Assembly (NCBI RefSeq): GCF_005780165.1
Contig: NZ_VAUV01000026.1
Coordinates: forward strand, 1-59,578
Direction of reading: 5' to 3'
DNA length: 59,578 bases
From: Phragmitibacter flavus
Lineage (GTDB): Bacteria > Verrucomicrobiota > Verrucomicrobiia > Verrucomicrobiales > Verrucomicrobiaceae
Below the pieces are notes generated by a model. It searched no databases, was not told where the DNA came from, and saw nothing but the letters and a program-made list of their open reading frames with translations. Positions 1 through 59,578 of this stretch are shown here, in pieces. The translations under genes were made by a program, and so were the position numbers. The first letter of the stretch is position 1; the number at the start of each line of letters is the position of its first letter.

Positions 1-210
1 GGGTTGGTTCATATGATGAACGCCCCACACCTGTGGTTGGAAGAACTAAGCGAGCGCAGACCCCGCCGACCGCGCCAATTGGCAAGAGTCAAGCGATGCA
101 TGGCGAGTTAGGTATATGCTTATGGGCTGCAAGCCTGTGTCACCACTCGGTTGCAAGCGCGGGTTGAGAGGAATGGAGTTGCACGCTACGCTGAGGGGGG
201 CTGAAAGGGG
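1..210. other. unassigned left edge
   Basis: No gene is supported here. The open frames that cross this stretch look like shadows of the downstream isomerase gene or have arginine/proline-rich composition without recognisable motifs. The stretch lies past the 3' end of the minus-strand operon. I see no clear terminator hairpin with a T-run, no tRNA T-loop and no inverted repeats typical of an insertion sequence end. Confidence 0.4.
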
Positions 211-1104
211 TTAGAGATTTGTGGGCCAGTGGGTGGCGATTTTTTGTTGGAGGAAGGTGATGCTGCGGGCGAGTTGGTCCATTCCTTCGATGCCGTCTTC
301 GATGCTGATCCAGCCGTTGAAACCGACTCGTTTGAGTTCGGTGAAGATGGCGTCGTAGTCGTTGAGGCCTTTGCCGATTTCGCCGTGACGGAGGCGTTTG
401 GCGTAGCCGGCGCTGCCTTCTTCTTCGTTGCGCAGATCTTCGATGGTGCCTTCGATGAGATAGCGGTCGCTGGCGTGCATGGTGACGACGCGGGGGGAGA
501 TTTGGTAGAGAAGATGGAGGGGGTCTTCGCCGGCGAGGTAGGCGTTGCTGGGGTCGTAGTTGATGCCGAAGTTGGGGTGGTCGATGGCGTTGACGAGCTG
601 GATGAAGACGTCGGCTTTCTGGGCGAACTCGGGGTATTCCCAAAAATCGTCCTTGTAGTGGTTTTCGAGGATCAGGGTGATGCCGAGGTCCTGGGCGTAA
701 GGGAGGCATTCGAGGATGGATTGGGCGGCGAGGTCGACGCCTTCGTTGAGGCTGAGTTCGGGTCGGCGTTGACCGGAGAGGACGCGGCAATATTGGCCGC
801 CGAGGGTGTGGGTCATGTCAATCCAGCGTTTTTGACGGGCGACCTGGGTTTGGCGGAAGATGGGGTCGGGATGGGTGAAGTCGGGTGAGCAACACATCAT
901 GGGGATGGTTTTGCCGGTGTCTTCGACCTGTTGGCGGAAGTCGGGCCAGCGGGCTTCGTCGGACATTTCGAGGAAGCCGGCATACCATTCGAGGCCTTCG
1001 ATTTCGAGGGGGGCGGCGAGGTTGATCCAGTCGGAGATTTGCATGGTGCCGTCTTTGCAGAGGGCGTGCATGAAGGCTTTGGGGAAGGCGGCGAGTTTGG
1101 GCAT
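211..1104 (-). CDS. sugar phosphate isomerase/epimerase family protein (TIM barrel)
   Basis: A 297-residue cytoplasmic protein of the xylose-isomerase-like TIM-barrel superfamily (AP endonuclease family 2 fold). Members interconvert ketoses, inosose or keto-sugar acids using a divalent metal. Visible metal-site type motifs are ILENH near residue 145, GINYDPSN near residue 177, VTMHASD near residue 206 and ISIEDG near the C-terminus. These give the usual E, D, H and E ligand series. It is the last gene of the minus-strand operon and starts 12 bp after the vapC stop. The neighbours (GntR regulator, HUMPS-family enzyme, two dehydrogenases) suggest catabolism of a sugar or sugar acid, but the substrate cannot be read from the sequence. 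Confidence 0.82.
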   Translation of the reverse strand: MPKLAAFPKAFMHALCKDGTMQISDWINLAAPLEIEGLEWYAGFLEMSDEARWPDFRQQVEDTGKTIPMMCCSPDFTHPDPIFRQTQVARQKRWIDMTHTLGGQYCRVLSGQRRPELSLNEGVDLAAQSILECLPYAQDLGITLILENHYKDDFWEYPEFAQKADVFIQLVNAIDHPNFGINYDPSNAYLAGEDPLHLLYQISPRVVTMHASDRYLIEGTIEDLRNEEEGSAGYAKRLRHGEIGKGLNDYDAIFTELKRVGFNGWISIEDGIEGMDQLARSITFLQQKIATHWPTNL

Positions 1105-1116
1105 GGGCGTGGTGGA

Positions 1117-1521
1117 TCAGATGAGTTCCTGGGCGCTGCGGGCGGTTTTGCAGCCGGGGATGGTTTTGAAATGTTTGTCGTGGGTGAGGACGATGGCTCC
1201 GGCTTTGGCGGCGCAGCAGGCGATGACGATGTCCTGGAGGGGGAGGGTGATGCCGCGTCGGTCGAGGGTCCAGGCGAGGTCTTCGGCTTCCTGCCAGAGG
1301 TGGGCGTCGACGGGGACGTTGATCATGACGTCCCAAACGCGTTTGAAGGCCTGGCGCACATGGATGTCGCGGATGCCGCGTCCGACTTCGCAACGAACCA
1401 GACCGCAGATGACGAGGTCGCGTTCGACGGCCAGATAGGCGAGGAGGCGCAGGGGGTTGCGACCTTCCTGGGCTTCCTGAATGTAGTAGCTGCTATCAAT
1501 CAGGATCGGTTCTTTTGCCAT
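1117..1521 (-). CDS. vapC: PIN-domain ribonuclease toxin, VapC family
   Basis: A 134-residue PIN-domain protein of the usual VapC length. Acidic residues expected for the Mg-dependent RNase site are visible: D9 in LIDSS, E44 in VRCEVG, D96 in LQDIVIA and D114 in LTHDKHF. It overlaps the 3' end of the upstream vapB-like gene by 26 bp, the normal antitoxin-first arrangement, so the pair is very probably translated together. VapC toxins cleave tRNA or rRNA when the labile antitoxin is lost. It is unusual in being embedded in what looks like a catabolic operon, between an SDR gene and an isomerase gene, with only 12 bp to the latter. Confidence 0.85.
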   Translation of the reverse strand: MAKEPILIDSSYYIQEAQEGRNPLRLLAYLAVERDLVICGLVRCEVGRGIRDIHVRQAFKRVWDVMINVPVDAHLWQEAEDLAWTLDRRGITLPLQDIVIACCAAKAGAIVLTHDKHFKTIPGCKTARSAQELI

Positions 1522-1753
1522 AGGATGCGGGGGTTTCTGCGATGCGTAGTTCGCTCCAATTGTGGGCGGGATCGAAGGCGTGGATGATTTCGTCTTCGCT
1601 CAAACCGAGGTTGGTTTCCAACAAGGTTTTGAGGGTGTGACGCCGGTCCCACTCGCGCAAGACGTGGTCGACGACGCGGGTTTTGCTTTTGATGCCCGTG
1701 GCCTTCATGACGCTTTCGAGGAGGGCGTCATCAATGTTCATGGTGAGCTTCAT
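1496..1753 (-). CDS. vapB: VapB-type antitoxin (ribbon-helix-helix-like)
   Basis: An 85-residue protein starting at ATG 1753; a second in-frame ATG at 1741 would give a protein four residues shorter. The frame is open further upstream, but that part is proline/serine-rich shadow of the SDR gene. The N-terminal part, MNIDDALLESVMKATGIKSK, matches the short N-terminal strand plus helix seen in VapB antitoxins that pair with PIN toxins (type DUF2191). The C-terminal tail would wrap the toxin. It lies 52 bp after the SDR stop and overlaps vapC. Autorepression through the N-terminal DNA-binding part is usual for the family; no operator was identified here. Confidence 0.8.
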   Translation of the reverse strand: MKLTMNIDDALLESVMKATGIKSKTRVVDHVLREWDRRHTLKTLLETNLGLSEDEIIHAFDPAHNWSELRIAETPASYGKRTDPD

Positions 1754-1805
1754 GGTAAAAGTATGGCATGGGGGCCAGCTTTTGCAAGGTGGAATGTATG
1801 GCAAA

Positions 1806-2609
1806 TCAATTTGGGGGTGCCGGGATGGTGCTGGTGTCTTTGGGGGGATTGCGGCCGATGAAGGGGTGTTGTTCAAGGTCGACGACCTGACCGCTGATGG
1901 GGCCGGATTCGTCGGCGAGCCAGTAGATGGCGGCGGCGGCGATTTCCTGGGGCCAGAGGATGCGTCCAGAAGGGGCGTAGACGGCGGGGAGGTCGGCATA
2001 CCAGTTGTCGGCGAGGCCGTGATCGCGTTTGCGTTGGGCTTCGTTTTCGGTGAGGACCCAGCCGGGGTTGATCTGATTGACGCGGACATGGTTTTCGCGC
2101 ATGAGGGTGTCGCCGAGGTTGCGGGTGAGGGTCATGAGGGCACCCTTGGAGACGGAGTAAGGGAGGAGGTTGGGTTCGCCGGACCAGGCGTTGACGCTGC
2201 CGATGTTGAGGATGTTGCCTTTGGTGGCGGTGAGGTGGGGGAGGGCGGCCTTGATGAGGGCGAAGGGGGCGAGGGTGTTGACTTCGAGCATCTTGCGGAA
2301 GAAATCGAGGTCGGTGGTTTGCAGATTGCTGGCGACCACCATGGCGGCGTTGTTGACGATGGCGTCGAGTTTGCCGAAGGCGGTGATGGCGGTGTCGACG
2401 AGGTGTTGTGGGGCGTCGGGGTTGGTGAGGTCTTCGATATGGAGGGCGGCGTTGTTGGGGCCGAGTTCGTTGACGAGGGATTGGCCGAGGTCGGGTTCGA
2501 GTCCGTGGATGAGGACCTGGGCACCTTCGGCGACGCAGCGTTGGGCGATGGCTTTGCCGATGCCGGTGCAGCTGCCGGTGATGATGATGGTTTTGTTTTG
2601 GAGGCGCAT
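1806..2609 (-). CDS. SDR family NAD(P)-dependent oxidoreductase
   Basis: A 267-residue classical short-chain dehydrogenase. The cofactor motif TGSCTGIG is at residues 11-18, the NNAA motif at 86-89, and the catalytic triad is Ser138, Tyr151 and Lys155 (YSVSK). The PG motif after the active site is present as INPGW. Such enzymes oxidise or reduce a hydroxyl/keto group on sugars, sugar acids or polyols. The gene lies in the same direction as the upstream zinc dehydrogenase but is separated from it by a 308-bp spacer filled with tandem hairpin repeats. It probably shares a pathway with the HUMPS-family enzyme and the isomerase. Confidence 0.88.
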   Translation of the reverse strand: MRLQNKTIIITGSCTGIGKAIAQRCVAEGAQVLIHGLEPDLGQSLVNELGPNNAALHIEDLTNPDAPQHLVDTAITAFGKLDAIVNNAAMVVASNLQTTDLDFFRKMLEVNTLAPFALIKAALPHLTATKGNILNIGSVNAWSGEPNLLPYSVSKGALMTLTRNLGDTLMRENHVRVNQINPGWVLTENEAQRKRDHGLADNWYADLPAVYAPSGRILWPQEIAAAAIYWLADESGPISGQVVDLEQHPFIGRNPPKDTSTIPAPPN

Positions 2610-2677
2610 GGTGGTGAGAGGGGTTTTAGAGGTGAGAGGATCGTTTATGATCTAAGGGGAGTGGGGGAAAGGGTTCT

Positions 2678-2914
2678 GATGGCCGACGACACGTCGGCAG
2701 TCCGACTGGAGGGGACGCCTTGGGGTGGATGCCGACGTGAATTGTTTGGTGGTTGAAGGTGCTTTAGGGAGATGGTTTTGATGGCCGACGATACGTCGGC
2801 AGTCCGACTGAAGGGGGCGCCTTGAGAGAGGATGTCGACTTGATTTGTTCGGTGGTTGAAGGTGCTTTAGGGAGATGGCTTTGATGGCCGACGAAACGTC
2901 GGTGGTCCGGCGGG
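2678..2914. repeat. ~102-bp tandem repeat with conserved hairpins, 2.3 copies
   Basis: Copies begin at 2678, 2780 and 2883; the third is partial. Each opens with GATGGCCGACG and contains a short perfect hairpin: GCCGACG, a 3-nt loop, then CGTCGGC (2682-2698, 2784-2800; the third at 2887-2903 ends CGTCGGT). The loops differ (ACA, ATA, AAA) while the stems are kept. In copies 1 and 2 a second small palindrome, CAGTCCGACTG, follows. The array fills most of the spacer between the zinc dehydrogenase and SDR genes. No protein-coding function is supported. Confidence 0.85.
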
Positions 2915-2917
2915 CGA

Positions 2918-3943
2918 TCAGACTGGTTTGAGGACAGATTTGACAACTTCGCCGGTGTGCATTTTTTCGAAGGCGGTGTGCCATTCGGTGATGGGCCAGA
3001 CGCCACCGATGATGGGTTCAACATTGAACTGGCCGCTGGCGAGGAGGGCGATGACGCGTTCCCAGATGGGCCAGTTGTGGCTGAAGCTGCCTTGCAGGGT
3101 AATGTTTTTTTGGACGAGGGGATCGATGTTGAAGCCGAGGGGTTGGGGGCCCCAGCCGACCTTGCTGATCCAACCGGCGGGGCGGACGAGGTCGAGGGCG
3201 ATGCGCAGGGTGATGCTGGCTCCAGCGGCGTCGATGACTCCGTCGCAGCCGAGTCCATCGCGTTCCAGGGCCCAGGGTTTGGCATCGCCGATGATGACTT
3301 CGCAGCCGTAACTGCGGGCGATTTCGAGTCGGTGCGCGTCCTGCGGGAGACCGACGATGGCGACTTCGGCTCCGCAGAGTTTGGCCATGGCGGCGCAGAG
3401 GATGCCGATGGTGCCGGGGCCGAGGACGATGACGCGGTCGCCGGGTTCGATGCGGGCGTTTTTGACGACGGCGTTGTAGGCAACGCAGCAGGGTTCGGTG
3501 AGGCAGGCTTGTTCGAAGGGGAGTTGGTCGGGGACGTGATGAAGGATGCGGCTGGGGACGCGGACGTATTTGGTCATGGCACCGTTGACGCCGTAACCGA
3601 AACCTTTGCGGGTGGGGTCGAGGTTGTAGAGACCGCGTTTGGTCATGGGGTTGTTGTGGCTGATGATGGCGGCGGTTTCGGAGACGACGCGGTCGCCCTC
3701 CTGCCAGCCTTCGACGTTTTTGCCGAGTTCAATGATGTGGCCGCCGAATTCGTGGCCGAGGACGACGGGGTAATTGACGGGCCATGAGTGATCGGAGGTC
3801 CACTGGTGGAGGTCGGAGCCACAGACGCCGACGTTGGCGACTTCGAGGAGGATGTCGTCGTCGCCAATTTCGGGTTTGGGGATTTCGCGGATTTCGACGG
3901 AGTATTTTTCGGGGGAGTAGTTGACGACGGCGGCGGAGTTCAT
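2918..3943 (-). CDS. zinc-binding alcohol dehydrogenase family protein (MDR)
   Basis: A 341-residue medium-chain dehydrogenase resembling sorbitol/threonine dehydrogenases. Catalytic-zinc residues are C41 (CGSDLH), H64 and E65 (GHEFGG). The Rossmann motif is VLGPGTIG near residue 175. The structural-zinc lobe, which usually carries four cysteines, is absent: the region near residues 90-115 contains no cysteine, so this is a one-zinc variant. The gene starts 18 bp after the HUMPS-family stop, so it is very probably in the same operon under the GntR regulator. It likely oxidises a polyol or a sugar acid; the substrate is unknown. Confidence 0.87.
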   Translation of the reverse strand: MNSAAVVNYSPEKYSVEIREIPKPEIGDDDILLEVANVGVCGSDLHQWTSDHSWPVNYPVVLGHEFGGHIIELGKNVEGWQEGDRVVSETAAIISHNNPMTKRGLYNLDPTRKGFGYGVNGAMTKYVRVPSRILHHVPDQLPFEQACLTEPCCVAYNAVVKNARIEPGDRVIVLGPGTIGILCAAMAKLCGAEVAIVGLPQDAHRLEIARSYGCEVIIGDAKPWALERDGLGCDGVIDAAGASITLRIALDLVRPAGWISKVGWGPQPLGFNIDPLVQKNITLQGSFSHNWPIWERVIALLASGQFNVEPIIGGVWPITEWHTAFEKMHTGEVVKSVLKPV

Positions 3944-3961
3944 GGTGGATGAGGCGTTTTT

Positions 3962-4660
3962 TTATTTGGAGACGTTGCCGTGGGCGTGGATGGCGGTGCA
4001 GATGAGGCGGAGAGAGTTTTCGAGGTCGCCGTCGGCGGTTTTAAAGGCGTCGGCGTCGATGGTAAGCGGGGCACCGAGAACGACCAGGGGGGCACCGTAT
4101 TGGGGGCAGGCGATGGCTTGTTCGAGGGTGAGGCCGCCGACGGCCTGGACGGGGATGTTGACGGAGTTGACGACTTCGCGGAGTTGGTCGAGGGGGCTGG
4201 GCATGCGTTCGCCGCGGGCGGCGATGCCGCGTCGTTCGTCATAGCCGATGTGGTGGATGACGAAGTCGCAGCCAAGATCTTCAAGGAATTTGGCTCCGGC
4301 GATCATGTCGGGACAGCCGAGGTTGTCGCCCATCACCTTGACGTTGTGGTCGCGTCCGGCCTGCACGACGACCTTGATGGTCTCTTCATGGGCGCGGGCC
4401 ATGACGACGACGTGGGTGGCTCCGGCTTTGGCCATCATTTCGGCTTCAAGATAACCGCCGTCCATGGTTTTGAGGTCGGCGACGATGGGGATATTGGGAA
4501 ACGCTTCGCGGAGTTTGCGAACGCCGTGCAGGCCTTCGGCGAGGATGAGCGGAGTGCCGGCTTCAAGCCAGTCGACCCCGGCGCGGAGGGCCATGGCGGC
4601 GGTTTCGAGGGCTTCGTCGATGTTGGTGAGGTCGAGAGAGATTTGAACGATGGGTTTCAT
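3962..4660 (-). CDS. HUMPS-family protein (hexulose-6-phosphate synthase / ketogulonate-6-P decarboxylase-like)
   Basis: A 232-residue TIM-barrel protein of the orotidine-5'-phosphate decarboxylase superfamily. ADLKTMDGG at residues 61-69 supplies the D-x-K-x-x-D signature (D62, K64, D67), and E33 is in WLEAGTP. The exact wording is closer to 3-hexulose-6-phosphate synthases than to UlaD-type decarboxylases, but in this gene setting either reaction is possible. No hexulose-phosphate isomerase (hxlB) is adjacent, which weakens a ribulose-monophosphate role. The ATG at 4660 overlaps the gntR stop as ATGA. An upstream in-frame start at 4711 lies inside gntR and was rejected. The enzyme probably releases a C1 unit from, or cleaves, a phosphorylated keto-sugar acid. 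Confidence 0.85.
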   Translation of the reverse strand: MKPIVQISLDLTNIDEALETAAMALRAGVDWLEAGTPLILAEGLHGVRKLREAFPNIPIVADLKTMDGGYLEAEMMAKAGATHVVVMARAHEETIKVVVQAGRDHNVKVMGDNLGCPDMIAGAKFLEDLGCDFVIHHIGYDERRGIAARGERMPSPLDQLREVVNSVNIPVQAVGGLTLEQAIACPQYGAPLVVLGAPLTIDADAFKTADGDLENSLRLICTAIHAHGNVSK

Positions 4661-5364
4661 GAGGAAGGTGTGGTGTTGGTTGATTCGATGAGGGGCATCC
4701 ATTCGCCCCATTCACGGACGTGACTGAGCATGGCTTTGCCGGCCTGGGTGGGATCGCTTTCGGAGATGGCTTGAAGGATGGGGAGGTGTCCGCGCAAGGC
4801 GTGATCGCTGACGGGGATGCGCTGAGATTTTTGCCAGCGATGGGCCTTGGCGAGAAGCACTTCGAACTGGGTGCGGATGGTTCGCCAGCAGACGAGGAGT
4901 CGGTGATGACCGGAGGCTTGCATGATGAGGTCGTGGAACTCGACATCGAGACGACTCATGATGGTGACGTCTTTTTCTTTTTTAAGGGCGACAACGTTGC
5001 GTTCAAGTTTGGCGAGGTCGGATGCGCTTCGATGTTTGGCGGCCAGTTTGGCGCTCATGACTTCGAGGTTGATGCGCAGGCTGACGAGTTCTTCGACGTC
5101 GTGATGGGTGAACTCGCGCACCTGGCAACGCCCGCGATGATCGAATTGCACGATGCCGTCATGCTCGAGTTCGACGAGGGCTTCGCGAACGGGGACACGG
5201 CTGACTTGAAGGCGTTCGGCGAGCTGGATTTCGCTGATGGGGCTGCCCTCGGGGATTTCGCCGGCGATGATGGCAGAGCGGACCTGACTGGCGACTTCGT
5301 CGGCCATGCTGAGGCGTTTGATGGCTTTGAGTCCGGTGGCGGAATTAGATGAATTTTCAGGCAT
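4657..5364 (-). CDS. GntR family transcriptional regulator, FadR/FCD subfamily
   Basis: A 235-residue regulator. The N-terminal winged helix spans about residues 18-85, with the typical ISEIQLAERLQVSRVPVREAL recognition region. It is followed by an all-helical FCD ligand-binding domain (about 90-225) containing the metal-ligand type residues D in DVEFHDL and later histidines. FCD regulators sense carboxylic or sugar acids and usually repress a catabolic operon. It is the first gene of the minus-strand operon and overlaps the next gene by ATGA. A perfect 16-bp palindrome lies 4 bp before its start codon, strongly suggesting autoregulation and control of the whole operon. Confidence 0.93.
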   Translation of the reverse strand: MPENSSNSATGLKAIKRLSMADEVASQVRSAIIAGEIPEGSPISEIQLAERLQVSRVPVREALVELEHDGIVQFDHRGRCQVREFTHHDVEELVSLRINLEVMSAKLAAKHRSASDLAKLERNVVALKKEKDVTIMSRLDVEFHDLIMQASGHHRLLVCWRTIRTQFEVLLAKAHRWQKSQRIPVSDHALRGHLPILQAISESDPTQAGKAMLSHVREWGEWMPLIESTNTTPSS

Positions 5365-5368
5365 GAAA

Positions 5369-5384
5369 ATACTGTATACAGTAT
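5369..5384. promoter_or_regulatory. candidate GntR operator, perfect 16-bp palindrome
   Basis: ATACTGTATACAGTAT is a perfect inverted repeat with a TGTATACA core, as in sites of many FadR-subfamily regulators. It lies 4 bp before the gntR start codon, so a bound repressor would block transcription start or early elongation of the operon. It resembles half of a LexA box (CTGT...ACAG), but the spacing is only 2 bp instead of 8, so LexA is unlikely. Confidence 0.75.
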
Positions 5385-5461
5385 ATTTCTAGCTGATTAG
5401 CCGTGGGGGTGTCAATGGGATTTTTTGATTGGACTGATCTGGAGGATCGGTCGGATCCGCT

Positions 5462-6133
5462 TTACTTAAGGAGATCGGGGCGGTTCGCTTCGGTGCGCAG
5501 TCGAGCCTGTTCGCGACGCCACTTGGCGACTTTGGCGTGATCGCCTGAGGTGAGCACGGGAGGGACGGGGAGGTCGTTCCAGACAGGGGGTTTGGTGTAG
5601 TGAGGGTGGTCGAGAAGGCCGCTCGGACCGAAGCTTTCTTCGACGGCGGATTGATCATCTCCAAGGACGCCGGGGAGGAGTCGAACGACGGCATCGATGA
5701 CAACGGCGGCGGCGATGGCTCCGTTGGTGAGGACGTAATCACCGATGGAGAGTTCTTCATCGACGAGGGTGTCGACGATGCGTTGGTCGATACCTTCGTA
5801 GTGGCCGCAGAGAAAGATGAGGTGGGGGTGGGTGGCGAGGCGGGCGGCGTCGGCCTGGGTGAAGCGTTTGCCTTGGGGGGACATGAAGATGATGCGGGAG
5901 TCTTCGCGTCTGATGGGAGCGATGGCGGCTTCGATGGGTTCGGGTCGGAGCACCATGCCGGGGCCGCCGCCGTAGGGGGTGTCGTCGACCTGTCGATGTT
6001 TGCCGAGTCCGTGTTCGCGAAGGTTGTGGACGGTGAGTTGAAGGGCGCCGAGCTGTTGGGCGCGGCCCATCATGCTGGCGGCAAGCGGAGTGGTGACCAC
6101 TTCGGGGAACAGGGTGATGACGTCGACTTGCAT
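5462..6133 (-). CDS. trmD: tRNA (guanine37-N1)-methyltransferase TrmD
   Basis: A 223-residue SPOUT methyltransferase that makes m1G37 next to the anticodon and prevents frameshifting. Recognisable elements are MQVDVITLFPE at the N-terminus, YGGGPGMV, GHYEGID and SIGDYVLTNG (usually SIGDYVLTGGE), which form the trefoil-knot SAM site. The ATG at 6133 was chosen because the protein family starts with this exact motif; the open frame extends about 29 codons further with no similarity. Here trmD is not next to rpsP, rimM or rplS, its usual operon partners. The next gene downstream is gntR, on the same strand, with an 97-bp gap carrying the operator. Confidence 0.96.
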   Translation of the reverse strand: MQVDVITLFPEVVTTPLAASMMGRAQQLGALQLTVHNLREHGLGKHRQVDDTPYGGGPGMVLRPEPIEAAIAPIRREDSRIIFMSPQGKRFTQADAARLATHPHLIFLCGHYEGIDQRIVDTLVDEELSIGDYVLTNGAIAAAVVIDAVVRLLPGVLGDDQSAVEESFGPSGLLDHPHYTKPPVWNDLPVPPVLTSGDHAKVAKWRREQARLRTEANRPDLLK

Positions 6134-6246
6134 GGAGCAGGAGACGCTACGGATGATTTGGCTGGTGTCTATTGAAAGCGGGTCGGTGCTTTTTGATGAC
6201 AGGTGGTGGAGTGGTGCCATAATATCACAGCTTTTTGCAAGGACTT

Positions 6247-6990
6247 ATGAAGCACAAAATTTCATCTGTTGGCAGTGGAAGCATTGACGATGGCACGCAG
6301 TCGAACGTGGTCACGTATTGGGTGATGTTCGTTTTGCTTGGAGGTGCGGCATTGGGGGTGCTTTGGATGGTGAGAGACAATTTGACGTTTGACATGGAGT
6401 CACCGGATTTTAATCCGATCTTCCTGCTGGCAGTGTTTCTTGGGGTTTTTGCGTTGGTCTATCTGGCGAGGGCGTTGAGGTGGACTTTGCAGCAGAGACG
6501 TTATGGAACTTCGGCTTTGGATGTTCGGAGTGGTGATGGAGTGGGGTTGTTGGGCGAGCCGTTGGAGGGGGTGGTTCGGACGCCGAAGGATTTGTATCCG
6601 AGGGAGGGGTTTAAGTTGGTATTGCGATGTTATGAGAGTCATGATTTTCGTGAACCTGGGGAGCCGGAGATTCGCAATGTGCGCAGTGCGGTTGTTTGGG
6701 AAGAGACGCTGGTGGTGCCGGCGGATGGGCTGGCTTCCAGCAGGGGGATTCCCTTTTCGTTTCAGCTTCCAGCAACGGTCGGGACGCCATCAAGGGTTGA
6801 GCGGAAGGCTCATGATCCAAATGGGATTCAGTTCAAATTCAAGGCGGCGATTTGGATTCCGGGAAGGGGTCGGAAAATCATTAACCACAACGCTTCGCCG
6901 GGGCACAAGCAGTGGGAGTTGCAGGTGAAGGCGGTGTCGCCGGAGGGCAAGTTTGAGACGGTGTTTGCAGTGCCGGTGAGGATGGGGTGA
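6247..6990 (+). CDS. uncharacterised two-TM membrane protein
   Basis: A 247-residue protein. Two membrane segments are clear near the N-terminus, around VVTYWVMFVLLGGAALGVLW and FNPIFLLAVFLGVFALVYLA, followed by a soluble, beta-rich region of about 170 residues. This layout (two helices and then a beta domain) recalls DUF3592-like proteins, but I cannot assign it firmly. The ATG at 6247 is preceded by AAGGA; a TTG start at 6235 is possible. The gene is divergent from trmD, with 113 bp between them, and convergent with the sialidase gene, from which it is separated by a heptamer array. Confidence 0.75.
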   Translation: MKHKISSVGSGSIDDGTQSNVVTYWVMFVLLGGAALGVLWMVRDNLTFDMESPDFNPIFLLAVFLGVFALVYLARALRWTLQQRRYGTSALDVRSGDGVGLLGEPLEGVVRTPKDLYPREGFKLVLRCYESHDFREPGEPEIRNVRSAVVWEETLVVPADGLASSRGIPFSFQLPATVGTPSRVERKAHDPNGIQFKFKAAIWIPGRGRKIINHNASPGHKQWELQVKAVSPEGKFETVFAVPVRMG

Positions 6991-6996
6991 GGGGGG

Positions 6997-7045
6997 TTCT
7001 TGGTTCTTGGTTCTTGGTTCTTGGTTCTTGGTTCTTGGTTCTTGG
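6997..7045. repeat. heptanucleotide tandem repeat (TTCTTGG)x7
   Basis: Seven perfect copies of the 7-mer TTCTTGG run from 6997 to 7045. They sit between the stop codons of two convergent genes, 6 bp after one stop and 26 bp before the other. This is one of five arrays in the window that share a 7-bp period but not a unit sequence. Confidence 0.97.
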
Positions 7046-7071
7046 TTGGGGGGTGGTGGAGTGCGGGGTCC

Positions 7072-10000
7072 TCAGATGGAATCGCCTGGTCTGCGGCCGC
7101 CGCCGTGGTCGCCGGGTTTGCTGATGATGCTGTTGAGGATGCTATTTTTGTTGATGATTTTGCCTGCGAGGATGTCTTGTTCGGTGATCTTGGTGAGGTA
7201 GATGACGTGTTTGCCGACGGTTCCCCGTCCGTGATCGTAGGCCATGTAGATCATGCCGTCTTTGCCGATGGTGACGGAGGGATAACTGGTGTCTTGTTCG
7301 TTGAGGAGGAGATTGTGTGGGAAGGTTTTTCCATCGTCTTCGCTGAGAAATGCGGTCATGCGCATGCGGGTCTGACCTTTGGGGATGATGATTTCCTGGC
7401 CGTTGGCGTCGGTATGGAAGAAGACTTTGCCGTTGTCTGAATCGCGCATCTGAACGTCGTTTCCGATGAGCAGGAGCCGGCCTGAATCCAGTCTCTTGAG
7501 GACGCTTTTGGTGTTGATGGAAAATTGCATGGGATGGTAGCCGCCCTGTTTCCAGGTGCGTCCGCCGTCGAAGGATCCCATGAATTTTTGGCCTTCTTTG
7601 GCGCGGTAGAAGGAGAAGAGGCTGCCGTCTTTGCGAATGATCGGCGATTGCTCGGCGAAGACGGCATCGGGGTCGGCTTGTTCGGAGATGAAGTTGACGG
7701 TGCCGTCGGGGTTTTCATTGAGGAACCGGATGCGCGGTTCGGTGGGATGACCGATGAATTTGAAGTCGTCCATGGGGCGGAGAATGGTTCCATCGGGCAT
7801 GAGCAGGGGTTTCATGATGGACATGTTTTTGTTGCCCAGAAGCCGGGGTGCGCTCCATTCGGTGTAGGGATTTTCGGGATCGAGCGCGATGAATTCCCAG
7901 GCGGTTTTGTCGCCGAGTTCCTGGTCGTTGACGAAGAGGTTGCGCTGTCCGACGAAACGGATGCGGCCTTCGGCGTCCTTCCAGAGAAGAGGGTCGGAGG
8001 CGGTGGCTCCGAGCTGGTGGGAGGGATCAAAAACGAAGACTTCCTGCCAGGTTTTGCCGTCGTCGCCGGAGGTGGAGATGACGGAGAACTGGTCGTCGTG
8101 GTTAGGGGCGCGTTCGGATTGGACGTTGGATCCGAACCAGGTGGCCCACAGGCGTCCGCCTTTGGAAATTTCAATATGGGGACAGCCTTGGAAGACGCGC
8201 AGTTGAATGCGGTGTTTGTGGTGGGGTTTGTGGCCTTCGTGATTGATTTTGGTGAGGTAGGGCGGTGTTTTGGCGGTGATGCCGTAGGGGAACTGCTGGG
8301 AGAGGTGGTTGGCGTCGGGTGGGGTGGTGTTGCCGAGGATGTTGTGGAGGGCGTCTCCGGTGTGGACTCGGGATGATGGAGGGGGCGAGTTCGAGGACGA
8401 GGACGAGGACGAGGACGAAGAGGTTGCGGCTTCGCCGGGGGTTGGTTGGGGCCGGACAGGATGTCCGGCAGACGGCACAGACTGCAAGTCTGTGTTACTT
8501 GTGTCGACAAGGGTGTTGTAAGCGGGGCCGCCGGATCCGAGGTGGCCGTTGCTGGCACCGGATTGATCGGGGCTGACCCAGAAGGAGTAGAGGCTGCCGT
8601 TGGTGAGGTGAAGACGGATTTTGACGGGTTTGCCGCGGATGAGGTCGAGGTTTTCGGCTCCGTTCCAGGTGACTTCTTGTTTGGTGGAGTCGGCTTGGAT
8701 GGCAATGGAGTTTTCTTTGGTGAAGGGGGCGATGGGGGTGTTGTTTTCGTCGAGGATTTCGACGCGGAGTTCGCCTTTGGGGGCGTCGATATTGACGAAG
8801 AGATGGCGGCCGTGGAAGGCGACGGGGCGGGTGGTGAGGGTGCCGGGTTTTCCATCTTTGGCGTCGAGGGAGGCGAAGCCGTCGCGACGGAGGGTGGCCA
8901 TGCCGATGCTGGCACCGGTATACATGCCGCGATGGCCGTTGGGGGCGATTCCAGAATAGGCGCAGTAGGGGAACCAGAGTTGGTCTTCGTGGATGAGCAT
9001 CACGCCGTTGGTGCCGTGGATGTAGCCGCGGTCGTGGGTGCCGTCTTTGCGGCTGGCGGCAATAAAGGGGGTGCGGTCGGTGGGACGGGACCAATGGAAG
9101 CCGTCGCGACTGAAGCCGAGGTGGAGTTCGGTGATCTTTGGGGATTTTTCTTGGTAGCAGATTTCGTTTTTGGGTCCGAGGTGGATGTAGAATTGGCCGA
9201 GCATGAGGCTTTCGTAGGCGACAGCGTTGAGGCTGTAGAGCTGGGGTGGGTCGCCGATGGCGGGGTCGGGTTTGTCGAGTTCGTCGGCGTTGGTCCAATA
9301 GACGGACTGGTCGCGTTCGGCAGTTTTGAGGAAGTCTTTGTGTTCATAATAGTGACGGGCGCGACCACGTGGGCTGTTGCGTTTGATGCTTTGGACCCAG
9401 ACATTTCTAAACGGGTTGTAGAAGAAGGAACAGTAGTCGGCGGCTTTGCCGGCTTCGATGCCGTTGGACCAGACGAGGCCGTTGGGGGAGGTGTGGAGGG
9501 TGTGGTTGGCTCCGCGTTGGATGATGGCTTTGTAGCGTTGATTGGGATCTTTGGCGGAGAGGTCGAGCCAGACGGCGTTGTCGATGCCGGCGAAGTCTTT
9601 GCCGGGGGGGAGGATGAGGTTGTCTTTGTAAAGGCCGAGCTTGGGTCGGGTCCAGTTGATGAGGTCGGTGCTGGTGGCGAGGGCGAGACCGCCGCGCCAG
9701 CTGGCGGTGTAGAACATTTCAAACTGTTTTTTCTTTGGATTGTAGAAGACGCCGCCATGGCCGAGATAGGTGACGGCTTGTTCGAGGCCTTCGATGCCGG
9801 AGGGTTCGAGTTCGTGTTGGGTTTCGGCTTTGAAGACGGGGTTGCCTTCGTGTTTTTTGGCGGGGTGCCAGGTGCGGGTGAGGGTGGTTTCTTCGATGAG
9901 GTAGTCGTCGACAAAAAGTTCGCGACCGCGATTGATGGGGATGGTTTTTGGGAGGTTTTGTTTTTCGAGATAAGGGACGGGCATGGGGGCGGTGGATTTT

Positions 10001-11253
10001 GGGTCCATGGTGGTGGGGGGCCATTGGCGGGGGAGCTGGATACCGTTGGGAAGGTGGGCTCCTTCTTTCGGAGCGAGGCCTTTGGTGACGATGATTTTGC
10101 CTTCGGAGCCGGGGGTGGTGAAGGTTTTGGCGAGGATGTCGGCTTCGGTGAATTTCGCCAGGAGGACTTCGCGTTCTTTGTCGCGTTCGCGGTCGTGAAC
10201 AATGTAGATTTTTCCATCGGGGGCCTGGAAGCCGTCGGGATAGGAGACGCCGTTGCGTTCGTCGATGACGAGTCCACCCTGCCAGGTTTTTCCTTCGTCG
10301 GAGGAGAGGAAGGCGGTCATGTGGGTGCGACCGGTTTTTTTCTCGATGGGCCCGTTCTTGACGAGAAGGAGGTTGCCGGACTGGAGTCGGCGGAGGAAGA
10401 AGCGGGCGCTGGGGTTTTGAATGGTGGACGGGGTGGGCGGGGTCCAGGTTTTGCCTTGGTCGGAGGAGAAGGATTCGGCGATGCCGTGGTTGTTGCGGGC
10501 GAGCATCCAGAGGCGGTTGTCTTTGAGTTCGACGAGCATGTGTTCATCGAATTGAGGGTCGGGAATGGCGACGCCGCCACGACGGGTCCAGGTTTTTCCC
10601 TGGTCGGTGGAGGCGAACCAGTGGGCCATGCGTTGGTCGTCGAGTTCAGGGTAGGCGTCTTTGAAGATGGGGCGCATTTTGGTGCGGTCCCAGAGCGAGA
10701 TGGGGAGCATCCAGGTGCCGTCTTTGAGGACGGTGGGTTTGTTGAGGGTCATGCCGTGCCAGATGCGACGGGGTTCGGACCAGGTGGGTTTTTCGGCGTC
10801 GGGATTTTCGCAGGTGATGGCCCAGACCCCGGCGCGGCCTTCGAATTGTTCGAGGGACTGGTCGTAAAAGAGCCAGAGTTTGCCGGTGGGATCGGTCCAC
10901 AAATTACCGACGATGACGCTGCGATTGAGGCCGGTGGGGGTGAGGCCGGGGCGGATGACGATGCGGGGATGAGACCAGGTTTTGCCGTCGTCGTCGCTGG
11001 AGTTGATGAGGAAGTAGGCGAGGGGGCTGTCGCCGCCGCCGACCCAGGCGGCCCAGAGTCGGCCTTTGGGGGTGCGGTCGATGCCGATGACCATGGCGTA
11101 GTCCTGGTTTTCGGGAGCGTATTCGGGACCGGGATTGTGGTTGATGGCGGTGGGTTCGAGGGTGAGGTCGAGGACGGAGGGGGGGACCTGGGTCTGCGCG
11201 TGAAGGGCAGTGGTGATGAGGGTGAGGGCGAGGAAGAAGGTGAGGCGTTTCAT
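7072..11253 (-). CDS. exported three-module sialidase-like / GH32-like / sialidase-like protein
   Basis: A 1393-residue protein with a signal peptide (MKRLTFFLALTLITTALHAQ). Module 1 (about 20-405) is a six-bladed BNR/sialidase-type propeller with Asp-box sequences such as DDDGKTW, DQGKTW and DEGKTW. Module 2 (about 440-900) begins NRGRELFVDDYLIE and resembles the five-bladed GH32/GH43-like proteins common in this phylum. A low-complexity linker (about 905-965) includes a serine run and a hairpin-repeat peptide. Module 3 (about 985-1385) is a second BNR propeller (DDGKTW, DGGRTW, DDGKTF). It probably acts on sialylated or other exported glycans. The linker suggests a fusion of two ancestral genes. 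Its ATG directly abuts a heptamer array. Confidence 0.85.
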   Translation of the reverse strand: MKRLTFFLALTLITTALHAQTQVPPSVLDLTLEPTAINHNPGPEYAPENQDYAMVIGIDRTPKGRLWAAWVGGGDSPLAYFLINSSDDDGKTWSHPRIVIRPGLTPTGLNRSVIVGNLWTDPTGKLWLFYDQSLEQFEGRAGVWAITCENPDAEKPTWSEPRRIWHGMTLNKPTVLKDGTWMLPISLWDRTKMRPIFKDAYPELDDQRMAHWFASTDQGKTWTRRGGVAIPDPQFDEHMLVELKDNRLWMLARNNHGIAESFSSDQGKTWTPPTPSTIQNPSARFFLRRLQSGNLLLVKNGPIEKKTGRTHMTAFLSSDEGKTWQGGLVIDERNGVSYPDGFQAPDGKIYIVHDRERDKEREVLLAKFTEADILAKTFTTPGSEGKIIVTKGLAPKEGAHLPNGIQLPRQWPPTTMDPKSTAPMPVPYLEKQNLPKTIPINRGRELFVDDYLIEETTLTRTWHPAKKHEGNPVFKAETQHELEPSGIEGLEQAVTYLGHGGVFYNPKKKQFEMFYTASWRGGLALATSTDLINWTRPKLGLYKDNLILPPGKDFAGIDNAVWLDLSAKDPNQRYKAIIQRGANHTLHTSPNGLVWSNGIEAGKAADYCSFFYNPFRNVWVQSIKRNSPRGRARHYYEHKDFLKTAERDQSVYWTNADELDKPDPAIGDPPQLYSLNAVAYESLMLGQFYIHLGPKNEICYQEKSPKITELHLGFSRDGFHWSRPTDRTPFIAASRKDGTHDRGYIHGTNGVMLIHEDQLWFPYCAYSGIAPNGHRGMYTGASIGMATLRRDGFASLDAKDGKPGTLTTRPVAFHGRHLFVNIDAPKGELRVEILDENNTPIAPFTKENSIAIQADSTKQEVTWNGAENLDLIRGKPVKIRLHLTNGSLYSFWVSPDQSGASNGHLGSGGPAYNTLVDTSNTDLQSVPSAGHPVRPQPTPGEAATSSSSSSSSSSNSPPPSSRVHTGDALHNILGNTTPPDANHLSQQFPYGITAKTPPYLTKINHEGHKPHHKHRIQLRVFQGCPHIEISKGGRLWATWFGSNVQSERAPNHDDQFSVISTSGDDGKTWQEVFVFDPSHQLGATASDPLLWKDAEGRIRFVGQRNLFVNDQELGDKTAWEFIALDPENPYTEWSAPRLLGNKNMSIMKPLLMPDGTILRPMDDFKFIGHPTEPRIRFLNENPDGTVNFISEQADPDAVFAEQSPIIRKDGSLFSFYRAKEGQKFMGSFDGGRTWKQGGYHPMQFSINTKSVLKRLDSGRLLLIGNDVQMRDSDNGKVFFHTDANGQEIIIPKGQTRMRMTAFLSEDDGKTFPHNLLLNEQDTSYPSVTIGKDGMIYMAYDHGRGTVGKHVIYLTKITEQDILAGKIINKNSILNSIISKPGDHGGGRRPGDSI
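8393..8416. repeat. hexanucleotide repeat (GAGGAC)x4 encoding a serine run
   Basis: Four perfect GAGGAC units on the plus strand read on the minus strand as consecutive serine codons, in the linker between modules 2 and 3 of the sialidase-like protein. Slippage would change the serine count without shifting the frame. Confidence 0.95.
8451..8511. repeat. in-frame hairpin repeat element inside a coding region
   Basis: Three short palindromes follow each other: GCCGGACA-GGA-TGTCCGGC (8451-8469), CACAGACT-GCA-AGTCTGTG (8476-8494) and CTTGT-GTCG-ACAAG (8498-8511). All stems are perfect. On the minus strand the element is read through as a TDLQSVPSAGHPVRP-like peptide in the linker of the sialidase-like protein. 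A short peptide of this kind recurs in predicted proteins of planctomycetes and verrucomicrobia (from memory), which suggests a mobile or dispersed repeat. Confidence 0.85.
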
Positions 11254-11288
11254 GGAAGTCGGAAGTGGGAGGTGGGAAGTCGGAAGTG
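11254..11288. repeat. heptanucleotide array, five GGAAGTC/GGAAGTG-type units
   Basis: Units GGAAGTC, GGAAGTG, GGAGGTG, GGAAGTC and GGAAGTG are contiguous. The array fills the whole space between the sialidase start codon (11253) and the stop codon of the PEP-CTERM gene (11292). It therefore occupies the place where a ribosome binding site would be. On the minus strand the units read CACTTCC/GACTTCC, which is not Shine-Dalgarno-like. Confidence 0.93.
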
Positions 11289-11291
11289 AAA

Positions 11292-12098
11292 TTAAAGGCG
11301 TTGGCGGCGCGTGAGGGTGAGGGTGAGGGCGGTGAGGAGGAGGAGGGGGCGGGTGGGTTCGGGGATGGCGTTCAGGCTGGCCCAGGTGTCGGTGATGCGG
11401 ATGTTGTCGTAGGTGGTGATGACGGTGGTTTGTCCGGTGGTGTTCTCGAAGCCGGAGCCGGCCCAGATGCCGGTAATGCCGTTGGCGAAGCTGGCGTTGG
11501 AGACGACGATGTGAGGGGTGGTGGGTTCGGCGTCTGACAAGGTGGGATTGATGTAGAGGGAGAGGCGTTCGTTGCCGTCGAGGTTGTGGTTAAATTCAAC
11601 TTTGAGGACCATGAGGGTGGGGGCGATGCTGGGTCGGGAGGCGCGGTCGGAGGCTGGGTAGTCGGGGGAGTTGACCTGGGTGCCGGCACTATGGATGCCC
11701 CAGGTGCTTTGGTTGTTTGCCTGGCCGATGTAGGTGAGTTCGCTGCCGCCGGTGGGGTTGCCTGCGACGTTGCTGTTGTAGATGAGGGAAAAAGCGGTAA
11801 AGCGGCTGCCATCGTTGGTGTTGTCGACGAGGAAGCTGAAATAGTAGGTGCCGGTGGTGAGGGTGTTAAAGCTTCGGGTGGCGTAGTGGCTGGAAGTTGG
11901 GCTAACGGTGATGCCAGCGGTTGAGGTGACGGTGGTGCCGCCGCCTCTCACTCCCCAGTTGGTGATGAATCCGGAGCCGCCGCTGAGGCCGGAGATGGGC
12001 TGGCCGGGGGCGTAGTCGAAATCGTCGTAGGCGATGACGGCGGCTTGTGACTTGCAGAGCAATGCAAGCAACATGGTGGTGATGAGGATGGTTTTCAT
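11292..12098 (-). CDS. PEP-CTERM sorting domain-containing protein
   Basis: A 268-residue exported protein. It has an N-terminal signal peptide (MKTILITTMLLALLCKSQAA), a beta-rich body of the LamG/concanavalin-like type seen in many PEP-CTERM proteins, and a C-terminal sorting tail: IPEP, then a hydrophobic stretch (LLLLTALTLTLT), then RRQR. Such proteins are cut and anchored by an exosortase and exported to the cell surface or extracellular matrix. No exosortase gene is in the window. The ATG at 12098 is chosen because it starts the signal peptide. The gene begins only 7 bp after the stop of the HpcH/HpaI aldolase gene, so co-transcription is likely, though a shared function is not obvious. 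Confidence 0.85.
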   Translation of the reverse strand: MKTILITTMLLALLCKSQAAVIAYDDFDYAPGQPISGLSGGSGFITNWGVRGGGTTVTSTAGITVSPTSSHYATRSFNTLTTGTYYFSFLVDNTNDGSRFTAFSLIYNSNVAGNPTGGSELTYIGQANNQSTWGIHSAGTQVNSPDYPASDRASRPSIAPTLMVLKVEFNHNLDGNERLSLYINPTLSDAEPTTPHIVVSNASFANGITGIWAGSGFENTTGQTTVITTYDNIRITDTWASLNAIPEPTRPLLLLTALTLTLTRRQRL

Positions 12099-12105
12099 GG
12101 TGCGA

Positions 12106-12819
12106 TCATGAGGTGGGTGGGTGGAGAATTTGCTGGTAGCCTTTGCGGAGAATGGCGAGGTCGGAGTCGATGGCGATGTGGGTGAAACCGAGGTCGCGGT
12201 GGGATTGGAGCTGGGCTTGGTCGCGGATGAGGATGCCGGTGGATTTGCCGGCGGAGCTGGCGATTTGATTGACGGTTTCGAGGGCGGTGGGGTAGTCGAA
12301 GTCGGCGAGATGGGGACGGGCCTGGAGGTCGAATTGGAGATCGGCGGGGCCGATGAAGAGGACATCAATGCCGTCGACGGCGGTGATGGCGGCGGTGTTT
12401 TGCACGCCTTCAATGGTTTCAATTTGCGCCATGATGATCGGTGGCGTGATGTCGGCGGAGGTGGCGGGGGGATTGAGTCCGTAGCCGTAAGTGCGGGCGG
12501 AGCGGGAATAACCGCGTCGGCCGCGCGGGGCATAGTGGGCGGCTTGGACGAGGGACTCGGCTTCGGCGGCGGTGTTGATGCGCGGGGCCATGATGCCGTG
12601 GGCGCCCCAGTCGAGAACGCGGGCGATGAGGTCGGGATAGATGGCTCCGACGCGGACGATGGCCTTGCAGTGGGTGGCGCTGATGGCGCGCAGTTGGGCG
12701 GGGAGGGCGGCTTCGGCTTCGTTGCCGTGTTCGAGGTCGAAGAGCAGCCAGTCGAAGCCTGAGTGGGCGGCGATTTCTGCGATGACGGGGGAGCCGATGG
12801 ACATCCAAGTTCCGAGCAT
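12106..12819 (-). CDS. HpcH/HpaI aldolase/citrate lyase family protein
   Basis: A 237-residue class II (metal-dependent) pyruvate aldolase of the HpcH/HpaI family. Catalytic His31 is in DLEHG, the metal-binding glutamate is in AQIETIEG near residue 137, and FIGPADL carries the second acidic ligand. Family members cleave 2-keto-3-deoxy sugar acids or 4-hydroxy-2-oxo acids to pyruvate plus an aldehyde. It is slightly shorter than the typical 250-270 residues, mainly at the N-terminus, which starts directly at LGTWMSIGSP. The gene follows the APH-fold kinase gene (21-bp gap carrying part of a heptamer array) and the BASS transporter gene on the same strand, which suggests a small uptake and breakdown cluster. 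Confidence 0.9.
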   Translation of the reverse strand: MLGTWMSIGSPVIAEIAAHSGFDWLLFDLEHGNEAEAALPAQLRAISATHCKAIVRVGAIYPDLIARVLDWGAHGIMAPRINTAAEAESLVQAAHYAPRGRRGYSRSARTYGYGLNPPATSADITPPIIMAQIETIEGVQNTAAITAVDGIDVLFIGPADLQFDLQARPHLADFDYPTALETVNQIASSAGKSTGILIRDQAQLQSHRDLGFTHIAIDSDLAILRKGYQQILHPPTS

Positions 12820-12823
12820 GAAA

Positions 12824-12865
12824 ATTTAAGATTTAAGATTTAAGATTTGAGATTTGAGATTTGGG
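12824..12865. repeat. heptanucleotide array (ATTTAAG)3(ATTTGAG)2(ATTTGGG)
   Basis: Six contiguous 7-mers run from 12824 to 12865. The array starts 4 bp before the aldolase gene start (in its upstream region on the minus strand) and extends into the APH-fold kinase gene. The last eight or so codons and the TAA stop of the kinase gene (12840-12842) lie inside the array. Confidence 0.95.
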
Positions 12866-13943
12866 AGATGCACGAAGCTTGGCGGAGGCCGGTTAGGGCG
12901 GTTTGGAGGCGTTGATGAGTGAAGGTTTTCAGGTCGGTTTGGTGGGGGTTGAGGTAGAGGTCTTTTCGATCGAAGTAACCGGCACCAATGCGGATGACGG
13001 ACTTGACGAGCATGTTGCGGAGGAGGTGCAGCCAGAAGCGGCGTTGGTGGTTTTCGGGCAGGGGGCGGGTTTGCTGGTAGGCTTCGAGGGCGGGGAGGAG
13101 GACTTCGCTATTGTGGAAGCAGGCGAGGAGAGAAAAGTCGTCCATGGGATCGCCGCAGATGGCGTCGTCCCAGTCGATGAAAGCGGTGATTTTTTCCGGG
13201 GTGCCGAGGATGTTCCAGAAGGCGAGGTCTTTGTGGACGAGGCAGCCTTGGGGGAGGTTGAGGAGGGATTGATGCTGGAGGACTTCGTGCTCAATGGCGG
13301 CGGCTTCGGTTTCAGTGAGAAAGCCGGTTGAAGTAAGGTAGTGAAGGTGCCGTTCGAAGTGGAGGAAGAAGTAGTCAGGATAGGTGGGGTGGATGGAAGT
13401 GAGCGAAGTTTGAAAGGGGCCGAATCCGGTGGGTTGAAGGGTTTGCCATTGGGCGATGGCGTGGCCGATGGAACTTGAGATGTCGGGGAGGTTGAGTTGC
13501 TGGTTTTTGAAGTGGTGGTTTATGTCGGGGGCGTCGATGCGCTGCATGATCTGCCAGGCGAACGGGACTTGGCTGCGGGTGGCGTCGCAGGCGTGGATGA
13601 CGGGGGTGGGGATGCCGAGGGCGAGGACGGTTTGCTGGAGGCGGGACTCGATGGCGAGGTAATCATCGTGCTCGGGGCTGTCGTCGATGCGGATGAAGAG
13701 GGGGAGGTTTTTGCAGGTGGCGGTAAAGGTGATGTGGTTGCCCTGGCCGGGTCCGGGATGGACTTCGGCGGGGGCGTTGAAGTGGTTCTCGATGAGGGTT
13801 TGGACTTGAGGGGCGAGCAGGGCGTGATGGTGCTGGCCGGTGGTGCCGTGAAAGGCGGCGGGGCGGTCGCACTTCCAGTAGTAGATGGAGCGACGCGGGC
13901 TGGGGGAAGTTTTTTGAGAGGCTGCTGGAGGGGATTCAAGCAT
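12840..13943 (-). CDS. aminoglycoside phosphotransferase-fold small-molecule kinase
   Basis: A 367-residue protein of the APH/choline-kinase superfamily. The Brenner motif HKDLAFWNIL and the metal-binding FIDWDDA are clear, together with a helical lobe typical of the fold. The start at 13943 overlaps the end of the upstream BASS gene by 8 bp; longer starts run into that gene and were rejected. Members phosphorylate hydroxyl groups of sugars, amino alcohols or antibiotics. With a transporter upstream and an aldolase downstream, a role in phosphorylating an imported substrate is more likely than drug resistance. The last residues (ISQISNLKS) and the stop codon are encoded by the heptamer array, so the natural C-terminus was probably altered by repeat growth. 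Confidence 0.82.
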   Translation of the reverse strand: MLESPPAASQKTSPSPRRSIYYWKCDRPAAFHGTTGQHHHALLAPQVQTLIENHFNAPAEVHPGPGQGNHITFTATCKNLPLFIRIDDSPEHDDYLAIESRLQQTVLALGIPTPVIHACDATRSQVPFAWQIMQRIDAPDINHHFKNQQLNLPDISSSIGHAIAQWQTLQPTGFGPFQTSLTSIHPTYPDYFFLHFERHLHYLTSTGFLTETEAAAIEHEVLQHQSLLNLPQGCLVHKDLAFWNILGTPEKITAFIDWDDAICGDPMDDFSLLACFHNSEVLLPALEAYQQTRPLPENHQRRFWLHLLRNMLVKSVIRIGAGYFDRKDLYLNPHQTDLKTFTHQRLQTALTGLRQASCISQISNLKS

Positions 13944-14907
13944 GATCGGATGCCGGGACGACGGCGGGTGGCGGGGCTGGCTCTGGCATGCGGGAGCGCC
14001 AGATGGCGGCAAGGATGCTGCCGATGACGGTTTGCAGGACGCTGCTGAAAACGGAGGGCACGGCGACCATGGGGTCGTGCGCAAAATGGTTCTTTTGGAG
14101 CATGACGGCCATGCCGGCGTTTTGCATACCGACTTCGATGGAGATGGTGCGGGCGACGTCGGCAGGGTAGCGGAAGAGGCGGGTGATGGTGTGGCCGAGG
14201 AGGTAGCCGAGGCCGTGGAGGAGGGTGGCGGCGATGGCGAGTTTGCCGGCGTTGGCGGCAACGGCGTCGGCACTTTGGGCGACGATGCCCCCGGCGATGA
14301 AGATGATGGCGACGACGGAGACGATGGGTCCGGCGACGGCGATTTTTTTGACGGCCTGCGGGAACATGTAATTGCAGAAGACACCGATAAGGACCGGCAG
14401 GACGACGACTTTGAAGGTGGAGAGGGAGAGGCCGATGACATCGACGGCGACGTATTGGCCGGCGAGCACCTGGCACCAGAGGGGGGTCATGATGAAGGCG
14501 ATCATGGTGGAGACGAGGGTCATGACCACGGAGAGGGCGACGTTGGCGCGGGCGAGGTAGGTGATGAGGTTGGAGGCGGTGCCACCGGGGCAGCTGGCGA
14601 GGAGGATGAGGCCGACGGCGAAGCCGGGGGCAAGGTTCATGGATTTGGCGATGAACCAGGCGGACAGGGGCATGACGGTGTATTGCAGGGTGCAGCCGAT
14701 GGCGACGGCGGCGGGCATTTTGAAGAGGCGTTTGAAGTCATCGATGGTGAGGGTGAAACCCATGCCGAGCATGACGAGGGTGAGGGCGAGGGTGACCCAT
14801 GAGCCCGTGAACCAGGCGAGGGCCGGGGGATGAATGAATCCGACGATGGATGAGAGGACGATCCAGACAGGATAGAGATTGGTGAACCAGGTGAAGAAAG
14901 AGGACAT
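13936..14907 (-). CDS. bile acid:sodium symporter family (BASS) transporter
   Basis: A 323-residue inner-membrane protein with about nine to ten hydrophobic segments. The family motif LASCPGGTASNLITYLA occurs near residue 100, and the second crossover region reads SIEVGMQNAGMAVML near residue 258. These are hallmarks of the BASS family, whose bacterial members move organic acids, pantoate or keto acids with sodium. It is the first gene of a minus-strand group, BASS - APH-fold kinase - HpcH/HpaI aldolase - PEP-CTERM. It is transcribed away from the FCD-AraC regulator, with 188 bp between the start codons, so that regulator is the natural candidate to control it. Confidence 0.9.
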   Translation of the reverse strand: MSSFFTWFTNLYPVWIVLSSIVGFIHPPALAWFTGSWVTLALTLVMLGMGFTLTIDDFKRLFKMPAAVAIGCTLQYTVMPLSAWFIAKSMNLAPGFAVGLILLASCPGGTASNLITYLARANVALSVVMTLVSTMIAFIMTPLWCQVLAGQYVAVDVIGLSLSTFKVVVLPVLIGVFCNYMFPQAVKKIAVAGPIVSVVAIIFIAGGIVAQSADAVAANAGKLAIAATLLHGLGYLLGHTITRLFRYPADVARTISIEVGMQNAGMAVMLQKNHFAHDPMVAVPSVFSSVLQTVIGSILAAIWRSRMPEPAPPPAVVPASDHA

Positions 14908-15080
14908 GAAGGATGAGGTGATGGATGTTGAGGGTGAGGATGGTTTGGAGCAAGACTGTATCGATTGACTGGGCGAATTGGGGTATTTTGGAATGGTTGA
15001 ATGATCGGTTTAGAACATTTGTGTGAGGATCGAGGGTTGGATTTGGGGAAATGACGGCTTGCCGCGGGGCGCGGTTTTTT

Positions 15081-15085
15081 GGAGG
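15081..15085 (+). promoter_or_regulatory. Shine-Dalgarno site deciding the start of the FCD-AraC gene
   Basis: GGAGG lies 10 bases before the ATG at 15096. A strong site like this is rare in the window and supports 15096 over an in-frame start 15 codons upstream. Confidence 0.6.
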
Positions 15086-15095
15086 ATGGGGTGTT

Positions 15096-15878
15096 ATGGC
15101 AGGATTTGGTCACTTAGGGAAGCTTCATGAGTTGTGCCGGCTGCGCTCGACTTTGGAAGGGTTTGCGGCGGTGCGTTTGCGGGGCTTGGAGGAAGGCGAG
15201 CGGATAAGGGTGTTTGGGGAGTTTGATCGTCATTTAAAAATGATGCATCGGTGGGCGGTGGAGGGGAACCTTGGGGAGTTTCACCAGGCGGACATGGGCT
15301 TGCACCGGGAGCTGGTGAAGAGTGCGGGGGTGGAGGTGTTGGTGGGCAGCTGGGAGATGGTGGCGGGGGAGTTGGAGGAGTGGATTCGGCATGTGAAAAA
15401 GGTGTATTGGCCGAGCTTGATGACGTTGTATCGAGAGCATGAGTTTTTGATCGAGGCGTGGTCGTCGGATGAGGCCTGGGTGGCGGAGCAGGCGACGCAT
15501 CACCATCTGGAGGCGGGCTGGTTCCGGGTGGCGAGTGCGCAGGGGGAGGAGGTGCAGGACATTCGTCCGGTGGACCGGGCGACGTCATTTATCTGCACGC
15601 ATTTTGCCAGTGAGATTGATGTGGCGTGGCTGGCGCAGAATGTGAGTTTCGTGAGCGCGAGTCATTTGACGCGGCTGTTTCGCGAGAAGCTGGGAATTTC
15701 ACCGCATGCGTTTTTGAAGCAGGTGCGGATGGAGCGGGCGGCGGAATTACTGAAGACTCAAACGGAACGGGTGGCGATGGTAGCGCAAAAGGTGGGGTAT
15801 AAGAATGCTTCGCATTTTGTGCGCGATTTCAGGCAGAGGTTCGGGGGCACACCGGGAAAGATGAGGTCGGTCCCGTGA
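15096..15878 (+). CDS. hybrid regulator: FCD-like sensor domain plus AraC-type DNA-binding domain
   Basis: A 260-residue protein. The first two-thirds is all-helical and follows the FCD pattern of GntR/FadR regulators: LRSTLEGFAAVRL at the start, then ADMGLHRELVKSAG, then YREHEFLIEAWSSDEAWVAE ending in a His-rich helix (THHHLEAG). The C-terminal ~95 residues form a two-HTH AraC domain (VAWLAQNVSFVSASHLTRLF and VAMVAQKVGYKNASHFVRDF). FCD is normally attached to a GntR winged helix, so this is a domain swap. The gene is divergent from the BASS transporter gene and probably senses an organic acid to control that group. No operator palindrome stands out in the 188-bp intergenic region. Confidence 0.85.
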   Translation: MAGFGHLGKLHELCRLRSTLEGFAAVRLRGLEEGERIRVFGEFDRHLKMMHRWAVEGNLGEFHQADMGLHRELVKSAGVEVLVGSWEMVAGELEEWIRHVKKVYWPSLMTLYREHEFLIEAWSSDEAWVAEQATHHHLEAGWFRVASAQGEEVQDIRPVDRATSFICTHFASEIDVAWLAQNVSFVSASHLTRLFREKLGISPHAFLKQVRMERAAELLKTQTERVAMVAQKVGYKNASHFVRDFRQRFGGTPGKMRSVP

Positions 15879-15895
15879 GGAGTGCAAGGAAATGA

Positions 15896-16333
15896 TTAAT
15901 CCGACAGGATCGTGTATTCTTGCGGGGGATCGAGAAGGTAGACTTCGGTGAATACCCGATCAATAAAAGGCTTGCCTTCAGACGGACTGGCGATGCATCC
16001 TTCAATGAGTGAAAGGTGAGCGTCGGGCTGTTGATTGGGATGAGGCATGACGGCGGAGTAGTGCTCGATGTCGGCGCTGTCCAGCAGAGCGCGGAGCCGA
16101 ACCACTTCCTCTTCGGAGAGCAAAATCTCGCCTCCGGGACTTTCCTCACGCGGTTGGTCGCGCGCGGGTGAAGCGAAGCTGAACATCAGTTCTGTGGGAG
16201 AGTCGGTGGTAAAAAACACGACGCCGCGATTGGAATCGGCATCAAGGATCAACAAGGAGGTGCCTTCTTCTGCCGATTGCAGTTGCTCCAAGGCATTTTG
16301 AATGGCGGTGTCCGGGGCTTCAATCGAATCCAT
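15896..16333 (-). CDS. hypothetical acidic protein
   Basis: A 145-residue soluble acidic protein that I do not recognise. It starts with an amphipathic region (DSIEAPDTAIQNALEQLQSA), followed by alternating strands and helices, with no signal peptide and no cysteine-rich or catalytic motif. The ATG at 16333 is preferred over an in-frame TTG at 16339. It is convergent with the FCD-AraC gene (17 bp between stops), and it starts 38 bp after the end of the large secreted-protein gene on the same strand, so the two might be co-transcribed. Confidence 0.6.
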   Translation of the reverse strand: MDSIEAPDTAIQNALEQLQSAEEGTSLLILDADSNRGVVFFTTDSPTELMFSFASPARDQPREESPGGEILLSEEEVVRLRALLDSADIEHYSAVMPHPNQQPDAHLSLIEGCIASPSEGKPFIDRVFTEVYLLDPPQEYTILSD

Positions 16334-16371
16334 GAGCAACGTTGCTGGCTGTGTGGTGAAGGGTCAATGTT

Positions 16372-18831
16372 TTACTTGTAGGTGAGTTGGGCGGTGGCGG
16401 TGGTGTCGTTGTTTGAGATGGTGCGGACCCAGTAGGCGGTGAAGGCGGCGGGGAACTCGTGGGTTTTGGTTTCGCCGGAGGGGACTTCTATGGTTTTATA
16501 GGTGACCCAGTCGCCGGAGCCGGTGAGGTCGACTTGCACGTCGATGGTGATGGGGGTGGCGGATTGATGGCTGAGGGTGAGGGTTTTTTTGTCGTATCCG
16601 GTCATGAGATAGGGATCGGAGGGGTCGTTGGCTTTGAGGTTTGTGTTGAGCCATGGGCCGCCTTGGCCGCGGGGTTTGCCGGCTTTCCAGAGATCGTCGA
16701 CGGCTCCGACCCAGAGGGCGGTGTTGGTTTCGGCGTTGCGAAGAATGTGGGGGTTGTCGGTGGGGGAGGCGTCGGGGTCGATGCCGCTGAGGAAGAGGAG
16801 GCCGCGATAGGTGGCATAGTCTTTGATGCGCAGGTTGTGGGTGGAGATGGGGCGCATTTTGGAGAAGCCACCGGCGTTTTCGGCGGGGAGTTCGTAGAAG
16901 GTGCCGTGGACGTTGAGGAGGTCGCGTTCGGTGGCGACTTCGCGGCACAGGCGTTCGGGTCCGAGGGGGCCGGGCTGGTCGAAGGCGGGGTCGTTTTTGG
17001 GGAGGCGCCAGCGGCGGTTTTGGTCGTCGATGTAGAGGACGGAGCTGTCTTCGATGGTGATGACGTTTTCGGGGATGGCGACGTTTTTGGTTTGCCAGGC
17101 GATGGCGGCGGGGTCTTCGACGGCTTTGAAGGTGAGGGTGTGGTCGAGGTCGTGAAGGGTGAGTTTGCTGTCGGGGTTTTGCTGGAGGAGTCGGAGGGTG
17201 CGATGGTTGCCGCCGCGAACGTGGAGGAGGCCGCCAGTGGGGTTGGGGGTGGTGGGGTTGGCGATGCCGGTGAAGATGTCGGAGGGTTCGGTGGGGCGGG
17301 TGTCGTTGTTGTGGTATTGGAAGAGGGCGGTGACGTTTTTGGCGTCGGCGCTGGGGGTGAGGCGGATCCAGGTGCCGGTTTCTTCGGGGGTGAAGAAGGT
17401 GTGGGTGTAACCTTTGGCAGGGACTTCAAAGGTGCGAAGAGAGGTCCATTGATTGTTGCCGTCTTTGTCGATTTCGAGGGTGAAGGTGACGGGGGTGTCG
17501 GATTGATGGGTGAGGTGGAGGAGGCGGTGGTCGTAGCCGCTGAAGAGGTAGGGGTCGCTGGGGGTGGCGGCTTGGATGGTGTCGTTTTGCCAGACGGCAC
17601 CGCGTCCGATGAGGGGTCCGAATTGGGTGAGTTGGTCGGGTTTGACGAACCAGAGGTTGGACTGGGACTGGCCGGCGGGGACGGTGTGGCCTTTGGCTTT
17701 GCGGGTGTTGAGGAATTCGCTGGCGGCGGTGTCGTCGCAGCCGAAGACGATGTGGTCATTCCATTTGGCGAAGTCGCCGATGACTTTGAGGTAATTAGAT
17801 AAGGGAGTGATGCCGGCGGAGGTGGCGGGGGTGAAGGTTTTGGGGAAGTGCCAGAAGGTGCCGTGCATGGTCATGAGGAACGGGTTGCCCTGGCCGATTT
17901 CGCGGATGCGCGGCCATTCGGTGTTCCAGCCGTGGGAGCCGTCGTAGCTGTGACTGCCTTTGGGGAGCCGGTAGGCGGTCCATTTGCCTTCGTGCAGGCA
18001 CATGAGGATGAGGGAGCGGTAGTCCCAGCCGGTGGACCAGATGGGGTCGGTGTCGGGATTGGGGTTGCCGAGGATGCCGCCGGGGCCGGTGACTTCAGTG
18101 AACTGGTTGCGGCGGATGAGTTTCCAGTCCTGGCCGGGGGTGGTCCATTCGGCGAGGGCCCCAGAGGGGATGGTGGGGTCGGTGGCGATGCGTTTGTCTT
18201 GTTCGCCGTTGTTGGCGTAGATGAGTTTGCCTTGTCCGGTGTAGAGGCCTTTGCCGTGGTAGCCGGGGAGTTTTGAATTGAGAGTGGCGGGGGATTTTTC
18301 TTCGGTCTGGCCGGGTTTGGGTTTGTTGCCATCGGCGATGAGGCCGGTGATGGCGAGGGTGTGGACGTCGACTTCGTAGAGGCCTTCCTCCATAGTGGCG
18401 AAATAGAGTTTGTTGGCGGGGTCGGTGAGATGACGTGCGGTGCCGGTGAGGCGACCGGGCATGTGTTTGGGCTGGAGGGTGCGGACGTTGCGGTCGGCGT
18501 CGATGAGGTAGGGTCCAATGGCGAGTTGGTTCGATTCGGTGTGGATGAGTCGGTTGGCAGGGGTGCCGCCGACGCTTTCGGGACGGACGATGAGGTCGAG
18601 GTCGGGGGTGATTTCGTAGAGTTTGTCGGAGGATCCGAAGGGGAGGTGGGGACCGTAGGTGATGATCCAGAGTCGGTCGGCAAAGGGGACGACGGCACCG
18701 GTGCCGCATTCGCGTTCGTCGTTGAAGGAGGCGAGGTGGGGGTAGATGCCGGAGATCTGTTTGAGTGGTTGGGCGCTCAGGGGGAGAGCGGTGGCCAGGG
18801 CGAGGAGGAAGAAGGTGAGGAGGCGCGTCAT
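16372..18831 (-). CDS. large secreted protein with duplicated beta domain
   Basis: An 819-residue exported protein with signal peptide MTRLLTFFLLALATALPLSA. The body is beta-rich and probably propeller-like (many short W/Y/G-containing strands). Two segments are clearly related: SDPYLFSGYDHRLLHLTHQS near residue 425 and SDPYLMTGYDKKTLTLSHQS near residue 735. Each is followed by a stretch of similar length (IDKDGNNQWTSLRTFEVPA versus VDLTGSGDWVTYKTIEVPS). The unit thus occurs twice, about 310 residues apart. I cannot assign an activity; glycan-related or dockerin-like anchoring functions were considered but no catalytic motif is visible. Proteins of this style are common in verrucomicrobia and planctomycetes. 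Confidence 0.75.
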   Translation of the reverse strand: MTRLLTFFLLALATALPLSAQPLKQISGIYPHLASFNDERECGTGAVVPFADRLWIITYGPHLPFGSSDKLYEITPDLDLIVRPESVGGTPANRLIHTESNQLAIGPYLIDADRNVRTLQPKHMPGRLTGTARHLTDPANKLYFATMEEGLYEVDVHTLAITGLIADGNKPKPGQTEEKSPATLNSKLPGYHGKGLYTGQGKLIYANNGEQDKRIATDPTIPSGALAEWTTPGQDWKLIRRNQFTEVTGPGGILGNPNPDTDPIWSTGWDYRSLILMCLHEGKWTAYRLPKGSHSYDGSHGWNTEWPRIREIGQGNPFLMTMHGTFWHFPKTFTPATSAGITPLSNYLKVIGDFAKWNDHIVFGCDDTAASEFLNTRKAKGHTVPAGQSQSNLWFVKPDQLTQFGPLIGRGAVWQNDTIQAATPSDPYLFSGYDHRLLHLTHQSDTPVTFTLEIDKDGNNQWTSLRTFEVPAKGYTHTFFTPEETGTWIRLTPSADAKNVTALFQYHNNDTRPTEPSDIFTGIANPTTPNPTGGLLHVRGGNHRTLRLLQQNPDSKLTLHDLDHTLTFKAVEDPAAIAWQTKNVAIPENVITIEDSSVLYIDDQNRRWRLPKNDPAFDQPGPLGPERLCREVATERDLLNVHGTFYELPAENAGGFSKMRPISTHNLRIKDYATYRGLLFLSGIDPDASPTDNPHILRNAETNTALWVGAVDDLWKAGKPRGQGGPWLNTNLKANDPSDPYLMTGYDKKTLTLSHQSATPITIDVQVDLTGSGDWVTYKTIEVPSGETKTHEFPAAFTAYWVRTISNNDTTATAQLTYK

Positions 18832-18879
18832 GGTGATGGGTTGAGTCCGGGTTGGGGGGATTTGGACATTTCTTTTGCG

Positions 18880-19314
18880 TCAGGTAAGGATCAAGAGGTC
18901 CAGGCCGTTGGGGCGATAGCGCTCAAATCCTTGATCGAAGGTGACGAGGCGCATGCGGCTGCAGATGGCAAAGGCGGCGAGCCATGCATCCATCCATACT
19001 TTTGGTGACGGGGTTTCGCGATCCGAAAGTTGCAGCCAGAGGGCTTCGATGCCGATGGGTTCGGGGGCGATGTGAACGTAGGGAAGGACAAGCCATTGTG
19101 CCAGGGCTTCGCGGGAGCCTCGGTTGCTGAGAGGGGTATAATCGGGGGCGATTTTTTGGGTGAGCAGTCGCAGAAAACCGATTTGAGTAGCGCGGCAGAA
19201 CTCGACGGAGTCGCCTTCAGAAAGGTGGTCGAAGAAGATTTTGGCGGAGGCGTGCTGGGTGTGGGTGGCGAGTGCGCCTGCGATGAAGACGTTGAGGTCG
19301 CAGAGGTGTTTCAC
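18880..19314 (-). CDS. PIN-domain toxin, VapC family (second pair)
   Basis: A 144-residue PIN-domain protein. Acidic positions are D6 in CDLNVF, D109 in WMDAW and D127 in TFDQGF, in the order expected for VapC RNases. The TQIGFLRLLT segment is typical of the TIGR00028-type subfamily. The start is a GTG (19312-19314) that overlaps the stop of the antitoxin gene as GTGA, so the two are translationally coupled. The gene lies between the secreted 819-residue protein and the divergent ycgR-like permease. This pair belongs to a different subgroup from the vapBC at 1.1-1.75 kb. Confidence 0.85.
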   Translation of the reverse strand: MKHLCDLNVFIAGALATHTQHASAKIFFDHLSEGDSVEFCRATQIGFLRLLTQKIAPDYTPLSNRGSREALAQWLVLPYVHIAPEPIGIEALWLQLSDRETPSPKVWMDAWLAAFAICSRMRLVTFDQGFERYRPNGLDLLILT

Positions 19315-19565
19315 GGAAGGTCGAGATCAGCGGTGGATTCGAGCTGGTAGATTTGTTCGGAAGTGATTGGGGTTCCTCCATGGAGGGTGGGAATGAGGGG
19401 CAGTTTCATTTTTTCGGCTGGCTTTCGAAAACTGGGAGGACCTCCGCCCCGCACCACGTTGGAGAGGGCTTCGTTGACGAGGTCTTTCATTTTTCGTCCG
19501 GTCAAAGCGGCGAGGGCTTTGGTTTCGCGGTAAAGTTCGTCGTCAATTTCAAGAGTGGTTTTCAC
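19311..19565 (-). CDS. VapB-type antitoxin (second pair)
   Basis: An 84-residue protein beginning with a GTG codon at 19565 (VKTTLEIDDELYRETKALAA). The pattern is a short N-terminal strand followed by helix-turn-helix-like helices, as in ribbon-helix-helix antitoxins. Longer in-frame extensions are basic and low quality. The C-terminal half (PLIPTLHGG onwards) would cover the toxin active site. Together with the overlapping PIN gene it forms a typical type II toxin-antitoxin module. Confidence 0.75.
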   Translation of the reverse strand: MKTTLEIDDELYRETKALAALTGRKMKDLVNEALSNVVRGGGPPSFRKPAEKMKLPLIPTLHGGTPITSEQIYQLESTADLDLP

Positions 19566-19717
19566 TTTCCCAGATTCCCATATTACCAGAATTAGGTCAA
19601 TAGGGAGTCCATCGCGGGCGGTTTTTTTGAGTCGATGGACTGCTTTTCTTTTCTTAGGATCGTGTTCGCCGCTTGAATGAGGGCGGACTCTGCGTTTTAG
19701 ACAGTCTCCCACTTCCG

Positions 19718-20686
19718 ATGATTTTTGCCTCCATTCCCGACCCAAGCCGCAGCGGCGATGTGCTGTTTGCGTTTTTGAGCATTCTTTTTGAGGGGGCACC
19801 CTACATTCTGATTGGGACGCTGATTTCAGGGCTGATTGATGCGTTTTTGCCGGCGAAGTTTTTGGAGCGGATGCTGCCGAAAAACCGAGTGGCGGCGACA
19901 TTTGCGGCAGGTTTTCTGGGGTTGATCTTTCCGGTGTGTGAGTGTGCGGTGGTGCCCGTGGTGAGGAGGCTGGTGCAGAAGGGGCTGCCGCTTTCTTGTG
20001 GGCTGGCTTATTTGTTGAGTGCGCCGATCATCAATCCGATTGTGATCATCAGCACGCTGACAGCCTTCAAGGAGTTTGAGGGGGCGGTTGGCGATGCGAC
20101 GATGACGATCGCGAGGATTTCGCTGGCCTATGTGGTGGCGGTGTCGCTGGGATTGTTCATCATCAGGAAGAAACCGTCGGATATTTTGAGACCGTCGGTG
20201 GCGGCGAGTGTGGAGCGGGCGGTGGCGGCAGGCTCGGCGGGTGGGCCGCAGGGGTTTGACGCGAAGCTGACCCATGCAATGCGCACGGCGATGCGGGATT
20301 TCCTGGATACGGCAATGTATTTTACGATTGGGGTGTTGTTGACGAGTTTGTTCAACACCCAGGTGCCGCAGTCGAGCATTGAGGCGGTGGCGGGCAATGA
20401 GTGGGTGGCGGTGCCTTCGATGATGGGACTGGCCTTTGTGCTGGCGTTGTGCAGCACGTCGGATGCGTTCATTGTGGCACCGATGGGAGTGTTTTCGGAG
20501 GCTTCGAAGCTGGCGTTTCTGGTGTTTGGTCCGATGCTGGACATCAAGCTGGTCTTCATGTATGCTTCGGTTTTCCGCCGCCGGTTCGTGCTGACGATGA
20601 GCATCGCGGTTTTTGTGTTGATCGGGCTCTTGTGTGAGCCTTGGATTGACTGGGTTTCACTTCTTAAAAATACGCCGATACCATGA
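19718..20686 (+). CDS. permease, UPF0718/YraQ-YcgR family
   Basis: A 322-residue inner-membrane protein with about eight hydrophobic segments. The family signature PVCECAVVPVVRRLVQKG, followed by the LLSAPIINPIVIIST segment, is complete; the Cys in CEC may bind metal. The start ATG at 19718 was taken because the residues before it look non-homologous. The stop overlaps the next start by ATGA, as in the ycgR-ycgQ pair of Bacillus subtilis, which is controlled by the zinc regulator Zur (family knowledge). A role in handling zinc or another metal is therefore plausible. No Zur-box-like palindrome was seen in the 152 bp upstream. Confidence 0.88.
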   Translation: MIFASIPDPSRSGDVLFAFLSILFEGAPYILIGTLISGLIDAFLPAKFLERMLPKNRVAATFAAGFLGLIFPVCECAVVPVVRRLVQKGLPLSCGLAYLLSAPIINPIVIISTLTAFKEFEGAVGDATMTIARISLAYVVAVSLGLFIIRKKPSDILRPSVAASVERAVAAGSAGGPQGFDAKLTHAMRTAMRDFLDTAMYFTIGVLLTSLFNTQVPQSSIEAVAGNEWVAVPSMMGLAFVLALCSTSDAFIVAPMGVFSEASKLAFLVFGPMLDIKLVFMYASVFRRRFVLTMSIAVFVLIGLLCEPWIDWVSLLKNTPIP

Positions 20687-21873
20687 TTAAAGCCCGTAAT
20701 GCCATTCATGTGATCAGTGTCTTCCTGCTGATATTGTGGGGGGCGGTGATGTTGTATTTTTATGCCACGGGGCGGATCAACCAATACCTGCCGGGCGATG
20801 GGATTTTCCGACCGCTGGTGTTGTGGTCGGGGATCGGGATGGTGGGATTGGGATTGTTCAACTTGCTCACGATGGGGGCAAAGGAGGCGGATTGCGGGCA
20901 TGACCACGATCATGACAATGCGGATGGATGTTGTGGGCATGATCATAAACATGACCATGGCCACACTCACGGGCACGCGCATGATCACGACCACAAACCT
21001 GGTGACTGTGGGCACGATCATCAACATGGTGAAACTTGTGGCGGGCATGATCATGATCACCACCATCATCATGACGATGGACACGAGCATGAGCATGAAC
21101 ATGGACACGATCATGCACACGGGATCTTGAATGAGAGTGGCATGGCGGGCAGGGTGTTTGCGATTTTTATGCTCGCGGTGCCGATGACTTATGCGGCGAT
21201 CAAGACGCCGGACCGGTTCAGTGCTCACGCAGTGATGAACAAGGGAGTTTATGAGCAGAATTATGGCAGCACGACTCGGGCGGATCAGTTTTCGCTGAAA
21301 AAGGGGGTTGCCGGTAATCCAGGCGCTTCCCAAGACATGGGTGCGCCTAACATGACGCGGGCGGTGTCGAGTTCCGATGATCCGCAGGGGGGCACGCTGG
21401 TGCCGGTGCCGGATGCGGACAAGATTCCCAGTGCGTCGGGTCAGCAGCCGAAGGATTTTGGTGACTTTACCTTGAAGGATTTGGAGGCGCAGATTCCGAA
21501 GAGTGCGAATGGGAATTTTGTGCTGGAGGTGCCGGAGATCTATTACACGGCCGGGGACAAGCAGGTGCAGGAGGTGTTGACCGGGCAGCCGGTGGAGACG
21601 GTGGCGCAGATTTTGCCGGAGAAGGGGGAGTTCAATCCGGATGGAAAGCGCGCGAGGATTTTCCGCATGATGGTGCAGTGTTGCGCGGCGGATGCGCGGC
21701 CTTATTCGATCCCGGTGGAGTTTGCGGACAAGCCGCCAACCTTCAAAGACATGAGCTGGGTGAAGATCACCGGCAAGATGGGGTATGAGTCGCAAAACGG
21801 ACAGATTGTGCCGATCATCAAGGCGGAGACCATGAGCGAAGCGGCGGAGCCGGACGACCAGATGGTGTATTAG
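20683..21873 (+). CDS. TIGR03943/YcgQ-family membrane protein with long His-rich loop
   Basis: A 396-residue protein that starts inside the permease gene (ATGA). Two hydrophobic segments lie within residues 8-27 and 44-64. They are followed by an exceptional His/Asp/Glu-rich stretch (about residues 71-147) made of HDHDHD, HGHTHGHAHDHDH and HEHEHEHGHDHAHG clusters, which should bind several divalent metal ions. A third hydrophobic segment follows (FAIFMLAVPMTYAAI). The remaining ~230 residues form a soluble domain with RMMVQCCAADARP, the Cys-containing motif of TIGR03943. The protein probably works with the YcgR-like permease in metal handling. Confidence 0.88.
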   Translation: MIKARNAIHVISVFLLILWGAVMLYFYATGRINQYLPGDGIFRPLVLWSGIGMVGLGLFNLLTMGAKEADCGHDHDHDNADGCCGHDHKHDHGHTHGHAHDHDHKPGDCGHDHQHGETCGGHDHDHHHHHDDGHEHEHEHGHDHAHGILNESGMAGRVFAIFMLAVPMTYAAIKTPDRFSAHAVMNKGVYEQNYGSTTRADQFSLKKGVAGNPGASQDMGAPNMTRAVSSSDDPQGGTLVPVPDADKIPSASGQQPKDFGDFTLKDLEAQIPKSANGNFVLEVPEIYYTAGDKQVQEVLTGQPVETVAQILPEKGEFNPDGKRARIFRMMVQCCAADARPYSIPVEFADKPPTFKDMSWVKITGKMGYESQNGQIVPIIKAETMSEAAEPDDQMVY

Positions 21874-21877
21874 AAGA

Positions 21878-21905
21878 AAGGATAAAGGATAAGGGATAAA
21901 GGATA
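21878..21905. repeat. heptanucleotide array, AAGGATA/AGGGATA units
   Basis: Four 7-mers (AAGGATA, AAGGATA, AGGGATA, AAGGATA) and a degenerate fifth begin 4 bp after the stop of the TIGR03943 gene. The same AAGGATA unit recurs in the array at 25430. Confidence 0.93.
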
Positions 21906-21964
21906 AGGGAATTGTTTTGCTTGATAGTGGATTTGGTCACGTCGAAGGGGTGCGGAAGTAAAAA

Positions 21965-23200
21965 ATGAGTGCTGGGTCGAACAAGGGGCACGCGAGTTTG
22001 TGTGTGTTGTTTTTTTTCCAGGCCCATGCATTGGGCATGTGGGGTGTGAACCTGAGCAATGTGCTGAAGGTTTATGGATATGAGGGATTGATTCCGTATG
22101 TGTTTGCCTGCAACTCGATCGCGGCGTTGTTGTCGCCCCTGGCGGTGGGGGCGCTGGCGGATGAGCGGGTGGTTCCAGAGCGGGTGTTAAGATGGTTGGG
22201 AGTGGGGGCGGCGGTTTTTCTGGCGCTGTTTTTCTTCGGGGTGCAGCAGCGCTGGCACTGGGGGGTGGTGCTGGGGCTTGCGCAGGTGCATGCGCTGTGG
22301 TCGGTGCCGACGTTCGGGCTGACGACGAGTCTGGTGTTGTCGAGGTTGAGTGCGCCGCAGTTGCAGTTTGGCAACATCCGATTGTGGGCGACGCTGGGAT
22401 GGATGGCGGCGGGATTGATGGTCAGCGTGGTTTTGCAGGCGGACCGGTCGGTGGTGTCGGGTTATGCAGCGGCGGTGGCGTGGCTGGTGACGGTCGGATT
22501 TACTTACATGATCCCTCCTTCGGTGGCGTGGGTGGTGGATCTGAATCAGCGGAGGTCGGTGAGGGAAATTTTGGGACTGGATGCGCTGCATTTGTTGAAG
22601 CATGCGGATCACAAGGTGGTGTTTTTGTCGGCGGGTTTGTTCAACATGTGCCTCGCGGCGTTTTATCCATTTACAGTTCTGCATTTGGATGATTTGGGCG
22701 TGAAGGGCACGACAGGGGTGATGAGCATTGGCCAGATCACGGAGATCATTTCGATGGTGGGGCTGGCCTCAATTTTGGGTCGGTTCCGATTGAAGTGGGT
22801 GTTCCTGGCGGGAATGGGGTTTGGGGTATTGAGGTATGGGCTGTTTGTGCTGGACACCAAGGCGGCAGTGATCACGGGAATCTTTTTGCATGGGTTTTGT
22901 TTCACGCTGTTTTTCATCACGGCGCAGATTTATCTGGAGCAACGCATTCCGCTGAACATGAGGGCGCGGGCGCAGGCATTGCTGACACTGGTGATCAATG
23001 GTTTTGGAAACCTGGCGGGGGCATTGGGGTGCGGATGGTGGCGCCAGTGGTGTCAGACGGAGGGGAAGACGGACTGGCCGGCATTTTGGACCGGGATGAT
23101 GGTGCTGACCTTGGGGGTGAGCGTATTTTTCGCGGTGGCTTACAAGGGAGTGGACCGCGCGGACGAGTTGAAGCGAGATGGAGTGCCCGGGCCGGGGTAG
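21965..23200 (+). CDS. MFS transporter, nucleoside:H+ symporter (NupG-like) family
   Basis: A 411-residue inner-membrane protein with about twelve hydrophobic segments. Features fit the nucleoside permease branch of MFS: FFFQAHALGMWGVNLSNVL at the N-terminus, then LSPLAVGALADERVVPERVL between segments 2 and 3, and FGNIRLWATLGWMAAG near residue 140. These correspond to the R-x-W-G-T/S motif of NupG/XapB-type carriers. It likely imports nucleosides or a related sugar. It stands alone, 91 bp after the TIGR03943 gene, which is followed by a heptamer array. It is convergent with the esterase gene (27 bp apart). Confidence 0.85.
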   Translation: MSAGSNKGHASLCVLFFFQAHALGMWGVNLSNVLKVYGYEGLIPYVFACNSIAALLSPLAVGALADERVVPERVLRWLGVGAAVFLALFFFGVQQRWHWGVVLGLAQVHALWSVPTFGLTTSLVLSRLSAPQLQFGNIRLWATLGWMAAGLMVSVVLQADRSVVSGYAAAVAWLVTVGFTYMIPPSVAWVVDLNQRRSVREILGLDALHLLKHADHKVVFLSAGLFNMCLAAFYPFTVLHLDDLGVKGTTGVMSIGQITEIISMVGLASILGRFRLKWVFLAGMGFGVLRYGLFVLDTKAAVITGIFLHGFCFTLFFITAQIYLEQRIPLNMRARAQALLTLVINGFGNLAGALGCGWWRQWCQTEGKTDWPAFWTGMMVLTLGVSVFFAVAYKGVDRADELKRDGVPGPG

Positions 23201-23227
23201 GATCGGGCAGTCACCGTAACGGGATCT

Positions 23228-24112
23228 CTATTTGGATTTGCCGAGGTGTTTGACGAACCAGTTGACGGTGGCGGTGGCGACGGCGTTGGCGTCTTGGGCC
23301 GCGACGGAGTGGGTGGAGTTTTTGAGAACGACAATATCTCCGGGGGCCCTTCTCTCGCGCATGGTGGCGATCATGTGGAGGGCATGATTGACGGAGATGA
23401 GGTCGTCCTTTTGACCGTGGAGAAGGAGAATTTGGGCATCGCTGGGATCAACGTGAACGATGGGGGAGCAGTCGGATTCGAGCGCGGCGTCGAAGGAGAG
23501 CGGGGCTTTCAGGATGGCGATTTTGGTGATCGCTTCGGGGGGTTTGGTGGTCCAGCCGCGCAGGTCGGTGGGGGCGTTGATGGAGACAACGGCGGCGATG
23601 CGGTTGCTGTGGCGCTCGATGGGATCGGAGGCATTGGGATTGCCCTTGTCGGCAGTGGTGGCAAGCATGAGGCTGAGATGACCTCCGGCACTGCCGCCGA
23701 CGGCTCCGAGCCGGTTGGGATCGATGTTCCACCGGGAAGCATTGGCGTGAATGTAGCGGGCAGCGCGCCGGACGTCGGCGATGGCATCGGGCACCTTGGA
23801 CTGGGGTGGGTTGGCGTGCCAGATGAGGAAGACGGTGAAGCCGCGGTTGAGGAGGGAGAGGCTGTTGGGGACGAAGATGGCGGGGTCGCGTCGGGCGGAA
23901 TACCAGCCAGCGCTTTGAATGGCGAGGATGCCGGCACCGTTGGGGCGGCTGGGTTTAAGGACATCGAGGATGAGTGGCGTGCCGCCCTTGAAGCCGTAGG
24001 TGACGTCACGCTCGATGGTGGGCGGGCTGGCGGCGGTGGGCGCGCACATGGGGGGGGCGAGCAGAAGGAGCAGACCGAAGGCGAAGAAGCGGGTCGGAGG
24101 AGAAGTCAACAT
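23228..24112 (-). CDS. exported alpha/beta hydrolase (esterase/acyl-peptidase-like)
   Basis: A 294-residue protein with an N-terminal signal sequence (FFAFGLLLLLAPPMCA; Cys23 could be a lipobox-like residue but the context is not ideal). The nucleophile elbow GGSAGG places Ser141 as catalytic. An Asp in GQKDDLIS and a His in NSTHSV complete the triad. The usual HGGGW oxyanion motif is replaced by IQSAGW (residues 65-70). Family members (BD-FAE/PF20434-like) deacetylate or de-esterify plant glycans. No glycan-degradation operon is adjacent, so the substrate is open. Confidence 0.85.
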   Translation of the reverse strand: MLTSPPTRFFAFGLLLLLAPPMCAPTAASPPTIERDVTYGFKGGTPLILDVLKPSRPNGAGILAIQSAGWYSARRDPAIFVPNSLSLLNRGFTVFLIWHANPPQSKVPDAIADVRRAARYIHANASRWNIDPNRLGAVGGSAGGHLSLMLATTADKGNPNASDPIERHSNRIAAVVSINAPTDLRGWTTKPPEAITKIAILKAPLSFDAALESDCSPIVHVDPSDAQILLLHGQKDDLISVNHALHMIATMRERRAPGDIVVLKNSTHSVAAQDANAVATATVNWFVKHLGKSK

Positions 24113-24216
24113 GGATGGGCGGTGTCGGATGCTGGTTTCGTCGTGGCAACCGGACCCATGAGCCTTTGGCTGGGAGTTTTGAGCCTAAAGTTGATTAGGC
24201 AAAGTAATCAGAATTC

Positions 24217-25422
24217 CTATTTGATCAAGGTCTGGTAAAGCTCGTGGGTTTTTTCGGCGATGGCGCTCCATGAGAAATGGTCAACGGCGCGTCTGCGTCC
24301 GGCGGCGGCCATGCGATCGCGCAGCGGTTTGTCGGCCATGAGGCGGTTGATGGCTTCGGCGAGGTCGTGGCTATATTGGGCGGGGTGTTCGGCTTCGTAA
24401 GGGCTTTCGTTTTGCTGGAGAAGCGGGACGAGGATGCCGGTTTCGCCGGGAAGAACGACTTCCTTGATGCCGCCGACGGCGCTGGCGACCACGGCGGTTT
24501 CGCAGGCCATGGCTTCGAGGTTGATGATGCCGAAGGGTTCGTAGATGGAGGGGCAGCAGAAGACGTCGGCGTGGGAGTAGAGGACGATTTTTTCCTCCAC
24601 GGGGAGCATGGCCTGGATCCAGATGATGCCATCGCGGAGGGCCTGGGCATCGGAGACGGCGTTGCGCATTTCGGCGGCGATTTCAGGGGTATCGGGTGCA
24701 CCGGCGCAAAGGACAACCTGGAAGTCGGGGTCCATGTGTTTGATGGCGCGGACAAGATGGATGATGCCTTTTTGACGGGTGATGCGACCAACGAACAGGA
24801 CGAAGGGTTTGTTGGGGTCAACGCCGTGTTTGCTGAGGACTTCGGGGTTGTGGGTTTTGTGGTATTCGTCGGGGTCGATGCCGTTGTGGATGATGTGGAT
24901 TTTTTTCGGGTCGGCGTTGAAAAAGCGCAGGATGTCGACCTTGGTTTCCTGGGAAACGGCGACGATGGCGTCGGCCATTTCGATGGCGGTGCGTTCGACC
25001 CAGACGCTGAAGTCATACCCGCCGCCGAGTTGTTCGCGTTTCCAGGGGCGGAGGGGTTCGAGGGAGTGGGTGGTGAGGACGAGGGGGATGCCGTAGTTGA
25101 GCTTGGCCATGATGCCGCCGAGGTGACTATACCAGGTGTGGACGTGGACGAGGTCGGCGTCGATGGCGGTGGTGTTCCAGCTGAGGCCACGTTGGACGGC
25201 ACCGAAGACGCTGGTGAGGTTTTTTGGGGCGGTCCAGAGGCCGGTGTCGAGTCCGTAGCCGGTGACTTTGAGGTTGGGGCTGGGTTGTTCGTTTTGGTCA
25301 CCAAAAGCGCGGACTTCGACGTCGCAGAATTTGGCGAGTTCGCGGGTGAGATATTGGACGTGGATGCCGGCACCTCCGTAGATGTAGGGAGGGTATTCGT
25401 TGGTGAGGAAAAGGGACTTCAT
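24217..25422 (-). CDS. glgA: glycogen synthase, GT4 type (GlgA/GlgM-like)
   Basis: A 401-residue glycosyltransferase family 4 enzyme. It starts MKSLFLTNEYPPYIYGGAG, the GGAG loop binding the nucleotide sugar. Further motifs are VHVHTWYSHLGG, IIHNGID, FVGRITRQKG and the donor-site segment CPSIYEPFGIINLEAMAC. Length and wording match actinobacterial-type glycogen synthases (TIGR02149), some of which form alpha-maltose-1-phosphate from ADP-glucose and glucose-1-phosphate. It differs from the GT5 GlgA of E. coli, which is about 75 residues longer. The upstream neighbour on the same strand is the beta-CASP hydrolase; the spacer contains a heptamer array. Confidence 0.85.
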   Translation of the reverse strand: MKSLFLTNEYPPYIYGGAGIHVQYLTRELAKFCDVEVRAFGDQNEQPSPNLKVTGYGLDTGLWTAPKNLTSVFGAVQRGLSWNTTAIDADLVHVHTWYSHLGGIMAKLNYGIPLVLTTHSLEPLRPWKREQLGGGYDFSVWVERTAIEMADAIVAVSQETKVDILRFFNADPKKIHIIHNGIDPDEYHKTHNPEVLSKHGVDPNKPFVLFVGRITRQKGIIHLVRAIKHMDPDFQVVLCAGAPDTPEIAAEMRNAVSDAQALRDGIIWIQAMLPVEEKIVLYSHADVFCCPSIYEPFGIINLEAMACETAVVASAVGGIKEVVLPGETGILVPLLQQNESPYEAEHPAQYSHDLAEAINRLMADKPLRDRMAAAGRRRAVDHFSWSAIAEKTHELYQTLIK

Positions 25423-25429
25423 ATCGAGA

Positions 25430-25457
25430 AAGGATAAAGGATAAAGGCTAAAGGCTA
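25430..25457. repeat. heptanucleotide array (AAGGATA)2(AAGGCTA)2
   Basis: Four contiguous 7-mers lie between the glgA start (25422) and the beta-CASP hydrolase stop (25473). The AAGGATA unit is shared with the array at 21878; the two AAGGCTA units show a point variant that has itself been duplicated. Confidence 0.95.
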
Positions 25458-25472
25458 ATGAGTGCCTAGGGC

Positions 25473-26879
25473 TTAGAGGTTTGTGCTTTGGCCGCGGGTG
25501 GCGATGCTGACTTGGCCTTGGGGATGCTGTTGTGCAAGGGCGGTTTGCAGAGATTGGGCGCGCTCGGGTTCGCCGTGGACGAGCCAGGTGGTGGCTTTGG
25601 TGCCGGTGACGTTGTGGTGCCAGAGCAGTAGTTCGTCGTGGTCGGCGTGGCCGGAGTAGGAATCGAGGATTTCGATGTGGGCATGAACGGAGAATTCGTC
25701 GCCGAGGATACGGACGGTTTTATGTCCGTTTCGAAGTTTCCAACCGAGGGTGTTTTCGGCGCAGTAGCCAACGAAGAGGAGGGTGGTGTCGGGGTTGCTG
25801 ATGTGGTTGCGGAGGTGATGGAGGATGCGACCGCTTTCACACATGCCGGAGGCGGCGATGAAGATGGCGGGTTCCTGGATGCGGTTGAGGGCTTTGGATT
25901 CGGAGGCTTCGCGCACGAAGTGGAGTCCGTCGAATCCAAAGGGGTTACGTTTTTGGAAGAGGAAGTCGTAGACCTCCTGGTTGAAACATTCGGGGTGGAG
26001 TCGGAAGATCTCGGTGGCACTGACGGCGAGGGGGCTGTCGACGTAGATGGGGATTTTTGGGAAGCAGTTCTGGTCGCGTAGTTTGTTGAGGGCGAAGAGG
26101 AGCTGCTGAGTGCGTTCGACGGCGAAGGAGGGGATGAGGAGTTTGCCGTTGCGACGGCGGGTTTCGTTGATGATGCGGCAGATGTGTTCGTCGGAGGCCA
26201 TGTCGAGTTCGTGCTGGCGTCCGCCGTAGGTGGATTCCATGATGATGTGATCGACGCTTTCGCAGGGGGCGGGGGGATTGAGGAGGTCGCTTTTGGGACG
26301 ACCGATGTCGCCCGAGAAGAGTAGCCGGGTCTTTTTGCCGGTGCTGTGTTCGGTGAGGTCGAGGATGACTTGGGCGGAGCCGAGGATGTGGCCGGCGTCG
26401 ATAAGGGTGAGCTTGATGCCGTCGCCGATGGGCATGGGGCGGTTGTAGCCGAAGGTGACGAACTGGCGCAGGCATTGTTCGGCGTCGATCCGGGTGTAGA
26501 GGGGTTCGAGGAGTGGGGCGTCGGAGTTGCGTTTGCGGGATTTGCGGTTGAGGAATTCGATGTCGTTTTCCTGGATGTGGGCGGAGTCGGGCAGCATGAT
26601 GCTGCAGAGGTCGCGGGTGGCGTCGGTGGTGTAGATGTTGCCGCGGAAGCCTTGTTTGGTGAGGTTGGGAAGGTTGCCGCTGTGGTCGATGTGTGCGTGG
26701 GAGAGGACGACGGCGTCGAGGGTGGCGGGATCAAAGGGGAAATGGCGGTTGCGCTGGAAGGATTCGTCGCGGCGGCCCTGGTAGAGGCCGCAGTCGAGGA
26801 GGATGCGCTGGCCGTTGATTTCGAGGAGGTGCTGGGAGCCGGTGGTGGTGCCTGCGGCGCCGTGGAAGGTGAGGGTCAT
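25473..26879 (-). CDS. MBL-fold metallo-hydrolase with beta-CASP domain (predicted RNA exonuclease)
   Basis: A 468-residue protein of the CPSF73/RNase-like beta-CASP family. The metal motif HAHIDHSG is at residues 61-68 (H61, H63, D65, H66), DAGHILGSA is the next histidine motif, and SGDIGR gives the bridging aspartate. A beta-CASP insertion is followed by FIAASGMCESGRILHHL and a C-terminal SGHADHDELL. Members process RNA as endo/exonucleases; bacterial ones of this length are often annotated as predicted exonucleases. It is the first gene before glgA on the minus strand and is divergent from the CNNM-like protein (159 bp between starts). Confidence 0.9.
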   Translation of the reverse strand: MTLTFHGAAGTTTGSQHLLEINGQRILLDCGLYQGRRDESFQRNRHFPFDPATLDAVVLSHAHIDHSGNLPNLTKQGFRGNIYTTDATRDLCSIMLPDSAHIQENDIEFLNRKSRKRNSDAPLLEPLYTRIDAEQCLRQFVTFGYNRPMPIGDGIKLTLIDAGHILGSAQVILDLTEHSTGKKTRLLFSGDIGRPKSDLLNPPAPCESVDHIIMESTYGGRQHELDMASDEHICRIINETRRRNGKLLIPSFAVERTQQLLFALNKLRDQNCFPKIPIYVDSPLAVSATEIFRLHPECFNQEVYDFLFQKRNPFGFDGLHFVREASESKALNRIQEPAIFIAASGMCESGRILHHLRNHISNPDTTLLFVGYCAENTLGWKLRNGHKTVRILGDEFSVHAHIEILDSYSGHADHDELLLWHHNVTGTKATTWLVHGEPERAQSLQTALAQQHPQGQVSIATRGQSTNL

Positions 26880-27038
26880 GCTTGGGGGAAATGTTCAGCA
26901 GGAAGAGGAGGGGATGCCAAGCATTAAATGGACGAAATGGGGGGAGAATTTGCGCTTTTGAGGGGATGAGCTAAGGTGGGCGGTCAGTTTGGTCACGGCA
27001 GTGTTTTGCCTGGCGTGACGGGCTGCATTCTCCATTCC

Positions 27039-28157
27039 ATGACGCTGTTATTCACTTATATACTGGTTGCACTTTTCATGTCATTTGTGTGTTCGCTGTT
27101 GGAAGCGACCTTGTTAACGTTGACGCCATCGACCATTGAGTCGGCCAAGGAGCGGGGGGCAAAATGGGCAAAGGGGATGGAAGCGTTGAAGATGGACATT
27201 GAGCGTCCGCTTTCGGCGATTTTGACCTTAAACACCATCGCTCACACGATGGGTGCGGCGGGTGCGGGCGCGGAGTATGCACGCTTGTTTGGGAATACGG
27301 GGGAGGCGATATTTGCGGCGGTTTTGACGTTGGCGATCCTGGTGTTTACAGAGATCATTCCGAAGACTTTGGGGGCGCGTCATGCGCAGGGGCTGGCAGG
27401 TTTCGCGGCTTGGATTTTACCTTGGATGATTTTCCTTCTGGCGCCGCTGGTTTGGGGGTCGAAGATGTTGACGAAGTTGATCACGTCGAAGGATGCGGAG
27501 TTCAAGTCGATGCATCGTGAGGAGTTGCTCGCGATGGCGCGGATGGGCGAGGAGGCGGGGGTGCTGCATGAGCAGGAGAGTGAGATGGTGAAGAATTTGA
27601 TCCAGCTGCATCGGATGCGGACCTGGGACATCATGACGCCGCGGCCGGTGATTTTTGCACTGTCGGAGGACACGCTGTTGTCGGAATTTGTGCAGGAGAT
27701 TGAGGACAAGCCGTTTTCTCGGGTGCCGGTGTATGGGGAGAACCGGGATGATGTGAAGGGTTTTGTGATTCGCGGAGAGGCGTTGCTGGCGCATCTGAGG
27801 CATCAGAATGAGCCGTTGACGTTGTCCAAGGTGCTGAGGCCAATTGCGGTGACGCAGGAAGACATGCCGGTGGATGTGCTGTTTCAACGGTTCATCACGG
27901 AACGGCATCATATCATGCTGGTGACGGATGAGTTTGGCGGCACAGTGGGTCTGGTGACACTGGAGGATGTGCTGGAGACGATCTTCGGAGTGGAGATCGT
28001 GGATGAGAAGGACAAGGTGGAAGACTTGCAGGCGCTGGCGCGGCAGCTTTGGCGGGATCGCGCGGAGCGGATGGGGATCACGCTGCCGGAGACGGATGAA
28101 GAAACGAAGGCGGCAGAGGAGGCGCTGCTAGCGGGTGAACGTGAGGCGAAGAGTTAA
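27039..28157 (+). CDS. CNNM/HlyC-CorC-type membrane protein with CBS domains
   Basis: A 372-residue protein. The N-terminal CNNM domain spans about residues 1-180 with hydrophobic segments beginning MTLLFTYILVALFMSFVCSL and the family motif FTEIIPKTLGARH. Two CBS domains follow: DIMTPRPVIFALSED is the start of the first, and the second ends GGTVGLVTLEDVLETIFG. The C-terminal CorC_HlyC transporter-associated domain of longer relatives is missing; instead there is a short charged tail. Members are implicated in magnesium/cobalt efflux. The start at 27039 is chosen because the first hydrophobic helix begins there. Confidence 0.9.
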   Translation: MTLLFTYILVALFMSFVCSLLEATLLTLTPSTIESAKERGAKWAKGMEALKMDIERPLSAILTLNTIAHTMGAAGAGAEYARLFGNTGEAIFAAVLTLAILVFTEIIPKTLGARHAQGLAGFAAWILPWMIFLLAPLVWGSKMLTKLITSKDAEFKSMHREELLAMARMGEEAGVLHEQESEMVKNLIQLHRMRTWDIMTPRPVIFALSEDTLLSEFVQEIEDKPFSRVPVYGENRDDVKGFVIRGEALLAHLRHQNEPLTLSKVLRPIAVTQEDMPVDVLFQRFITERHHIMLVTDEFGGTVGLVTLEDVLETIFGVEIVDEKDKVEDLQALARQLWRDRAERMGITLPETDEETKAAEEALLAGEREAKS

Positions 28158-28191
28158 GCAGCGCGGTTCGGGTTCACTTATTCTGGTCGAC

Positions 28192-28830
28192 TCACTTTTT
28201 TAGCTCGTTGATTTCAAGTCGGCCCTGGTCGGGCGAGAAAACCATGAGGAGGTGGTTTTTGCCGATCAAATAGAGATGACCGATGGTGTCGCGTTGAAGA
28301 TCTTCTTCGGTGGGGGCGTCGAGATGGGCGCTGTAACTGCGCACCTTGTTTTCATAACCGTAGTAGGCGGCACCGACAAACAGGTAGTGAGTGTTGTTGT
28401 CGCGAGCAAGGATGCCGTGCTTGCGTTGCGAGCCGGTGGGTTTGTGGAAGACGAGGGCCCTGGCTTCAGCGGTGATGGTGCATTTGAAGAAGGGGTAGGC
28501 GTAAGCTCCGAGTCCACCGGCCTGAAGGCTGCGGACGCGCCAGTTGCCAATGAGAGCTTTTGATTCGGGGGCTGGCTGCCGTGGCTGGTCGAGGAGTTTG
28601 CGGATGGCGGCGATGGTTTCGATACTTTCCTGGTCGATGTCTTTGGCTTCGAGGGTTTGGAGGATTTTTTGAGCTTTGGCTTCCCAGTCGTCCATGACGT
28701 TTTGATGCTGAGGTCGCAAGGTGTTTTTCAGGGCCTCAATGGGGCTGTCGGACGCAGACAGCGGCTGGGTGGCGAGGAGCAGGATGGAGAAAAAGATGCA
28801 GAGCAGGTGGTGGTGGCGGGGAAGGATCAT
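28192..28830 (-). CDS. exported DUF4893-like protein
   Basis: A 212-residue protein with a signal peptide (LLCIFFSILLLATQPLSASD). The C-terminal half reads like DUF4893: IGNWRVRSLQAGGLGAYAYP, then FKCTIT, then KPTGSQRKHGIL and YLFVGAAYYGYE. The GSQR and YLFVGA elements are the best anchors. The function of the family is unknown. The ATG at 28830 is chosen because it starts the signal peptide. The gene begins 46 bp after the stop of the VWA-protein gene on the same strand and is convergent with the CNNM gene. Confidence 0.75.
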   Translation of the reverse strand: MILPRHHHLLCIFFSILLLATQPLSASDSPIEALKNTLRPQHQNVMDDWEAKAQKILQTLEAKDIDQESIETIAAIRKLLDQPRQPAPESKALIGNWRVRSLQAGGLGAYAYPFFKCTITAEARALVFHKPTGSQRKHGILARDNNTHYLFVGAAYYGYENKVRSYSAHLDAPTEEDLQRDTIGHLYLIGKNHLLMVFSPDQGRLEINELKK

Positions 28831-28876
28831 GCCGGTGTTTGTTGGAGGATGGACCGGTGTGACGCATTCCATGGCC

Positions 28877-31735
28877 TCAGGGCACGCCCAGGGCTTTGGC
28901 GACGACATCGTTGCCGCTGGCACGTTGGATGTCGAAGGTGCCTTTGATGGGGACGGGCGTAGGAAGGGGGTTGCCTTTCATGTCGGTGGTGAGGGTGCCG
29001 CTGAACGTTCCTTTGAAGGCCAGGGTGCCGTCAGGGTTTTTGGTGGTGGATTCGTGGTGCAGTTCGAAGTCGGTGGTTTGCTGGTTCTCGGTGGTTTTTG
29101 ATCCTGGCGGGTTGTAGCTGAGGGTGCGCATGGCGGGTTTAAGTTCGAGGGTTTTGGGGTCGAGGGCAAAGTTGAGTTCGAGGCTGGTGCGGTCTTTACC
29201 CATCATTTTGGGGCCGTGGGGTCCGATGTTGCCATAGGCGTCGAGGGTGACGTAGATGGACCCGGCGAGGAGGCGGAGGACGGCGGTGTGAATGACTTTT
29301 CCGGCCATGGAGTCGAGGAATTTTTGGACCTCGGGGTTTTCATGCTTGGGGCCCTGTTGGGCAGGCATGGTTTTGGAGGTGGTCATGAATTCGTGGGTCT
29401 GGCCGCTGATTTCGGCATTGATGAGGCCGGTGCCGAGGAGGTTGCCAGGGAACTGGGTAAGTTGGGTTTGAGGAGCCGCTGGGGCGGGAACGTCGGCGTC
29501 AGAGTCGCTGGAGAGGTCGGCGGGGACGACCTGAAAAGCGGCGGCTTTGAGGGTTTGGCCGGTGCTGTTGTTGATGCGGATTTCGTAGTAGCCGGGTTTT
29601 TCGGGATGGGGGAGGGCGTGGTCGGTGGCTCCGGCGAGTTCAACGATGTCGGTTTCGAAGAGGGCGGGGGCGCTGCGGTCGTCGTCGGAGTGGATGGCGA
29701 TGGTGCCGGTGAAGCCGTCGGGGATTTTGAGTTCGATGGGGAAGAAGCCGCCGGGGGTGTGGGCCATTTTTCCTTGCACGTCGAGGGTGAACTGGGTGCC
29801 GTCGAATTGGGGTGCGAGTTCGAAGGTCTGGGTGGGTTCGTCGGGGAGGATGTCGGCAACGATTTGGAATTTGGTGTTGGTATCGGTGGTTTTGGCGGTG
29901 ATGCGCCAGAGGCCGGGGACGAGGCTGAGGGTGCGGTCACCGCCGGTGGTGTTGCCGCCGCCGCCCATGCGCCCGTCGCGGGAGAGAGTTTTGCCGTCGG
30001 CTTCAAGGGGATTGATGTTCCAGGTGACGCGGGTGGTGGCGTCGACACCGGGGAGGATGAGACGGATGTCGGCTTTGGCTTTGGCTTTGGGGTCGGGCCT
30101 GGCAGGGGGCGAGGTGGTGGGGGTTGAGGTGGTAGCTGATGAAGGAGTGGTTTCGGATGGTTCGGGGCTTACCACATTGACGATGGCGGTGACTTCAGGG
30201 GCGTTGTTTTTGTCGGCGGTTCTGGCGGTGAGAACGAGTTCGTATTGACCAGGTTTTTCGGGGGCGTCGATGAGGCCTTCGTTTCTCTGGAGGAAGGTGC
30301 TATACCAGAAGTCGGCGATTTGGCGGCCGCGGGTGCCGTCGGCTTTGAGGGGGAAGAGGCGGAGGCGGTCGTATTCGCCGCGGCCGCTGGTGATTTTGGG
30401 TTCGAAGACGGAGCCTGCGACGATGCGGTTGGGAACTTCCAGGTTGAGTTCGGGAATGGCGACGAGTTGAATGGGGGCTTCTGCGAGGACGACGTGTTTG
30501 GTTTCGGTGGTGCGGATGAAGGCGATTTTATAGATGCCGGGTTGTTTGGGCATGGAGAGTGCGGCGTGGTATTCGCCTGGGAGGATTTTTTTGGCGCCGG
30601 GGAAGACGTGGCGGTTTTGGCCGCTGGCGATGATGCGGGTGAGGGGGTCATCGGTGGGGAAGATGCCGAGTCTGAAGCTGGAGTGGGGGCGGCCGGGGGG
30701 CGGGGTTTTGATACGGAAGGAGAGATAGGCGTTGACGCCGGCGGTGAGGGGGGCGGTGGGGGGAAATTCGACTTCCATTTGGGGGGCGGTGAAGTCGAGG
30801 GAGGGGCGGGTGGGGCCGGAGACTTTGACGGTGCCTTCGCCGCGTCCCTCGGGGCCTTGGGCGATGATGGTCCAGGTGCCGGCGGGGAGTTGGGTTTTGA
30901 GTTCGTGACCGAGGGCGGTGGCGAGCTCACGGGTTTTGCCGGAGCTGTCGGTGGCGGTCCATTTCATGGAGCCGGTGGGGAGGCCGAGGCCGACGGATTT
31001 GAGGAAGAGGGCGGTTTCGAAGGTTTTTTCTTCGACGGGTTCGGGGGCCGGGGCGGCGGTGGGTTCGGGAGTGGCGGTGACGGATTGTTGGAGGGCGTCG
31101 AGGAGTTCGCTGCCGTTGCTGGGGTTAAAGAGTTTGCCGCCGGTGAGTTCGGTGATGCAGGCAAGGGTATTGGCTTCTGCTTCCGTGAGGCCGAATCCGA
31201 CGACGTGGGCACGGATTTTGATGCCGGTGGCGATGAGGTCGGCAGCGACCTGGCAGGGATCGCCGTCGCAGGTTTCAAGGCCATCGGTAATGAGCAGGAT
31301 GTTGGCGCTTTCGGCGGTGTTGGGGATGAGTTCGGCGGCGCGGCGCAGGGATTCGGCGAGAGGGGTTTTGCCCTTGGGGATGAGGGCGTTGATCTGGCTG
31401 GTGACGGCGGCGGGGTTGATGATGCCGGGGGGAACGATGACTTCGATGTCGTTGCAGTCGCCGCGTTTGCGATGGCCGTAGGCGATGACGCCGAGGGGCT
31501 GGGCGGTGTCGTAGCCGGAAAGGAACTGCCCCATGATTCTACGGGCGATTTCGATGCGGGTGGAGGATTCCATTTTGTTCCACATGCTGCCGCTGGCATC
31601 GAAGACGATGATGTTGGCGGTGGCTGCGGCAGTGGCGGGTGGTGCGTCTTGCGCCTGTGACTGTGCTTGGGCCGCGGTGGTGGAGGTGAGCCAGAGGGTG
31701 AATGCAAGCGTGGTGAGTCGTAGTCGTGTGATCAT
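28877..31735 (-). CDS. exported VWA-domain protein with long beta-rich C-terminal part
   Basis: A 952-residue protein. The signal peptide ends near QAQ (residue 25). A von Willebrand factor A domain covers about residues 40-215, with the MIDAS motif DASGS at 46-50, the threonine in GKTPLAESL and the aspartate in LLITDGLETC. About 700 residues of beta-sandwich-like modules follow (EKPGQYELVLTART, EKPGYYEIRINNS), with a proline/threonine-rich linker around residue 530. VWA MIDAS domains bind ligands through a divalent ion, often in surface or periplasmic protein complexes. A homologous segment occurs in tellurite/YfbK-type and Ca-activated chloride-channel-like proteins. The specific role is unknown. 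Confidence 0.82.
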   Translation of the reverse strand: MITRLRLTTLAFTLWLTSTTAAQAQSQAQDAPPATAAATANIIVFDASGSMWNKMESSTRIEIARRIMGQFLSGYDTAQPLGVIAYGHRKRGDCNDIEVIVPPGIINPAAVTSQINALIPKGKTPLAESLRRAAELIPNTAESANILLITDGLETCDGDPCQVAADLIATGIKIRAHVVGFGLTEAEANTLACITELTGGKLFNPSNGSELLDALQQSVTATPEPTAAPAPEPVEEKTFETALFLKSVGLGLPTGSMKWTATDSSGKTRELATALGHELKTQLPAGTWTIIAQGPEGRGEGTVKVSGPTRPSLDFTAPQMEVEFPPTAPLTAGVNAYLSFRIKTPPPGRPHSSFRLGIFPTDDPLTRIIASGQNRHVFPGAKKILPGEYHAALSMPKQPGIYKIAFIRTTETKHVVLAEAPIQLVAIPELNLEVPNRIVAGSVFEPKITSGRGEYDRLRLFPLKADGTRGRQIADFWYSTFLQRNEGLIDAPEKPGQYELVLTARTADKNNAPEVTAIVNVVSPEPSETTPSSATTSTPTTSPPARPDPKAKAKADIRLILPGVDATTRVTWNINPLEADGKTLSRDGRMGGGGNTTGGDRTLSLVPGLWRITAKTTDTNTKFQIVADILPDEPTQTFELAPQFDGTQFTLDVQGKMAHTPGGFFPIELKIPDGFTGTIAIHSDDDRSAPALFETDIVELAGATDHALPHPEKPGYYEIRINNSTGQTLKAAAFQVVPADLSSDSDADVPAPAAPQTQLTQFPGNLLGTGLINAEISGQTHEFMTTSKTMPAQQGPKHENPEVQKFLDSMAGKVIHTAVLRLLAGSIYVTLDAYGNIGPHGPKMMGKDRTSLELNFALDPKTLELKPAMRTLSYNPPGSKTTENQQTTDFELHHESTTKNPDGTLAFKGTFSGTLTTDMKGNPLPTPVPIKGTFDIQRASGNDVVAKALGVP

Positions 31736-31886
31736 GGCAAGTATTGACTTAAGGACATGAGGGTATGTGTAAAGAGTTTTTGGTTGTGACGGATTTGCGG
31801 TTTAACCTTCGTGTGGAAAAATGTTTAGGTTGAATTGAAGCGTGATTTGAAGTTGCAGAGAACGGGCGGTGGATGGATGGGAAGGA

Positions 31887-32990
31887 ATGGATGATGAGTC
31901 GGCCCCGGCATTGAAAAATTGGTTTGATGAAGCGCGGTTCAGGAGCGTGGCAGGGGAGTTGGCGAAGGTTCATACCGGGTTTGATCGGAAGAGGTTTTTG
32001 AAGGTGGCGTTGGCGGGATTGGAGGAATTGAGTTTGATGCAAAGATTGCGGCGGATGACTTTTGCGGCGCATGAGGGGATGGAGTTGGAGTTTTTGGAGG
32101 CGGTGGAGGTGTTGAAGGAACTGGCACCGAAAATTGACCACTCGTTTGTGACCTTGTTTTTGCCGGATTATGTGGCGTCTTACGGGCAGGAGAATTTTGA
32201 TGAGTCGATGGAGGCGTTGAAGTTTTTTACGCCTTTTGGATCTTCGGAGTTTGCAGTGCGGGAGTTTCTAAAAATGGATTTGAAGCGTGGATTGAGGTTC
32301 ATGCGGACATGGTCGAAGGATGAGGATGAGCACGTGCGAAGGCTTTCGTGCGAGGGTTGCCGACCGAGGTTGCCGTGGTCGTTCCGGCTTGAGGTGTTGG
32401 TGCGCGATCCGGAGCCGGTGATGCCGATTTTGGACCGGTTGAAGGCGGACAGGAGCTTGTATGTTCGCAAGTCGGTGGCGAATCATTTGAATGACATCAC
32501 CAAGGATCATCCGACGCGGGTGATCGAGATTTTGCGAGGATGGGATTGGTCGAACGCGCATTCGGCTTGGATCGCGAAACGGGCATTGCGGACCTTGATC
32601 AAGGCCGGGGACAGGGAGGCGCTGGCGCTGATGGGGGCTGGGGAGATGGCGAAGGTGAAGGTGGGTGCGTTTCGTGTTGAGCCGCGGCAGATCAAGCTGG
32701 GCGAGGCGGTGGCGATGGAGGCCAAGATTCAGTCAACATCAGAGCAGACGCAGAAGCTGGTGATCGATTATGCGGTGCATTATGTGAAGAAATCCGGCGG
32801 AACTTCGGCGAAGGTGTTCAAGTGGAAGGAGCTGATGTTGGGTGCGGGGGAGGTGCTCGTTTTGAGGAAAAATCAGCGGATTCAAAACTTCACCACGCGT
32901 GTGCATCACGCTGGGTGGCATGGGGTGGAATTGTTGATCAATGGGGAGAAGTTGGCGGCGGATGGTTTCACGCTGAACGTGGAAGGATGA
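31887..32990 (+). CDS. DNA alkylation repair protein, AlkC-like (HEAT repeats plus C-terminal Ig-like domain)
   Basis: A 367-residue cytoplasmic protein made of HEAT-like helical repeats. The segments DEDEHVRRLSCEGCRPRLPW, YVRKSVANHLNDITKDHP and AKRALRTLIKAGD match the conserved core of AlkC/AlkD-type non-flipping DNA glycosylases. The C-terminal ~110 residues (GEAVAMEAKIQSTSEQTQKL onwards) form a beta-sandwich, as in the AlkC subgroup that uses an Ig-like domain to hold 3-methyladenine-containing DNA. The start is uncertain: ATG 31887 is chosen, with GTG 31869 possible. The gene is divergent from the VWA gene and stands alone. Confidence 0.82.
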   Translation: MDDESAPALKNWFDEARFRSVAGELAKVHTGFDRKRFLKVALAGLEELSLMQRLRRMTFAAHEGMELEFLEAVEVLKELAPKIDHSFVTLFLPDYVASYGQENFDESMEALKFFTPFGSSEFAVREFLKMDLKRGLRFMRTWSKDEDEHVRRLSCEGCRPRLPWSFRLEVLVRDPEPVMPILDRLKADRSLYVRKSVANHLNDITKDHPTRVIEILRGWDWSNAHSAWIAKRALRTLIKAGDREALALMGAGEMAKVKVGAFRVEPRQIKLGEAVAMEAKIQSTSEQTQKLVIDYAVHYVKKSGGTSAKVFKWKELMLGAGEVLVLRKNQRIQNFTTRVHHAGWHGVELLINGEKLAADGFTLNVEG

Positions 32991-33632
32991 TGCCGATCTG
33001 GAAAAGCTAGCTGGCGATCGCCCATCGAATCATCGACCCTGCCAATTTGCTCCAGCCGGTCGATTCGAATGGCGTGCGGACGATCAAACCTATTTTGAGA
33101 TTGAAGAGTTTTTACGATGGTTTGGCATGGTCTCTGGAGCCTGAAAAAATCAACACAGGGCAGTTTGCAATGAAGAGTTGGCAGATTCGTGCAAAATGCA
33201 ACAATTGAAGCGACCTGGTTCTGCGGCATTAATGATGTATTGCTCCCAATGTGTTGATGGCCAACGCTTTGTATTCTGGGAGATGGCCCCGGCACGCCTT
33301 GTGCATAAGATGAGGTCACTGAAGTAACATTATCCATTCGGTTTGTTTAAGTCCATTTGCCGGACCCAGCCGCCGAACTCGATATCATTCTAAAATTACC
33401 CTACCCCAAAACCAGAAAGCCTGAGATCTTGCATGCACGCGGTGTGGATCTCGGGCTTGCTCTTTGTGGGAACTACAGCAGCGGTGAATCTGTGATGGAT
33501 GGGTAAGGGCTTTGCCTGATTGCACGACTGGGAGGATTGCAGTAAGCAAAGCCTGCCTGTTTGCAGTATCGACCAATCATGCGGGCCAAATTTTTTCCAA
33601 CAACCGGTGAGCGACTTCCTTGAATTGCCATT
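32991..33632. other. 642-bp gap without a supported gene
   Basis: Open frames on both strands in this gap lack motifs, signal sequences or plausible start contexts. The base composition appears less GC-rich than in the preceding 30 kb. The only structure I see is the 12-bp-stem hairpin at 33417-33458. The gap separates the AlkC-like gene from the metallopeptidase gene on the same strand. Confidence 0.5.
33417..33458. other. 12-bp stem-loop of unknown role
   Basis: AAGCCTGAGATC (33417-33428) pairs with GATCTCGGGCTT (33447-33458) over 12 positions, with one G-T type pair and an 18-nt loop. No T-run follows directly on either strand (only GCTCTTTG on the plus strand), so a simple intrinsic terminator is not convincing. 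It could be a small RNA element or a protein-binding site. Confidence 0.55.
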
Positions 33633-34898
33633 ATGAATCATTTTTTCTGTTCCTGCGGGAACGAGCTCTATTTTGAAAACTCCAAGTGCTTGTGCTGTCA
33701 GTCCGAAGTCGGTTTCTATGCAGAAACCCGCAGCATGCATGTGGTGGGTGGTGAGACGGGAATGCGGCGCTGTGCGAACGGGTCGGAATTTGGGGTCTGC
33801 AATTGGGTGATCGCCAAGGACAATCCCTACATTTATTGCACGGCTTGCCGGCTGAATCTGGTGGTGCCGGATTTGTCCCGTCCGGGCAATCTGGAGTTGT
33901 GGGGCAAGATGGAAGTCGCCAAACGGCGGGCGCTCCACACGGTGCTGACCTATGGACTGCCGGTGCTACAGGAGGAGGGGGATGTTTGTCCGCCGCTGTT
34001 GTTGCAATTTTTGCTGCCTGATCCGGGATGCCAGGTAATGACGGGTCATGATGACGGGTTGATCACCCTGAATTTGCTGGAGGCGGATGACGCGATTCGG
34101 GAGCACAATCGCAAAAGCCTGAATGAGCCTTACCGGACACTGCTGGGGCATTTCCGGCATGAGTTGGGTCATTATTATTGGAGTCGTTGGTTCGAGCATG
34201 ATCCGGCTGCAGGAGAGGTGTTGCCGGCGTTCCGGGAGTTGTTCGGTGATGAACGGGCGGACTATGGCAGGGCGTTGCAGTCGTATTATGCCAATGGTCC
34301 GGAACCTGACTGGCAGTTGTCGCGGATCAGTGCCTATTCAACCATGCATCCTTGGGAGGACTGGGCGGAGACCTGGGCGCATTACTTGTATATCATGGAT
34401 GCGTTGGAGACGATAAAGAGTTTCGGTTTGCAGATGCGCAAGGGTCGCGCCGATCAGAGCATTTTTTCGAAGGAGAAGGCGCTGCTTCCGGCTCCTTTTG
34501 AGAAGAAGGCTCCCGATGAAATGCTGGTGGCGTTGCATCGATGGGCGAACATGTCGCCCGCGATCAATGAGCTCGCGCTCAGCTTGGGCCATGACCACCT
34601 GGCACCGTTCGTTCTTTCAGCTCCGGTGGTGAAGAAGCTGCATTTCATTCATTGCATGATTGAGCGTCAGCAGGCGAAAACGAGTGAGGCCAAAGCGAAG
34701 GCAAAGGTATCTTCGACTCCCTCTGGTGCCGGTAGCGGGCAGCCACCGGTGAAACCAGCGCAACGGGGAACGGTGTCGAATCCGGGAGGGACCATGTCGC
34801 CTTCAGGTCTTGCACCTGCACCCGCGACTTCAACTGCGCCGGTGCCGATGCCTGCGCCTGCGCAGACACCCATGCAGCCGCAAACGGCTTCACGATGA
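33633..34898 (+). CDS. zinc-ribbon putative metallopeptidase (DUF2248/COG4307-like)
   Basis: A 421-residue protein. Multiple Cys residues at the N-terminus (C6, C8, C19, C21, C22, C47, C56, C69, C72) form a double zinc-ribbon. The zincin motif HELGH sits at residues 176-180, followed by YYWSRWF. A third ligand may come from E or H in HPWEDWAETWAHYL near residue 250. The last ~75 residues are low complexity, rich in Pro, Ala and Thr. The family is annotated as putative zinc-binding metallopeptidases with unknown substrates. A 20-bp gap separates it from the convergent MFS gene. Confidence 0.85.
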   Translation: MNHFFCSCGNELYFENSKCLCCQSEVGFYAETRSMHVVGGETGMRRCANGSEFGVCNWVIAKDNPYIYCTACRLNLVVPDLSRPGNLELWGKMEVAKRRALHTVLTYGLPVLQEEGDVCPPLLLQFLLPDPGCQVMTGHDDGLITLNLLEADDAIREHNRKSLNEPYRTLLGHFRHELGHYYWSRWFEHDPAAGEVLPAFRELFGDERADYGRALQSYYANGPEPDWQLSRISAYSTMHPWEDWAETWAHYLYIMDALETIKSFGLQMRKGRADQSIFSKEKALLPAPFEKKAPDEMLVALHRWANMSPAINELALSLGHDHLAPFVLSAPVVKKLHFIHCMIERQQAKTSEAKAKAKVSSTPSGAGSGQPPVKPAQRGTVSNPGGTMSPSGLAPAPATSTAPVPMPAPAQTPMQPQTASR

Positions 34899-34918
34899 CA
34901 AGGTAAGTGAGTCGGCTG

Positions 34919-36226
34919 CTAGCTTTGGCGACGTAGGGCGTTGAGCGCTGGTTTCGCGAGGACCAGCGCCGCCACGGAGGCGAAGAACCATGGCATCCAC
35001 CGAAGAGCGGTGATAAACAGGGTGTCATCGGCGGCGCTGGCATCGGCTGCTCGCAGGGATCGCAGCAGCGCAGCGAAGAGAAGTCCCACCAGCCCGTAGG
35101 CGAGATTGATGCTGAGTCCTCGAAAGCTCAGGATGGTGGCGCGTCGGGCGGGTTCGGCGATTTGGTTGAGGTAGTAGGAGGTGGCGAATCCCATCACGGA
35201 CATGGCAAGGCCGAGCAGCATGGGGAACAACAATCCAGCGTAGGGCCAGACGAGGCCGAGCCCGATGAGGCCAAGCAGGGTGGCGGTGGAGATGACGGCA
35301 AACGTGAATGCTGGACTGTCGCGTGCGATGAGTTTGCGTGCGATGGGAGGGGCGGCATAGCCAAGCAGGGCAAAGGTGGAGCCGATGATGCCGAAGGCGG
35401 CCTCGGGGATTTGAATGAGGCGATAATATTGGGCACCGATCGTCAGGAACATGCGGATGACGCTGTCGTTGCAAATGGTGGCGAGGATGACGAACAGGGC
35501 GACCGGGGTGGCAAGAATCCAGCGTCCGGCGGCAACGACCTCAGCAAAGGCAGCACCGGCGGAAACGTTTTTGGTGGTGTCGAGATCGGGTTCGTGGAGA
35601 CGCACCGCGGCGATCACGGCGACCACGGAACTCATGAGGGTCAAATAAACGGGAAGGCGGACGGTGTCGGCGGCGGTGAGGCTGGAGGGGATGCCGAAGA
35701 TTGAGAGGGCGCGATTGACCAGATTGGGATCATACATGGCGGCACCGAGAATCATGGCAAAGAAGAATCCTCCGGACTGCCAACGAGCCAGACGGCTCAG
35801 CACATCGGGCCATTCCTTTTCGCGGCCACTTTGTTTAAGCGAGTCATAGACCAGGGCTTCATCGGCTCCAGATGCTGCGGCTTCGGCGGCTCCGCTGACG
35901 ATCCGGTTGAGAAAGAAGAGCCAGAACATGAGGCTCAAGTTGCTGGCCGGGGTGAAGGCGAAGATGAGCATTTCTATCACCATCAAAAAGGAGGCAAACA
36001 CCACCAATCTTCGGCGTCCCACGAGGTCGGCCATGGCTCCAGAAGGCACTTCGAGCAGGACGATGGCGGCGGCCCAGGCAACGTTGAGCAGCGCGTATTG
36101 TTCCAAAGACAGTCCGAGGTCCAGGAACAGGATCGCCATCACCGGGTAGTAGAAGCGAGCGTTGAACACCACGCGAAACACGATAAACCAACGAACATTG
36201 CGGTCGGCCGCAGCGGAGAGATCCAT
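34919..36226 (-). CDS. MFS transporter
   Basis: A 435-residue inner-membrane protein with about twelve hydrophobic segments. The typical MFS loop 2-3 motif appears as GAMADLVGRRRLVV near residue 63. It resembles drug/metabolite MFS carriers; the substrate cannot be read. Upstream on the same strand lies the NCS1 permease gene, but a strong terminator hairpin between them argues for separate transcripts. The start ATG 36226 is followed immediately by a short cytoplasmic N-terminus and the first helix. Confidence 0.85.
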   Translation of the reverse strand: MDLSAAADRNVRWFIVFRVVFNARFYYPVMAILFLDLGLSLEQYALLNVAWAAAIVLLEVPSGAMADLVGRRRLVVFASFLMVIEMLIFAFTPASNLSLMFWLFFLNRIVSGAAEAAASGADEALVYDSLKQSGREKEWPDVLSRLARWQSGGFFFAMILGAAMYDPNLVNRALSIFGIPSSLTAADTVRLPVYLTLMSSVVAVIAAVRLHEPDLDTTKNVSAGAAFAEVVAAGRWILATPVALFVILATICNDSVIRMFLTIGAQYYRLIQIPEAAFGIIGSTFALLGYAAPPIARKLIARDSPAFTFAVISTATLLGLIGLGLVWPYAGLLFPMLLGLAMSVMGFATSYYLNQIAEPARRATILSFRGLSINLAYGLVGLLFAALLRSLRAADASAADDTLFITALRWMPWFFASVAALVLAKPALNALRRQS

Positions 36227-36274
36227 GGATGAGTTTACGCGTGCGGGTGGTGTAGGCGCGGAGGAAAAAAGTGG

Positions 36275-36326
36275 AAGGTCCGTCCCGTGCCTTTCCCTTC
36301 AGCAAAAAAGGCCCGGGACGGACCTT
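36275..36326 (-). terminator. strong intrinsic terminator of the NCS1 permease gene
   Basis: A 20-bp stem with a single mismatch: AAGGTCCGTCCCG-T-GCCTTT on the left (from 36275) pairs with AAAGGC-C-CGGGACGGACCTT on the right (to 36326), around a loop of about 12 nt. Read on the minus strand, it lies 10 bp after the permease stop and is followed by CCAC and six T residues, as expected for Rho-independent termination. Confidence 0.9.
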
Positions 36327-36336
36327 CTGCTTTGTT

Positions 36337-37788
36337 TTACTTGTTGGGGAAAAATCTGCGCAGGGTGAGGTAGGCGAAGAAGGCGATGCCGAAGCCGATG
36401 AACCAGGCGTAGTTGTAGAGCCCGGCGAAGAAATTGGATTTGTCGAGCACTCCGATCTGCATGAGAAAACCTGGGATATTGGGAAGCACAGCGAGGGCAA
36501 AGGTGGCGAGGCTGACGATGCTGTAGCCGGATTGGTAACGGTAGATGCCGTGGGTGTAGTAGAGGGCGGCGACGTCGAGTTTTTTGCGGCGGTGGATGTA
36601 GTAGTCGGCAATCATGATGCCGCCGATCGGTCCCAGCAGGGCGCTGTAGCCGATCAGCCAGGTAAAGATGTAGCCACTGGGATCGGCGACCAGTTTCCAT
36701 GGCATCATCAAGATGCCGATGACGGCGGTGATCATGCCGCCCATCTTGAAGCTGATGTGGCGGGGGGCGAGATTGGAGAAATCGTTCGCTGGGGAAACCA
36801 CGTTGGCGGCGATGTTGGTCGACAGGGTCGCGATCGAAAGGGCGAGGAGGGCGATGATGGAAATCAGCGGACTGCCAAACATCGAGATCAATTCGACGGG
36901 ATCCCAGATGGCTTTTCCAAACACGATGACGGTGGCGCTGGTGACGACGATGCCGATGAACGAATAGAATGCCATGGTGGTGGGCAGGGCGATGGCCTGG
37001 CCGACGATCTGCGCTTTTTGGCTGACGGCGTAGCGCGAGAAGTCCGGGATGTTGAGTGAGAGGGTCGCCCAAAATCCGACCATCGCCGTGAGTCCGGCAC
37101 CGAAGGCGGTCCATGCTTCGGCATTGGTGGCGAAGGAGGAGGGTTGCACGAGGATGGGGCCGAACCCATCAGCGGCGCTCAGTGCCCAGCCGAGCATGAC
37201 CAGACCGATCAATAGCAGGAACGGGGCGCTGAGTTTTTCCAGCCATTTGATGGAGTTCATGCCTTTGAGGATGAAATACACGTTGATGGCCCAGAAGATC
37301 AGGAAGCATAGAAATTGTCCCGAGGAAATGCCGAGACCTGCGATGGGGGTTTTGGCAGCGGGGTCGAATCCGAAAATCAGCGCCGCGGTGGAATAGATGG
37401 CGGCACCACCGAACCAGGTCTGAATGCCAAACCACCCGCAGGCGACGATGCCGCGCAGCAGGGCCGCGACGTTGGCCCCGTAGATCCCGAAGCTTGCCCG
37501 CAGCAGCACGGGAAAGGGGATGCCGTAGGCGGTGCCGGGATGCGCGTTGAGCACCATGGGAATGAGCACGATCACATTGCCCAGCAGCACGGCGAGCAGT
37601 GCCTGCCACCAGTTCATGCCGCCACCGATGAGATTGCTCGCCATCGTGTAGGTCGGGATGCAAACGGCCATGCCCACCCAAAGCGCGGCAATGTCCCAAG
37701 TCGTCCAGGTGCGCTTTTCCAATGGCACCGGGGCGAGGTCGTCGTTGGTCAGGGAACCTTGCGTTCCCGCTTTGGATGATGTGGCCAT
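36337..37788 (-). CDS. NCS1 family nucleobase:cation symporter
   Basis: A 483-residue inner-membrane protein with about twelve hydrophobic segments. NCS1 hallmarks include WTTWDIAALWVGMAVCIPTY, HPGTAYGIPFPVLLRASFG, GWFGIQTWFGGAAI, NIPDFSRYAVSQ and IGPIGGIMIADYY-type endings (GPIGGIMIADYYIHRRKKLD). The family imports uracil, allantoin, hydantoins, thiamine or cytosine with Na+ or H+. No hydantoinase, allantoinase or cytosine deaminase gene is next to it, so the substrate is open. The start ATG 37788 was chosen because it begins the conserved N-terminus; the open frame runs further upstream without similarity. A terminator follows the gene. Confidence 0.92.
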   Translation of the reverse strand: MATSSKAGTQGSLTNDDLAPVPLEKRTWTTWDIAALWVGMAVCIPTYTMASNLIGGGMNWWQALLAVLLGNVIVLIPMVLNAHPGTAYGIPFPVLLRASFGIYGANVAALLRGIVACGWFGIQTWFGGAAIYSTAALIFGFDPAAKTPIAGLGISSGQFLCFLIFWAINVYFILKGMNSIKWLEKLSAPFLLLIGLVMLGWALSAADGFGPILVQPSSFATNAEAWTAFGAGLTAMVGFWATLSLNIPDFSRYAVSQKAQIVGQAIALPTTMAFYSFIGIVVTSATVIVFGKAIWDPVELISMFGSPLISIIALLALSIATLSTNIAANVVSPANDFSNLAPRHISFKMGGMITAVIGILMMPWKLVADPSGYIFTWLIGYSALLGPIGGIMIADYYIHRRKKLDVAALYYTHGIYRYQSGYSIVSLATFALAVLPNIPGFLMQIGVLDKSNFFAGLYNYAWFIGFGIAFFAYLTLRRFFPNK

Positions 37789-37880
37789 GCGACGACTGTA
37801 GCAGATTCGAAACCAAGTCGAGCGTGGTCGTTGATGACATTTTCCACGACCCGATGGGTCAACGCCGATGGCCGCAGCGA

Positions 37881-38681
37881 CTACACACACGCCTCGGTCA
37901 ATTCCTTCTTCCCGGTCGGTTTTGGACGATGGGAGGCAAGAGCCGATTTGGCGCGAAGGTAGTGCCAGCTGCGGAACAACAGGCGCGAAATCTCGTTGTA
38001 TGCCTGATAGGGATAGGTCGTCATCCACCGCCGTGCATTGGAGAGCTTCAGGGAGCGTCCAATCTGAATTGAGGATCGGAATCCGCTGTCCACTTGAGAG
38101 GCGGGGAAAGGCAGCACGTAGGCGGCTTTGATGCCATGGACCCATTCGCGATCAATGGCGTGGTCGATCGGCAGGAACATGGGGATCATTCCCGTCGAAA
38201 GCGCCTCGGCTCCCTTGCGGTCGATGAGATAAGCGCCGGTGCCTTTCAAACGTCCGAGTCCGATGCAGAGGGAATAACCACGTCCGAGGGATGCCACCTT
38301 GGCCGGTGTGCCCTGGCTCAATCCGGTTAGGCGGAGGATGTTCCAGTGCGAGGCGCACTCAAGGGCGGCCTCGATGGTGGACTCGAAATCGGGCAGCAGG
38401 GTTAGGTCGTCTTCAACAATTAGGGCATACGGTTCATCCGTCGCAAGAAACGCCTTCATGGCTCTCACATGACTGAGATAACAGCCGACATGTCCGGGAC
38501 TTGTGGGACGGCCATGCCGCCGGTTGTAAAGGGCTTCGTCGTATTCGGGGATCGGCAATTTCAAGGCGTAACCGTCCACTCCGGAAACGCGATGAAGCTT
38601 AAGGTGGGTGCCTTCGAAGGCTTTCTGCACGGCCATCCAGCGATCCGTCGCTGAATCCATATTGATAACGTAGGCAAGCAT
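37881..38681 (-). CDS. glycosyltransferase family 25 (LPS-type)
   Basis: A 266-residue protein starting LAYVINMDSATDRWMAVQKA, the standard GT25 opening. GHVGCYLSHVRAMKAFL and YALIVEDDLTLLPD (E/DD motif for divalent metal and nucleotide sugar) follow. The usual role is adding galactose or another sugar to lipopolysaccharide or other surface glycans. The ATG at 38681 was chosen by homology to the family N-terminus; longer starts add unrelated residues. The gene is divergent from the Nudix hydrolase gene. Confidence 0.88.
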   Translation of the reverse strand: MLAYVINMDSATDRWMAVQKAFEGTHLKLHRVSGVDGYALKLPIPEYDEALYNRRHGRPTSPGHVGCYLSHVRAMKAFLATDEPYALIVEDDLTLLPDFESTIEAALECASHWNILRLTGLSQGTPAKVASLGRGYSLCIGLGRLKGTGAYLIDRKGAEALSTGMIPMFLPIDHAIDREWVHGIKAAYVLPFPASQVDSGFRSSIQIGRSLKLSNARRWMTTYPYQAYNEISRLLFRSWHYLRAKSALASHRPKPTGKKELTEACV

Positions 38682-38830
38682 TAAGGAAGATGAGAAAAAG
38701 GGGCGCGATACTCCGCGACACGTCTTGATCCAGCAAGGTGATTGATCAGAATTCTTTGACCCTGAACAATTTCGCTGGAAAGAGCAGTCGTTGCGCAGGT
38801 TCGTTTCTGCGAGCATCAGTGGATGCCTTC

Positions 38831-39280
38831 ATGAACGCTCAACGAACAAGAATCTCCGCCTACGCCCTTCTTCAGGAACACGACTCCGGTCGAATCCTTC
38901 TTTGCCGGCTTTCGAGTGAACTGCCACGGTGGGAGGGACATTGGACACTGCCTGGGGGTGGATTGAATTTTGGGGAAAGTCCTGAGGACGCAGTGGTCCG
39001 GGAGGTGGAGGAGGAAACGGGGTTGCTGATCGAGGTGGGTGCCATCGCAACGATTGATTCCCTTTTTGACTGTTCGGGCGAGTCTGATTTTCACGGCATT
39101 CGAATTATCTATCACGCCAAAATCGTTGGCGGGAGCCTGCGGTGCGAGACGTCGGGGTCAACGGATGCCTGCGAATGGCACGATTTGAATTCATCACCAG
39201 AAGTTGCCATGGTCGATCTGGCGGAATTGGGAGTGGAACTGGCGAGGCAGGAGTGGTCGGCGATTTCGATGAGGGGATGA
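38831..39280 (+). CDS. Nudix hydrolase
   Basis: A 149-residue protein with a complete Nudix box: G43, E49, REVEEETG at 57-64. The preceding TLPGGGLNFGE is typical of MutT/ADP-sugar-type Nudix enzymes. These hydrolyse nucleoside diphosphates linked to another group, using Mg2+. The ATG at 38831 was taken since the fold starts soon after (TRISAYALLQE). It is 81 bp from the next gene start on the same strand. Confidence 0.9.
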   Translation: MNAQRTRISAYALLQEHDSGRILLCRLSSELPRWEGHWTLPGGGLNFGESPEDAVVREVEEETGLLIEVGAIATIDSLFDCSGESDFHGIRIIYHAKIVGGSLRCETSGSTDACEWHDLNSSPEVAMVDLAELGVELARQEWSAISMRG

Positions 39281-39361
39281 GCAGGGAATGGAAGAGTGCG
39301 AATTGACCGTCGACGCGGTGCGTCAATACATGATCGAAAGATGCTTGTCGTTGCGAGCCGT

Positions 39362-40645
39362 ATGCATAAAATGATCAAAGTCAGTTGTGGGCTCGGTGCA
39401 GCTCTTGTGTTTGTTACAGTGTCCGGTCCCGTCAATGCCGGGGCACCTCCGGTTTCGCGTGAGCTTGAGGAGAAGATGGATCAGGCCTGGGAGGTATCCT
39501 GGAACCGGTTTTACCACAAGGACGTGGAAACATTCATGGATTACCTGAGCAGTTACGAGCCGGGCAAAGAGCAGGCTCATTTGCCCACCGCAGAAGAGGT
39601 GGGGCGGCAGTATCCGAATCCTTGTGGCTACAGCACCGGGATGGAGGACGGCATGATTTTGGGCGGGGCGATGCTCAGTTTGTTGTGCGATCGTTTTGCG
39701 GTGACGGGTGAGGAGAGTCTGCGTGAAGATGCGGCCAAGGTTTTTAGCGGGATGCGACGTTGTGTGACGGTGCATGGGGTGCCGGGATTCGTCGCGCGCA
39801 ACGTTTGCCCGGAGGACAAGAAAAGTGTCTACATCAATTCATCAAGGGACCAATACACCCACTTTGTTCATGGTTTGTGGCAGTATTATCGCAGTCCCTT
39901 GGCGGATGAGGCGACGAAGGAAGAGGTTCGCGGCATCATGGCGGCGGTGGCGGAGCGCATGATCAAGTTCGTGACGCCGGAGAACGATTATGATTTTTGC
40001 CGAGCTGATGGCGAAAGGTGTCCCCTGCGCATCTGCCGCATGTGGGACGTGCAGGCGCACGAGGCGGCACGACTGCCAATGATTTATGCGGCGGCTTGGG
40101 ATACGACGCGCAATGAGCGTTACCGGACAGAGTGGCGCAAGTATGTGGTGGAAGCGGTGAAGCAATCGGCAACTCCCGACAAACACAAACCCGCGTATGC
40201 GTTTTTGCAGATGCAGATTTCACTGGAGGTGCTGCATGAATTGGAACCCGAGAAGTCGCTGAAGGCGGAGATCGGCAAGACCATGAAACACGTCAGTTCT
40301 CTTGCTGAAGGGCGATTGGATTACACGGTGAAAGGCATTGCGAAAAAGAGCCCGGAAGAGATGCGCATGCTTGGCCCCGACTGGCGTTTGGTGAAGGCGT
40401 GGAAGAATCAGAAGGGGTATAAAAATCCGCAATGGGGTGCCTATCGCGAGATCTGGCATCTCACCCGTGAAGCCGGGGAGTCAGCGTTGATTCCATTGTT
40501 GGTGGAGGGTGGCAAGATTACGCCTGAGCAAAGGCAGCTATTTAGTGGCGTGGTGTTGCAGACGGATTATTTGCATAACTCAAGCTGCGGGATTATTTAT
40601 CATCTGGCGACTTACTGGAAGGCGCGGCGGTTGGGGATGTTGTGA
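39362..40645 (+). CDS. exported hypothetical protein, helical
   Basis: A 427-residue protein with an N-terminal signal peptide (MIKVSCGLGAALVFVTVSGPVNA). The rest is predominantly helical with repeated W/Y/H-containing helices (VHGLWQYYRSPLAD, VQAHEAARLPMIYAAAW, YLHNSSCGIIYHLATYWKA). The pattern recalls alpha/alpha-barrel glycan-acting proteins of this phylum, but no catalytic signature is clear. Several in-frame ATGs exist at 39341, 39362 and 39371; 39362 is chosen to give a normal signal peptide. No operon partner is evident. Confidence 0.72.
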   Translation: MHKMIKVSCGLGAALVFVTVSGPVNAGAPPVSRELEEKMDQAWEVSWNRFYHKDVETFMDYLSSYEPGKEQAHLPTAEEVGRQYPNPCGYSTGMEDGMILGGAMLSLLCDRFAVTGEESLREDAAKVFSGMRRCVTVHGVPGFVARNVCPEDKKSVYINSSRDQYTHFVHGLWQYYRSPLADEATKEEVRGIMAAVAERMIKFVTPENDYDFCRADGERCPLRICRMWDVQAHEAARLPMIYAAAWDTTRNERYRTEWRKYVVEAVKQSATPDKHKPAYAFLQMQISLEVLHELEPEKSLKAEIGKTMKHVSSLAEGRLDYTVKGIAKKSPEEMRMLGPDWRLVKAWKNQKGYKNPQWGAYREIWHLTREAGESALIPLLVEGGKITPEQRQLFSGVVLQTDYLHNSSCGIIYHLATYWKARRLGML

Positions 40646-40681
40646 TATTGCACACTGGTGAAAGCTGTTGAACGATCGCGG

Positions 40682-41023
40682 ATGAAGGTAAATCTTGTTG
40701 CCTGGAATGCGCCGGAACTTAAAGGTTTTCCGTTGTCGGTGCGGCACCGCCTAGCTTGTGAAGCCTCCTGGCGCACGTTGAGATCTTTGGATGGAATATT
40801 ATCCATGGTGGCAATGTTGTTTGCTGCGTCTATCCGTGGCGGATTGGATGGGCTGGGAGTGTCGGCGTGGATTTCCTGGCCAGTATTCATTGCCGCCGTT
40901 CTATTGACACACGGTTTTTTGTGGAATCCCGCCTATCTTTTGCATCTGAGGAATGTTGTTCAGTCATTCAAGAGCAACAAAGATGCGCGGCAAACGCAAG
41001 CGGATGGTGGGGGACAACGTTAG
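40682..41023 (+). CDS. small membrane protein, hypothetical
   Basis: A 113-residue frame beginning ATGAAGGTAAATC. Two hydrophobic segments are visible (GILSMVAMLFAASIRGG and WISWPVFIAAVLLTHGFLW), with a basic C-terminal tail ending GGGQR. The reading frame has credible codon use and ends with TAG. It is not recognised as a known family, and the support is limited to hydrophobic pattern and length. Confidence 0.45.
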   Translation: MKVNLVAWNAPELKGFPLSVRHRLACEASWRTLRSLDGILSMVAMLFAASIRGGLDGLGVSAWISWPVFIAAVLLTHGFLWNPAYLLHLRNVVQSFKSNKDARQTQADGGGQR

Positions 41024-41475
41024 ATTGGGATCGCCGCCGTCCCCTGCGGCTTCTTCATCCTGTCTCAAAGCGAGGAGACAAATCAAATGAGGCACGTGAA
41101 CCCAGGAAGAAAAAGAACAAGAAGCAGAACAAAGCCAAAGAAGATGCTCGTGAATTGGAAGCGGGCGTGAACGAAGATTAGAGGTCATGGCACCGAAGCC
41201 GTGTTTTTTTGGATGCCTCGGTTGATCTCGACTTAAGCTTCTACTCTGCCGCCCACCTGTGTCGGGAACTTCCCTGAGGCTGTCCTCAGGTTGAGGAAAG
41301 AAAGGGCTATATGGCTTGTGTGCGGCGATCAATGTAAGTGATCTAAACGCGATGATCGCCCGGGCGAGGAGGTTGGTGACCACGTGGCTGTGGATAAGTG
41401 CAGCATGTTCAGTGATCAATCTCTAAGACCAGATTTCTGGGCGGTTTGATATTAAAACCTAACCTATTCAAATAT
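41024..41475. other. 452-bp gap without a supported gene
   Basis: A short, very basic stretch (around 41087-41181) reads as lysine/arginine-rich in two frames and may be a remnant or part of a tiny peptide, but nothing confirms it. A small perfect hairpin, CCTGAGG-CTGT-CCTCAGG, lies at 41273-41290; no T-run follows it. The promoter of the downstream dehydrogenase must lie in this gap, but no consensus is evident. Confidence 0.45.
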
Positions 41476-42648
41476 ATGAGAGCACTTTGCTGGCATGGCA
41501 AAAACGATGTCCGTGTGGATTCGGTCCCTGATCCTTCGATCTTGGACCCGACGGATGCAATTATTCGAGTTACGGCAACCGCGATTTGTGGTTCCGACCT
41601 CCATTTGGTTGATGGCTATCAACCCACCATGGAAAATGGCGATGTGCTCGGACATGAGCCCATGGGGGTGGTCATGGAAGTCGGCTCTGCGGTCAAGAAT
41701 CTGAAACCAGGAGACCGGGTCGTGGTGCCATTTGTCATTGCGTGTGGTTGTTGCTATTTTTGCAGTCGGCAGCTGTTCTCACATTGCGATGATTCCAATC
41801 CCAATGCGGAGATGGCAAGAAAGGTGATGGGGCAGTCGCCTGCGGGAATGTTTGGATATTCGCACATGCTTGGGGGATTTGCGGGTGGTCAGGCAGAGTA
41901 TCTAAGAGTGCCTTATGCGGATGTCGGCCCCATCAAGATCGAGTCGGATCTTCCTGACGACAAGGTGCTGTTCTTGTCCGACATCTTTCCCACGGGATAC
42001 ATGGCCGCAGAAAACGCCGGCATTGAGGCGGGCGATACGGTGGCCGTTTGGGGTTGCGGACCGGTTGGACAATTTGTCATTCAGAGTTGCTGGATGCTGG
42101 GTGCCGGGCGTGTCATCGCCATCGACAGGGTGGCCGAGCGACTTCAGCTGGCTGCTGATAAAGGCAGGGCGGAAACGATCAATTTTGATGACGAAGATGT
42201 GTATGATAAGTTGATGGAAATGACCAATGGTCGCGGCCCTGATCGTTGTATTGATGCCGTCGGAACGGAGGCTCACGGTGCCGGCAGCATGGATGCGGTG
42301 ATTGATAAAGCCAAGGCAGCGTTGATGCTGGGCACGGATCGGCCACATGTGTTGCGGGAAGCCATTCGTTGCTGTCGGAAAGGCGGCACCATTTCGGTGC
42401 CTGGCGTGTATGTGGGGATGCTTGACAACTTCCCGATGGGCCCAGCAATGAATAAGGGCCTAACTTTTAGGATGGGCCAGACGCATGTTCAAAAGTATTT
42501 GGCCCCGCTGCTTGAAAAAATTCAGGATGGTCAAATCGATCCTTCATTCATCATAACTCATCGACTGCCGTTGGAAGATGCTCCTCGGGCCTATGATCTA
42601 TTCAAAGGTAAAGATGACGGCTGTATCAAGGTCGTTCTTCATCCATGA
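41476..42648 (+). CDS. zinc-dependent alcohol dehydrogenase (formaldehyde-dehydrogenase-like)
   Basis: A 390-residue medium-chain dehydrogenase of the glutathione-independent formaldehyde-dehydrogenase-like branch. The catalytic zinc motifs are ICGSDLH and GHEPMG. The structural zinc lobe is complete ([15 protein letters not shown]), unlike the dehydrogenase at 2.9 kb. The Rossmann motif VWGCGPVG follows. The N-terminal [20 protein letters not shown] and the insertion with [19 protein letters not shown] are typical of this branch. It likely oxidises an aldehyde or alcohol with NAD. The gene stands alone on the plus strand. Confidence 0.9.
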
Positions 42649-43005
42649 CCAATGGCTGGTTGCCAGACGGTGGTCTGCATGTAACGGGCCAACTGGACAA
42701 CCGCCCAACGAGGGTTCGATGTCTTCGTGCTAGTGCGGACTCACTTCGTGGAGTGGCCCGGTGGTGTCGGTAAACCGTCTTGGTCTTACGCCATATTCAT
42801 ACCTGTTGAAGCCCGGTTGCAGATAGACTCGGATGTCACTGCCGCTGCGGCCCACCGCTTCAGGAATCACCGCACGGCCCGTGTGACCCGCGATTTCGCC
42901 ATCCACGAGACTGGCCACCTCACGAGGCAGGTCATTCCAATACATGCTGCTGCTGCCCCGCAAAGATCAGCTGCAGCGGCGATGCTGATCAAAAAAAATG
43001 CAGTC
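42649..43005. other. 357-bp gap with a possible minus-strand gene remnant
   Basis: A minus-strand frame ending at 42730 encodes about 70 residues with fairly protein-like composition (NDLPREVASLVDGEIAGHTG, then an RVYLQPGFNRYEYG stretch). It lies 42 bp after the FecR stop on the same strand. No family is recognised, and the start is a weak TTG or an internal ATG at 42945. It may be a small gene or a decayed fragment. Confidence 0.35.
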
Positions 43006-44280
43006 TCATGGCTGGGTGGTGAGTTCGAATCGGGAGACCGTAAGCTTGGTGTCTGTCTGGAAGGAAGAGATGAGCACGCTGTCGAGGAGGTTGCCTGTGG
43101 GTGACGGATGTTTTCGCGAGAGTGCATGGAATTCACGCAGCGGGATGGCGATTTCACACCACCCATCGCGGTCGGGGTGGAGGTCGTCCGCGCTTAGCTT
43201 CACCTCGAAATTACCACCGAAGCCACCGTGCCGCTTCGAGGTTAGCAGCATGACCTGCAATGGCGCGCGCTGTTCTTGTTTGAAACGGTATCGAACCACG
43301 CCGCCCTCGGTGGCCATGAGCGAGACCGGGGGCGTGAGCAGCGTGGTGCGCACGGAAATGCCGAAGTGGGTGACGACATTTCCACTGGGTTTGCGCGAGG
43401 CAACATAGGGGCTGGCGATGATGTGAGTGCCGTCAGAAACCCCGCGCCAGTGTTGCGGTGGCATGGTGGTGGTAAAATCAAAGCTCCAAGCAGAGCGCGG
43501 CTCCGGCGTGGCTTCGGAATTCAGCTTCAACGCGCTGTCGAGCGATGCCACGGCACTGTTTTTCGCGGGCACCTCAATGGAACTGCCATCGGCCAGGCGG
43601 CGCAGCCTTACAAGACCTTCATCCACCTTCAACAGCGTGTCGTCCGGTCGCGTGGAAAGATTGAAGACGGTTCCCAAAATCTCCGCCTCTGCACTCGGCG
43701 TTCGCACCAGCATGGGGCTGCCTTCCGGCTGCGGTTTTACCTGGGCGGAAAGCGATCCTCTCCTCAACAGCAATCTCTTCTGGCCGTCTTCAGAGAAGGA
43801 GAGTTCAGACTCGCCGCTGAGCATGATGAGCGTGCCATCGGCGAACGCCAACTGGGCAGTCGCCGTCTCACCAATCGTCTCCAGAGTTCCCGCGCTGAGT
43901 TGGTCGCCATCCGCAACGCTTTGCCGCAGATCGCCACGCTGACTCCAGACGATGGAACCCGACGAATCCTCCAAGGTGAGCACCGGCACTTCACGACGAC
44001 TCATCCAAAACCCCGCACTCGCCGCGAGCAGGGCAATGGACGCCGCCAGTGCCAGCCAATGCCTGGCGCCCAAACTGCGGTCTGCGGCATTGGAAATGGA
44101 GACCGGCGTGGCCAGGTCACGCTGCCTTGCCAGATCCCCCATGAGCACGGCCTGCTCGGCGATTTCGCGCAGCTGTGCACGCAGACCGGCATCGTCACGC
44201 AAGCGCTGATTGACTTCGAGCTGCTCCCTTGAAGTCAGGGTGCCGTCCAGCAAACGTTGAAGCAGGAGATCGTCGTTCAT
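43006..44280 (-). CDS. FecR-domain anti-sigma-like protein
   Basis: A 424-residue membrane protein. The N-terminal ~50 residues (MNDDLLLQRLLDGTLTSREQ) are helical. A single TM helix lies at about 74-93, followed by a FecR domain (GDQLSAGTLETIGETATAQL, LRRGSLSAQVKPQPEG, ILGTVFNLST). The C-terminal ~160 residues form a jelly-roll-like domain. The ATG overlaps the stop of the ECF sigma gene (ATGA), so the pair forms a cell-surface signalling unit in which the FecR part senses an external signal and controls the sigma. The first 50 residues match those of the kinase at 51.7 kb without gaps (LLDGxL at 10-15, LR at 33-34, DL at 49-50). Confidence 0.9.
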   Translation of the reverse strand: MNDDLLLQRLLDGTLTSREQLEVNQRLRDDAGLRAQLREIAEQAVLMGDLARQRDLATPVSISNAADRSLGARHWLALAASIALLAASAGFWMSRREVPVLTLEDSSGSIVWSQRGDLRQSVADGDQLSAGTLETIGETATAQLAFADGTLIMLSGESELSFSEDGQKRLLLRRGSLSAQVKPQPEGSPMLVRTPSAEAEILGTVFNLSTRPDDTLLKVDEGLVRLRRLADGSSIEVPAKNSAVASLDSALKLNSEATPEPRSAWSFDFTTTMPPQHWRGVSDGTHIIASPYVASRKPSGNVVTHFGISVRTTLLTPPVSLMATEGGVVRYRFKQEQRAPLQVMLLTSKRHGGFGGNFEVKLSADDLHPDRDGWCEIAIPLREFHALSRKHPSPTGNLLDSVLISSFQTDTKLTVSRFELTTQP

Positions 44281-44792
44281 GAGTGAGAAAGACGTTGATC
44301 GACACATTGCTTGAGCTGGCGGTGCAGACGCGAAAGCCTTTGATAAACCGCTTCGAGACCCGCACCAAGTGTTTCGGCGACCTCCTGACATGGGCGGCCA
44401 TCGAAGTATCGAAGCTCCAGCAAACGTCGCGAGTTCATCGGGACTGCATTGAGACATTCCCTCAATGCCTCCATGCGTGGTCCCTCGGGCACATTCGACT
44501 TCGATTGCCATTCATGATCCAACCGATCAAGCACATCCGGCTCCAGACCCAGCGACTCCGGCTTTCGTTTGCGCTGCCAGTCAATGGCCTCCCGTCTTGC
44601 CGAGACGGTAGCCCAAGACAGCAAGGCGCCCTCATGCTCGAACGACACCTCCCGCGTGACCGACTTCAGCGCCACATTCTGAAAAATATCCTCCGCTGCA
44701 TGAGCATCCCTCACGACGAGCCATGCTGCGGCACTAAGCCGATGACGGGCTGCATAGAGATGTCGTAGAATCGTTTCGGGGTCGAGAGGCAT
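44277..44792 (-). CDS. ECF RNA polymerase sigma factor
   Basis: A 171-residue sigma-70 family ECF factor. Region 2 is visible as DAHAAEDIFQNVALKSVTRE followed by LLSWATVSARREAIDWQRKR. Region 4 begins near RRLLELRYFDGRPCQEVAET and contains the helix-turn-helix. The start ATG at 44792 is favoured by family length. It overlaps the FecR-type gene by ATGA. Such pairs in PVC bacteria resemble the FecI-FecR system but without a TonB receptor nearby. Promoter targets are unknown. Confidence 0.92.
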   Translation of the reverse strand: MPLDPETILRHLYAARHRLSAAAWLVVRDAHAAEDIFQNVALKSVTREVSFEHEGALLSWATVSARREAIDWQRKRKPESLGLEPDVLDRLDHEWQSKSNVPEGPRMEALRECLNAVPMNSRRLLELRYFDGRPCQEVAETLGAGLEAVYQRLSRLHRQLKQCVDQRLSHS

Positions 44793-44942
44793 GATCGGTG
44801 TTGGAGGTTCAACGAATGGTTGAAGCCACTCCTGACATGCTACCAAAAAATTCAAGCTGAACGCTTGATAATCGCCCCCTCCAATCTTGCTGAGATTGCT
44901 GCCGTAGCCAACATGCAGCCGAAAACCGGCAGAGACTTCCCG

Positions 44943-45164
44943 CTACATCGCCGGACTGTTGCCTTGCAACGGCGTGGGAGTCTCTGTTTCAGCTCCACCG
45001 CTATTGGTTCCAGTTCCCGTGGGATTGGTTCTGTCGAGATCGTAGATGTTTTCGACCTTTTGCACCTCAGGATCAGGCTCAGGCTTTTGCCGACAGCTGC
45101 TCAGTAATGGGGCTGCCATGAAAACGGTTCCCAACAAAATACGGGTGAAAAATAGATGGAACAT
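44943..45164 (-). CDS. small lipoprotein
   Basis: A 73-residue protein with a signal peptide and lipobox LLSSC (Cys24). After the lipid-modified Cys the chain is charged, then Thr/Gly/Pro-rich. It is too short for a folded enzyme and is probably a small outer-membrane or periplasmic-face lipoprotein. It precedes the ECF sigma gene on the same strand by 150 bp. I do not recognise a family. Confidence 0.7.
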   Translation of the reverse strand: MFHLFFTRILLGTVFMAAPLLSSCRQKPEPDPEVQKVENIYDLDRTNPTGTGTNSGGAETETPTPLQGNSPAM

Positions 45165-45275
45165 AAATGGAATGGGTTTCCTAAACGTCGAACAAATTTT
45201 ATGAGTCGTCGGCTTGTATTCCTGGTTACAAATGGATCGTTTGGTGAAGCGAAAACGCGTGTTGTTATCGCGGGA

Positions 45276-46598
45276 TTACAACTGAGAGCTCAACGGCCAC
45301 GTGAGCCATTCGGTAAATCGATCCCAAAGCGACCGTTTTTTGAAATCGTCATAAGTGTAGGGACCTGCCTGTTCCAAATCTTTGAGAAATACCTGCTCCA
45401 TTTCTTTCCCAAAACTCTCGTCATAAACCGTTAGATCGACCTCTTCATTGATTTGGGACGAACGAGAATCGAGGTTTGAGGTTCCCAGGATTGAAAACAT
45501 GCCATCGACCACCATGGTTTTGGAGTGGATCATGGTAGGTTTGAACTCAAAAATCTTCACTCCGCCTTGGAGCAATTTTCCATAGGCGGTGCGTCCGGCC
45601 GCTTTGGTGGCGGGTTGATCGTTCTTCACGCCGGGCAGTAGCAGTCGGACATCGACGCCGCGTTTCACAGCTTCGTTGAGTAGTTGAATCTGGTCATCGG
45701 TCGGTGTGCAATAAGGGTTGGTGATGTAGATGGTTTTCTCCGCTGCGGCAATGGAGACTGCCTGGACCAGAGGTAGCGGTGCGACAGAGAATTCCGTGGA
45801 GGCGACGACTTGTGCCTTCAAGTTTCCCGCGGGTTTTAGCATCGGATAATGATGCGGGCCGACCAGGATTTCGTCGGTCACTCCAAGCCAGTGTTGTTGA
45901 AAGGTGGACTGCAACTTGGCCACTAACGGCCCTTCAACTTTGACGTGAACTTCCCTCCATTCATGGGTCTTGTTGCCGTCACCCCGCCAGTCATCGCCAA
46001 ATCCCACTCCTCCTGTGAATCCGATGTTGCCGTCAACAATCAGCAACCTTCGATGCGTGCGACGATTGATTCGGTCGAGCCGAATTGACCGGGCGGGATG
46101 ATAATAATAGAACTGGCAGCCAGCCTGTTTTAGGCGGTCCACGTCAGAGTTGTTCAGCGACCATCCCGAGCCTACGCCGTCCACAATGATTCGCACCTCC
46201 ACACCAGCCTTCGCTTTATCAATAAACGCCTGAATGAATTGATTGCCGACTTCGCCGGAATGAAAAATGAAGGCCTCGAAGTTGATGGTTTTTTGTGCTC
46301 CCTGGATCGCGCTCAAGAGCTCTGGGAAAATGCCATTGCCGTTGTGCAACAGTGTGATGCGATTTCCTTTGACCGGAATCGGGTCGGCTGAAGCATGGGC
46401 GGAACCAAAAAACTCAGGGTCGCGGACCGAAAAAGTATGCGAAGGGTGGTATTCGATGAGGTCCCGGCGAATGAAGAGGATCGCTGCGATACAGGCAACA
46501 CCAGTCACCAACGCAAGAATCTCGAGCCAGCCTCGAACACTCAGTCTGCCAATCCGCCGTTTAAGAAGGGCGCGTGAGTTTTTCGTGATGATCTCCAT
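45276..46598 (-). CDS. cardiolipin synthase-like phospholipase D family protein
   Basis: A 440-residue membrane-associated protein. One N-terminal TM helix is seen near residues 24-43. Two HKD motifs are visible: H182-x-R184-x4-D189 (THRRLLIVDG), where Arg replaces the usual Lys, and H358-x-K360-x4-D365 (MIHSKTMVVDG). Such proteins condense or exchange phosphatidyl groups, for example making cardiolipin from two phosphatidylglycerols. The gene is flanked by the small lipoprotein gene and a small gene next to surE, with no obvious operon. Confidence 0.88.
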   Translation of the reverse strand: MEIITKNSRALLKRRIGRLSVRGWLEILALVTGVACIAAILFIRRDLIEYHPSHTFSVRDPEFFGSAHASADPIPVKGNRITLLHNGNGIFPELLSAIQGAQKTINFEAFIFHSGEVGNQFIQAFIDKAKAGVEVRIIVDGVGSGWSLNNSDVDRLKQAGCQFYYYHPARSIRLDRINRRTHRRLLIVDGNIGFTGGVGFGDDWRGDGNKTHEWREVHVKVEGPLVAKLQSTFQQHWLGVTDEILVGPHHYPMLKPAGNLKAQVVASTEFSVAPLPLVQAVSIAAAEKTIYITNPYCTPTDDQIQLLNEAVKRGVDVRLLLPGVKNDQPATKAAGRTAYGKLLQGGVKIFEFKPTMIHSKTMVVDGMFSILGTSNLDSRSSQINEEVDLTVYDESFGKEMEQVFLKDLEQAGPYTYDDFKKRSLWDRFTEWLTWPLSSQL

Positions 46599-46771
46599 GC
46601 ATCTGAATCCGTTGCGACTGGATGCAATGGACGGCTATTTCATCGATTCGATCGCTGGTCTTACCATTTAGTCTGTGGAAGGGCATGGTCTTGGCGCGTC
46701 CAAAACCCACCATCTTCCTGCGCTCCACCTGATCTGAGGCCAGAGGCGAGAAAGATTCGTTATCTTGATCG

Positions 46772-47113
46772 TTACTCTCCCAAAGCTTTTCCATACCAAT
46801 CCAGCATGTCTGGATCACGCTCACTGTCAGCGAGGGGTGCACCAAGTTGAGGTTCCTCGTCAAACTCGGGCCATGGAGCTCCTTCTGGCATCTGCTCCTT
46901 CACAATCAGATCCAGTCCATCTTCGGGATGCGGACCATTCCAAATTTTGTCGAGTTCACGATAGTCTTCCGGGCTCCAGCGATACATCACGCGATGCAAA
47001 CCCTCTGCCTCATGTTTCATGGCTTCAGGAAATTTCTTGTTGGATACATAGGCCAATGACCGGAAAATTTTGTCGTGCCGGCGTGTGACCAGGTTTTCTG
47101 CTGTGGCTCTCAA
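46772..47113 (-). CDS. hypothetical protein next to surE
   Basis: A 113-residue acidic protein starting at a TTG codon (47113) that overlaps the surE stop as TTGA, which supports translational coupling; a shorter version starting at an internal ATG is also possible. The sequence has a helical stretch (KHEAEGLHRVMYRWSPEDYR) and an acidic, Pro-rich tail. I do not recognise a family or motif. Confidence 0.55.
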   Translation of the reverse strand: MRATAENLVTRRHDKIFRSLAYVSNKKFPEAMKHEAEGLHRVMYRWSPEDYRELDKIWNGPHPEDGLDLIVKEQMPEGAPWPEFDEEPQLGAPLADSERDPDMLDWYGKALGE

Positions 47114-47829
47114 CGCATGGTGACCCTGGCCAGTTCGTCGTGATCCGTAAGGTCCAGTCGTAGAGGGGTAATCGAAATGAAACCCTCGTCCACGGCCCGA
47201 CGATCGGTTCCTTCTTCGGCGCTTTCAAGTGGTGTGACAGTGCACCAGTAGATCGGACGGTGGAAGGGGTCCTCGCTGGGAATCACGGCGCCATCATACT
47301 GGCGAACCGATTGGCGGGTCCAACGGATTCCGCATGGTGATGCCGGAAAGTTGATGTTGAGAAGTTTGAAGGTGTGTTTCCGCAATACTAGCTCGAGCAC
47401 TTCATCTACGTGTGGGGCGATTCTCTTAAAATCCTCTGGTTCATAGGTTCCACGCAGACTTAAAGCGATTCCCCGGATTCCTAAAAGCGATGCCTGCTTT
47501 GCAGCAGCCAGGGTGCCTGAATGCCACATGCTGTTGCCAAGGTTCGGCCCGAGATTGATGCCAGATAAAACCACATCCACTTTTTCCCAGTGATGGCATC
47601 CGAGTGCCACGCAGTCTGCGGGTGTTCCATTGACTTTGAATGCTTTGAAGTCGCCCACTTCGGCGACCCGGTATTGAAGAGGCCGTGAGTGAGTGATGGC
47701 ATGTCCCATGGAAGATTGTTCAACGTCTGGGGCTACGATTCTAACTTCACCAAACTGCCTGGCCCGCTCTGCCAGAGCCCGGATGCCTGGGCTGTAGATT
47801 CCATCATCATTGACGATCACTATTCTCAT
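47110..47829 (-). CDS. surE: 5'/3'-nucleotidase SurE
   Basis: A 239-residue phosphatase of the SurE family. The N-terminus MRIVIVNDDGIYSPGI supplies the paired aspartates D8 and D9 for the metal. APDVEQSSMGHAIT contains the conserved serines, and SGINLGPNLGNSMWHSGT contains the asparagine ligand. The fold dephosphorylates nucleoside 5'- and 3'-monophosphates and some polyphosphates. It is divergent from the lipid kinase gene, with 93 bp between starts, and the stop overlaps a small downstream gene (TTGA). Confidence 0.94.
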   Translation of the reverse strand: MRIVIVNDDGIYSPGIRALAERARQFGEVRIVAPDVEQSSMGHAITHSRPLQYRVAEVGDFKAFKVNGTPADCVALGCHHWEKVDVVLSGINLGPNLGNSMWHSGTLAAAKQASLLGIRGIALSLRGTYEPEDFKRIAPHVDEVLELVLRKHTFKLLNINFPASPCGIRWTRQSVRQYDGAVIPSEDPFHRPIYWCTVTPLESAEEGTDRRAVDEGFISITPLRLDLTDHDELARVTMR

Positions 47830-47922
47830 ATCGCTTGTCAAAGTGGGCTTGTTGATCTGCACAACCAGCGAAGGAGGTGGTTGCGAATTAGAATCGGTTC
47901 GCAGATTGAAACTGAGTGTAAC

Positions 47923-48840
47923 ATGAAGGCTATTGTTTATCACAATCCCACGGCGGGCGACGAGGATGTCAGCCACAAAGAGATGAAGGACGCTCTTCAC
48001 GCAGTAGGTTGGACGGTGATTCGTTTCTGCACCGATGCGGATGATTTCCGGGAGTTGCTGGCGAGAGAGCCTGCGGATATGTTGGTGGTGTCCGGTGGGG
48101 ATGGCACCATGAGGAGTGCGTTCCGTCAACTGGCGGGATTTTCCTCGACTCCGATCCTGATCCTTGCGCGAGGCACGGCGAACAACATTGCCCTCTCGCT
48201 CGGCATCGATCTTGACTGGGAAAAGAGGTTGTCTAAGATTGAAGGATATTCTCCGCAACCGTTTCACTTTGGGGAGGTGCAATACGGGCAGGGGCAGTGC
48301 CGGGATTTCTTTTTCGAAAGTGTCGGGGTTGGAGTTTTTGCCGACTATCTTCATCTCATAGAGAATGATCCAGATCGGGCGGATGAAATCGCTGGATCGG
48401 ACGAGGATAAGGATTTTTCAAAAGATTATCGTGCGATGGCCCATCTTGCAGAAAGGGCGGGAGGGATCGATCTGGAGGTGATCATTGGAGAGGAGCACGT
48501 GATCAATCTTGATCCTGCCTTGTGGATGGAGGTGACCAATACTCAGACCATGGGGCCGAGGGTGAAATTCCTTGCCAAGGACGATCCGCAAGAACGCAAG
48601 GATCTGGCGATGGTTTATGCGTCTTGCAGCCATCGCGAAAAAATCATCTCCTGGCTGGAGGGTCAAGGGCAGGGAGACGTTCGGGAAACAGGTGCCATGG
48701 TGAAATTCGGCGGAACGTTTTTCTTCAGTGGTCAGATAAAGGCATTTCACATTGATGACGAAGTTCACGAAGGTGAAGAGGGGGTGCCAACAACCCTTCT
48801 GATCCGCCGATTTAACAAGCCGCTTTTTGTGCTTCGTTGA
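47923..48840 (+). CDS. diacylglycerol kinase family protein (lipid kinase)
   Basis: A 305-residue cytoplasmic kinase of the DAGK catalytic family (DgkB/YegS-like). The nucleotide-binding GGDGT is at residues 58-62, preceded by MLVVS. The segment ILARGTANNIALSL corresponds to the conserved GT(A/G)ND motif, with Asn-Asn in place of Asn-Asp. The start MKAIVYHNPTAG is the family's N-terminal strand. The lipid substrate is unknown. The ATG at 47923 is chosen because the conserved domain starts there; the frame continues upstream into the surE antisense. Confidence 0.85.
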   Translation: MKAIVYHNPTAGDEDVSHKEMKDALHAVGWTVIRFCTDADDFRELLAREPADMLVVSGGDGTMRSAFRQLAGFSSTPILILARGTANNIALSLGIDLDWEKRLSKIEGYSPQPFHFGEVQYGQGQCRDFFFESVGVGVFADYLHLIENDPDRADEIAGSDEDKDFSKDYRAMAHLAERAGGIDLEVIIGEEHVINLDPALWMEVTNTQTMGPRVKFLAKDDPQERKDLAMVYASCSHREKIISWLEGQGQGDVRETGAMVKFGGTFFFSGQIKAFHIDDEVHEGEEGVPTTLLIRRFNKPLFVLR

Positions 48841-48947
48841 CGGTAAGTCGAATTTGCGGTCGCGTCCAATGCGCCCAATCCCTCTGGTGTTACAACCAGG
48901 TCAGTCATGTTGAACGATTAATGTGAATCCTTCCTATCTTGACTCCT

Positions 48948-49544
48948 ATGAATCCCTCCAAAAACCACGCGGTTGTGCGCACTTATGTCAATGACATGAT
49001 CGCCGTTGAACGAGACATCTTCAATGCGATTTCCGGGCAGATCGCCGATGACAAGGTCAAAGTTCACACGGAGATCCATCGGATGTTGAGTGAAATCGCT
49101 GCCGAATCAGAGCAAAGGCTGGCGGCCAATGAGCAGCTGTCGGAGCGCCTTCATGGAAAGCTGGGTGCCGTCGTCAAAGAGGCAATTGCGGCCACAACCG
49201 GAGTGTTGGCGGGCATTTATGGGATGGTTCGCAAACACCCCGTTTCCAAGATGCTTCGCGATGATCATGTAGCGCTCAATCTGGCAGCCGTTGCCTACGG
49301 CATGTTATACACCACGGCGGTTGCCTTGGACGAGGATGATGTTGCCGCCGTGGCCTTGGAGAACCTCAATTCGCTCCCCCCAAGATTGATACTACTCTCC
49401 CGTGCGATTCCTTCCATAGTGGTCAAAGAGCTCAGTCATGATTACTCCACCAATTTTGATGCACCGGCGATTGCCACCCTAGCGATGGAGAAAGCCTGGA
49501 TCAATGCTGAAGCGGGAGGCGTGCAGGGTAAATTCATTAACTGA
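48948..49544 (+). CDS. hypothetical helical-bundle protein
   Basis: A 198-residue, all-helical protein (VVRTYVNDMIAVERDIFNAI, VHTEIHRMLSEIAAESEQRL, DDHVALNLAAVAYGMLYTTA). The first half has the spacing of a four-helix bundle, resembling ferritin-like/DUF892-type stress proteins, but I cannot confirm metal ligands. The ATG at 48948 is preferred over TTG at 48939. It follows the lipid kinase gene by 107 bp on the same strand. Confidence 0.6.
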   Translation: MNPSKNHAVVRTYVNDMIAVERDIFNAISGQIADDKVKVHTEIHRMLSEIAAESEQRLAANEQLSERLHGKLGAVVKEAIAATTGVLAGIYGMVRKHPVSKMLRDDHVALNLAAVAYGMLYTTAVALDEDDVAAVALENLNSLPPRLILLSRAIPSIVVKELSHDYSTNFDAPAIATLAMEKAWINAEAGGVQGKFIN

Positions 49545-49658
49545 AATTTTGATGATGTGAGCGCGTCTTTTTATGTTCAGACACTCAACGGATTTATCAA
49601 TTTCGCTTCACTTTAGGGCATAAATTGAATCAGACGGGTGGTCGGTTGAGCAGATCTG

Positions 49659-49856
49659 CTAAGCCAATTGCCTGACTTTCGATGCCCGGGTGCCCACGGG
49701 CACCTCGTCGATCATGATGATGGTCGATTTCGAGTAGATTGCCACCGTTTCGCTTGAGGTAAGCATAAAATTCACCAGGTGCCTTTCTTCGCGATAAAAA
49801 CACGCATCAAGGAAGACTGCTTCGCCACTGGTCAAAATGATTTTATAGGTTTTCAT
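49659..49856 (-). CDS. small hypothetical protein
   Basis: A 65-residue, beta-rich, soluble protein (MKTYKIILTSGEAVFLDACF, then STIIMIDEVPVG). The alternating hydrophobic pattern and the clean ATG start with a plausible length support it as a real gene, but no family is recognised. The 214 bp beyond it, up to the glutaredoxin-MauE gene, holds nothing I can assign. Confidence 0.5.
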   Translation of the reverse strand: MKTYKIILTSGEAVFLDACFYREERHLVNFMLTSSETVAIYSKSTIIMIDEVPVGTRASKVRQLA

Positions 49857-50070
49857 ACCAACAAGTTGCTAAGTTGCCTGCTAACCTAGGATGAATTTTA
49901 ATCAGCTTCGGAAGATGGCAATCAGAAATCCCACGTTTGGGTGGAGTTTCATCACCATTGCTGTGCATGCGAACAAATGACTAAGCCTTATGGTGATGGC
50001 GTGAACGCTTTAGGTTGCGGGCTGCCCTCACTTTCGATCGGGCTGTCGTTCCATTGCCCTATTTCACGGA

Positions 50071-50808
50071 TCACACCTCTTTGGCCATCATCCAAACAGC
50101 CATCGCCATCATCATCAAGTTCTCAGTCAAGGAGATGAAGCCAAGGGGAACATTGCTGCCTCCACCGACGCATGAGCATTTTAGATCCCGCTTCTCGATA
50201 TAGACGGCTTTGAAGACGGAGATGGCTCCGACGGTGCTGACGAGGAGGGCGGCGGGTGCGACAATCCAGGCGGCGATGCCTGCGATCATGAGGATGCCGG
50301 CACCGGCTTCCACGATGGCATAGACATACGCATAGGGAACGTAACGTTGCGCGATGAGATCATACTGGACGAAACCGGTGGCGAAGGAGAGCAGATCCTG
50401 AAGTTTCAGGACGCCGAGAATGCACATGCTGAAGGCGATGAAAAGCTCCAAGGTGCGAATGACCGAAAGCAGGCCTTGTTCCATCCAGTTGGTGCTGAGA
50501 GCCATGAGGAAGGCAACGGCAAAGACGGCCAGCACCGGCTGGTAGGTTTCGCCGGTTTTTGGATCGGGACCTTTGCCCAGATGCTCACGCAATGCGTCGT
50601 ATCCGCCAATGTTTTTGTCCTCGATGAAGATTTGCGGTGTCTCGTCGTAGCCGTGCTTCTTCTTGTAGGCTTCATTGGCCTGCTGGCTTTCCAGGTGATG
50701 ATCTTCAACATCGTAACCGTTTCTTTTGAGGAGGTCCTTGGCTTTGATGCCCCATGGGCACAGGTGATCAGGGGTGACCATTCGGTAGACGGTGGCTTTC
50801 TTGTTCAT
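50071..50808 (-). CDS. glutaredoxin-MauE/DoxX fusion membrane protein
   Basis: A 245-residue protein. The N-terminal ~85 residues form a glutaredoxin fold with a monothiol-type active site, C17 in LCPWGIKAK, and ETPQIFIEDKNIGGYDAL (TPQIFI is the cis-Pro motif). About four membrane helices of the MauE/DoxX type follow, ending KCSCVGGGSNVPLGFISLTE, whose CxC and PLGFISL motifs define the redox-associated MauE family. The protein may pass electrons across the membrane or support disulfide formation. It is the only redox-maturation gene seen. The start ATG at 50808 is chosen by the glutaredoxin start. Confidence 0.87.
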   Translation of the reverse strand: MNKKATVYRMVTPDHLCPWGIKAKDLLKRNGYDVEDHHLESQQANEAYKKKHGYDETPQIFIEDKNIGGYDALREHLGKGPDPKTGETYQPVLAVFAVAFLMALSTNWMEQGLLSVIRTLELFIAFSMCILGVLKLQDLLSFATGFVQYDLIAQRYVPYAYVYAIVEAGAGILMIAGIAAWIVAPAALLVSTVGAISVFKAVYIEKRDLKCSCVGGGSNVPLGFISLTENLMMMAMAVWMMAKEV

Positions 50809-51054
50809 CGGGTTTTGGTCGCTTGAAGGATCGGGCAACGATGTCTTTGGCTGGCAGGGCAAAGGCAATTTAAATTGGAAGGATTGGATGGTGAGGGGAA
50901 TTTTGACTGGCGGACCGAATTTCGGGATGGATTGCTGGGTGATTAGAGGTGAAAGCGTGGATTGCGGGTGATTTTTGTATGATTCCTGCTGGTTGATGAG
51001 CGCAAATAATGGGTGCGCAAGCGGCCAACGTGGTTAGGATTGTGCCAACAACTC

Positions 51055-51657
51055 ATGCTTGTAGAAACTCGTGTTACCCTCCTGCATCGGATTGCTGATC
51101 CTGCTGACCAGCGGGCTTGGGAGGAGTTTGTGTGTTTGTATGCGCCGCTGATTTTTGCGTTTGCTTCGCGTCGGGGACTGCAACATGCGGATGCGTCGGA
51201 CATCACGCAGGAGGTGCTTTCGGCGGTGACAAAGGCGATTCAAGGGTTCGAATATGATCGGACGAAGGGGACGTTTCGGTCGTGGCTTTATACCATCGTG
51301 AGACGCAAGATGGCGGGGTATTTTGATCGGCATGCGAAGACGAGTCGCAACAATGTGGACTCGGGACAGGAACTGCTGGAGCAGCAATGTGCGGTGGCGG
51401 AGGATGAGGCGCATTGGGATCTGGAGTTTCGTCGCCACATTTTTCAACAGGCCACGGAGCGGGCACGCGGGGAGTTTTCTGAGAAGGTGTGGCAGGTGTT
51501 TGTGCTTACCGCGCTGGAGGGGAGGCCGGTGAATGAGGTGGGGGAACAGTTGCAAATGAGGCCGGGGGCGGTGTATGTGGCGAGGCATCGGGTGATCCGC
51601 CGGCTGCATGACATCGTCAGTTCGTTGACGGAGGAACCGGCAGCTTTCACGACATGA
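51055..51657 (+). CDS. ECF RNA polymerase sigma factor (kinase-associated type)
   Basis: A 200-residue sigma-70 family factor. Region 2 is visible as HADASDITQEVLSAVTKAIQ, then FRSWLYTIVRRKMAGYF; region 4 as EGRPVNEVGEQLQMRPGAVY. The start ATG at 51055 is consistent with the family N-terminus ETRVTLLHRIADPADQRAWE. It resembles the ECF sigma factors of planctomycetes and verrucomicrobia that sit next to protein kinases. Its stop overlaps the kinase gene start as ATGA, so the two are produced together. Confidence 0.92.
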   Translation: MLVETRVTLLHRIADPADQRAWEEFVCLYAPLIFAFASRRGLQHADASDITQEVLSAVTKAIQGFEYDRTKGTFRSWLYTIVRRKMAGYFDRHAKTSRNNVDSGQELLEQQCAVAEDEAHWDLEFRRHIFQQATERARGEFSEKVWQVFVLTALEGRPVNEVGEQLQMRPGAVYVARHRVIRRLHDIVSSLTEEPAAFTT

Positions 51658-53945
51658 AAGACGACGAAATGTTGCTGGCTTTGCTGGACGGCTCATTGCC
51701 TGAGGAGCAGGAGGAGCAGCTGGTGCGTGAGATGGAATCGGATCCGCAGTTGCGTGAGCGGTTGGCGCAATTGTCGGGAGAAAGTTTGTTGAAGGAGGAT
51801 TTATCGGCAGGAATGCCGGAGGCTCTGCCGGTGGATGCGGAGATGATGAGGGCGGCAGTTAAAGCAGTGAGTGTGGCGCGTGGAACTTCTTCGCCGGGGC
51901 CGGTCGTGGATTTGGAGATGCCGGGGAGTCTGGGTGGGTTCACGGTTTTGGAACGGATTGCCCAGGGAGGGATGGCAACGGTTTATCGTGCGCAGGATGA
52001 GTCACTGGGGCGGGAGGTGGCGCTCAAGGTGCTTTATTCGAGCTCGGCAGCGCCGCTGATGACGGAACGTTTTTTCCGAGAGGCGCGCACGATGGCGGAA
52101 ATCAATCATCCGCATGTTTTGCCCATTCATCAAGTGGTGGGCGAAGGGGGAAGGGTTTGCATGGTGATGCATTTTGCCCAGGGCGGGAGTGTGCAGGACC
52201 GGCTCGATGCGTTGGGTGGCAAACCCCTGCCGACGGAGGAACTGGTGCGTCTGGGGGTTGCGGTGGCGGATGCGTTGGTGGCGGTGCATGCACGGGGGTT
52301 GGTGCATCGGGATGTAAAACCCTCCAACATCTTGCTGGGCAAGGGGGAGGATGAAATCTGGCTGGCGGATTTCGGTTTGGTGCGAGATGGGCAGCAGCTT
52401 TCGCTGACCCGGTCGCACATGTTTGTAGGAACGCCGGAGTTCATGTCGCCGGAGCAGGCGGCGGGGGTGGAGGTGGATTATCGCAGTGATCTTTACAGCT
52501 TCGGTGCGGTGCTTTACACAATGGCGACAGGTCGGGTGCCTTTCTCTGAGACTGACTTCGATGAACTGCGCCGACTGGTGCGGGAGGAACGTCCGCTGCC
52601 GCTGAGCGTGTGTGCTCCTGAGCTGCCGGTGTGGCTGCGAAATTTGATTGAGTCGCTGTTGGTGAAGGATCGGGAGCATCGACTTGAAAACGCGGCGACG
52701 TTGTTGCAGACATTGAAGACTTCAACGGATCGTGGTTCGGCTCCCAGTCGTTGGTTGTGGGGTCGCAAGGCGCGGCGGCAATGGCTGTTAAAAAAAGTGG
52801 GCCGCGCGGTGGCCGGGTTGCTGGCGGGGATAATGGCGGTGCTGGTCGGAACCGAGCAGACGGGTCGCACGGAACTGGTCAATCAATACCTGGCGGCGCA
52901 TGGTGGTCAGCCGTTTTGGATCGCGGGTGACTGGGGGACTTATGCAAATCTGGAGTCGGCAGTGAACGCGGCACAGCTTCGTGGTGGGGCGGTGGAGATC
53001 GCCATTCACAGCAATGCGACGTTACGTTTCGGTCATTTGAGCATCACTGAGCCTTTGACACTGCGGGCCACAAGAGGCCGGCGTCCGACGCTCTCGGCTG
53101 AAGAGAAGGGGGTGCTGCCATTGGATCGGGGACACATTGAATTGAGGGCTCCTCTGACGTTGAAGAATCTCACGATCCATCAGCGTGCAGAGCACTTTTA
53201 CTTGCGTCCGATGTTTGTGGTGCAGAACACGGAGCTAAGCTTGCAACACTGCCGATTGGTGCGTTCATCCAGGCCCTACAGTGCAGAACGATCAATTGAA
53301 TGGGGAGTGATCAGTGGGGTTGGATCGTGTCGAATCACGCTTCAGAACACGGAGTGTGTGGCATTCGGATCTCCGGCCATCATGCTGAAGGGTAATGGCG
53401 TTCGTGCGGACTCAAAACCAGAGGTGAAGCTGCGCAATTCGCGGATTTTTGGAAGGTTTTTGTCGTTGCGAGGACAAGCGGTGGACGGGCACCTGGAGGC
53501 GGATCGCAGTGTGTTGTCGAGCATTGGATTGATCGAGCACTACGCGCCGGACAGTCGCCTGCGGGCCACATGGAAATCGTGTCAGTTGCGCACGATTCGA
53601 TATTTTGTCCGGACGCCTGACATGCATGGTGAGAATGGCCAGCCATGGTTGCAGTGGTGGGGGGAGAACAACCTCATCAGCAACATGGGGCCCTACATTC
53701 AGATGGACAATGGTGACCTGGAGACTTTTGAAGACTGGCAGGGCTATGTGATTGAGGGAGGTGGTCAATGTGTCGATTCATTGGTGGTTCCGACCAAGAA
53801 AAGTGATTTGGTGCAGATCAACGATGCACGCATTTTTGCCGGGGAGAGTTATGTGGTGGAGGATCCACGACTGGTATATGGTCATCAGGCACCTGAACTG
53901 GTGCCGCTGAGAGAAATAGGGCCACCAGTTCGGGTTTCGCGATGA
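51654..53945 (+). CDS. membrane Ser/Thr protein kinase with C-terminal beta-helix-like region
   Basis: A 763-residue protein. Residues 1-50 match the FecR protein's N-terminus. The kinase domain spans about 95-355: glycine loop IAQGGMATVY, Lys125 in VALKVL, Glu143 in FREART, HRDVKPSN with Asp220, DFG at 239-241 and GTPEFMSPEQ. A TM helix lies around 383-399. The last ~360 residues, outside the cytoplasm, contain repeated short strands (GHLSITEPLTLRATRG, LTLKNLTIHQ), as in right-handed beta-helices, likely for ligand binding. The gene overlaps its sigma factor gene. A two-gene signalling unit, external signal to kinase to sigma, is inferred. Confidence 0.9.
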   Translation: MKDDEMLLALLDGSLPEEQEEQLVREMESDPQLRERLAQLSGESLLKEDLSAGMPEALPVDAEMMRAAVKAVSVARGTSSPGPVVDLEMPGSLGGFTVLERIAQGGMATVYRAQDESLGREVALKVLYSSSAAPLMTERFFREARTMAEINHPHVLPIHQVVGEGGRVCMVMHFAQGGSVQDRLDALGGKPLPTEELVRLGVAVADALVAVHARGLVHRDVKPSNILLGKGEDEIWLADFGLVRDGQQLSLTRSHMFVGTPEFMSPEQAAGVEVDYRSDLYSFGAVLYTMATGRVPFSETDFDELRRLVREERPLPLSVCAPELPVWLRNLIESLLVKDREHRLENAATLLQTLKTSTDRGSAPSRWLWGRKARRQWLLKKVGRAVAGLLAGIMAVLVGTEQTGRTELVNQYLAAHGGQPFWIAGDWGTYANLESAVNAAQLRGGAVEIAIHSNATLRFGHLSITEPLTLRATRGRRPTLSAEEKGVLPLDRGHIELRAPLTLKNLTIHQRAEHFYLRPMFVVQNTELSLQHCRLVRSSRPYSAERSIEWGVISGVGSCRITLQNTECVAFGSPAIMLKGNGVRADSKPEVKLRNSRIFGRFLSLRGQAVDGHLEADRSVLSSIGLIEHYAPDSRLRATWKSCQLRTIRYFVRTPDMHGENGQPWLQWWGENNLISNMGPYIQMDNGDLETFEDWQGYVIEGGGQCVDSLVVPTKKSDLVQINDARIFAGESYVVEDPRLVYGHQAPELVPLREIGPPVRVSR

Positions 53946-53961
53946 GATGGCCAAGGCTTCC

Positions 53962-55077
53962 TCAGGGTTTCCATGTGGGGGCAGCCCTTTGCAGGTGCTG
54001 CCAGGCCATGGCCGCTGCGGAGTGGCGATTTTCCACCATGAGGAGATTGAAGATGGTGCGTAGGTGCGCCTTCACCGTGAAGAGACTGATGCGAAGAATG
54101 CCGGCAATCTCATCATTGGTTTTGCCTTCGGCGAGCCAGTAGAGCACCTCGGCCTGACGCTCGCTGAGGTTCAGTTTCTGCAACCTCGCAATGCCGAGTG
54201 AGACGGGGTCGGCCATGCGTTCAATGGCGATGGCATGCAGGCCGTAGAGCGGTCCGGGCGCGAGTCGCGCCTGAAGGTGGATGCCTCGCGGACTGGTGAC
54301 TTGCGTGCTGAGAGGGAGGGAGGCGAGGGATTCGCCGCCGCTCTGCACCTGAGCCAGGGTAGATCGCAGCCAGCTCAACAAGGGTTCGGGCAAGACGGGA
54401 GTGAGGGCAAAAATTTTGGCGGCAAAGGTTTCGCGCAGCCATCGAAGCGCGCCCTCCTCGGCTTCCACGACGTTGCCGAACGAGTCGATCATGGCTTGAA
54501 AGCAGAGATCGGGCAGGGTGGAGTTGAAACCACCAGTCTGTTGCAGGCCGATGCGTTTGAGCAGCCAGCGCGTGCGCCATGCCTGGATGGCATGTGGCGC
54601 AAGCAAGGCAAGAAGGGCGCGCTCCTGCCCTCCGAATCCCCAGCCGTCGCGATTCACCACCAGGCTGAACATGACGCGGTCATTGAGAGGGGTGCTGGTG
54701 GACATCTGGTCTTCGGCCGCGATCTTGCTGATGACCTCGTCAAACATGCCGGTGGCACGCCAGGCCTTGCGGGAAACATAGTCCGAGACCGAATCGACCC
54801 TTGCCGATTTGCCCTGGCACAGCGCCATAAATTGAGGGTGATCCTGCACATGCTGGCAGAACGTCGGGACGAGATCGACGGCCTCTTGTGCCCAGGGGCC
54901 AAGGTAGCTGGTGACCTGCCCGGCGTGAAGATCAGAGGAGGTGACCCAGAAGCTGTTGAGTGGAATGAGTTTCGCGATGCCTTCAATGAGGTGGTCGAAA
55001 AGTCGTTCCTCAGGCAGCAGGGGGTCGTTCAATTCCAGCACGAGGGAACTGAACGAACGCAGGGTCGCGCTGTTCAT
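53962..55077 (-). CDS. LuxR-family transcriptional regulator
   Basis: A 371-residue regulator with a C-terminal LuxR/NarL helix-turn-helix (LNLSERQAEVLYWLAEGKTN, DEIAGILRISLFTVKAHLRT) near residues 305-365. The N-terminal ~290 residues are probably one or two sensory GAF/PAS-like folds (LIEGIAKLIPLNSFW, CQHVQDHPQFMALCQG), with no receiver domain. The ATG at 55077 is preferred over 55113. It is divergent from the autotransporter gene, 226 bp away, so it is the natural candidate to control it. It ends 16 bp after the convergent kinase gene. Confidence 0.85.
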   Translation of the reverse strand: MNSATLRSFSSLVLELNDPLLPEERLFDHLIEGIAKLIPLNSFWVTSSDLHAGQVTSYLGPWAQEAVDLVPTFCQHVQDHPQFMALCQGKSARVDSVSDYVSRKAWRATGMFDEVISKIAAEDQMSTSTPLNDRVMFSLVVNRDGWGFGGQERALLALLAPHAIQAWRTRWLLKRIGLQQTGGFNSTLPDLCFQAMIDSFGNVVEAEEGALRWLRETFAAKIFALTPVLPEPLLSWLRSTLAQVQSGGESLASLPLSTQVTSPRGIHLQARLAPGPLYGLHAIAIERMADPVSLGIARLQKLNLSERQAEVLYWLAEGKTNDEIAGILRISLFTVKAHLRTIFNLLMVENRHSAAAMAWQHLQRAAPTWKP

Positions 55078-55269
55078 TTTCAGATTCACGGGGAGTGGAT
55101 CGGTGGCGGGCATCCATCATGGTATTGGCAACTGGCGGCGGTTGTCTTACAAAATCGAGAAGAAAAATAACCTGTGCTTATGGATGGTAAGAGAACGCCT
55201 TAGTTCTATCGACCGATTGTGAGGGGGGCGGAGATGCGCGAGCCGTGTTGAGCGGAAGTCAGGCAATTT

Positions 55270-55289
55270 ACTCACTCACTCACTCACTC
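55270..55289. repeat. tetranucleotide tract (ACTC)x5 before the autotransporter start
   Basis: Five perfect ACTC units end 14 bp before the ATG at 55304. Such short tetranucleotide tracts can vary by slippage and change promoter spacing or translation of surface proteins. No Shine-Dalgarno sequence is visible between the tract and the start. Confidence 0.9.
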
Positions 55290-55303
55290 GCTTTCGCTCA
55301 CGA

Positions 55304-58300
55304 ATGTTTATGTCACACCACCACTCATGCACTGCGCCCCCCTCGTCTTCCTCTGTTTGGTTTCGGGGTATCAACAAGGCCCTGAATCTGGTCCTGGTGC
55401 TGGGCACTTTGTTTTTTTCGTCTGGACAACCTCAGGCGCAGGTCAATGCGACTTGGAGTGCAACTGCGCCGACGGGAGCCAACTGGAATGACGGAGCCAA
55501 CTGGGACAGCAATCCCGTGTTTCCTGGAGTGGGAGGAGACATTGCGAACTTCGATCAAAACGCCGGTGGGATCGCGCCGGACGACTATCAGGTTTATGTG
55601 CCAAACGGGGCGGACATCGTTTTGGGTTCCCTCAATTTCGCCATGGGAGCAGACCTTTTTGAGATCAGAATTGCCCCCGGGGGTGCCCTTTCTTTTAACG
55701 TCGCGGGGCAGGGTGTTTCCAATTTTGAAAGCTCTGGAGGCCAGAGTTTTTTTATCGAAGGATCTTCTTCTTCGGCCGGGGGGCTACTTACGTTCATGAA
55801 TCAAAGTTCCGCTGAGCTGGGAGGTGGAACGGTTCAATACATTGCAAGCTATGCGACGGCGGCGGGACGAGTGCCAGGACAGATTGAATTTAGAAACTCG
55901 TCCACAGCCTCAAGCGCCATCATTTGGAATCAGGGTGCGTTCACGGCCAACGCGAATGGAGGAGCGACCTCGTTTCTCGATACCTCAAATGCGGGCACAG
56001 CCACCATTCACAATACCGGGGGAACTGGGGCGGCCACATTCGGCGGTTTAACCGTATTTTTTGATGACTCGAGTGCTGGAAGCGCCTTGCTGATTGCCCA
56101 TGGCGGCTACACGGCCGGTGCGGGATTTGGACATATCGTCTTCGGGGACACCTCGGACGCTGCCAACGCAACGATCACCAATTTTGGTGCTGCGGCAACT
56201 GGTGCCATGGCGGGTCGGACTACGTTCGTCAGCTCTGACAATGTTGGCAGTCCAACGATCAACAACCTGGCGGGGTCGGCGGCGGGTGCCGAGGGCGGGG
56301 TTACCAGGATCGGTGAGTCACAAAGCACTTTCTCTCCGATCATCGTCAACCAAGGTGGCGACGCGTTGATGGGCGAACCGGGCCAAACGCTCATTGATGG
56401 CAGCTCGGTGCTTGGTGACGACACTGAGATCAAGAATCTAGGGGGCACTGTGTCCGGGCAGGAGGGAGGGAGAACCACCTTCGACGCCGACAGCAATGCA
56501 GGTGGTGCCTATATCGCCAACCGCCGGGCCACCGTGGCAGGTGCAGGCGTTGGCGAAACCAGGTTTCATGGACAGGCAAGCGCGGGCAGCGCCACTATTT
56601 TTAACCAAGGAAGCACCGTCGCCGGAGCCGAAGGTGGCAGGGCTGTGTTCGATTTCGACAGCACCGCAGCGAGCGCCATGATACGAAATTTTGGCACGAC
56701 CATCGCCGGCGGATCGGGTGCTTCAACCCAATTTTTTGGCGATGCTGGTGCGGGTGCCGCCATCATCCTCAACTTTGGAAGTCCCAGCGGCCAAGGTGGT
56801 AGAACGGTTTTCGCCGACAGCAGCCGTGCCGAAAATGCTACCCTCTCAGCCGAGGGAGGCGCTTTTGCTGGCGGCACGATCTTTTTCAACCAAGACAGCA
56901 GCGGCGGCAGTTCCCGGGTGATCCTCGACGGCAGTGGCACTCTCGATATCAGCTCCCACAGCAATGGTGTTGAAATTGGCTCGCTGGAAAGCGATGTCGG
57001 CAGGGGTGGTGGTGGCATCGTCAATCTTGGCGGCAATGAACTCACCGTCGGCAACCTCAACACCAGCACGACCTTCAGCGGCGTAATTTCCGGCACGGGC
57101 GGCCTGACCAAAGTCGGCACCGGCATTCTCAATCTGACTGGCGTCAACACTTACAGCGGCGATACCACCATTGATGCAGGAACCTTGCTGGCGAACGGGG
57201 TGCTGGCGAGTGCCAATGTTTTTGTTAATCCGGCGGGGATGCTGGGCGGGGCGGGGATTATTCAAGGCAATGTGATTAATGCAGGCATTGTATCTCCAGG
57301 AAATAGCGTGGGCACGCTCACCATCGGAGGAAATTATTCACAAAGTGGGACGCTGGTGATTGAGATCGAAGGATGGAATCCCGGTCAATATGATGTGCTC
57401 GCGGTTGGGGGAAGTGCCAGTCTGGGCGGTAATCTGGTGTTGCTGGCGGGTCCGGGATTGACTTATACCCGTGGAGATCGCGCGGAGTTTCTCACGGCAG
57501 CGGGTGGAGTTAGTGGTGAATTTGACAACGTGCAGAACTTGAACACTGGGACGATTCTTGAAGCGGAGATCATGTATGAAAGCAACGTGGTTGCGGTGGA
57601 GATTGTGCAGGGTTCATTCGCAGAGTTTGGTGAGGAGGTGGGCGATGGATTGCCGGACGAGCTGCGTGATTTGTTGCGCAATACCGGACTGATTCTTGAT
57701 GGCGTGGCTTTTGATTCGCGCGAGGCGGTGTTGATTGCCTTCCTCAATGGCATTCTGCTCGCTGATCTGCCCGCGCTGTATTTCAAGATCGCTCCTGAAG
57801 AACTTAGTGTCATTCACGAACTTGGCGTCAGCATGGCGGACAATGCGGCGGGATTTTTTAAACGTCGTGCGGGGGAGATCCGCCATGGATTGCGGGTTCC
57901 GGGGAATGTGACGCCTTCGAACCTGCTGGTTGATCCCAAAAATCCGAAGAGCATTGCGCCTGAAGTTGCTGCCGAAGAGGATCTGCGCTGGAGCACCTTT
58001 GCGTATGGCGACGCCACCTGGCTGGATTTGGAAAGCAGCGGCACGGCTCCGGGATATGACACACTGAGCGGTGGATTCAGCGCGGGAATTGATTACAAGG
58101 TTAGCGACACACTGACGGTCGGGGTGATGCTTAGTTATACCGGAAGCGATGCTGACCTCCATGATGATGGTGATCTGGAGATGAACAGTTATGCCGCCAA
58201 CTTATATGCGGCCTGGCAGTCGGGAAGTTGGTATCTCAATGCGCTGGTGGGCGGTGCGTTTAATGATTTTGAATATGATCGCGCCGCATTGTTGGGCTTG

Positions 58301-58801
58301 GCCAGTGGCGATGCAAATGGTGGGGCATTAAACGCTTATCTCGGTGGCGGATATGAGATCCAGCAGGGCGGATGGCGTTTTGGGCCTGCGTGGTCGTTGC
58401 ATTACACCTATGTGGGTTACGAATCGTTCAAGGAACAAGGATCGCTGGCACCTTTGGAGATCCAGAGCAATCACACGCAATCCTTGCGCAGTTCGGTGGG
58501 GGCGGAAGTCGCTTATGTGATCAAGGCGGGACGCAGGCTGGTGGTGCCGCAGGTGTATGTGGCGTGGCAGCATGAGTTTGGAGATCGCTCCCAGGCGACG
58601 GATTTCCGATTTGCCTCGGGTGCAGGCAATGTGGTGACCGTTGAAGGGCCTGAAGTGGGGCGCGATGCGTTATTGTTGGGAGCTTCGGTGTCGGTTTTGT
58701 GGAGTGACCGCTTCAGCACTTTTGTCGGCTACAACACCCAGCTTTTGCGAGACAACTACGAATCCCACAACCTCACTGCCGGGCTTGCCTGGTCCTTTTA
58801 A
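55304..58801 (+). CDS. type Va autotransporter
   Basis: A 1165-residue outer-membrane protein. The extended signal region ends near SSGQPQAQ (residue 45). The passenger contains about eleven copies of a ~28-residue repeat (residues ~220-525) of the form GGRTTFxDxSxAGxATIxNxG. Then comes an autotransporter PATR motif (LTKVGTGILNLTGVNTYSGD, then TTIDAGTLLANG). The C-terminal ~270 residues (from about 894, STFAYGDATWLDLE) form a 12-strand beta-barrel ending in the terminal Phe of AGLAWSF, the signal for BAM insertion. Function is likely adhesion or surface coating. A divergent LuxR gene and a tetranucleotide tract lie upstream. Confidence 0.93.
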   Translation: MFMSHHHSCTAPPSSSSVWFRGINKALNLVLVLGTLFFSSGQPQAQVNATWSATAPTGANWNDGANWDSNPVFPGVGGDIANFDQNAGGIAPDDYQVYVPNGADIVLGSLNFAMGADLFEIRIAPGGALSFNVAGQGVSNFESSGGQSFFIEGSSSSAGGLLTFMNQSSAELGGGTVQYIASYATAAGRVPGQIEFRNSSTASSAIIWNQGAFTANANGGATSFLDTSNAGTATIHNTGGTGAATFGGLTVFFDDSSAGSALLIAHGGYTAGAGFGHIVFGDTSDAANATITNFGAAATGAMAGRTTFVSSDNVGSPTINNLAGSAAGAEGGVTRIGESQSTFSPIIVNQGGDALMGEPGQTLIDGSSVLGDDTEIKNLGGTVSGQEGGRTTFDADSNAGGAYIANRRATVAGAGVGETRFHGQASAGSATIFNQGSTVAGAEGGRAVFDFDSTAASAMIRNFGTTIAGGSGASTQFFGDAGAGAAIILNFGSPSGQGGRTVFADSSRAENATLSAEGGAFAGGTIFFNQDSSGGSSRVILDGSGTLDISSHSNGVEIGSLESDVGRGGGGIVNLGGNELTVGNLNTSTTFSGVISGTGGLTKVGTGILNLTGVNTYSGDTTIDAGTLLANGVLASANVFVNPAGMLGGAGIIQGNVINAGIVSPGNSVGTLTIGGNYSQSGTLVIEIEGWNPGQYDVLAVGGSASLGGNLVLLAGPGLTYTRGDRAEFLTAAGGVSGEFDNVQNLNTGTILEAEIMYESNVVAVEIVQGSFAEFGEEVGDGLPDELRDLLRNTGLILDGVAFDSREAVLIAFLNGILLADLPALYFKIAPEELSVIHELGVSMADNAAGFFKRRAGEIRHGLRVPGNVTPSNLLVDPKNPKSIAPEVAAEEDLRWSTFAYGDATWLDLESSGTAPGYDTLSGGFSAGIDYKVSDTLTVGVMLSYTGSDADLHDDGDLEMNSYAANLYAAWQSGSWYLNALVGGAFNDFEYDRAALLGLASGDANGGALNAYLGGGYEIQQGGWRFGPAWSLHYTYVGYESFKEQGSLAPLEIQSNHTQSLRSSVGAEVAYVIKAGRRLVVPQVYVAWQHEFGDRSQATDFRFASGAGNVVTVEGPEVGRDALLLGASVSVLWSDRFSTFVGYNTQLLRDNYESHNLTAGLAWSF

Positions 58802-58820
58802 CCAACAAAAAAATACCATC

Positions 58821-59578
58821 ATGAACCTCACAAAATATCTGTTCTTCCATCGTTGTGTTGCTGTTGTCAGTGCGGCTGCCATGCTGTCGGCAACCGGTCC
58901 CGTTGGGGCGGGTTCCGTCGCGAAAGCTCCGCTGATGGACCCGGTCAATGAGTATCACCCGATGTATTTTGGCACATTCAATACTGGGGTAAAAACCAGC
59001 GACGTTTACACGGAGGGCAACATTTCATTTGTGGTGCCGATCTGGAGTTCCATCGGCATGGATGGCACGCTTGGAGGGGGCACGGTGTTCCTGAGTCCTT
59101 ATGTTTCGTTGGGTGAACAGGGGGAGCTCGCCACCTCGCTCGGACTTGGCTGGCGTTTTCTTTTTAATGACCAGCCGGTCGGGGCGTTAAAGTCCAATGA
59201 TCGGGCCGGATTCCTCACCGAAGGTTTTTATGTGGGTGCCAATGTGTTTGTGGACAACTTGCGCACCCAGTTTGACAACGACTTCTCGCAATTGGGCATC
59301 GGTGCGGAGATTGGCTCGCGCTATCTTGAGTTGCGGGGCAATTATTATCTGCCATTCAGCAGCGGTCAGAAGCTGGCGGAACGCACAAGTTCGACCGAGA
59401 ACTTCACTTCGCAGAGTCGCAGCAGCAGCACGCGGATGGAGCAGGGAGCCACGCCATTGGGAGATCCGTTTGCGACGGGAAACACCATTCAGCAGGATGC
59501 CTATCTGACCTCCACGGCGGTGACCAGCACGCGCACCACCACGACCAAGACGACGGTGAAAACCATCACCTCGTTGTT
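58821..59578 (+). CDS. inverse-autotransporter beta-barrel-like protein, partial
   Basis: An open frame from ATG 58821 to the end of the window (252 codons, 3' end missing), 19 bp after the autotransporter stop. It starts with a signal peptide (AVVSAAAMLSATGPVGAG). The region GFYVGANVFVDNLRTQFDND and FSQLGIGAEIGSRYLELRGN, followed by YYLPFS, matches the inverse autotransporter barrel of intimin/invasin-like proteins (GANVF, GIGAE and NYYLP signatures). After it the sequence becomes Ser/Thr-rich. It may be the second surface protein of the same transcript. The family call is by motif only, because the full protein is not visible. Confidence 0.75.
   Translation, partial: MNLTKYLFFHRCVAVVSAAAMLSATGPVGAGSVAKAPLMDPVNEYHPMYFGTFNTGVKTSDVYTEGNISFVVPIWSSIGMDGTLGGGTVFLSPYVSLGEQGELATSLGLGWRFLFNDQPVGALKSNDRAGFLTEGFYVGANVFVDNLRTQFDNDFSQLGIGAEIGSRYLELRGNYYLPFSSGQKLAERTSSTENFTSQSRSSSTRMEQGATPLGDPFATGNTIQQDAYLTSTAVTSTRTTTTKTTVKTITSL

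Follow-up and report, generated by a model that had tools for sequence, protein, structure and literature searches.

A FecR protein and a Hanks-type kinase of Phragmitibacter flavus share an N-terminal module resembling zinc-less class I anti-sigma domains

In this study, we analyzed a window of 59,578 nucleotides from Phragmitibacter flavus (GCF_005780165.1, contig NZ_VAUV01000026.1, positions 1-59,578 of the forward strand), and found that a FecR-type membrane protein and a Hanks-type Ser/Thr kinase, each encoded directly behind an ECF sigma factor gene, begin with a shared module. From sequence profiles and a predicted structure, this module resembles a class I anti-sigma domain whose zinc ligands are missing, and the kinase could thus act as an anti-sigma factor in its own right. 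The identity of the domain, the gene pairing, the kinase fold with its catalytic motifs and the membrane helix were established by computation. Domains of this class have been described before; the build of the kinase is the less expected part. In the open-access literature searched, we found no fusion of an anti-sigma domain with a Ser/Thr kinase described; this set lacks the 2021 ECF classification and the 2012 planctomycete paper and so does not prove absence. If the assignment is true, anti-sigma factors and Hanks kinases, two main routes of bacterial signalling, would be joined in one protein.

Gene pairs and the shared module

Two sigma factor genes lie in front of the genes carrying the module. 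On the reverse strand, an ECF sigma factor gene (44277..44855, start codon uncertain, with TTG at 44855 giving the longest frame) precedes the gene of the FecR-type membrane protein (43006..44280), which encodes a predicted anti-sigma domain, one membrane helix and a FecR domain. On the forward strand, a second ECF gene (51013..51657, start codon uncertain, GTG) precedes the kinase gene (51654-53945), encoding a predicted anti-sigma domain, the Hanks kinase, a membrane helix and a predicted beta-helix. The coordinates, strands and frames given by an earlier sequence-only reading were confirmed. Its description of loci about 7 kb apart on opposite strands agrees with the 7.4 kb measured here, and each gene does begin in the stop codon of its sigma gene, with ATGA at 44280-44277 (reverse) and 51654-51657 (forward). 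The 4-base ATGA overlap is ordinary in this genome, where it also occurs in the pairs L024, L028, L029, L033 and L037.

The sigma factor paired with the FecR protein matches Pfam Sigma70_r2 and Sigma70_r4 and scores above the cut-off of NCBIfam TIGR02937; its match to TIGR02989 (Rhodopirellula/Verrucomicrobium family) falls below the cut-off. The sigma factor paired with the kinase matches Sigma70_r2 (E 3e-11) and also exceeds the TIGR02937 cut-off.

Residues 1-50 of the FecR protein and the kinase align without gaps, as the sequence-only reading had claimed, with 16/50 identities (M1, D3, D4, L7, L10, L11, D12, G13, L15, D30, L33, R34, L37, L46, D49 and L50) and a BLOSUM62 score of 78. The best score among 20,000 shuffles was 51, so that 0/20,000 reached 78, and 16 identities were reached in 3/20,000. 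We also examined the spread of the module with a profile of nine modules, eight zinc-less ones from this genome and one from a relative. The profile matches 12 places in the genome at E <= 10. Eleven of the 12 matches have E <= 0.03 and are located directly behind listed ECF genes; eight of them had served to build the profile, which leaves 3 independent matches. The remaining match (C2:126036, E 0.33) has no listed ECF gene near it.

The sequence-only reading had named wide occurrence of the module without a neighbouring sigma gene as one finding that would refute its proposal. Across 17 related genomes, an ECF gene on the same strand lies no more than 1.2 kb upstream of every one of the 110 module matches at E <= 0.001 (110/110). 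On the opposite strand of these loci the count was 0/110, and tiles of the window had an upstream ECF gene in 2/98 cases, both being the real sigma genes.

Relation to class I anti-sigma domains

To compare the module with solved structures, we searched the PDB with the nine-module profile. The best matches were RslA (3hug, E 0.0024), DdvA (8rlz, E 0.0039) and a CHAT protein (8rot, E 0.0053, using the same aligned segment as DdvA), followed by bacterioferritin (E 0.013) and RsiW (5wuq, E 0.033). An alignment of 16 modules, ten zinc-less and six zinc-type, matched 3hug (5.6e-9), 8rot (2.8e-8), 8rlz (4e-8), RsiW (7.2e-7), ChrR (1.1e-4) and bacterioferritin (1.2e-4). In hhalign, zinc-less and zinc-type modules align with a probability of 89% (E 2.2e-6). 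The kinases behind the two best-matching sigma factor relatives (sister kinases, in the genomes G002 and G023) contain HLEKCATC and HLEQCAEC, the zinc motif Hx3Cx2C, and their zf-HC2 matches fall below the Pfam cut-off. The earlier suggestion that the kinase is an anti-sigma-type partner fits these data, because the sister kinases of two genomes bear this canonical zinc-type anti-sigma motif. The motif, which is optional in class I, is absent from both window proteins, whose modules have D30 and L33 at the cysteine positions of the sister kinases. Zinc-less members are common in class I, with about 44% lacking the motif according to PMC7406223.

Pfam searches revealed no significant family in either window module. 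The kinase module gave Nif11 (E 0.053), DUF6767 (0.079) and, in third place, RseA_N (E 0.11), and the FecR-protein module gave DUF3379 alone (E 0.15). Across 13 modules of the genome, Pfam returned zf-HC2 in 3 (best E 8.8e-5), RskA_N in 2 (0.008) and RseA_N in 1 (0.064), and also Nif11 in 3 (0.013) and other single matches. Searching the PDB with the kinase module as a single sequence yielded only unrelated chains and no anti-sigma factor.

The AlphaFold model of the kinase module has helices at residues 2-12, 17-29 and 31-52, with pLDDT 86-94 over the first 40 residues. A Foldseek search against 350,542 PDB chains returned six matches, all of them MucA or RsiW (6/6), at weak E-values of 0.43-2.2. 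VIA gave Z 6.4-6.8 to MucA and RsiW chains and 2.1 to an unrelated Dam1 chain; by the tool's own guidance, Z values below 8 (below about 13 in helical bundles) may reflect a common arrangement and nothing more. On these three grounds, we assign kinase residues 1-53 (51654..51812, forward) to helices 1-3 of a putative zinc-less class I domain. A candidate helix 4 follows at residues 62-73 (51837..51872, forward), modelled at low confidence, so that the three-helix bundle with a subsequent fourth helix typical of class I is seen in the model. For residues 1-54 of the FecR protein (44119..44280, reverse), the same assignment comes from the alignment with the kinase module, from the profile match (the module is itself a row of the profile) and from the matches of that profile to anti-sigma factors of solved structure.

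Taken together, these profiles and the model support the proposal of a portable sigma-handling module and point to a class I anti-sigma domain. Like RseA, MucA, RsiW, RslA, RskA, ChrR and the zinc-type zf-HC2 domains (PF13490), the module would have three N-terminal helices and a fourth. Also shared are the gene's place directly behind an ECF gene, found for both window proteins, and the presence further along of a membrane helix and another domain. Changing D11 of RseA abolishes its activity (PMC7406223), and we read D12 of the window modules as the probable counterpart of this residue. The window modules differ in that no Pfam model reaches its cut-off, and the kinase differs in that an enzyme domain separates the anti-sigma domain from the membrane helix. 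A domain of this kind also opens two other large proteins, DdvA and the CHAT protein 8rot, known here from the PDB listing alone, with a CHAT domain in place of the kinase.

A short helical arrangement could also have arisen by convergence and be unrelated to sigma factors. The domain is short, the two window modules are 32% identical and the single-sequence scores are weak, which would suit such an origin. We nevertheless regard it as very improbable in view of the profile matches to solved anti-sigma factors, the zinc-type sister kinases and the complete ECF pairing; with the shuffles added to the PDB matches and the pairing, chance or convergent resemblance was rejected. A test for kinship of the module to another kinase N-terminal segment (..AC.GD..R..VE.LL, rows from L045, L052, L185 and L194) did not show any, with hhalign probabilities of 5% (E 0.0075) and 11% (E 0.0026).

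The FecR protein has one membrane helix at about residues 76-94 by hydropathy, and a FecR domain at residues 136-225 (PF04773, E 1.9e-14). Its NCBIfam anti-sigma matches are weak and far below cut-off (NF047528, E 0.00084). The FecR domain behind a membrane helix and the ECF gene upstream are the same as in FecR/FecI-type regulation. The N-terminus differs, being of the predicted zinc-less class I type, with no second Pfam family at E <= 1; E. coli FecR belongs to the divergent group AS243 (PMC7406223). Judged by its sequence, the protein is most likely an anti-sigma factor of the ordinary kind, anchored in the membrane and sensing through an outer FecR domain.

Build of the kinase

The Hanks-type Ser/Thr kinase domain covers residues 97-347 (51942..52694, forward; PF00069, E 5.5e-44) and contains K125, HRD at 218-220, DFG at 239-241 and GTPEFMSPE at 259-267. 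The P-loop (IAQGGMATVY from residue 102) is atypical, with Ala replacing the first and third glycines. Since two of the three glycines are missing, kinase activity is not assured. A single membrane helix is predicted at residues 382-400 (52797..52853, forward) from hydropathy, with basic residues on its N-terminal side, and hydropathy gave one such helix in each of five related kinases. In the AlphaFold model, residues 404-683 (52863..53702, forward) form a predicted parallel beta-helix, which probably sits outside the membrane, and the last 80 residues are at low confidence. The best PDB match of the beta-helix had E 7.5e-4, with low TM-scores. In the outer region, Pfam identified no family in the window kinase and two sisters, and a Beta_helix match below cut-off (E 0.0017) in the related kinase L124. 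The latter also lies behind an ECF gene, and has a shortened N-terminus with no clear anti-sigma domain.

Possible routes of sigma factor release

We lean towards the view that the kinase and the FecR protein each hold the sigma factor from the gene in front, and that the kinase frees its own by phosphorylation. Binding, inhibition, kinase activity, its direction of effect and the signal are inferred here. Each protein would capture the sigma factor encoded directly upstream, helix 1 contacting sigma4 and helix 4 contacting sigma2 in the manner of known pairs; contact of class I helix 4 with sigma2 is described in PMC7406223. The kinase would be switched on by a signal from outside, perhaps a polysaccharide, a suggestion based only on the fold. 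The active kinase would then phosphorylate its own anti-sigma domain, the linker or the bound sigma factor, and the sigma factor would be freed. The kinase PknB offers a precedent: its phosphorylation of the anti-sigma factor RshA releases SigH (PMC13147305, and similarly PMC8999054).

The gene layout, in which a Hanks kinase is encoded next to an ECF gene, resembles that of the kinase-linked ECF groups, which include ECF43 (EcfP/PknT, EcfK/PknS) and, with planctomycete examples, ECF59, 61, 62 and 217 (PMC8999054). In reviews, kinase-linked ECFs, mostly lacking an anti-sigma partner, are proposed to be activated by phosphorylation. Our pair differs in the predicted anti-sigma domain on the kinase and in the acidic region 2.2 motif kept in the sigma factor. 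The kinase-paired sigma factor has DASD at residues 60-63, the region 2.2 position in the motif alignment. This alignment covered 27/31 sigma factors in front of such kinases, including that of the window, with 4/31 outside it. The first position of the DAED-type motif is acidic in 26/27, the fourth in 25/27, and neither in 0/27.

By a less probable route, the kinase would activate the sigma factor directly by phosphorylation, as reported for the ECF43 pairs EcfP/PknT and EcfK/PknS (PMC8999054 and PMC13147305), and the module would be a docking arm that does not inhibit. The adjacent kinase has the catalytic motifs, with the atypical P-loop, and Ser62 in DASD, standing where both sister sigma factors have Asp or Glu, would fit direct phosphorylation. 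However, ECF43 sigma factors are described as having uncharged phosphorylatable residues in place of the acidic motif and no anti-sigma factor, whereas all 27 covered sigma factors here keep an outer acid and the kinase carries a predicted anti-sigma-type domain, of a class that inhibits sigma factors elsewhere. Ser62 is not common to the sister sigma factors, and a search for a conserved EcfP-type phosphosite in the sigma factor found none. It is improbable, in our judgment, that the module binds the sigma factor while the kinase is inactive or aimed mainly at other proteins, with the outer domain freeing the sigma factor otherwise, for example through proteolysis. The atypical P-loop would be consistent with this, as would the presence of anti-sigma domains on further large effectors, of which the CHAT protein 8rot is one; the retained K, HRD and DFG argue against it, and among the listed large frames no further same-direction gene adjoins the sigma-kinase pair, and therefore no alternative target is suggested.

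The acidic motif is retained in kinase-linked ECF groups beyond ECF43, which may work unlike EcfP (PMC8999054). If their kinases contained an anti-sigma domain, this would be one answer to the question, from the same source, of how these groups work, and would make it directly testable whether the module alone silences the sigma factor and kinase activity releases it. Zinc-type kinases of like build recur in Planctomycetes, with pairs on the Rhodopirellula contigs L127 and L128 as examples. We suggest only tentatively that a class of receptor kinases consists of self-releasing anti-sigma factors, and that several planctomycetal ECF groups for which activation by sigma factor phosphorylation is now proposed would work in this way, the domain having been overlooked inside the kinase.

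The shared module and its ECF sigma genes

The FecR protein (44280-43006, minus strand) and the kinase (51654-53945, plus strand) were assigned by Pfam to FecR and Pkinase, respectively, and the N-terminal module of both proteins matched no Pfam family at cut-off. As the sequence-only reading had proposed, the two N-termini align ungapped over 50 residues with 16 identities, and each gene begins within an ECF sigma gene's stop codon. When this alignment was shuffled, the substitution score was reached in 0 of 20,000 trials and the identity count in 3 of 20,000.

We read the frame behind 30 of the 33 sigma70 region 2 matches in the Phragmitibacter flavus genome, and found that many of these frames start alike, with a helix ending L-D-G-x-L, an acidic second helix and then D-P-x-L-R. 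Thirteen such N-termini, picked by eye, were aligned. A profile (A9) of nine modules without the zinc motif Hx3Cx2C (zinc-less; eight from this genome, one from a relative) matched the genome at 12 places with E <= 10. Eleven of them lie directly behind ECF genes with E <= 0.03, including three outside the profile, and one (E 0.33) is not directly behind an ECF gene. The window kinase is the only kinase in this genome on which the module was seen, as judged by eye from 17 N-termini among 21 Pkinase matches.

The module profile was also run on 19 genomes (that of P. flavus and 18 relatives, one of which gave no match), yielding 118 matches at E <= 0.001, eight of them in P. flavus. The expectation that the module always follows an ECF gene held for all 110 matches in the 17 related genomes, each preceded within 1.2 kb by an ECF gene on the same strand; since the genomes are related, these are not 110 independent events. 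As controls, searching these loci on the opposite strand gave 0/110, and 1.2-kb tiles of the window gave 2/98, both real sigma genes. By a motif test, 0 of the 110 carriers are kinases, and therefore the usual carrier in these relatives is another protein. At E <= 0.001 the zinc-less profile missed a kinase with the zinc motif (zinc-type) in the relative G002, though this genome is among the 17.

Relation to class I anti-sigma factors

Sister loci give the clearest evidence for the relation of the module. We searched 68 genomes of the family, including that of P. flavus, for the sigma of the kinase, and the best two matches outside P. flavus, in G023 and G002, were 43-44% identical. A kinase gene lies at -4 behind each of them, its product being similar to the window kinase in the part after the membrane helix. 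The two kinases start with HLEKCATC and HLEQCAEC, that is, with Hx3Cx2C. In our own reading of the alignment, D30 and L33 of the window kinase align with the two zinc-motif cysteines, with R34 next, and the FecR protein shares all three residues. On this reading, the window modules have their shared D..LR where zinc-type kinases have C..CR.

The top PDB matches of the nine-row zinc-less profile were, in order, RslA, DdvA, the CHAT protein 8rot, bacterioferritin and RsiW. A wider 16-row alignment matched RslA at 5.6e-9 and added ChrR, with bacterioferritin also present at 1.2e-4. In its predicted structure, the kinase module shows helices at 2-12, 17-29 and 31-52, confident through residue 40, and a fourth at 62-73 with low confidence; class I anti-sigma domains are described as three helices with a fourth on a flexible linker (excerpt of PMC7406223). 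In Foldseek, all six matches of this model were MucA or RsiW, with weak E-values, and VIA gave Z 6.4-6.8, a score that, taken alone, is not strong for helical folds. The zinc-less and zinc-type profiles matched each other with a probability of 89%. We consider it very probable that the module is a class I anti-sigma domain, a class already known, which is found here on a variant carrier; the open-access literature searched yielded no description of an anti-sigma domain on this kind of kinase carrier.

Architecture and proposed working of the kinase

The FecR protein is built like a standard membrane anti-sigma factor, with the anti-sigma domain, a membrane helix at 76-94 (by hydropathy) and the FecR domain beyond it. 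In the kinase, the anti-sigma domain is followed by the kinase domain, one membrane helix (382-400) preceded by basic residues, and a predicted beta-helix. The kinase domain keeps K125, HRD, DFG and the activation segment, and the first and third glycines of its P-loop are replaced by Ala. For the beta-helix, the best Foldseek E-value was 7.5e-4 with low TM-scores, and the 50 of 375 matches listed were, by title, mostly polysaccharide lyases, esterases, glucanases and phage tailspikes.

All 27 covered sigmas before such kinases retain one or both of the outer acids of the RNA polymerase-binding motif. ECF43 sigmas, in contrast, need phosphorylation to gain the charge of that motif, according to excerpts of PMC8103513 and PMC8999054. 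A sigma active by itself would need an inhibitor, and the kinase supplies a domain of the anti-sigma class. An anti-sigma function of the kinase is likely in our view. The kinase may phosphorylate its own anti-sigma domain and so free the sigma; RshA/SigH is a precedent for a phosphorylated anti-sigma factor releasing its sigma (excerpt of PMC13147305), and we give such release by self-phosphorylation slightly less than an even chance. Direct phosphorylation of the window sigma (51013-51657) by the kinase is a possible alternative, with Ser62 in a DASD motif, Asp or Glu in both sister sigmas, as a candidate phosphosite.

Distribution of anti-sigma kinases and neighboring observations

A sigma profile found 30 loci in 387 genomes of the phylum, and 28 were read, excluding the window's own and one other. 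The three top-scoring loci outside P. flavus (in G002, G296 and G299) encode anti-sigma kinases, which are zinc-less in G296 and G299. Ten other loci have a kinase motif without the anti-sigma domain, and seven have short proteins, FHA-like by eye. These seven are L097, L098, L108, L109, L111, L112 and L113, where the ECF gene and the FHA-like short protein behind it may form a phospho-reader pairing. A further ECF and kinase pair of the same build, with the anti-sigma N-terminus shortened or lost, lies in G299 (L124, C10:225800-230500).

In a named genome collection, the best 80 of at least 590 stretches were kept, and the zinc motif precedes the kinase in 9 of these 80 loci. An ECF gene lies upstream in 8 of the 9 loci with the motif versus 3 of the 71 without it (Fisher p 5e-8). 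Seven of these eight among the best 80 are labelled as planctomycetes (Pirellulales, Planctomycetales, three Rhodopirellula, two Kuenenia) and one only as 'bacterium'. With a zinc-type profile, five of these genomes yielded 37 matches (3, 11, 3, 19, 1), of which 30 were taken as loci. Kinases account for 27/30, a share biased upward because the profile was built from such kinases; an ECF gene is upstream in 26/30 loci, and in 23/27 of the kinases. Among the loci read, two of the five genomes have 9 and 12 zinc-type kinases. At L167 (Melainabacteria), L334, L338, L352 and L353, no ECF gene was found in the 1.2-1.3 kb before a zinc-type kinase.

P. flavus has a second ECF and kinase pair, lacking the anti-sigma domain (C6:31728-33184; L032, L054). 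Most of the 68 family genomes contain relatives of its sigma, and 4 of 7 such loci read have a kinase of the same type behind the sigma gene. Kinases at C1:164484-165167 (L052) and C16:66547-67401 (L045) carry another N-terminal segment, ..AC.GD..R..VE.LL, for which profile comparison found no relation to the anti-sigma domain; the L052 kinase overlaps a gene that is ECF-like by eye. In the window, 50071-50868 encodes, in a single frame, a glutaredoxin-like N-terminus and a hydrophobic membrane part (by eye), and a large protein, autotransporter-like by eye, adjoins the kinase locus at 55304-58801.
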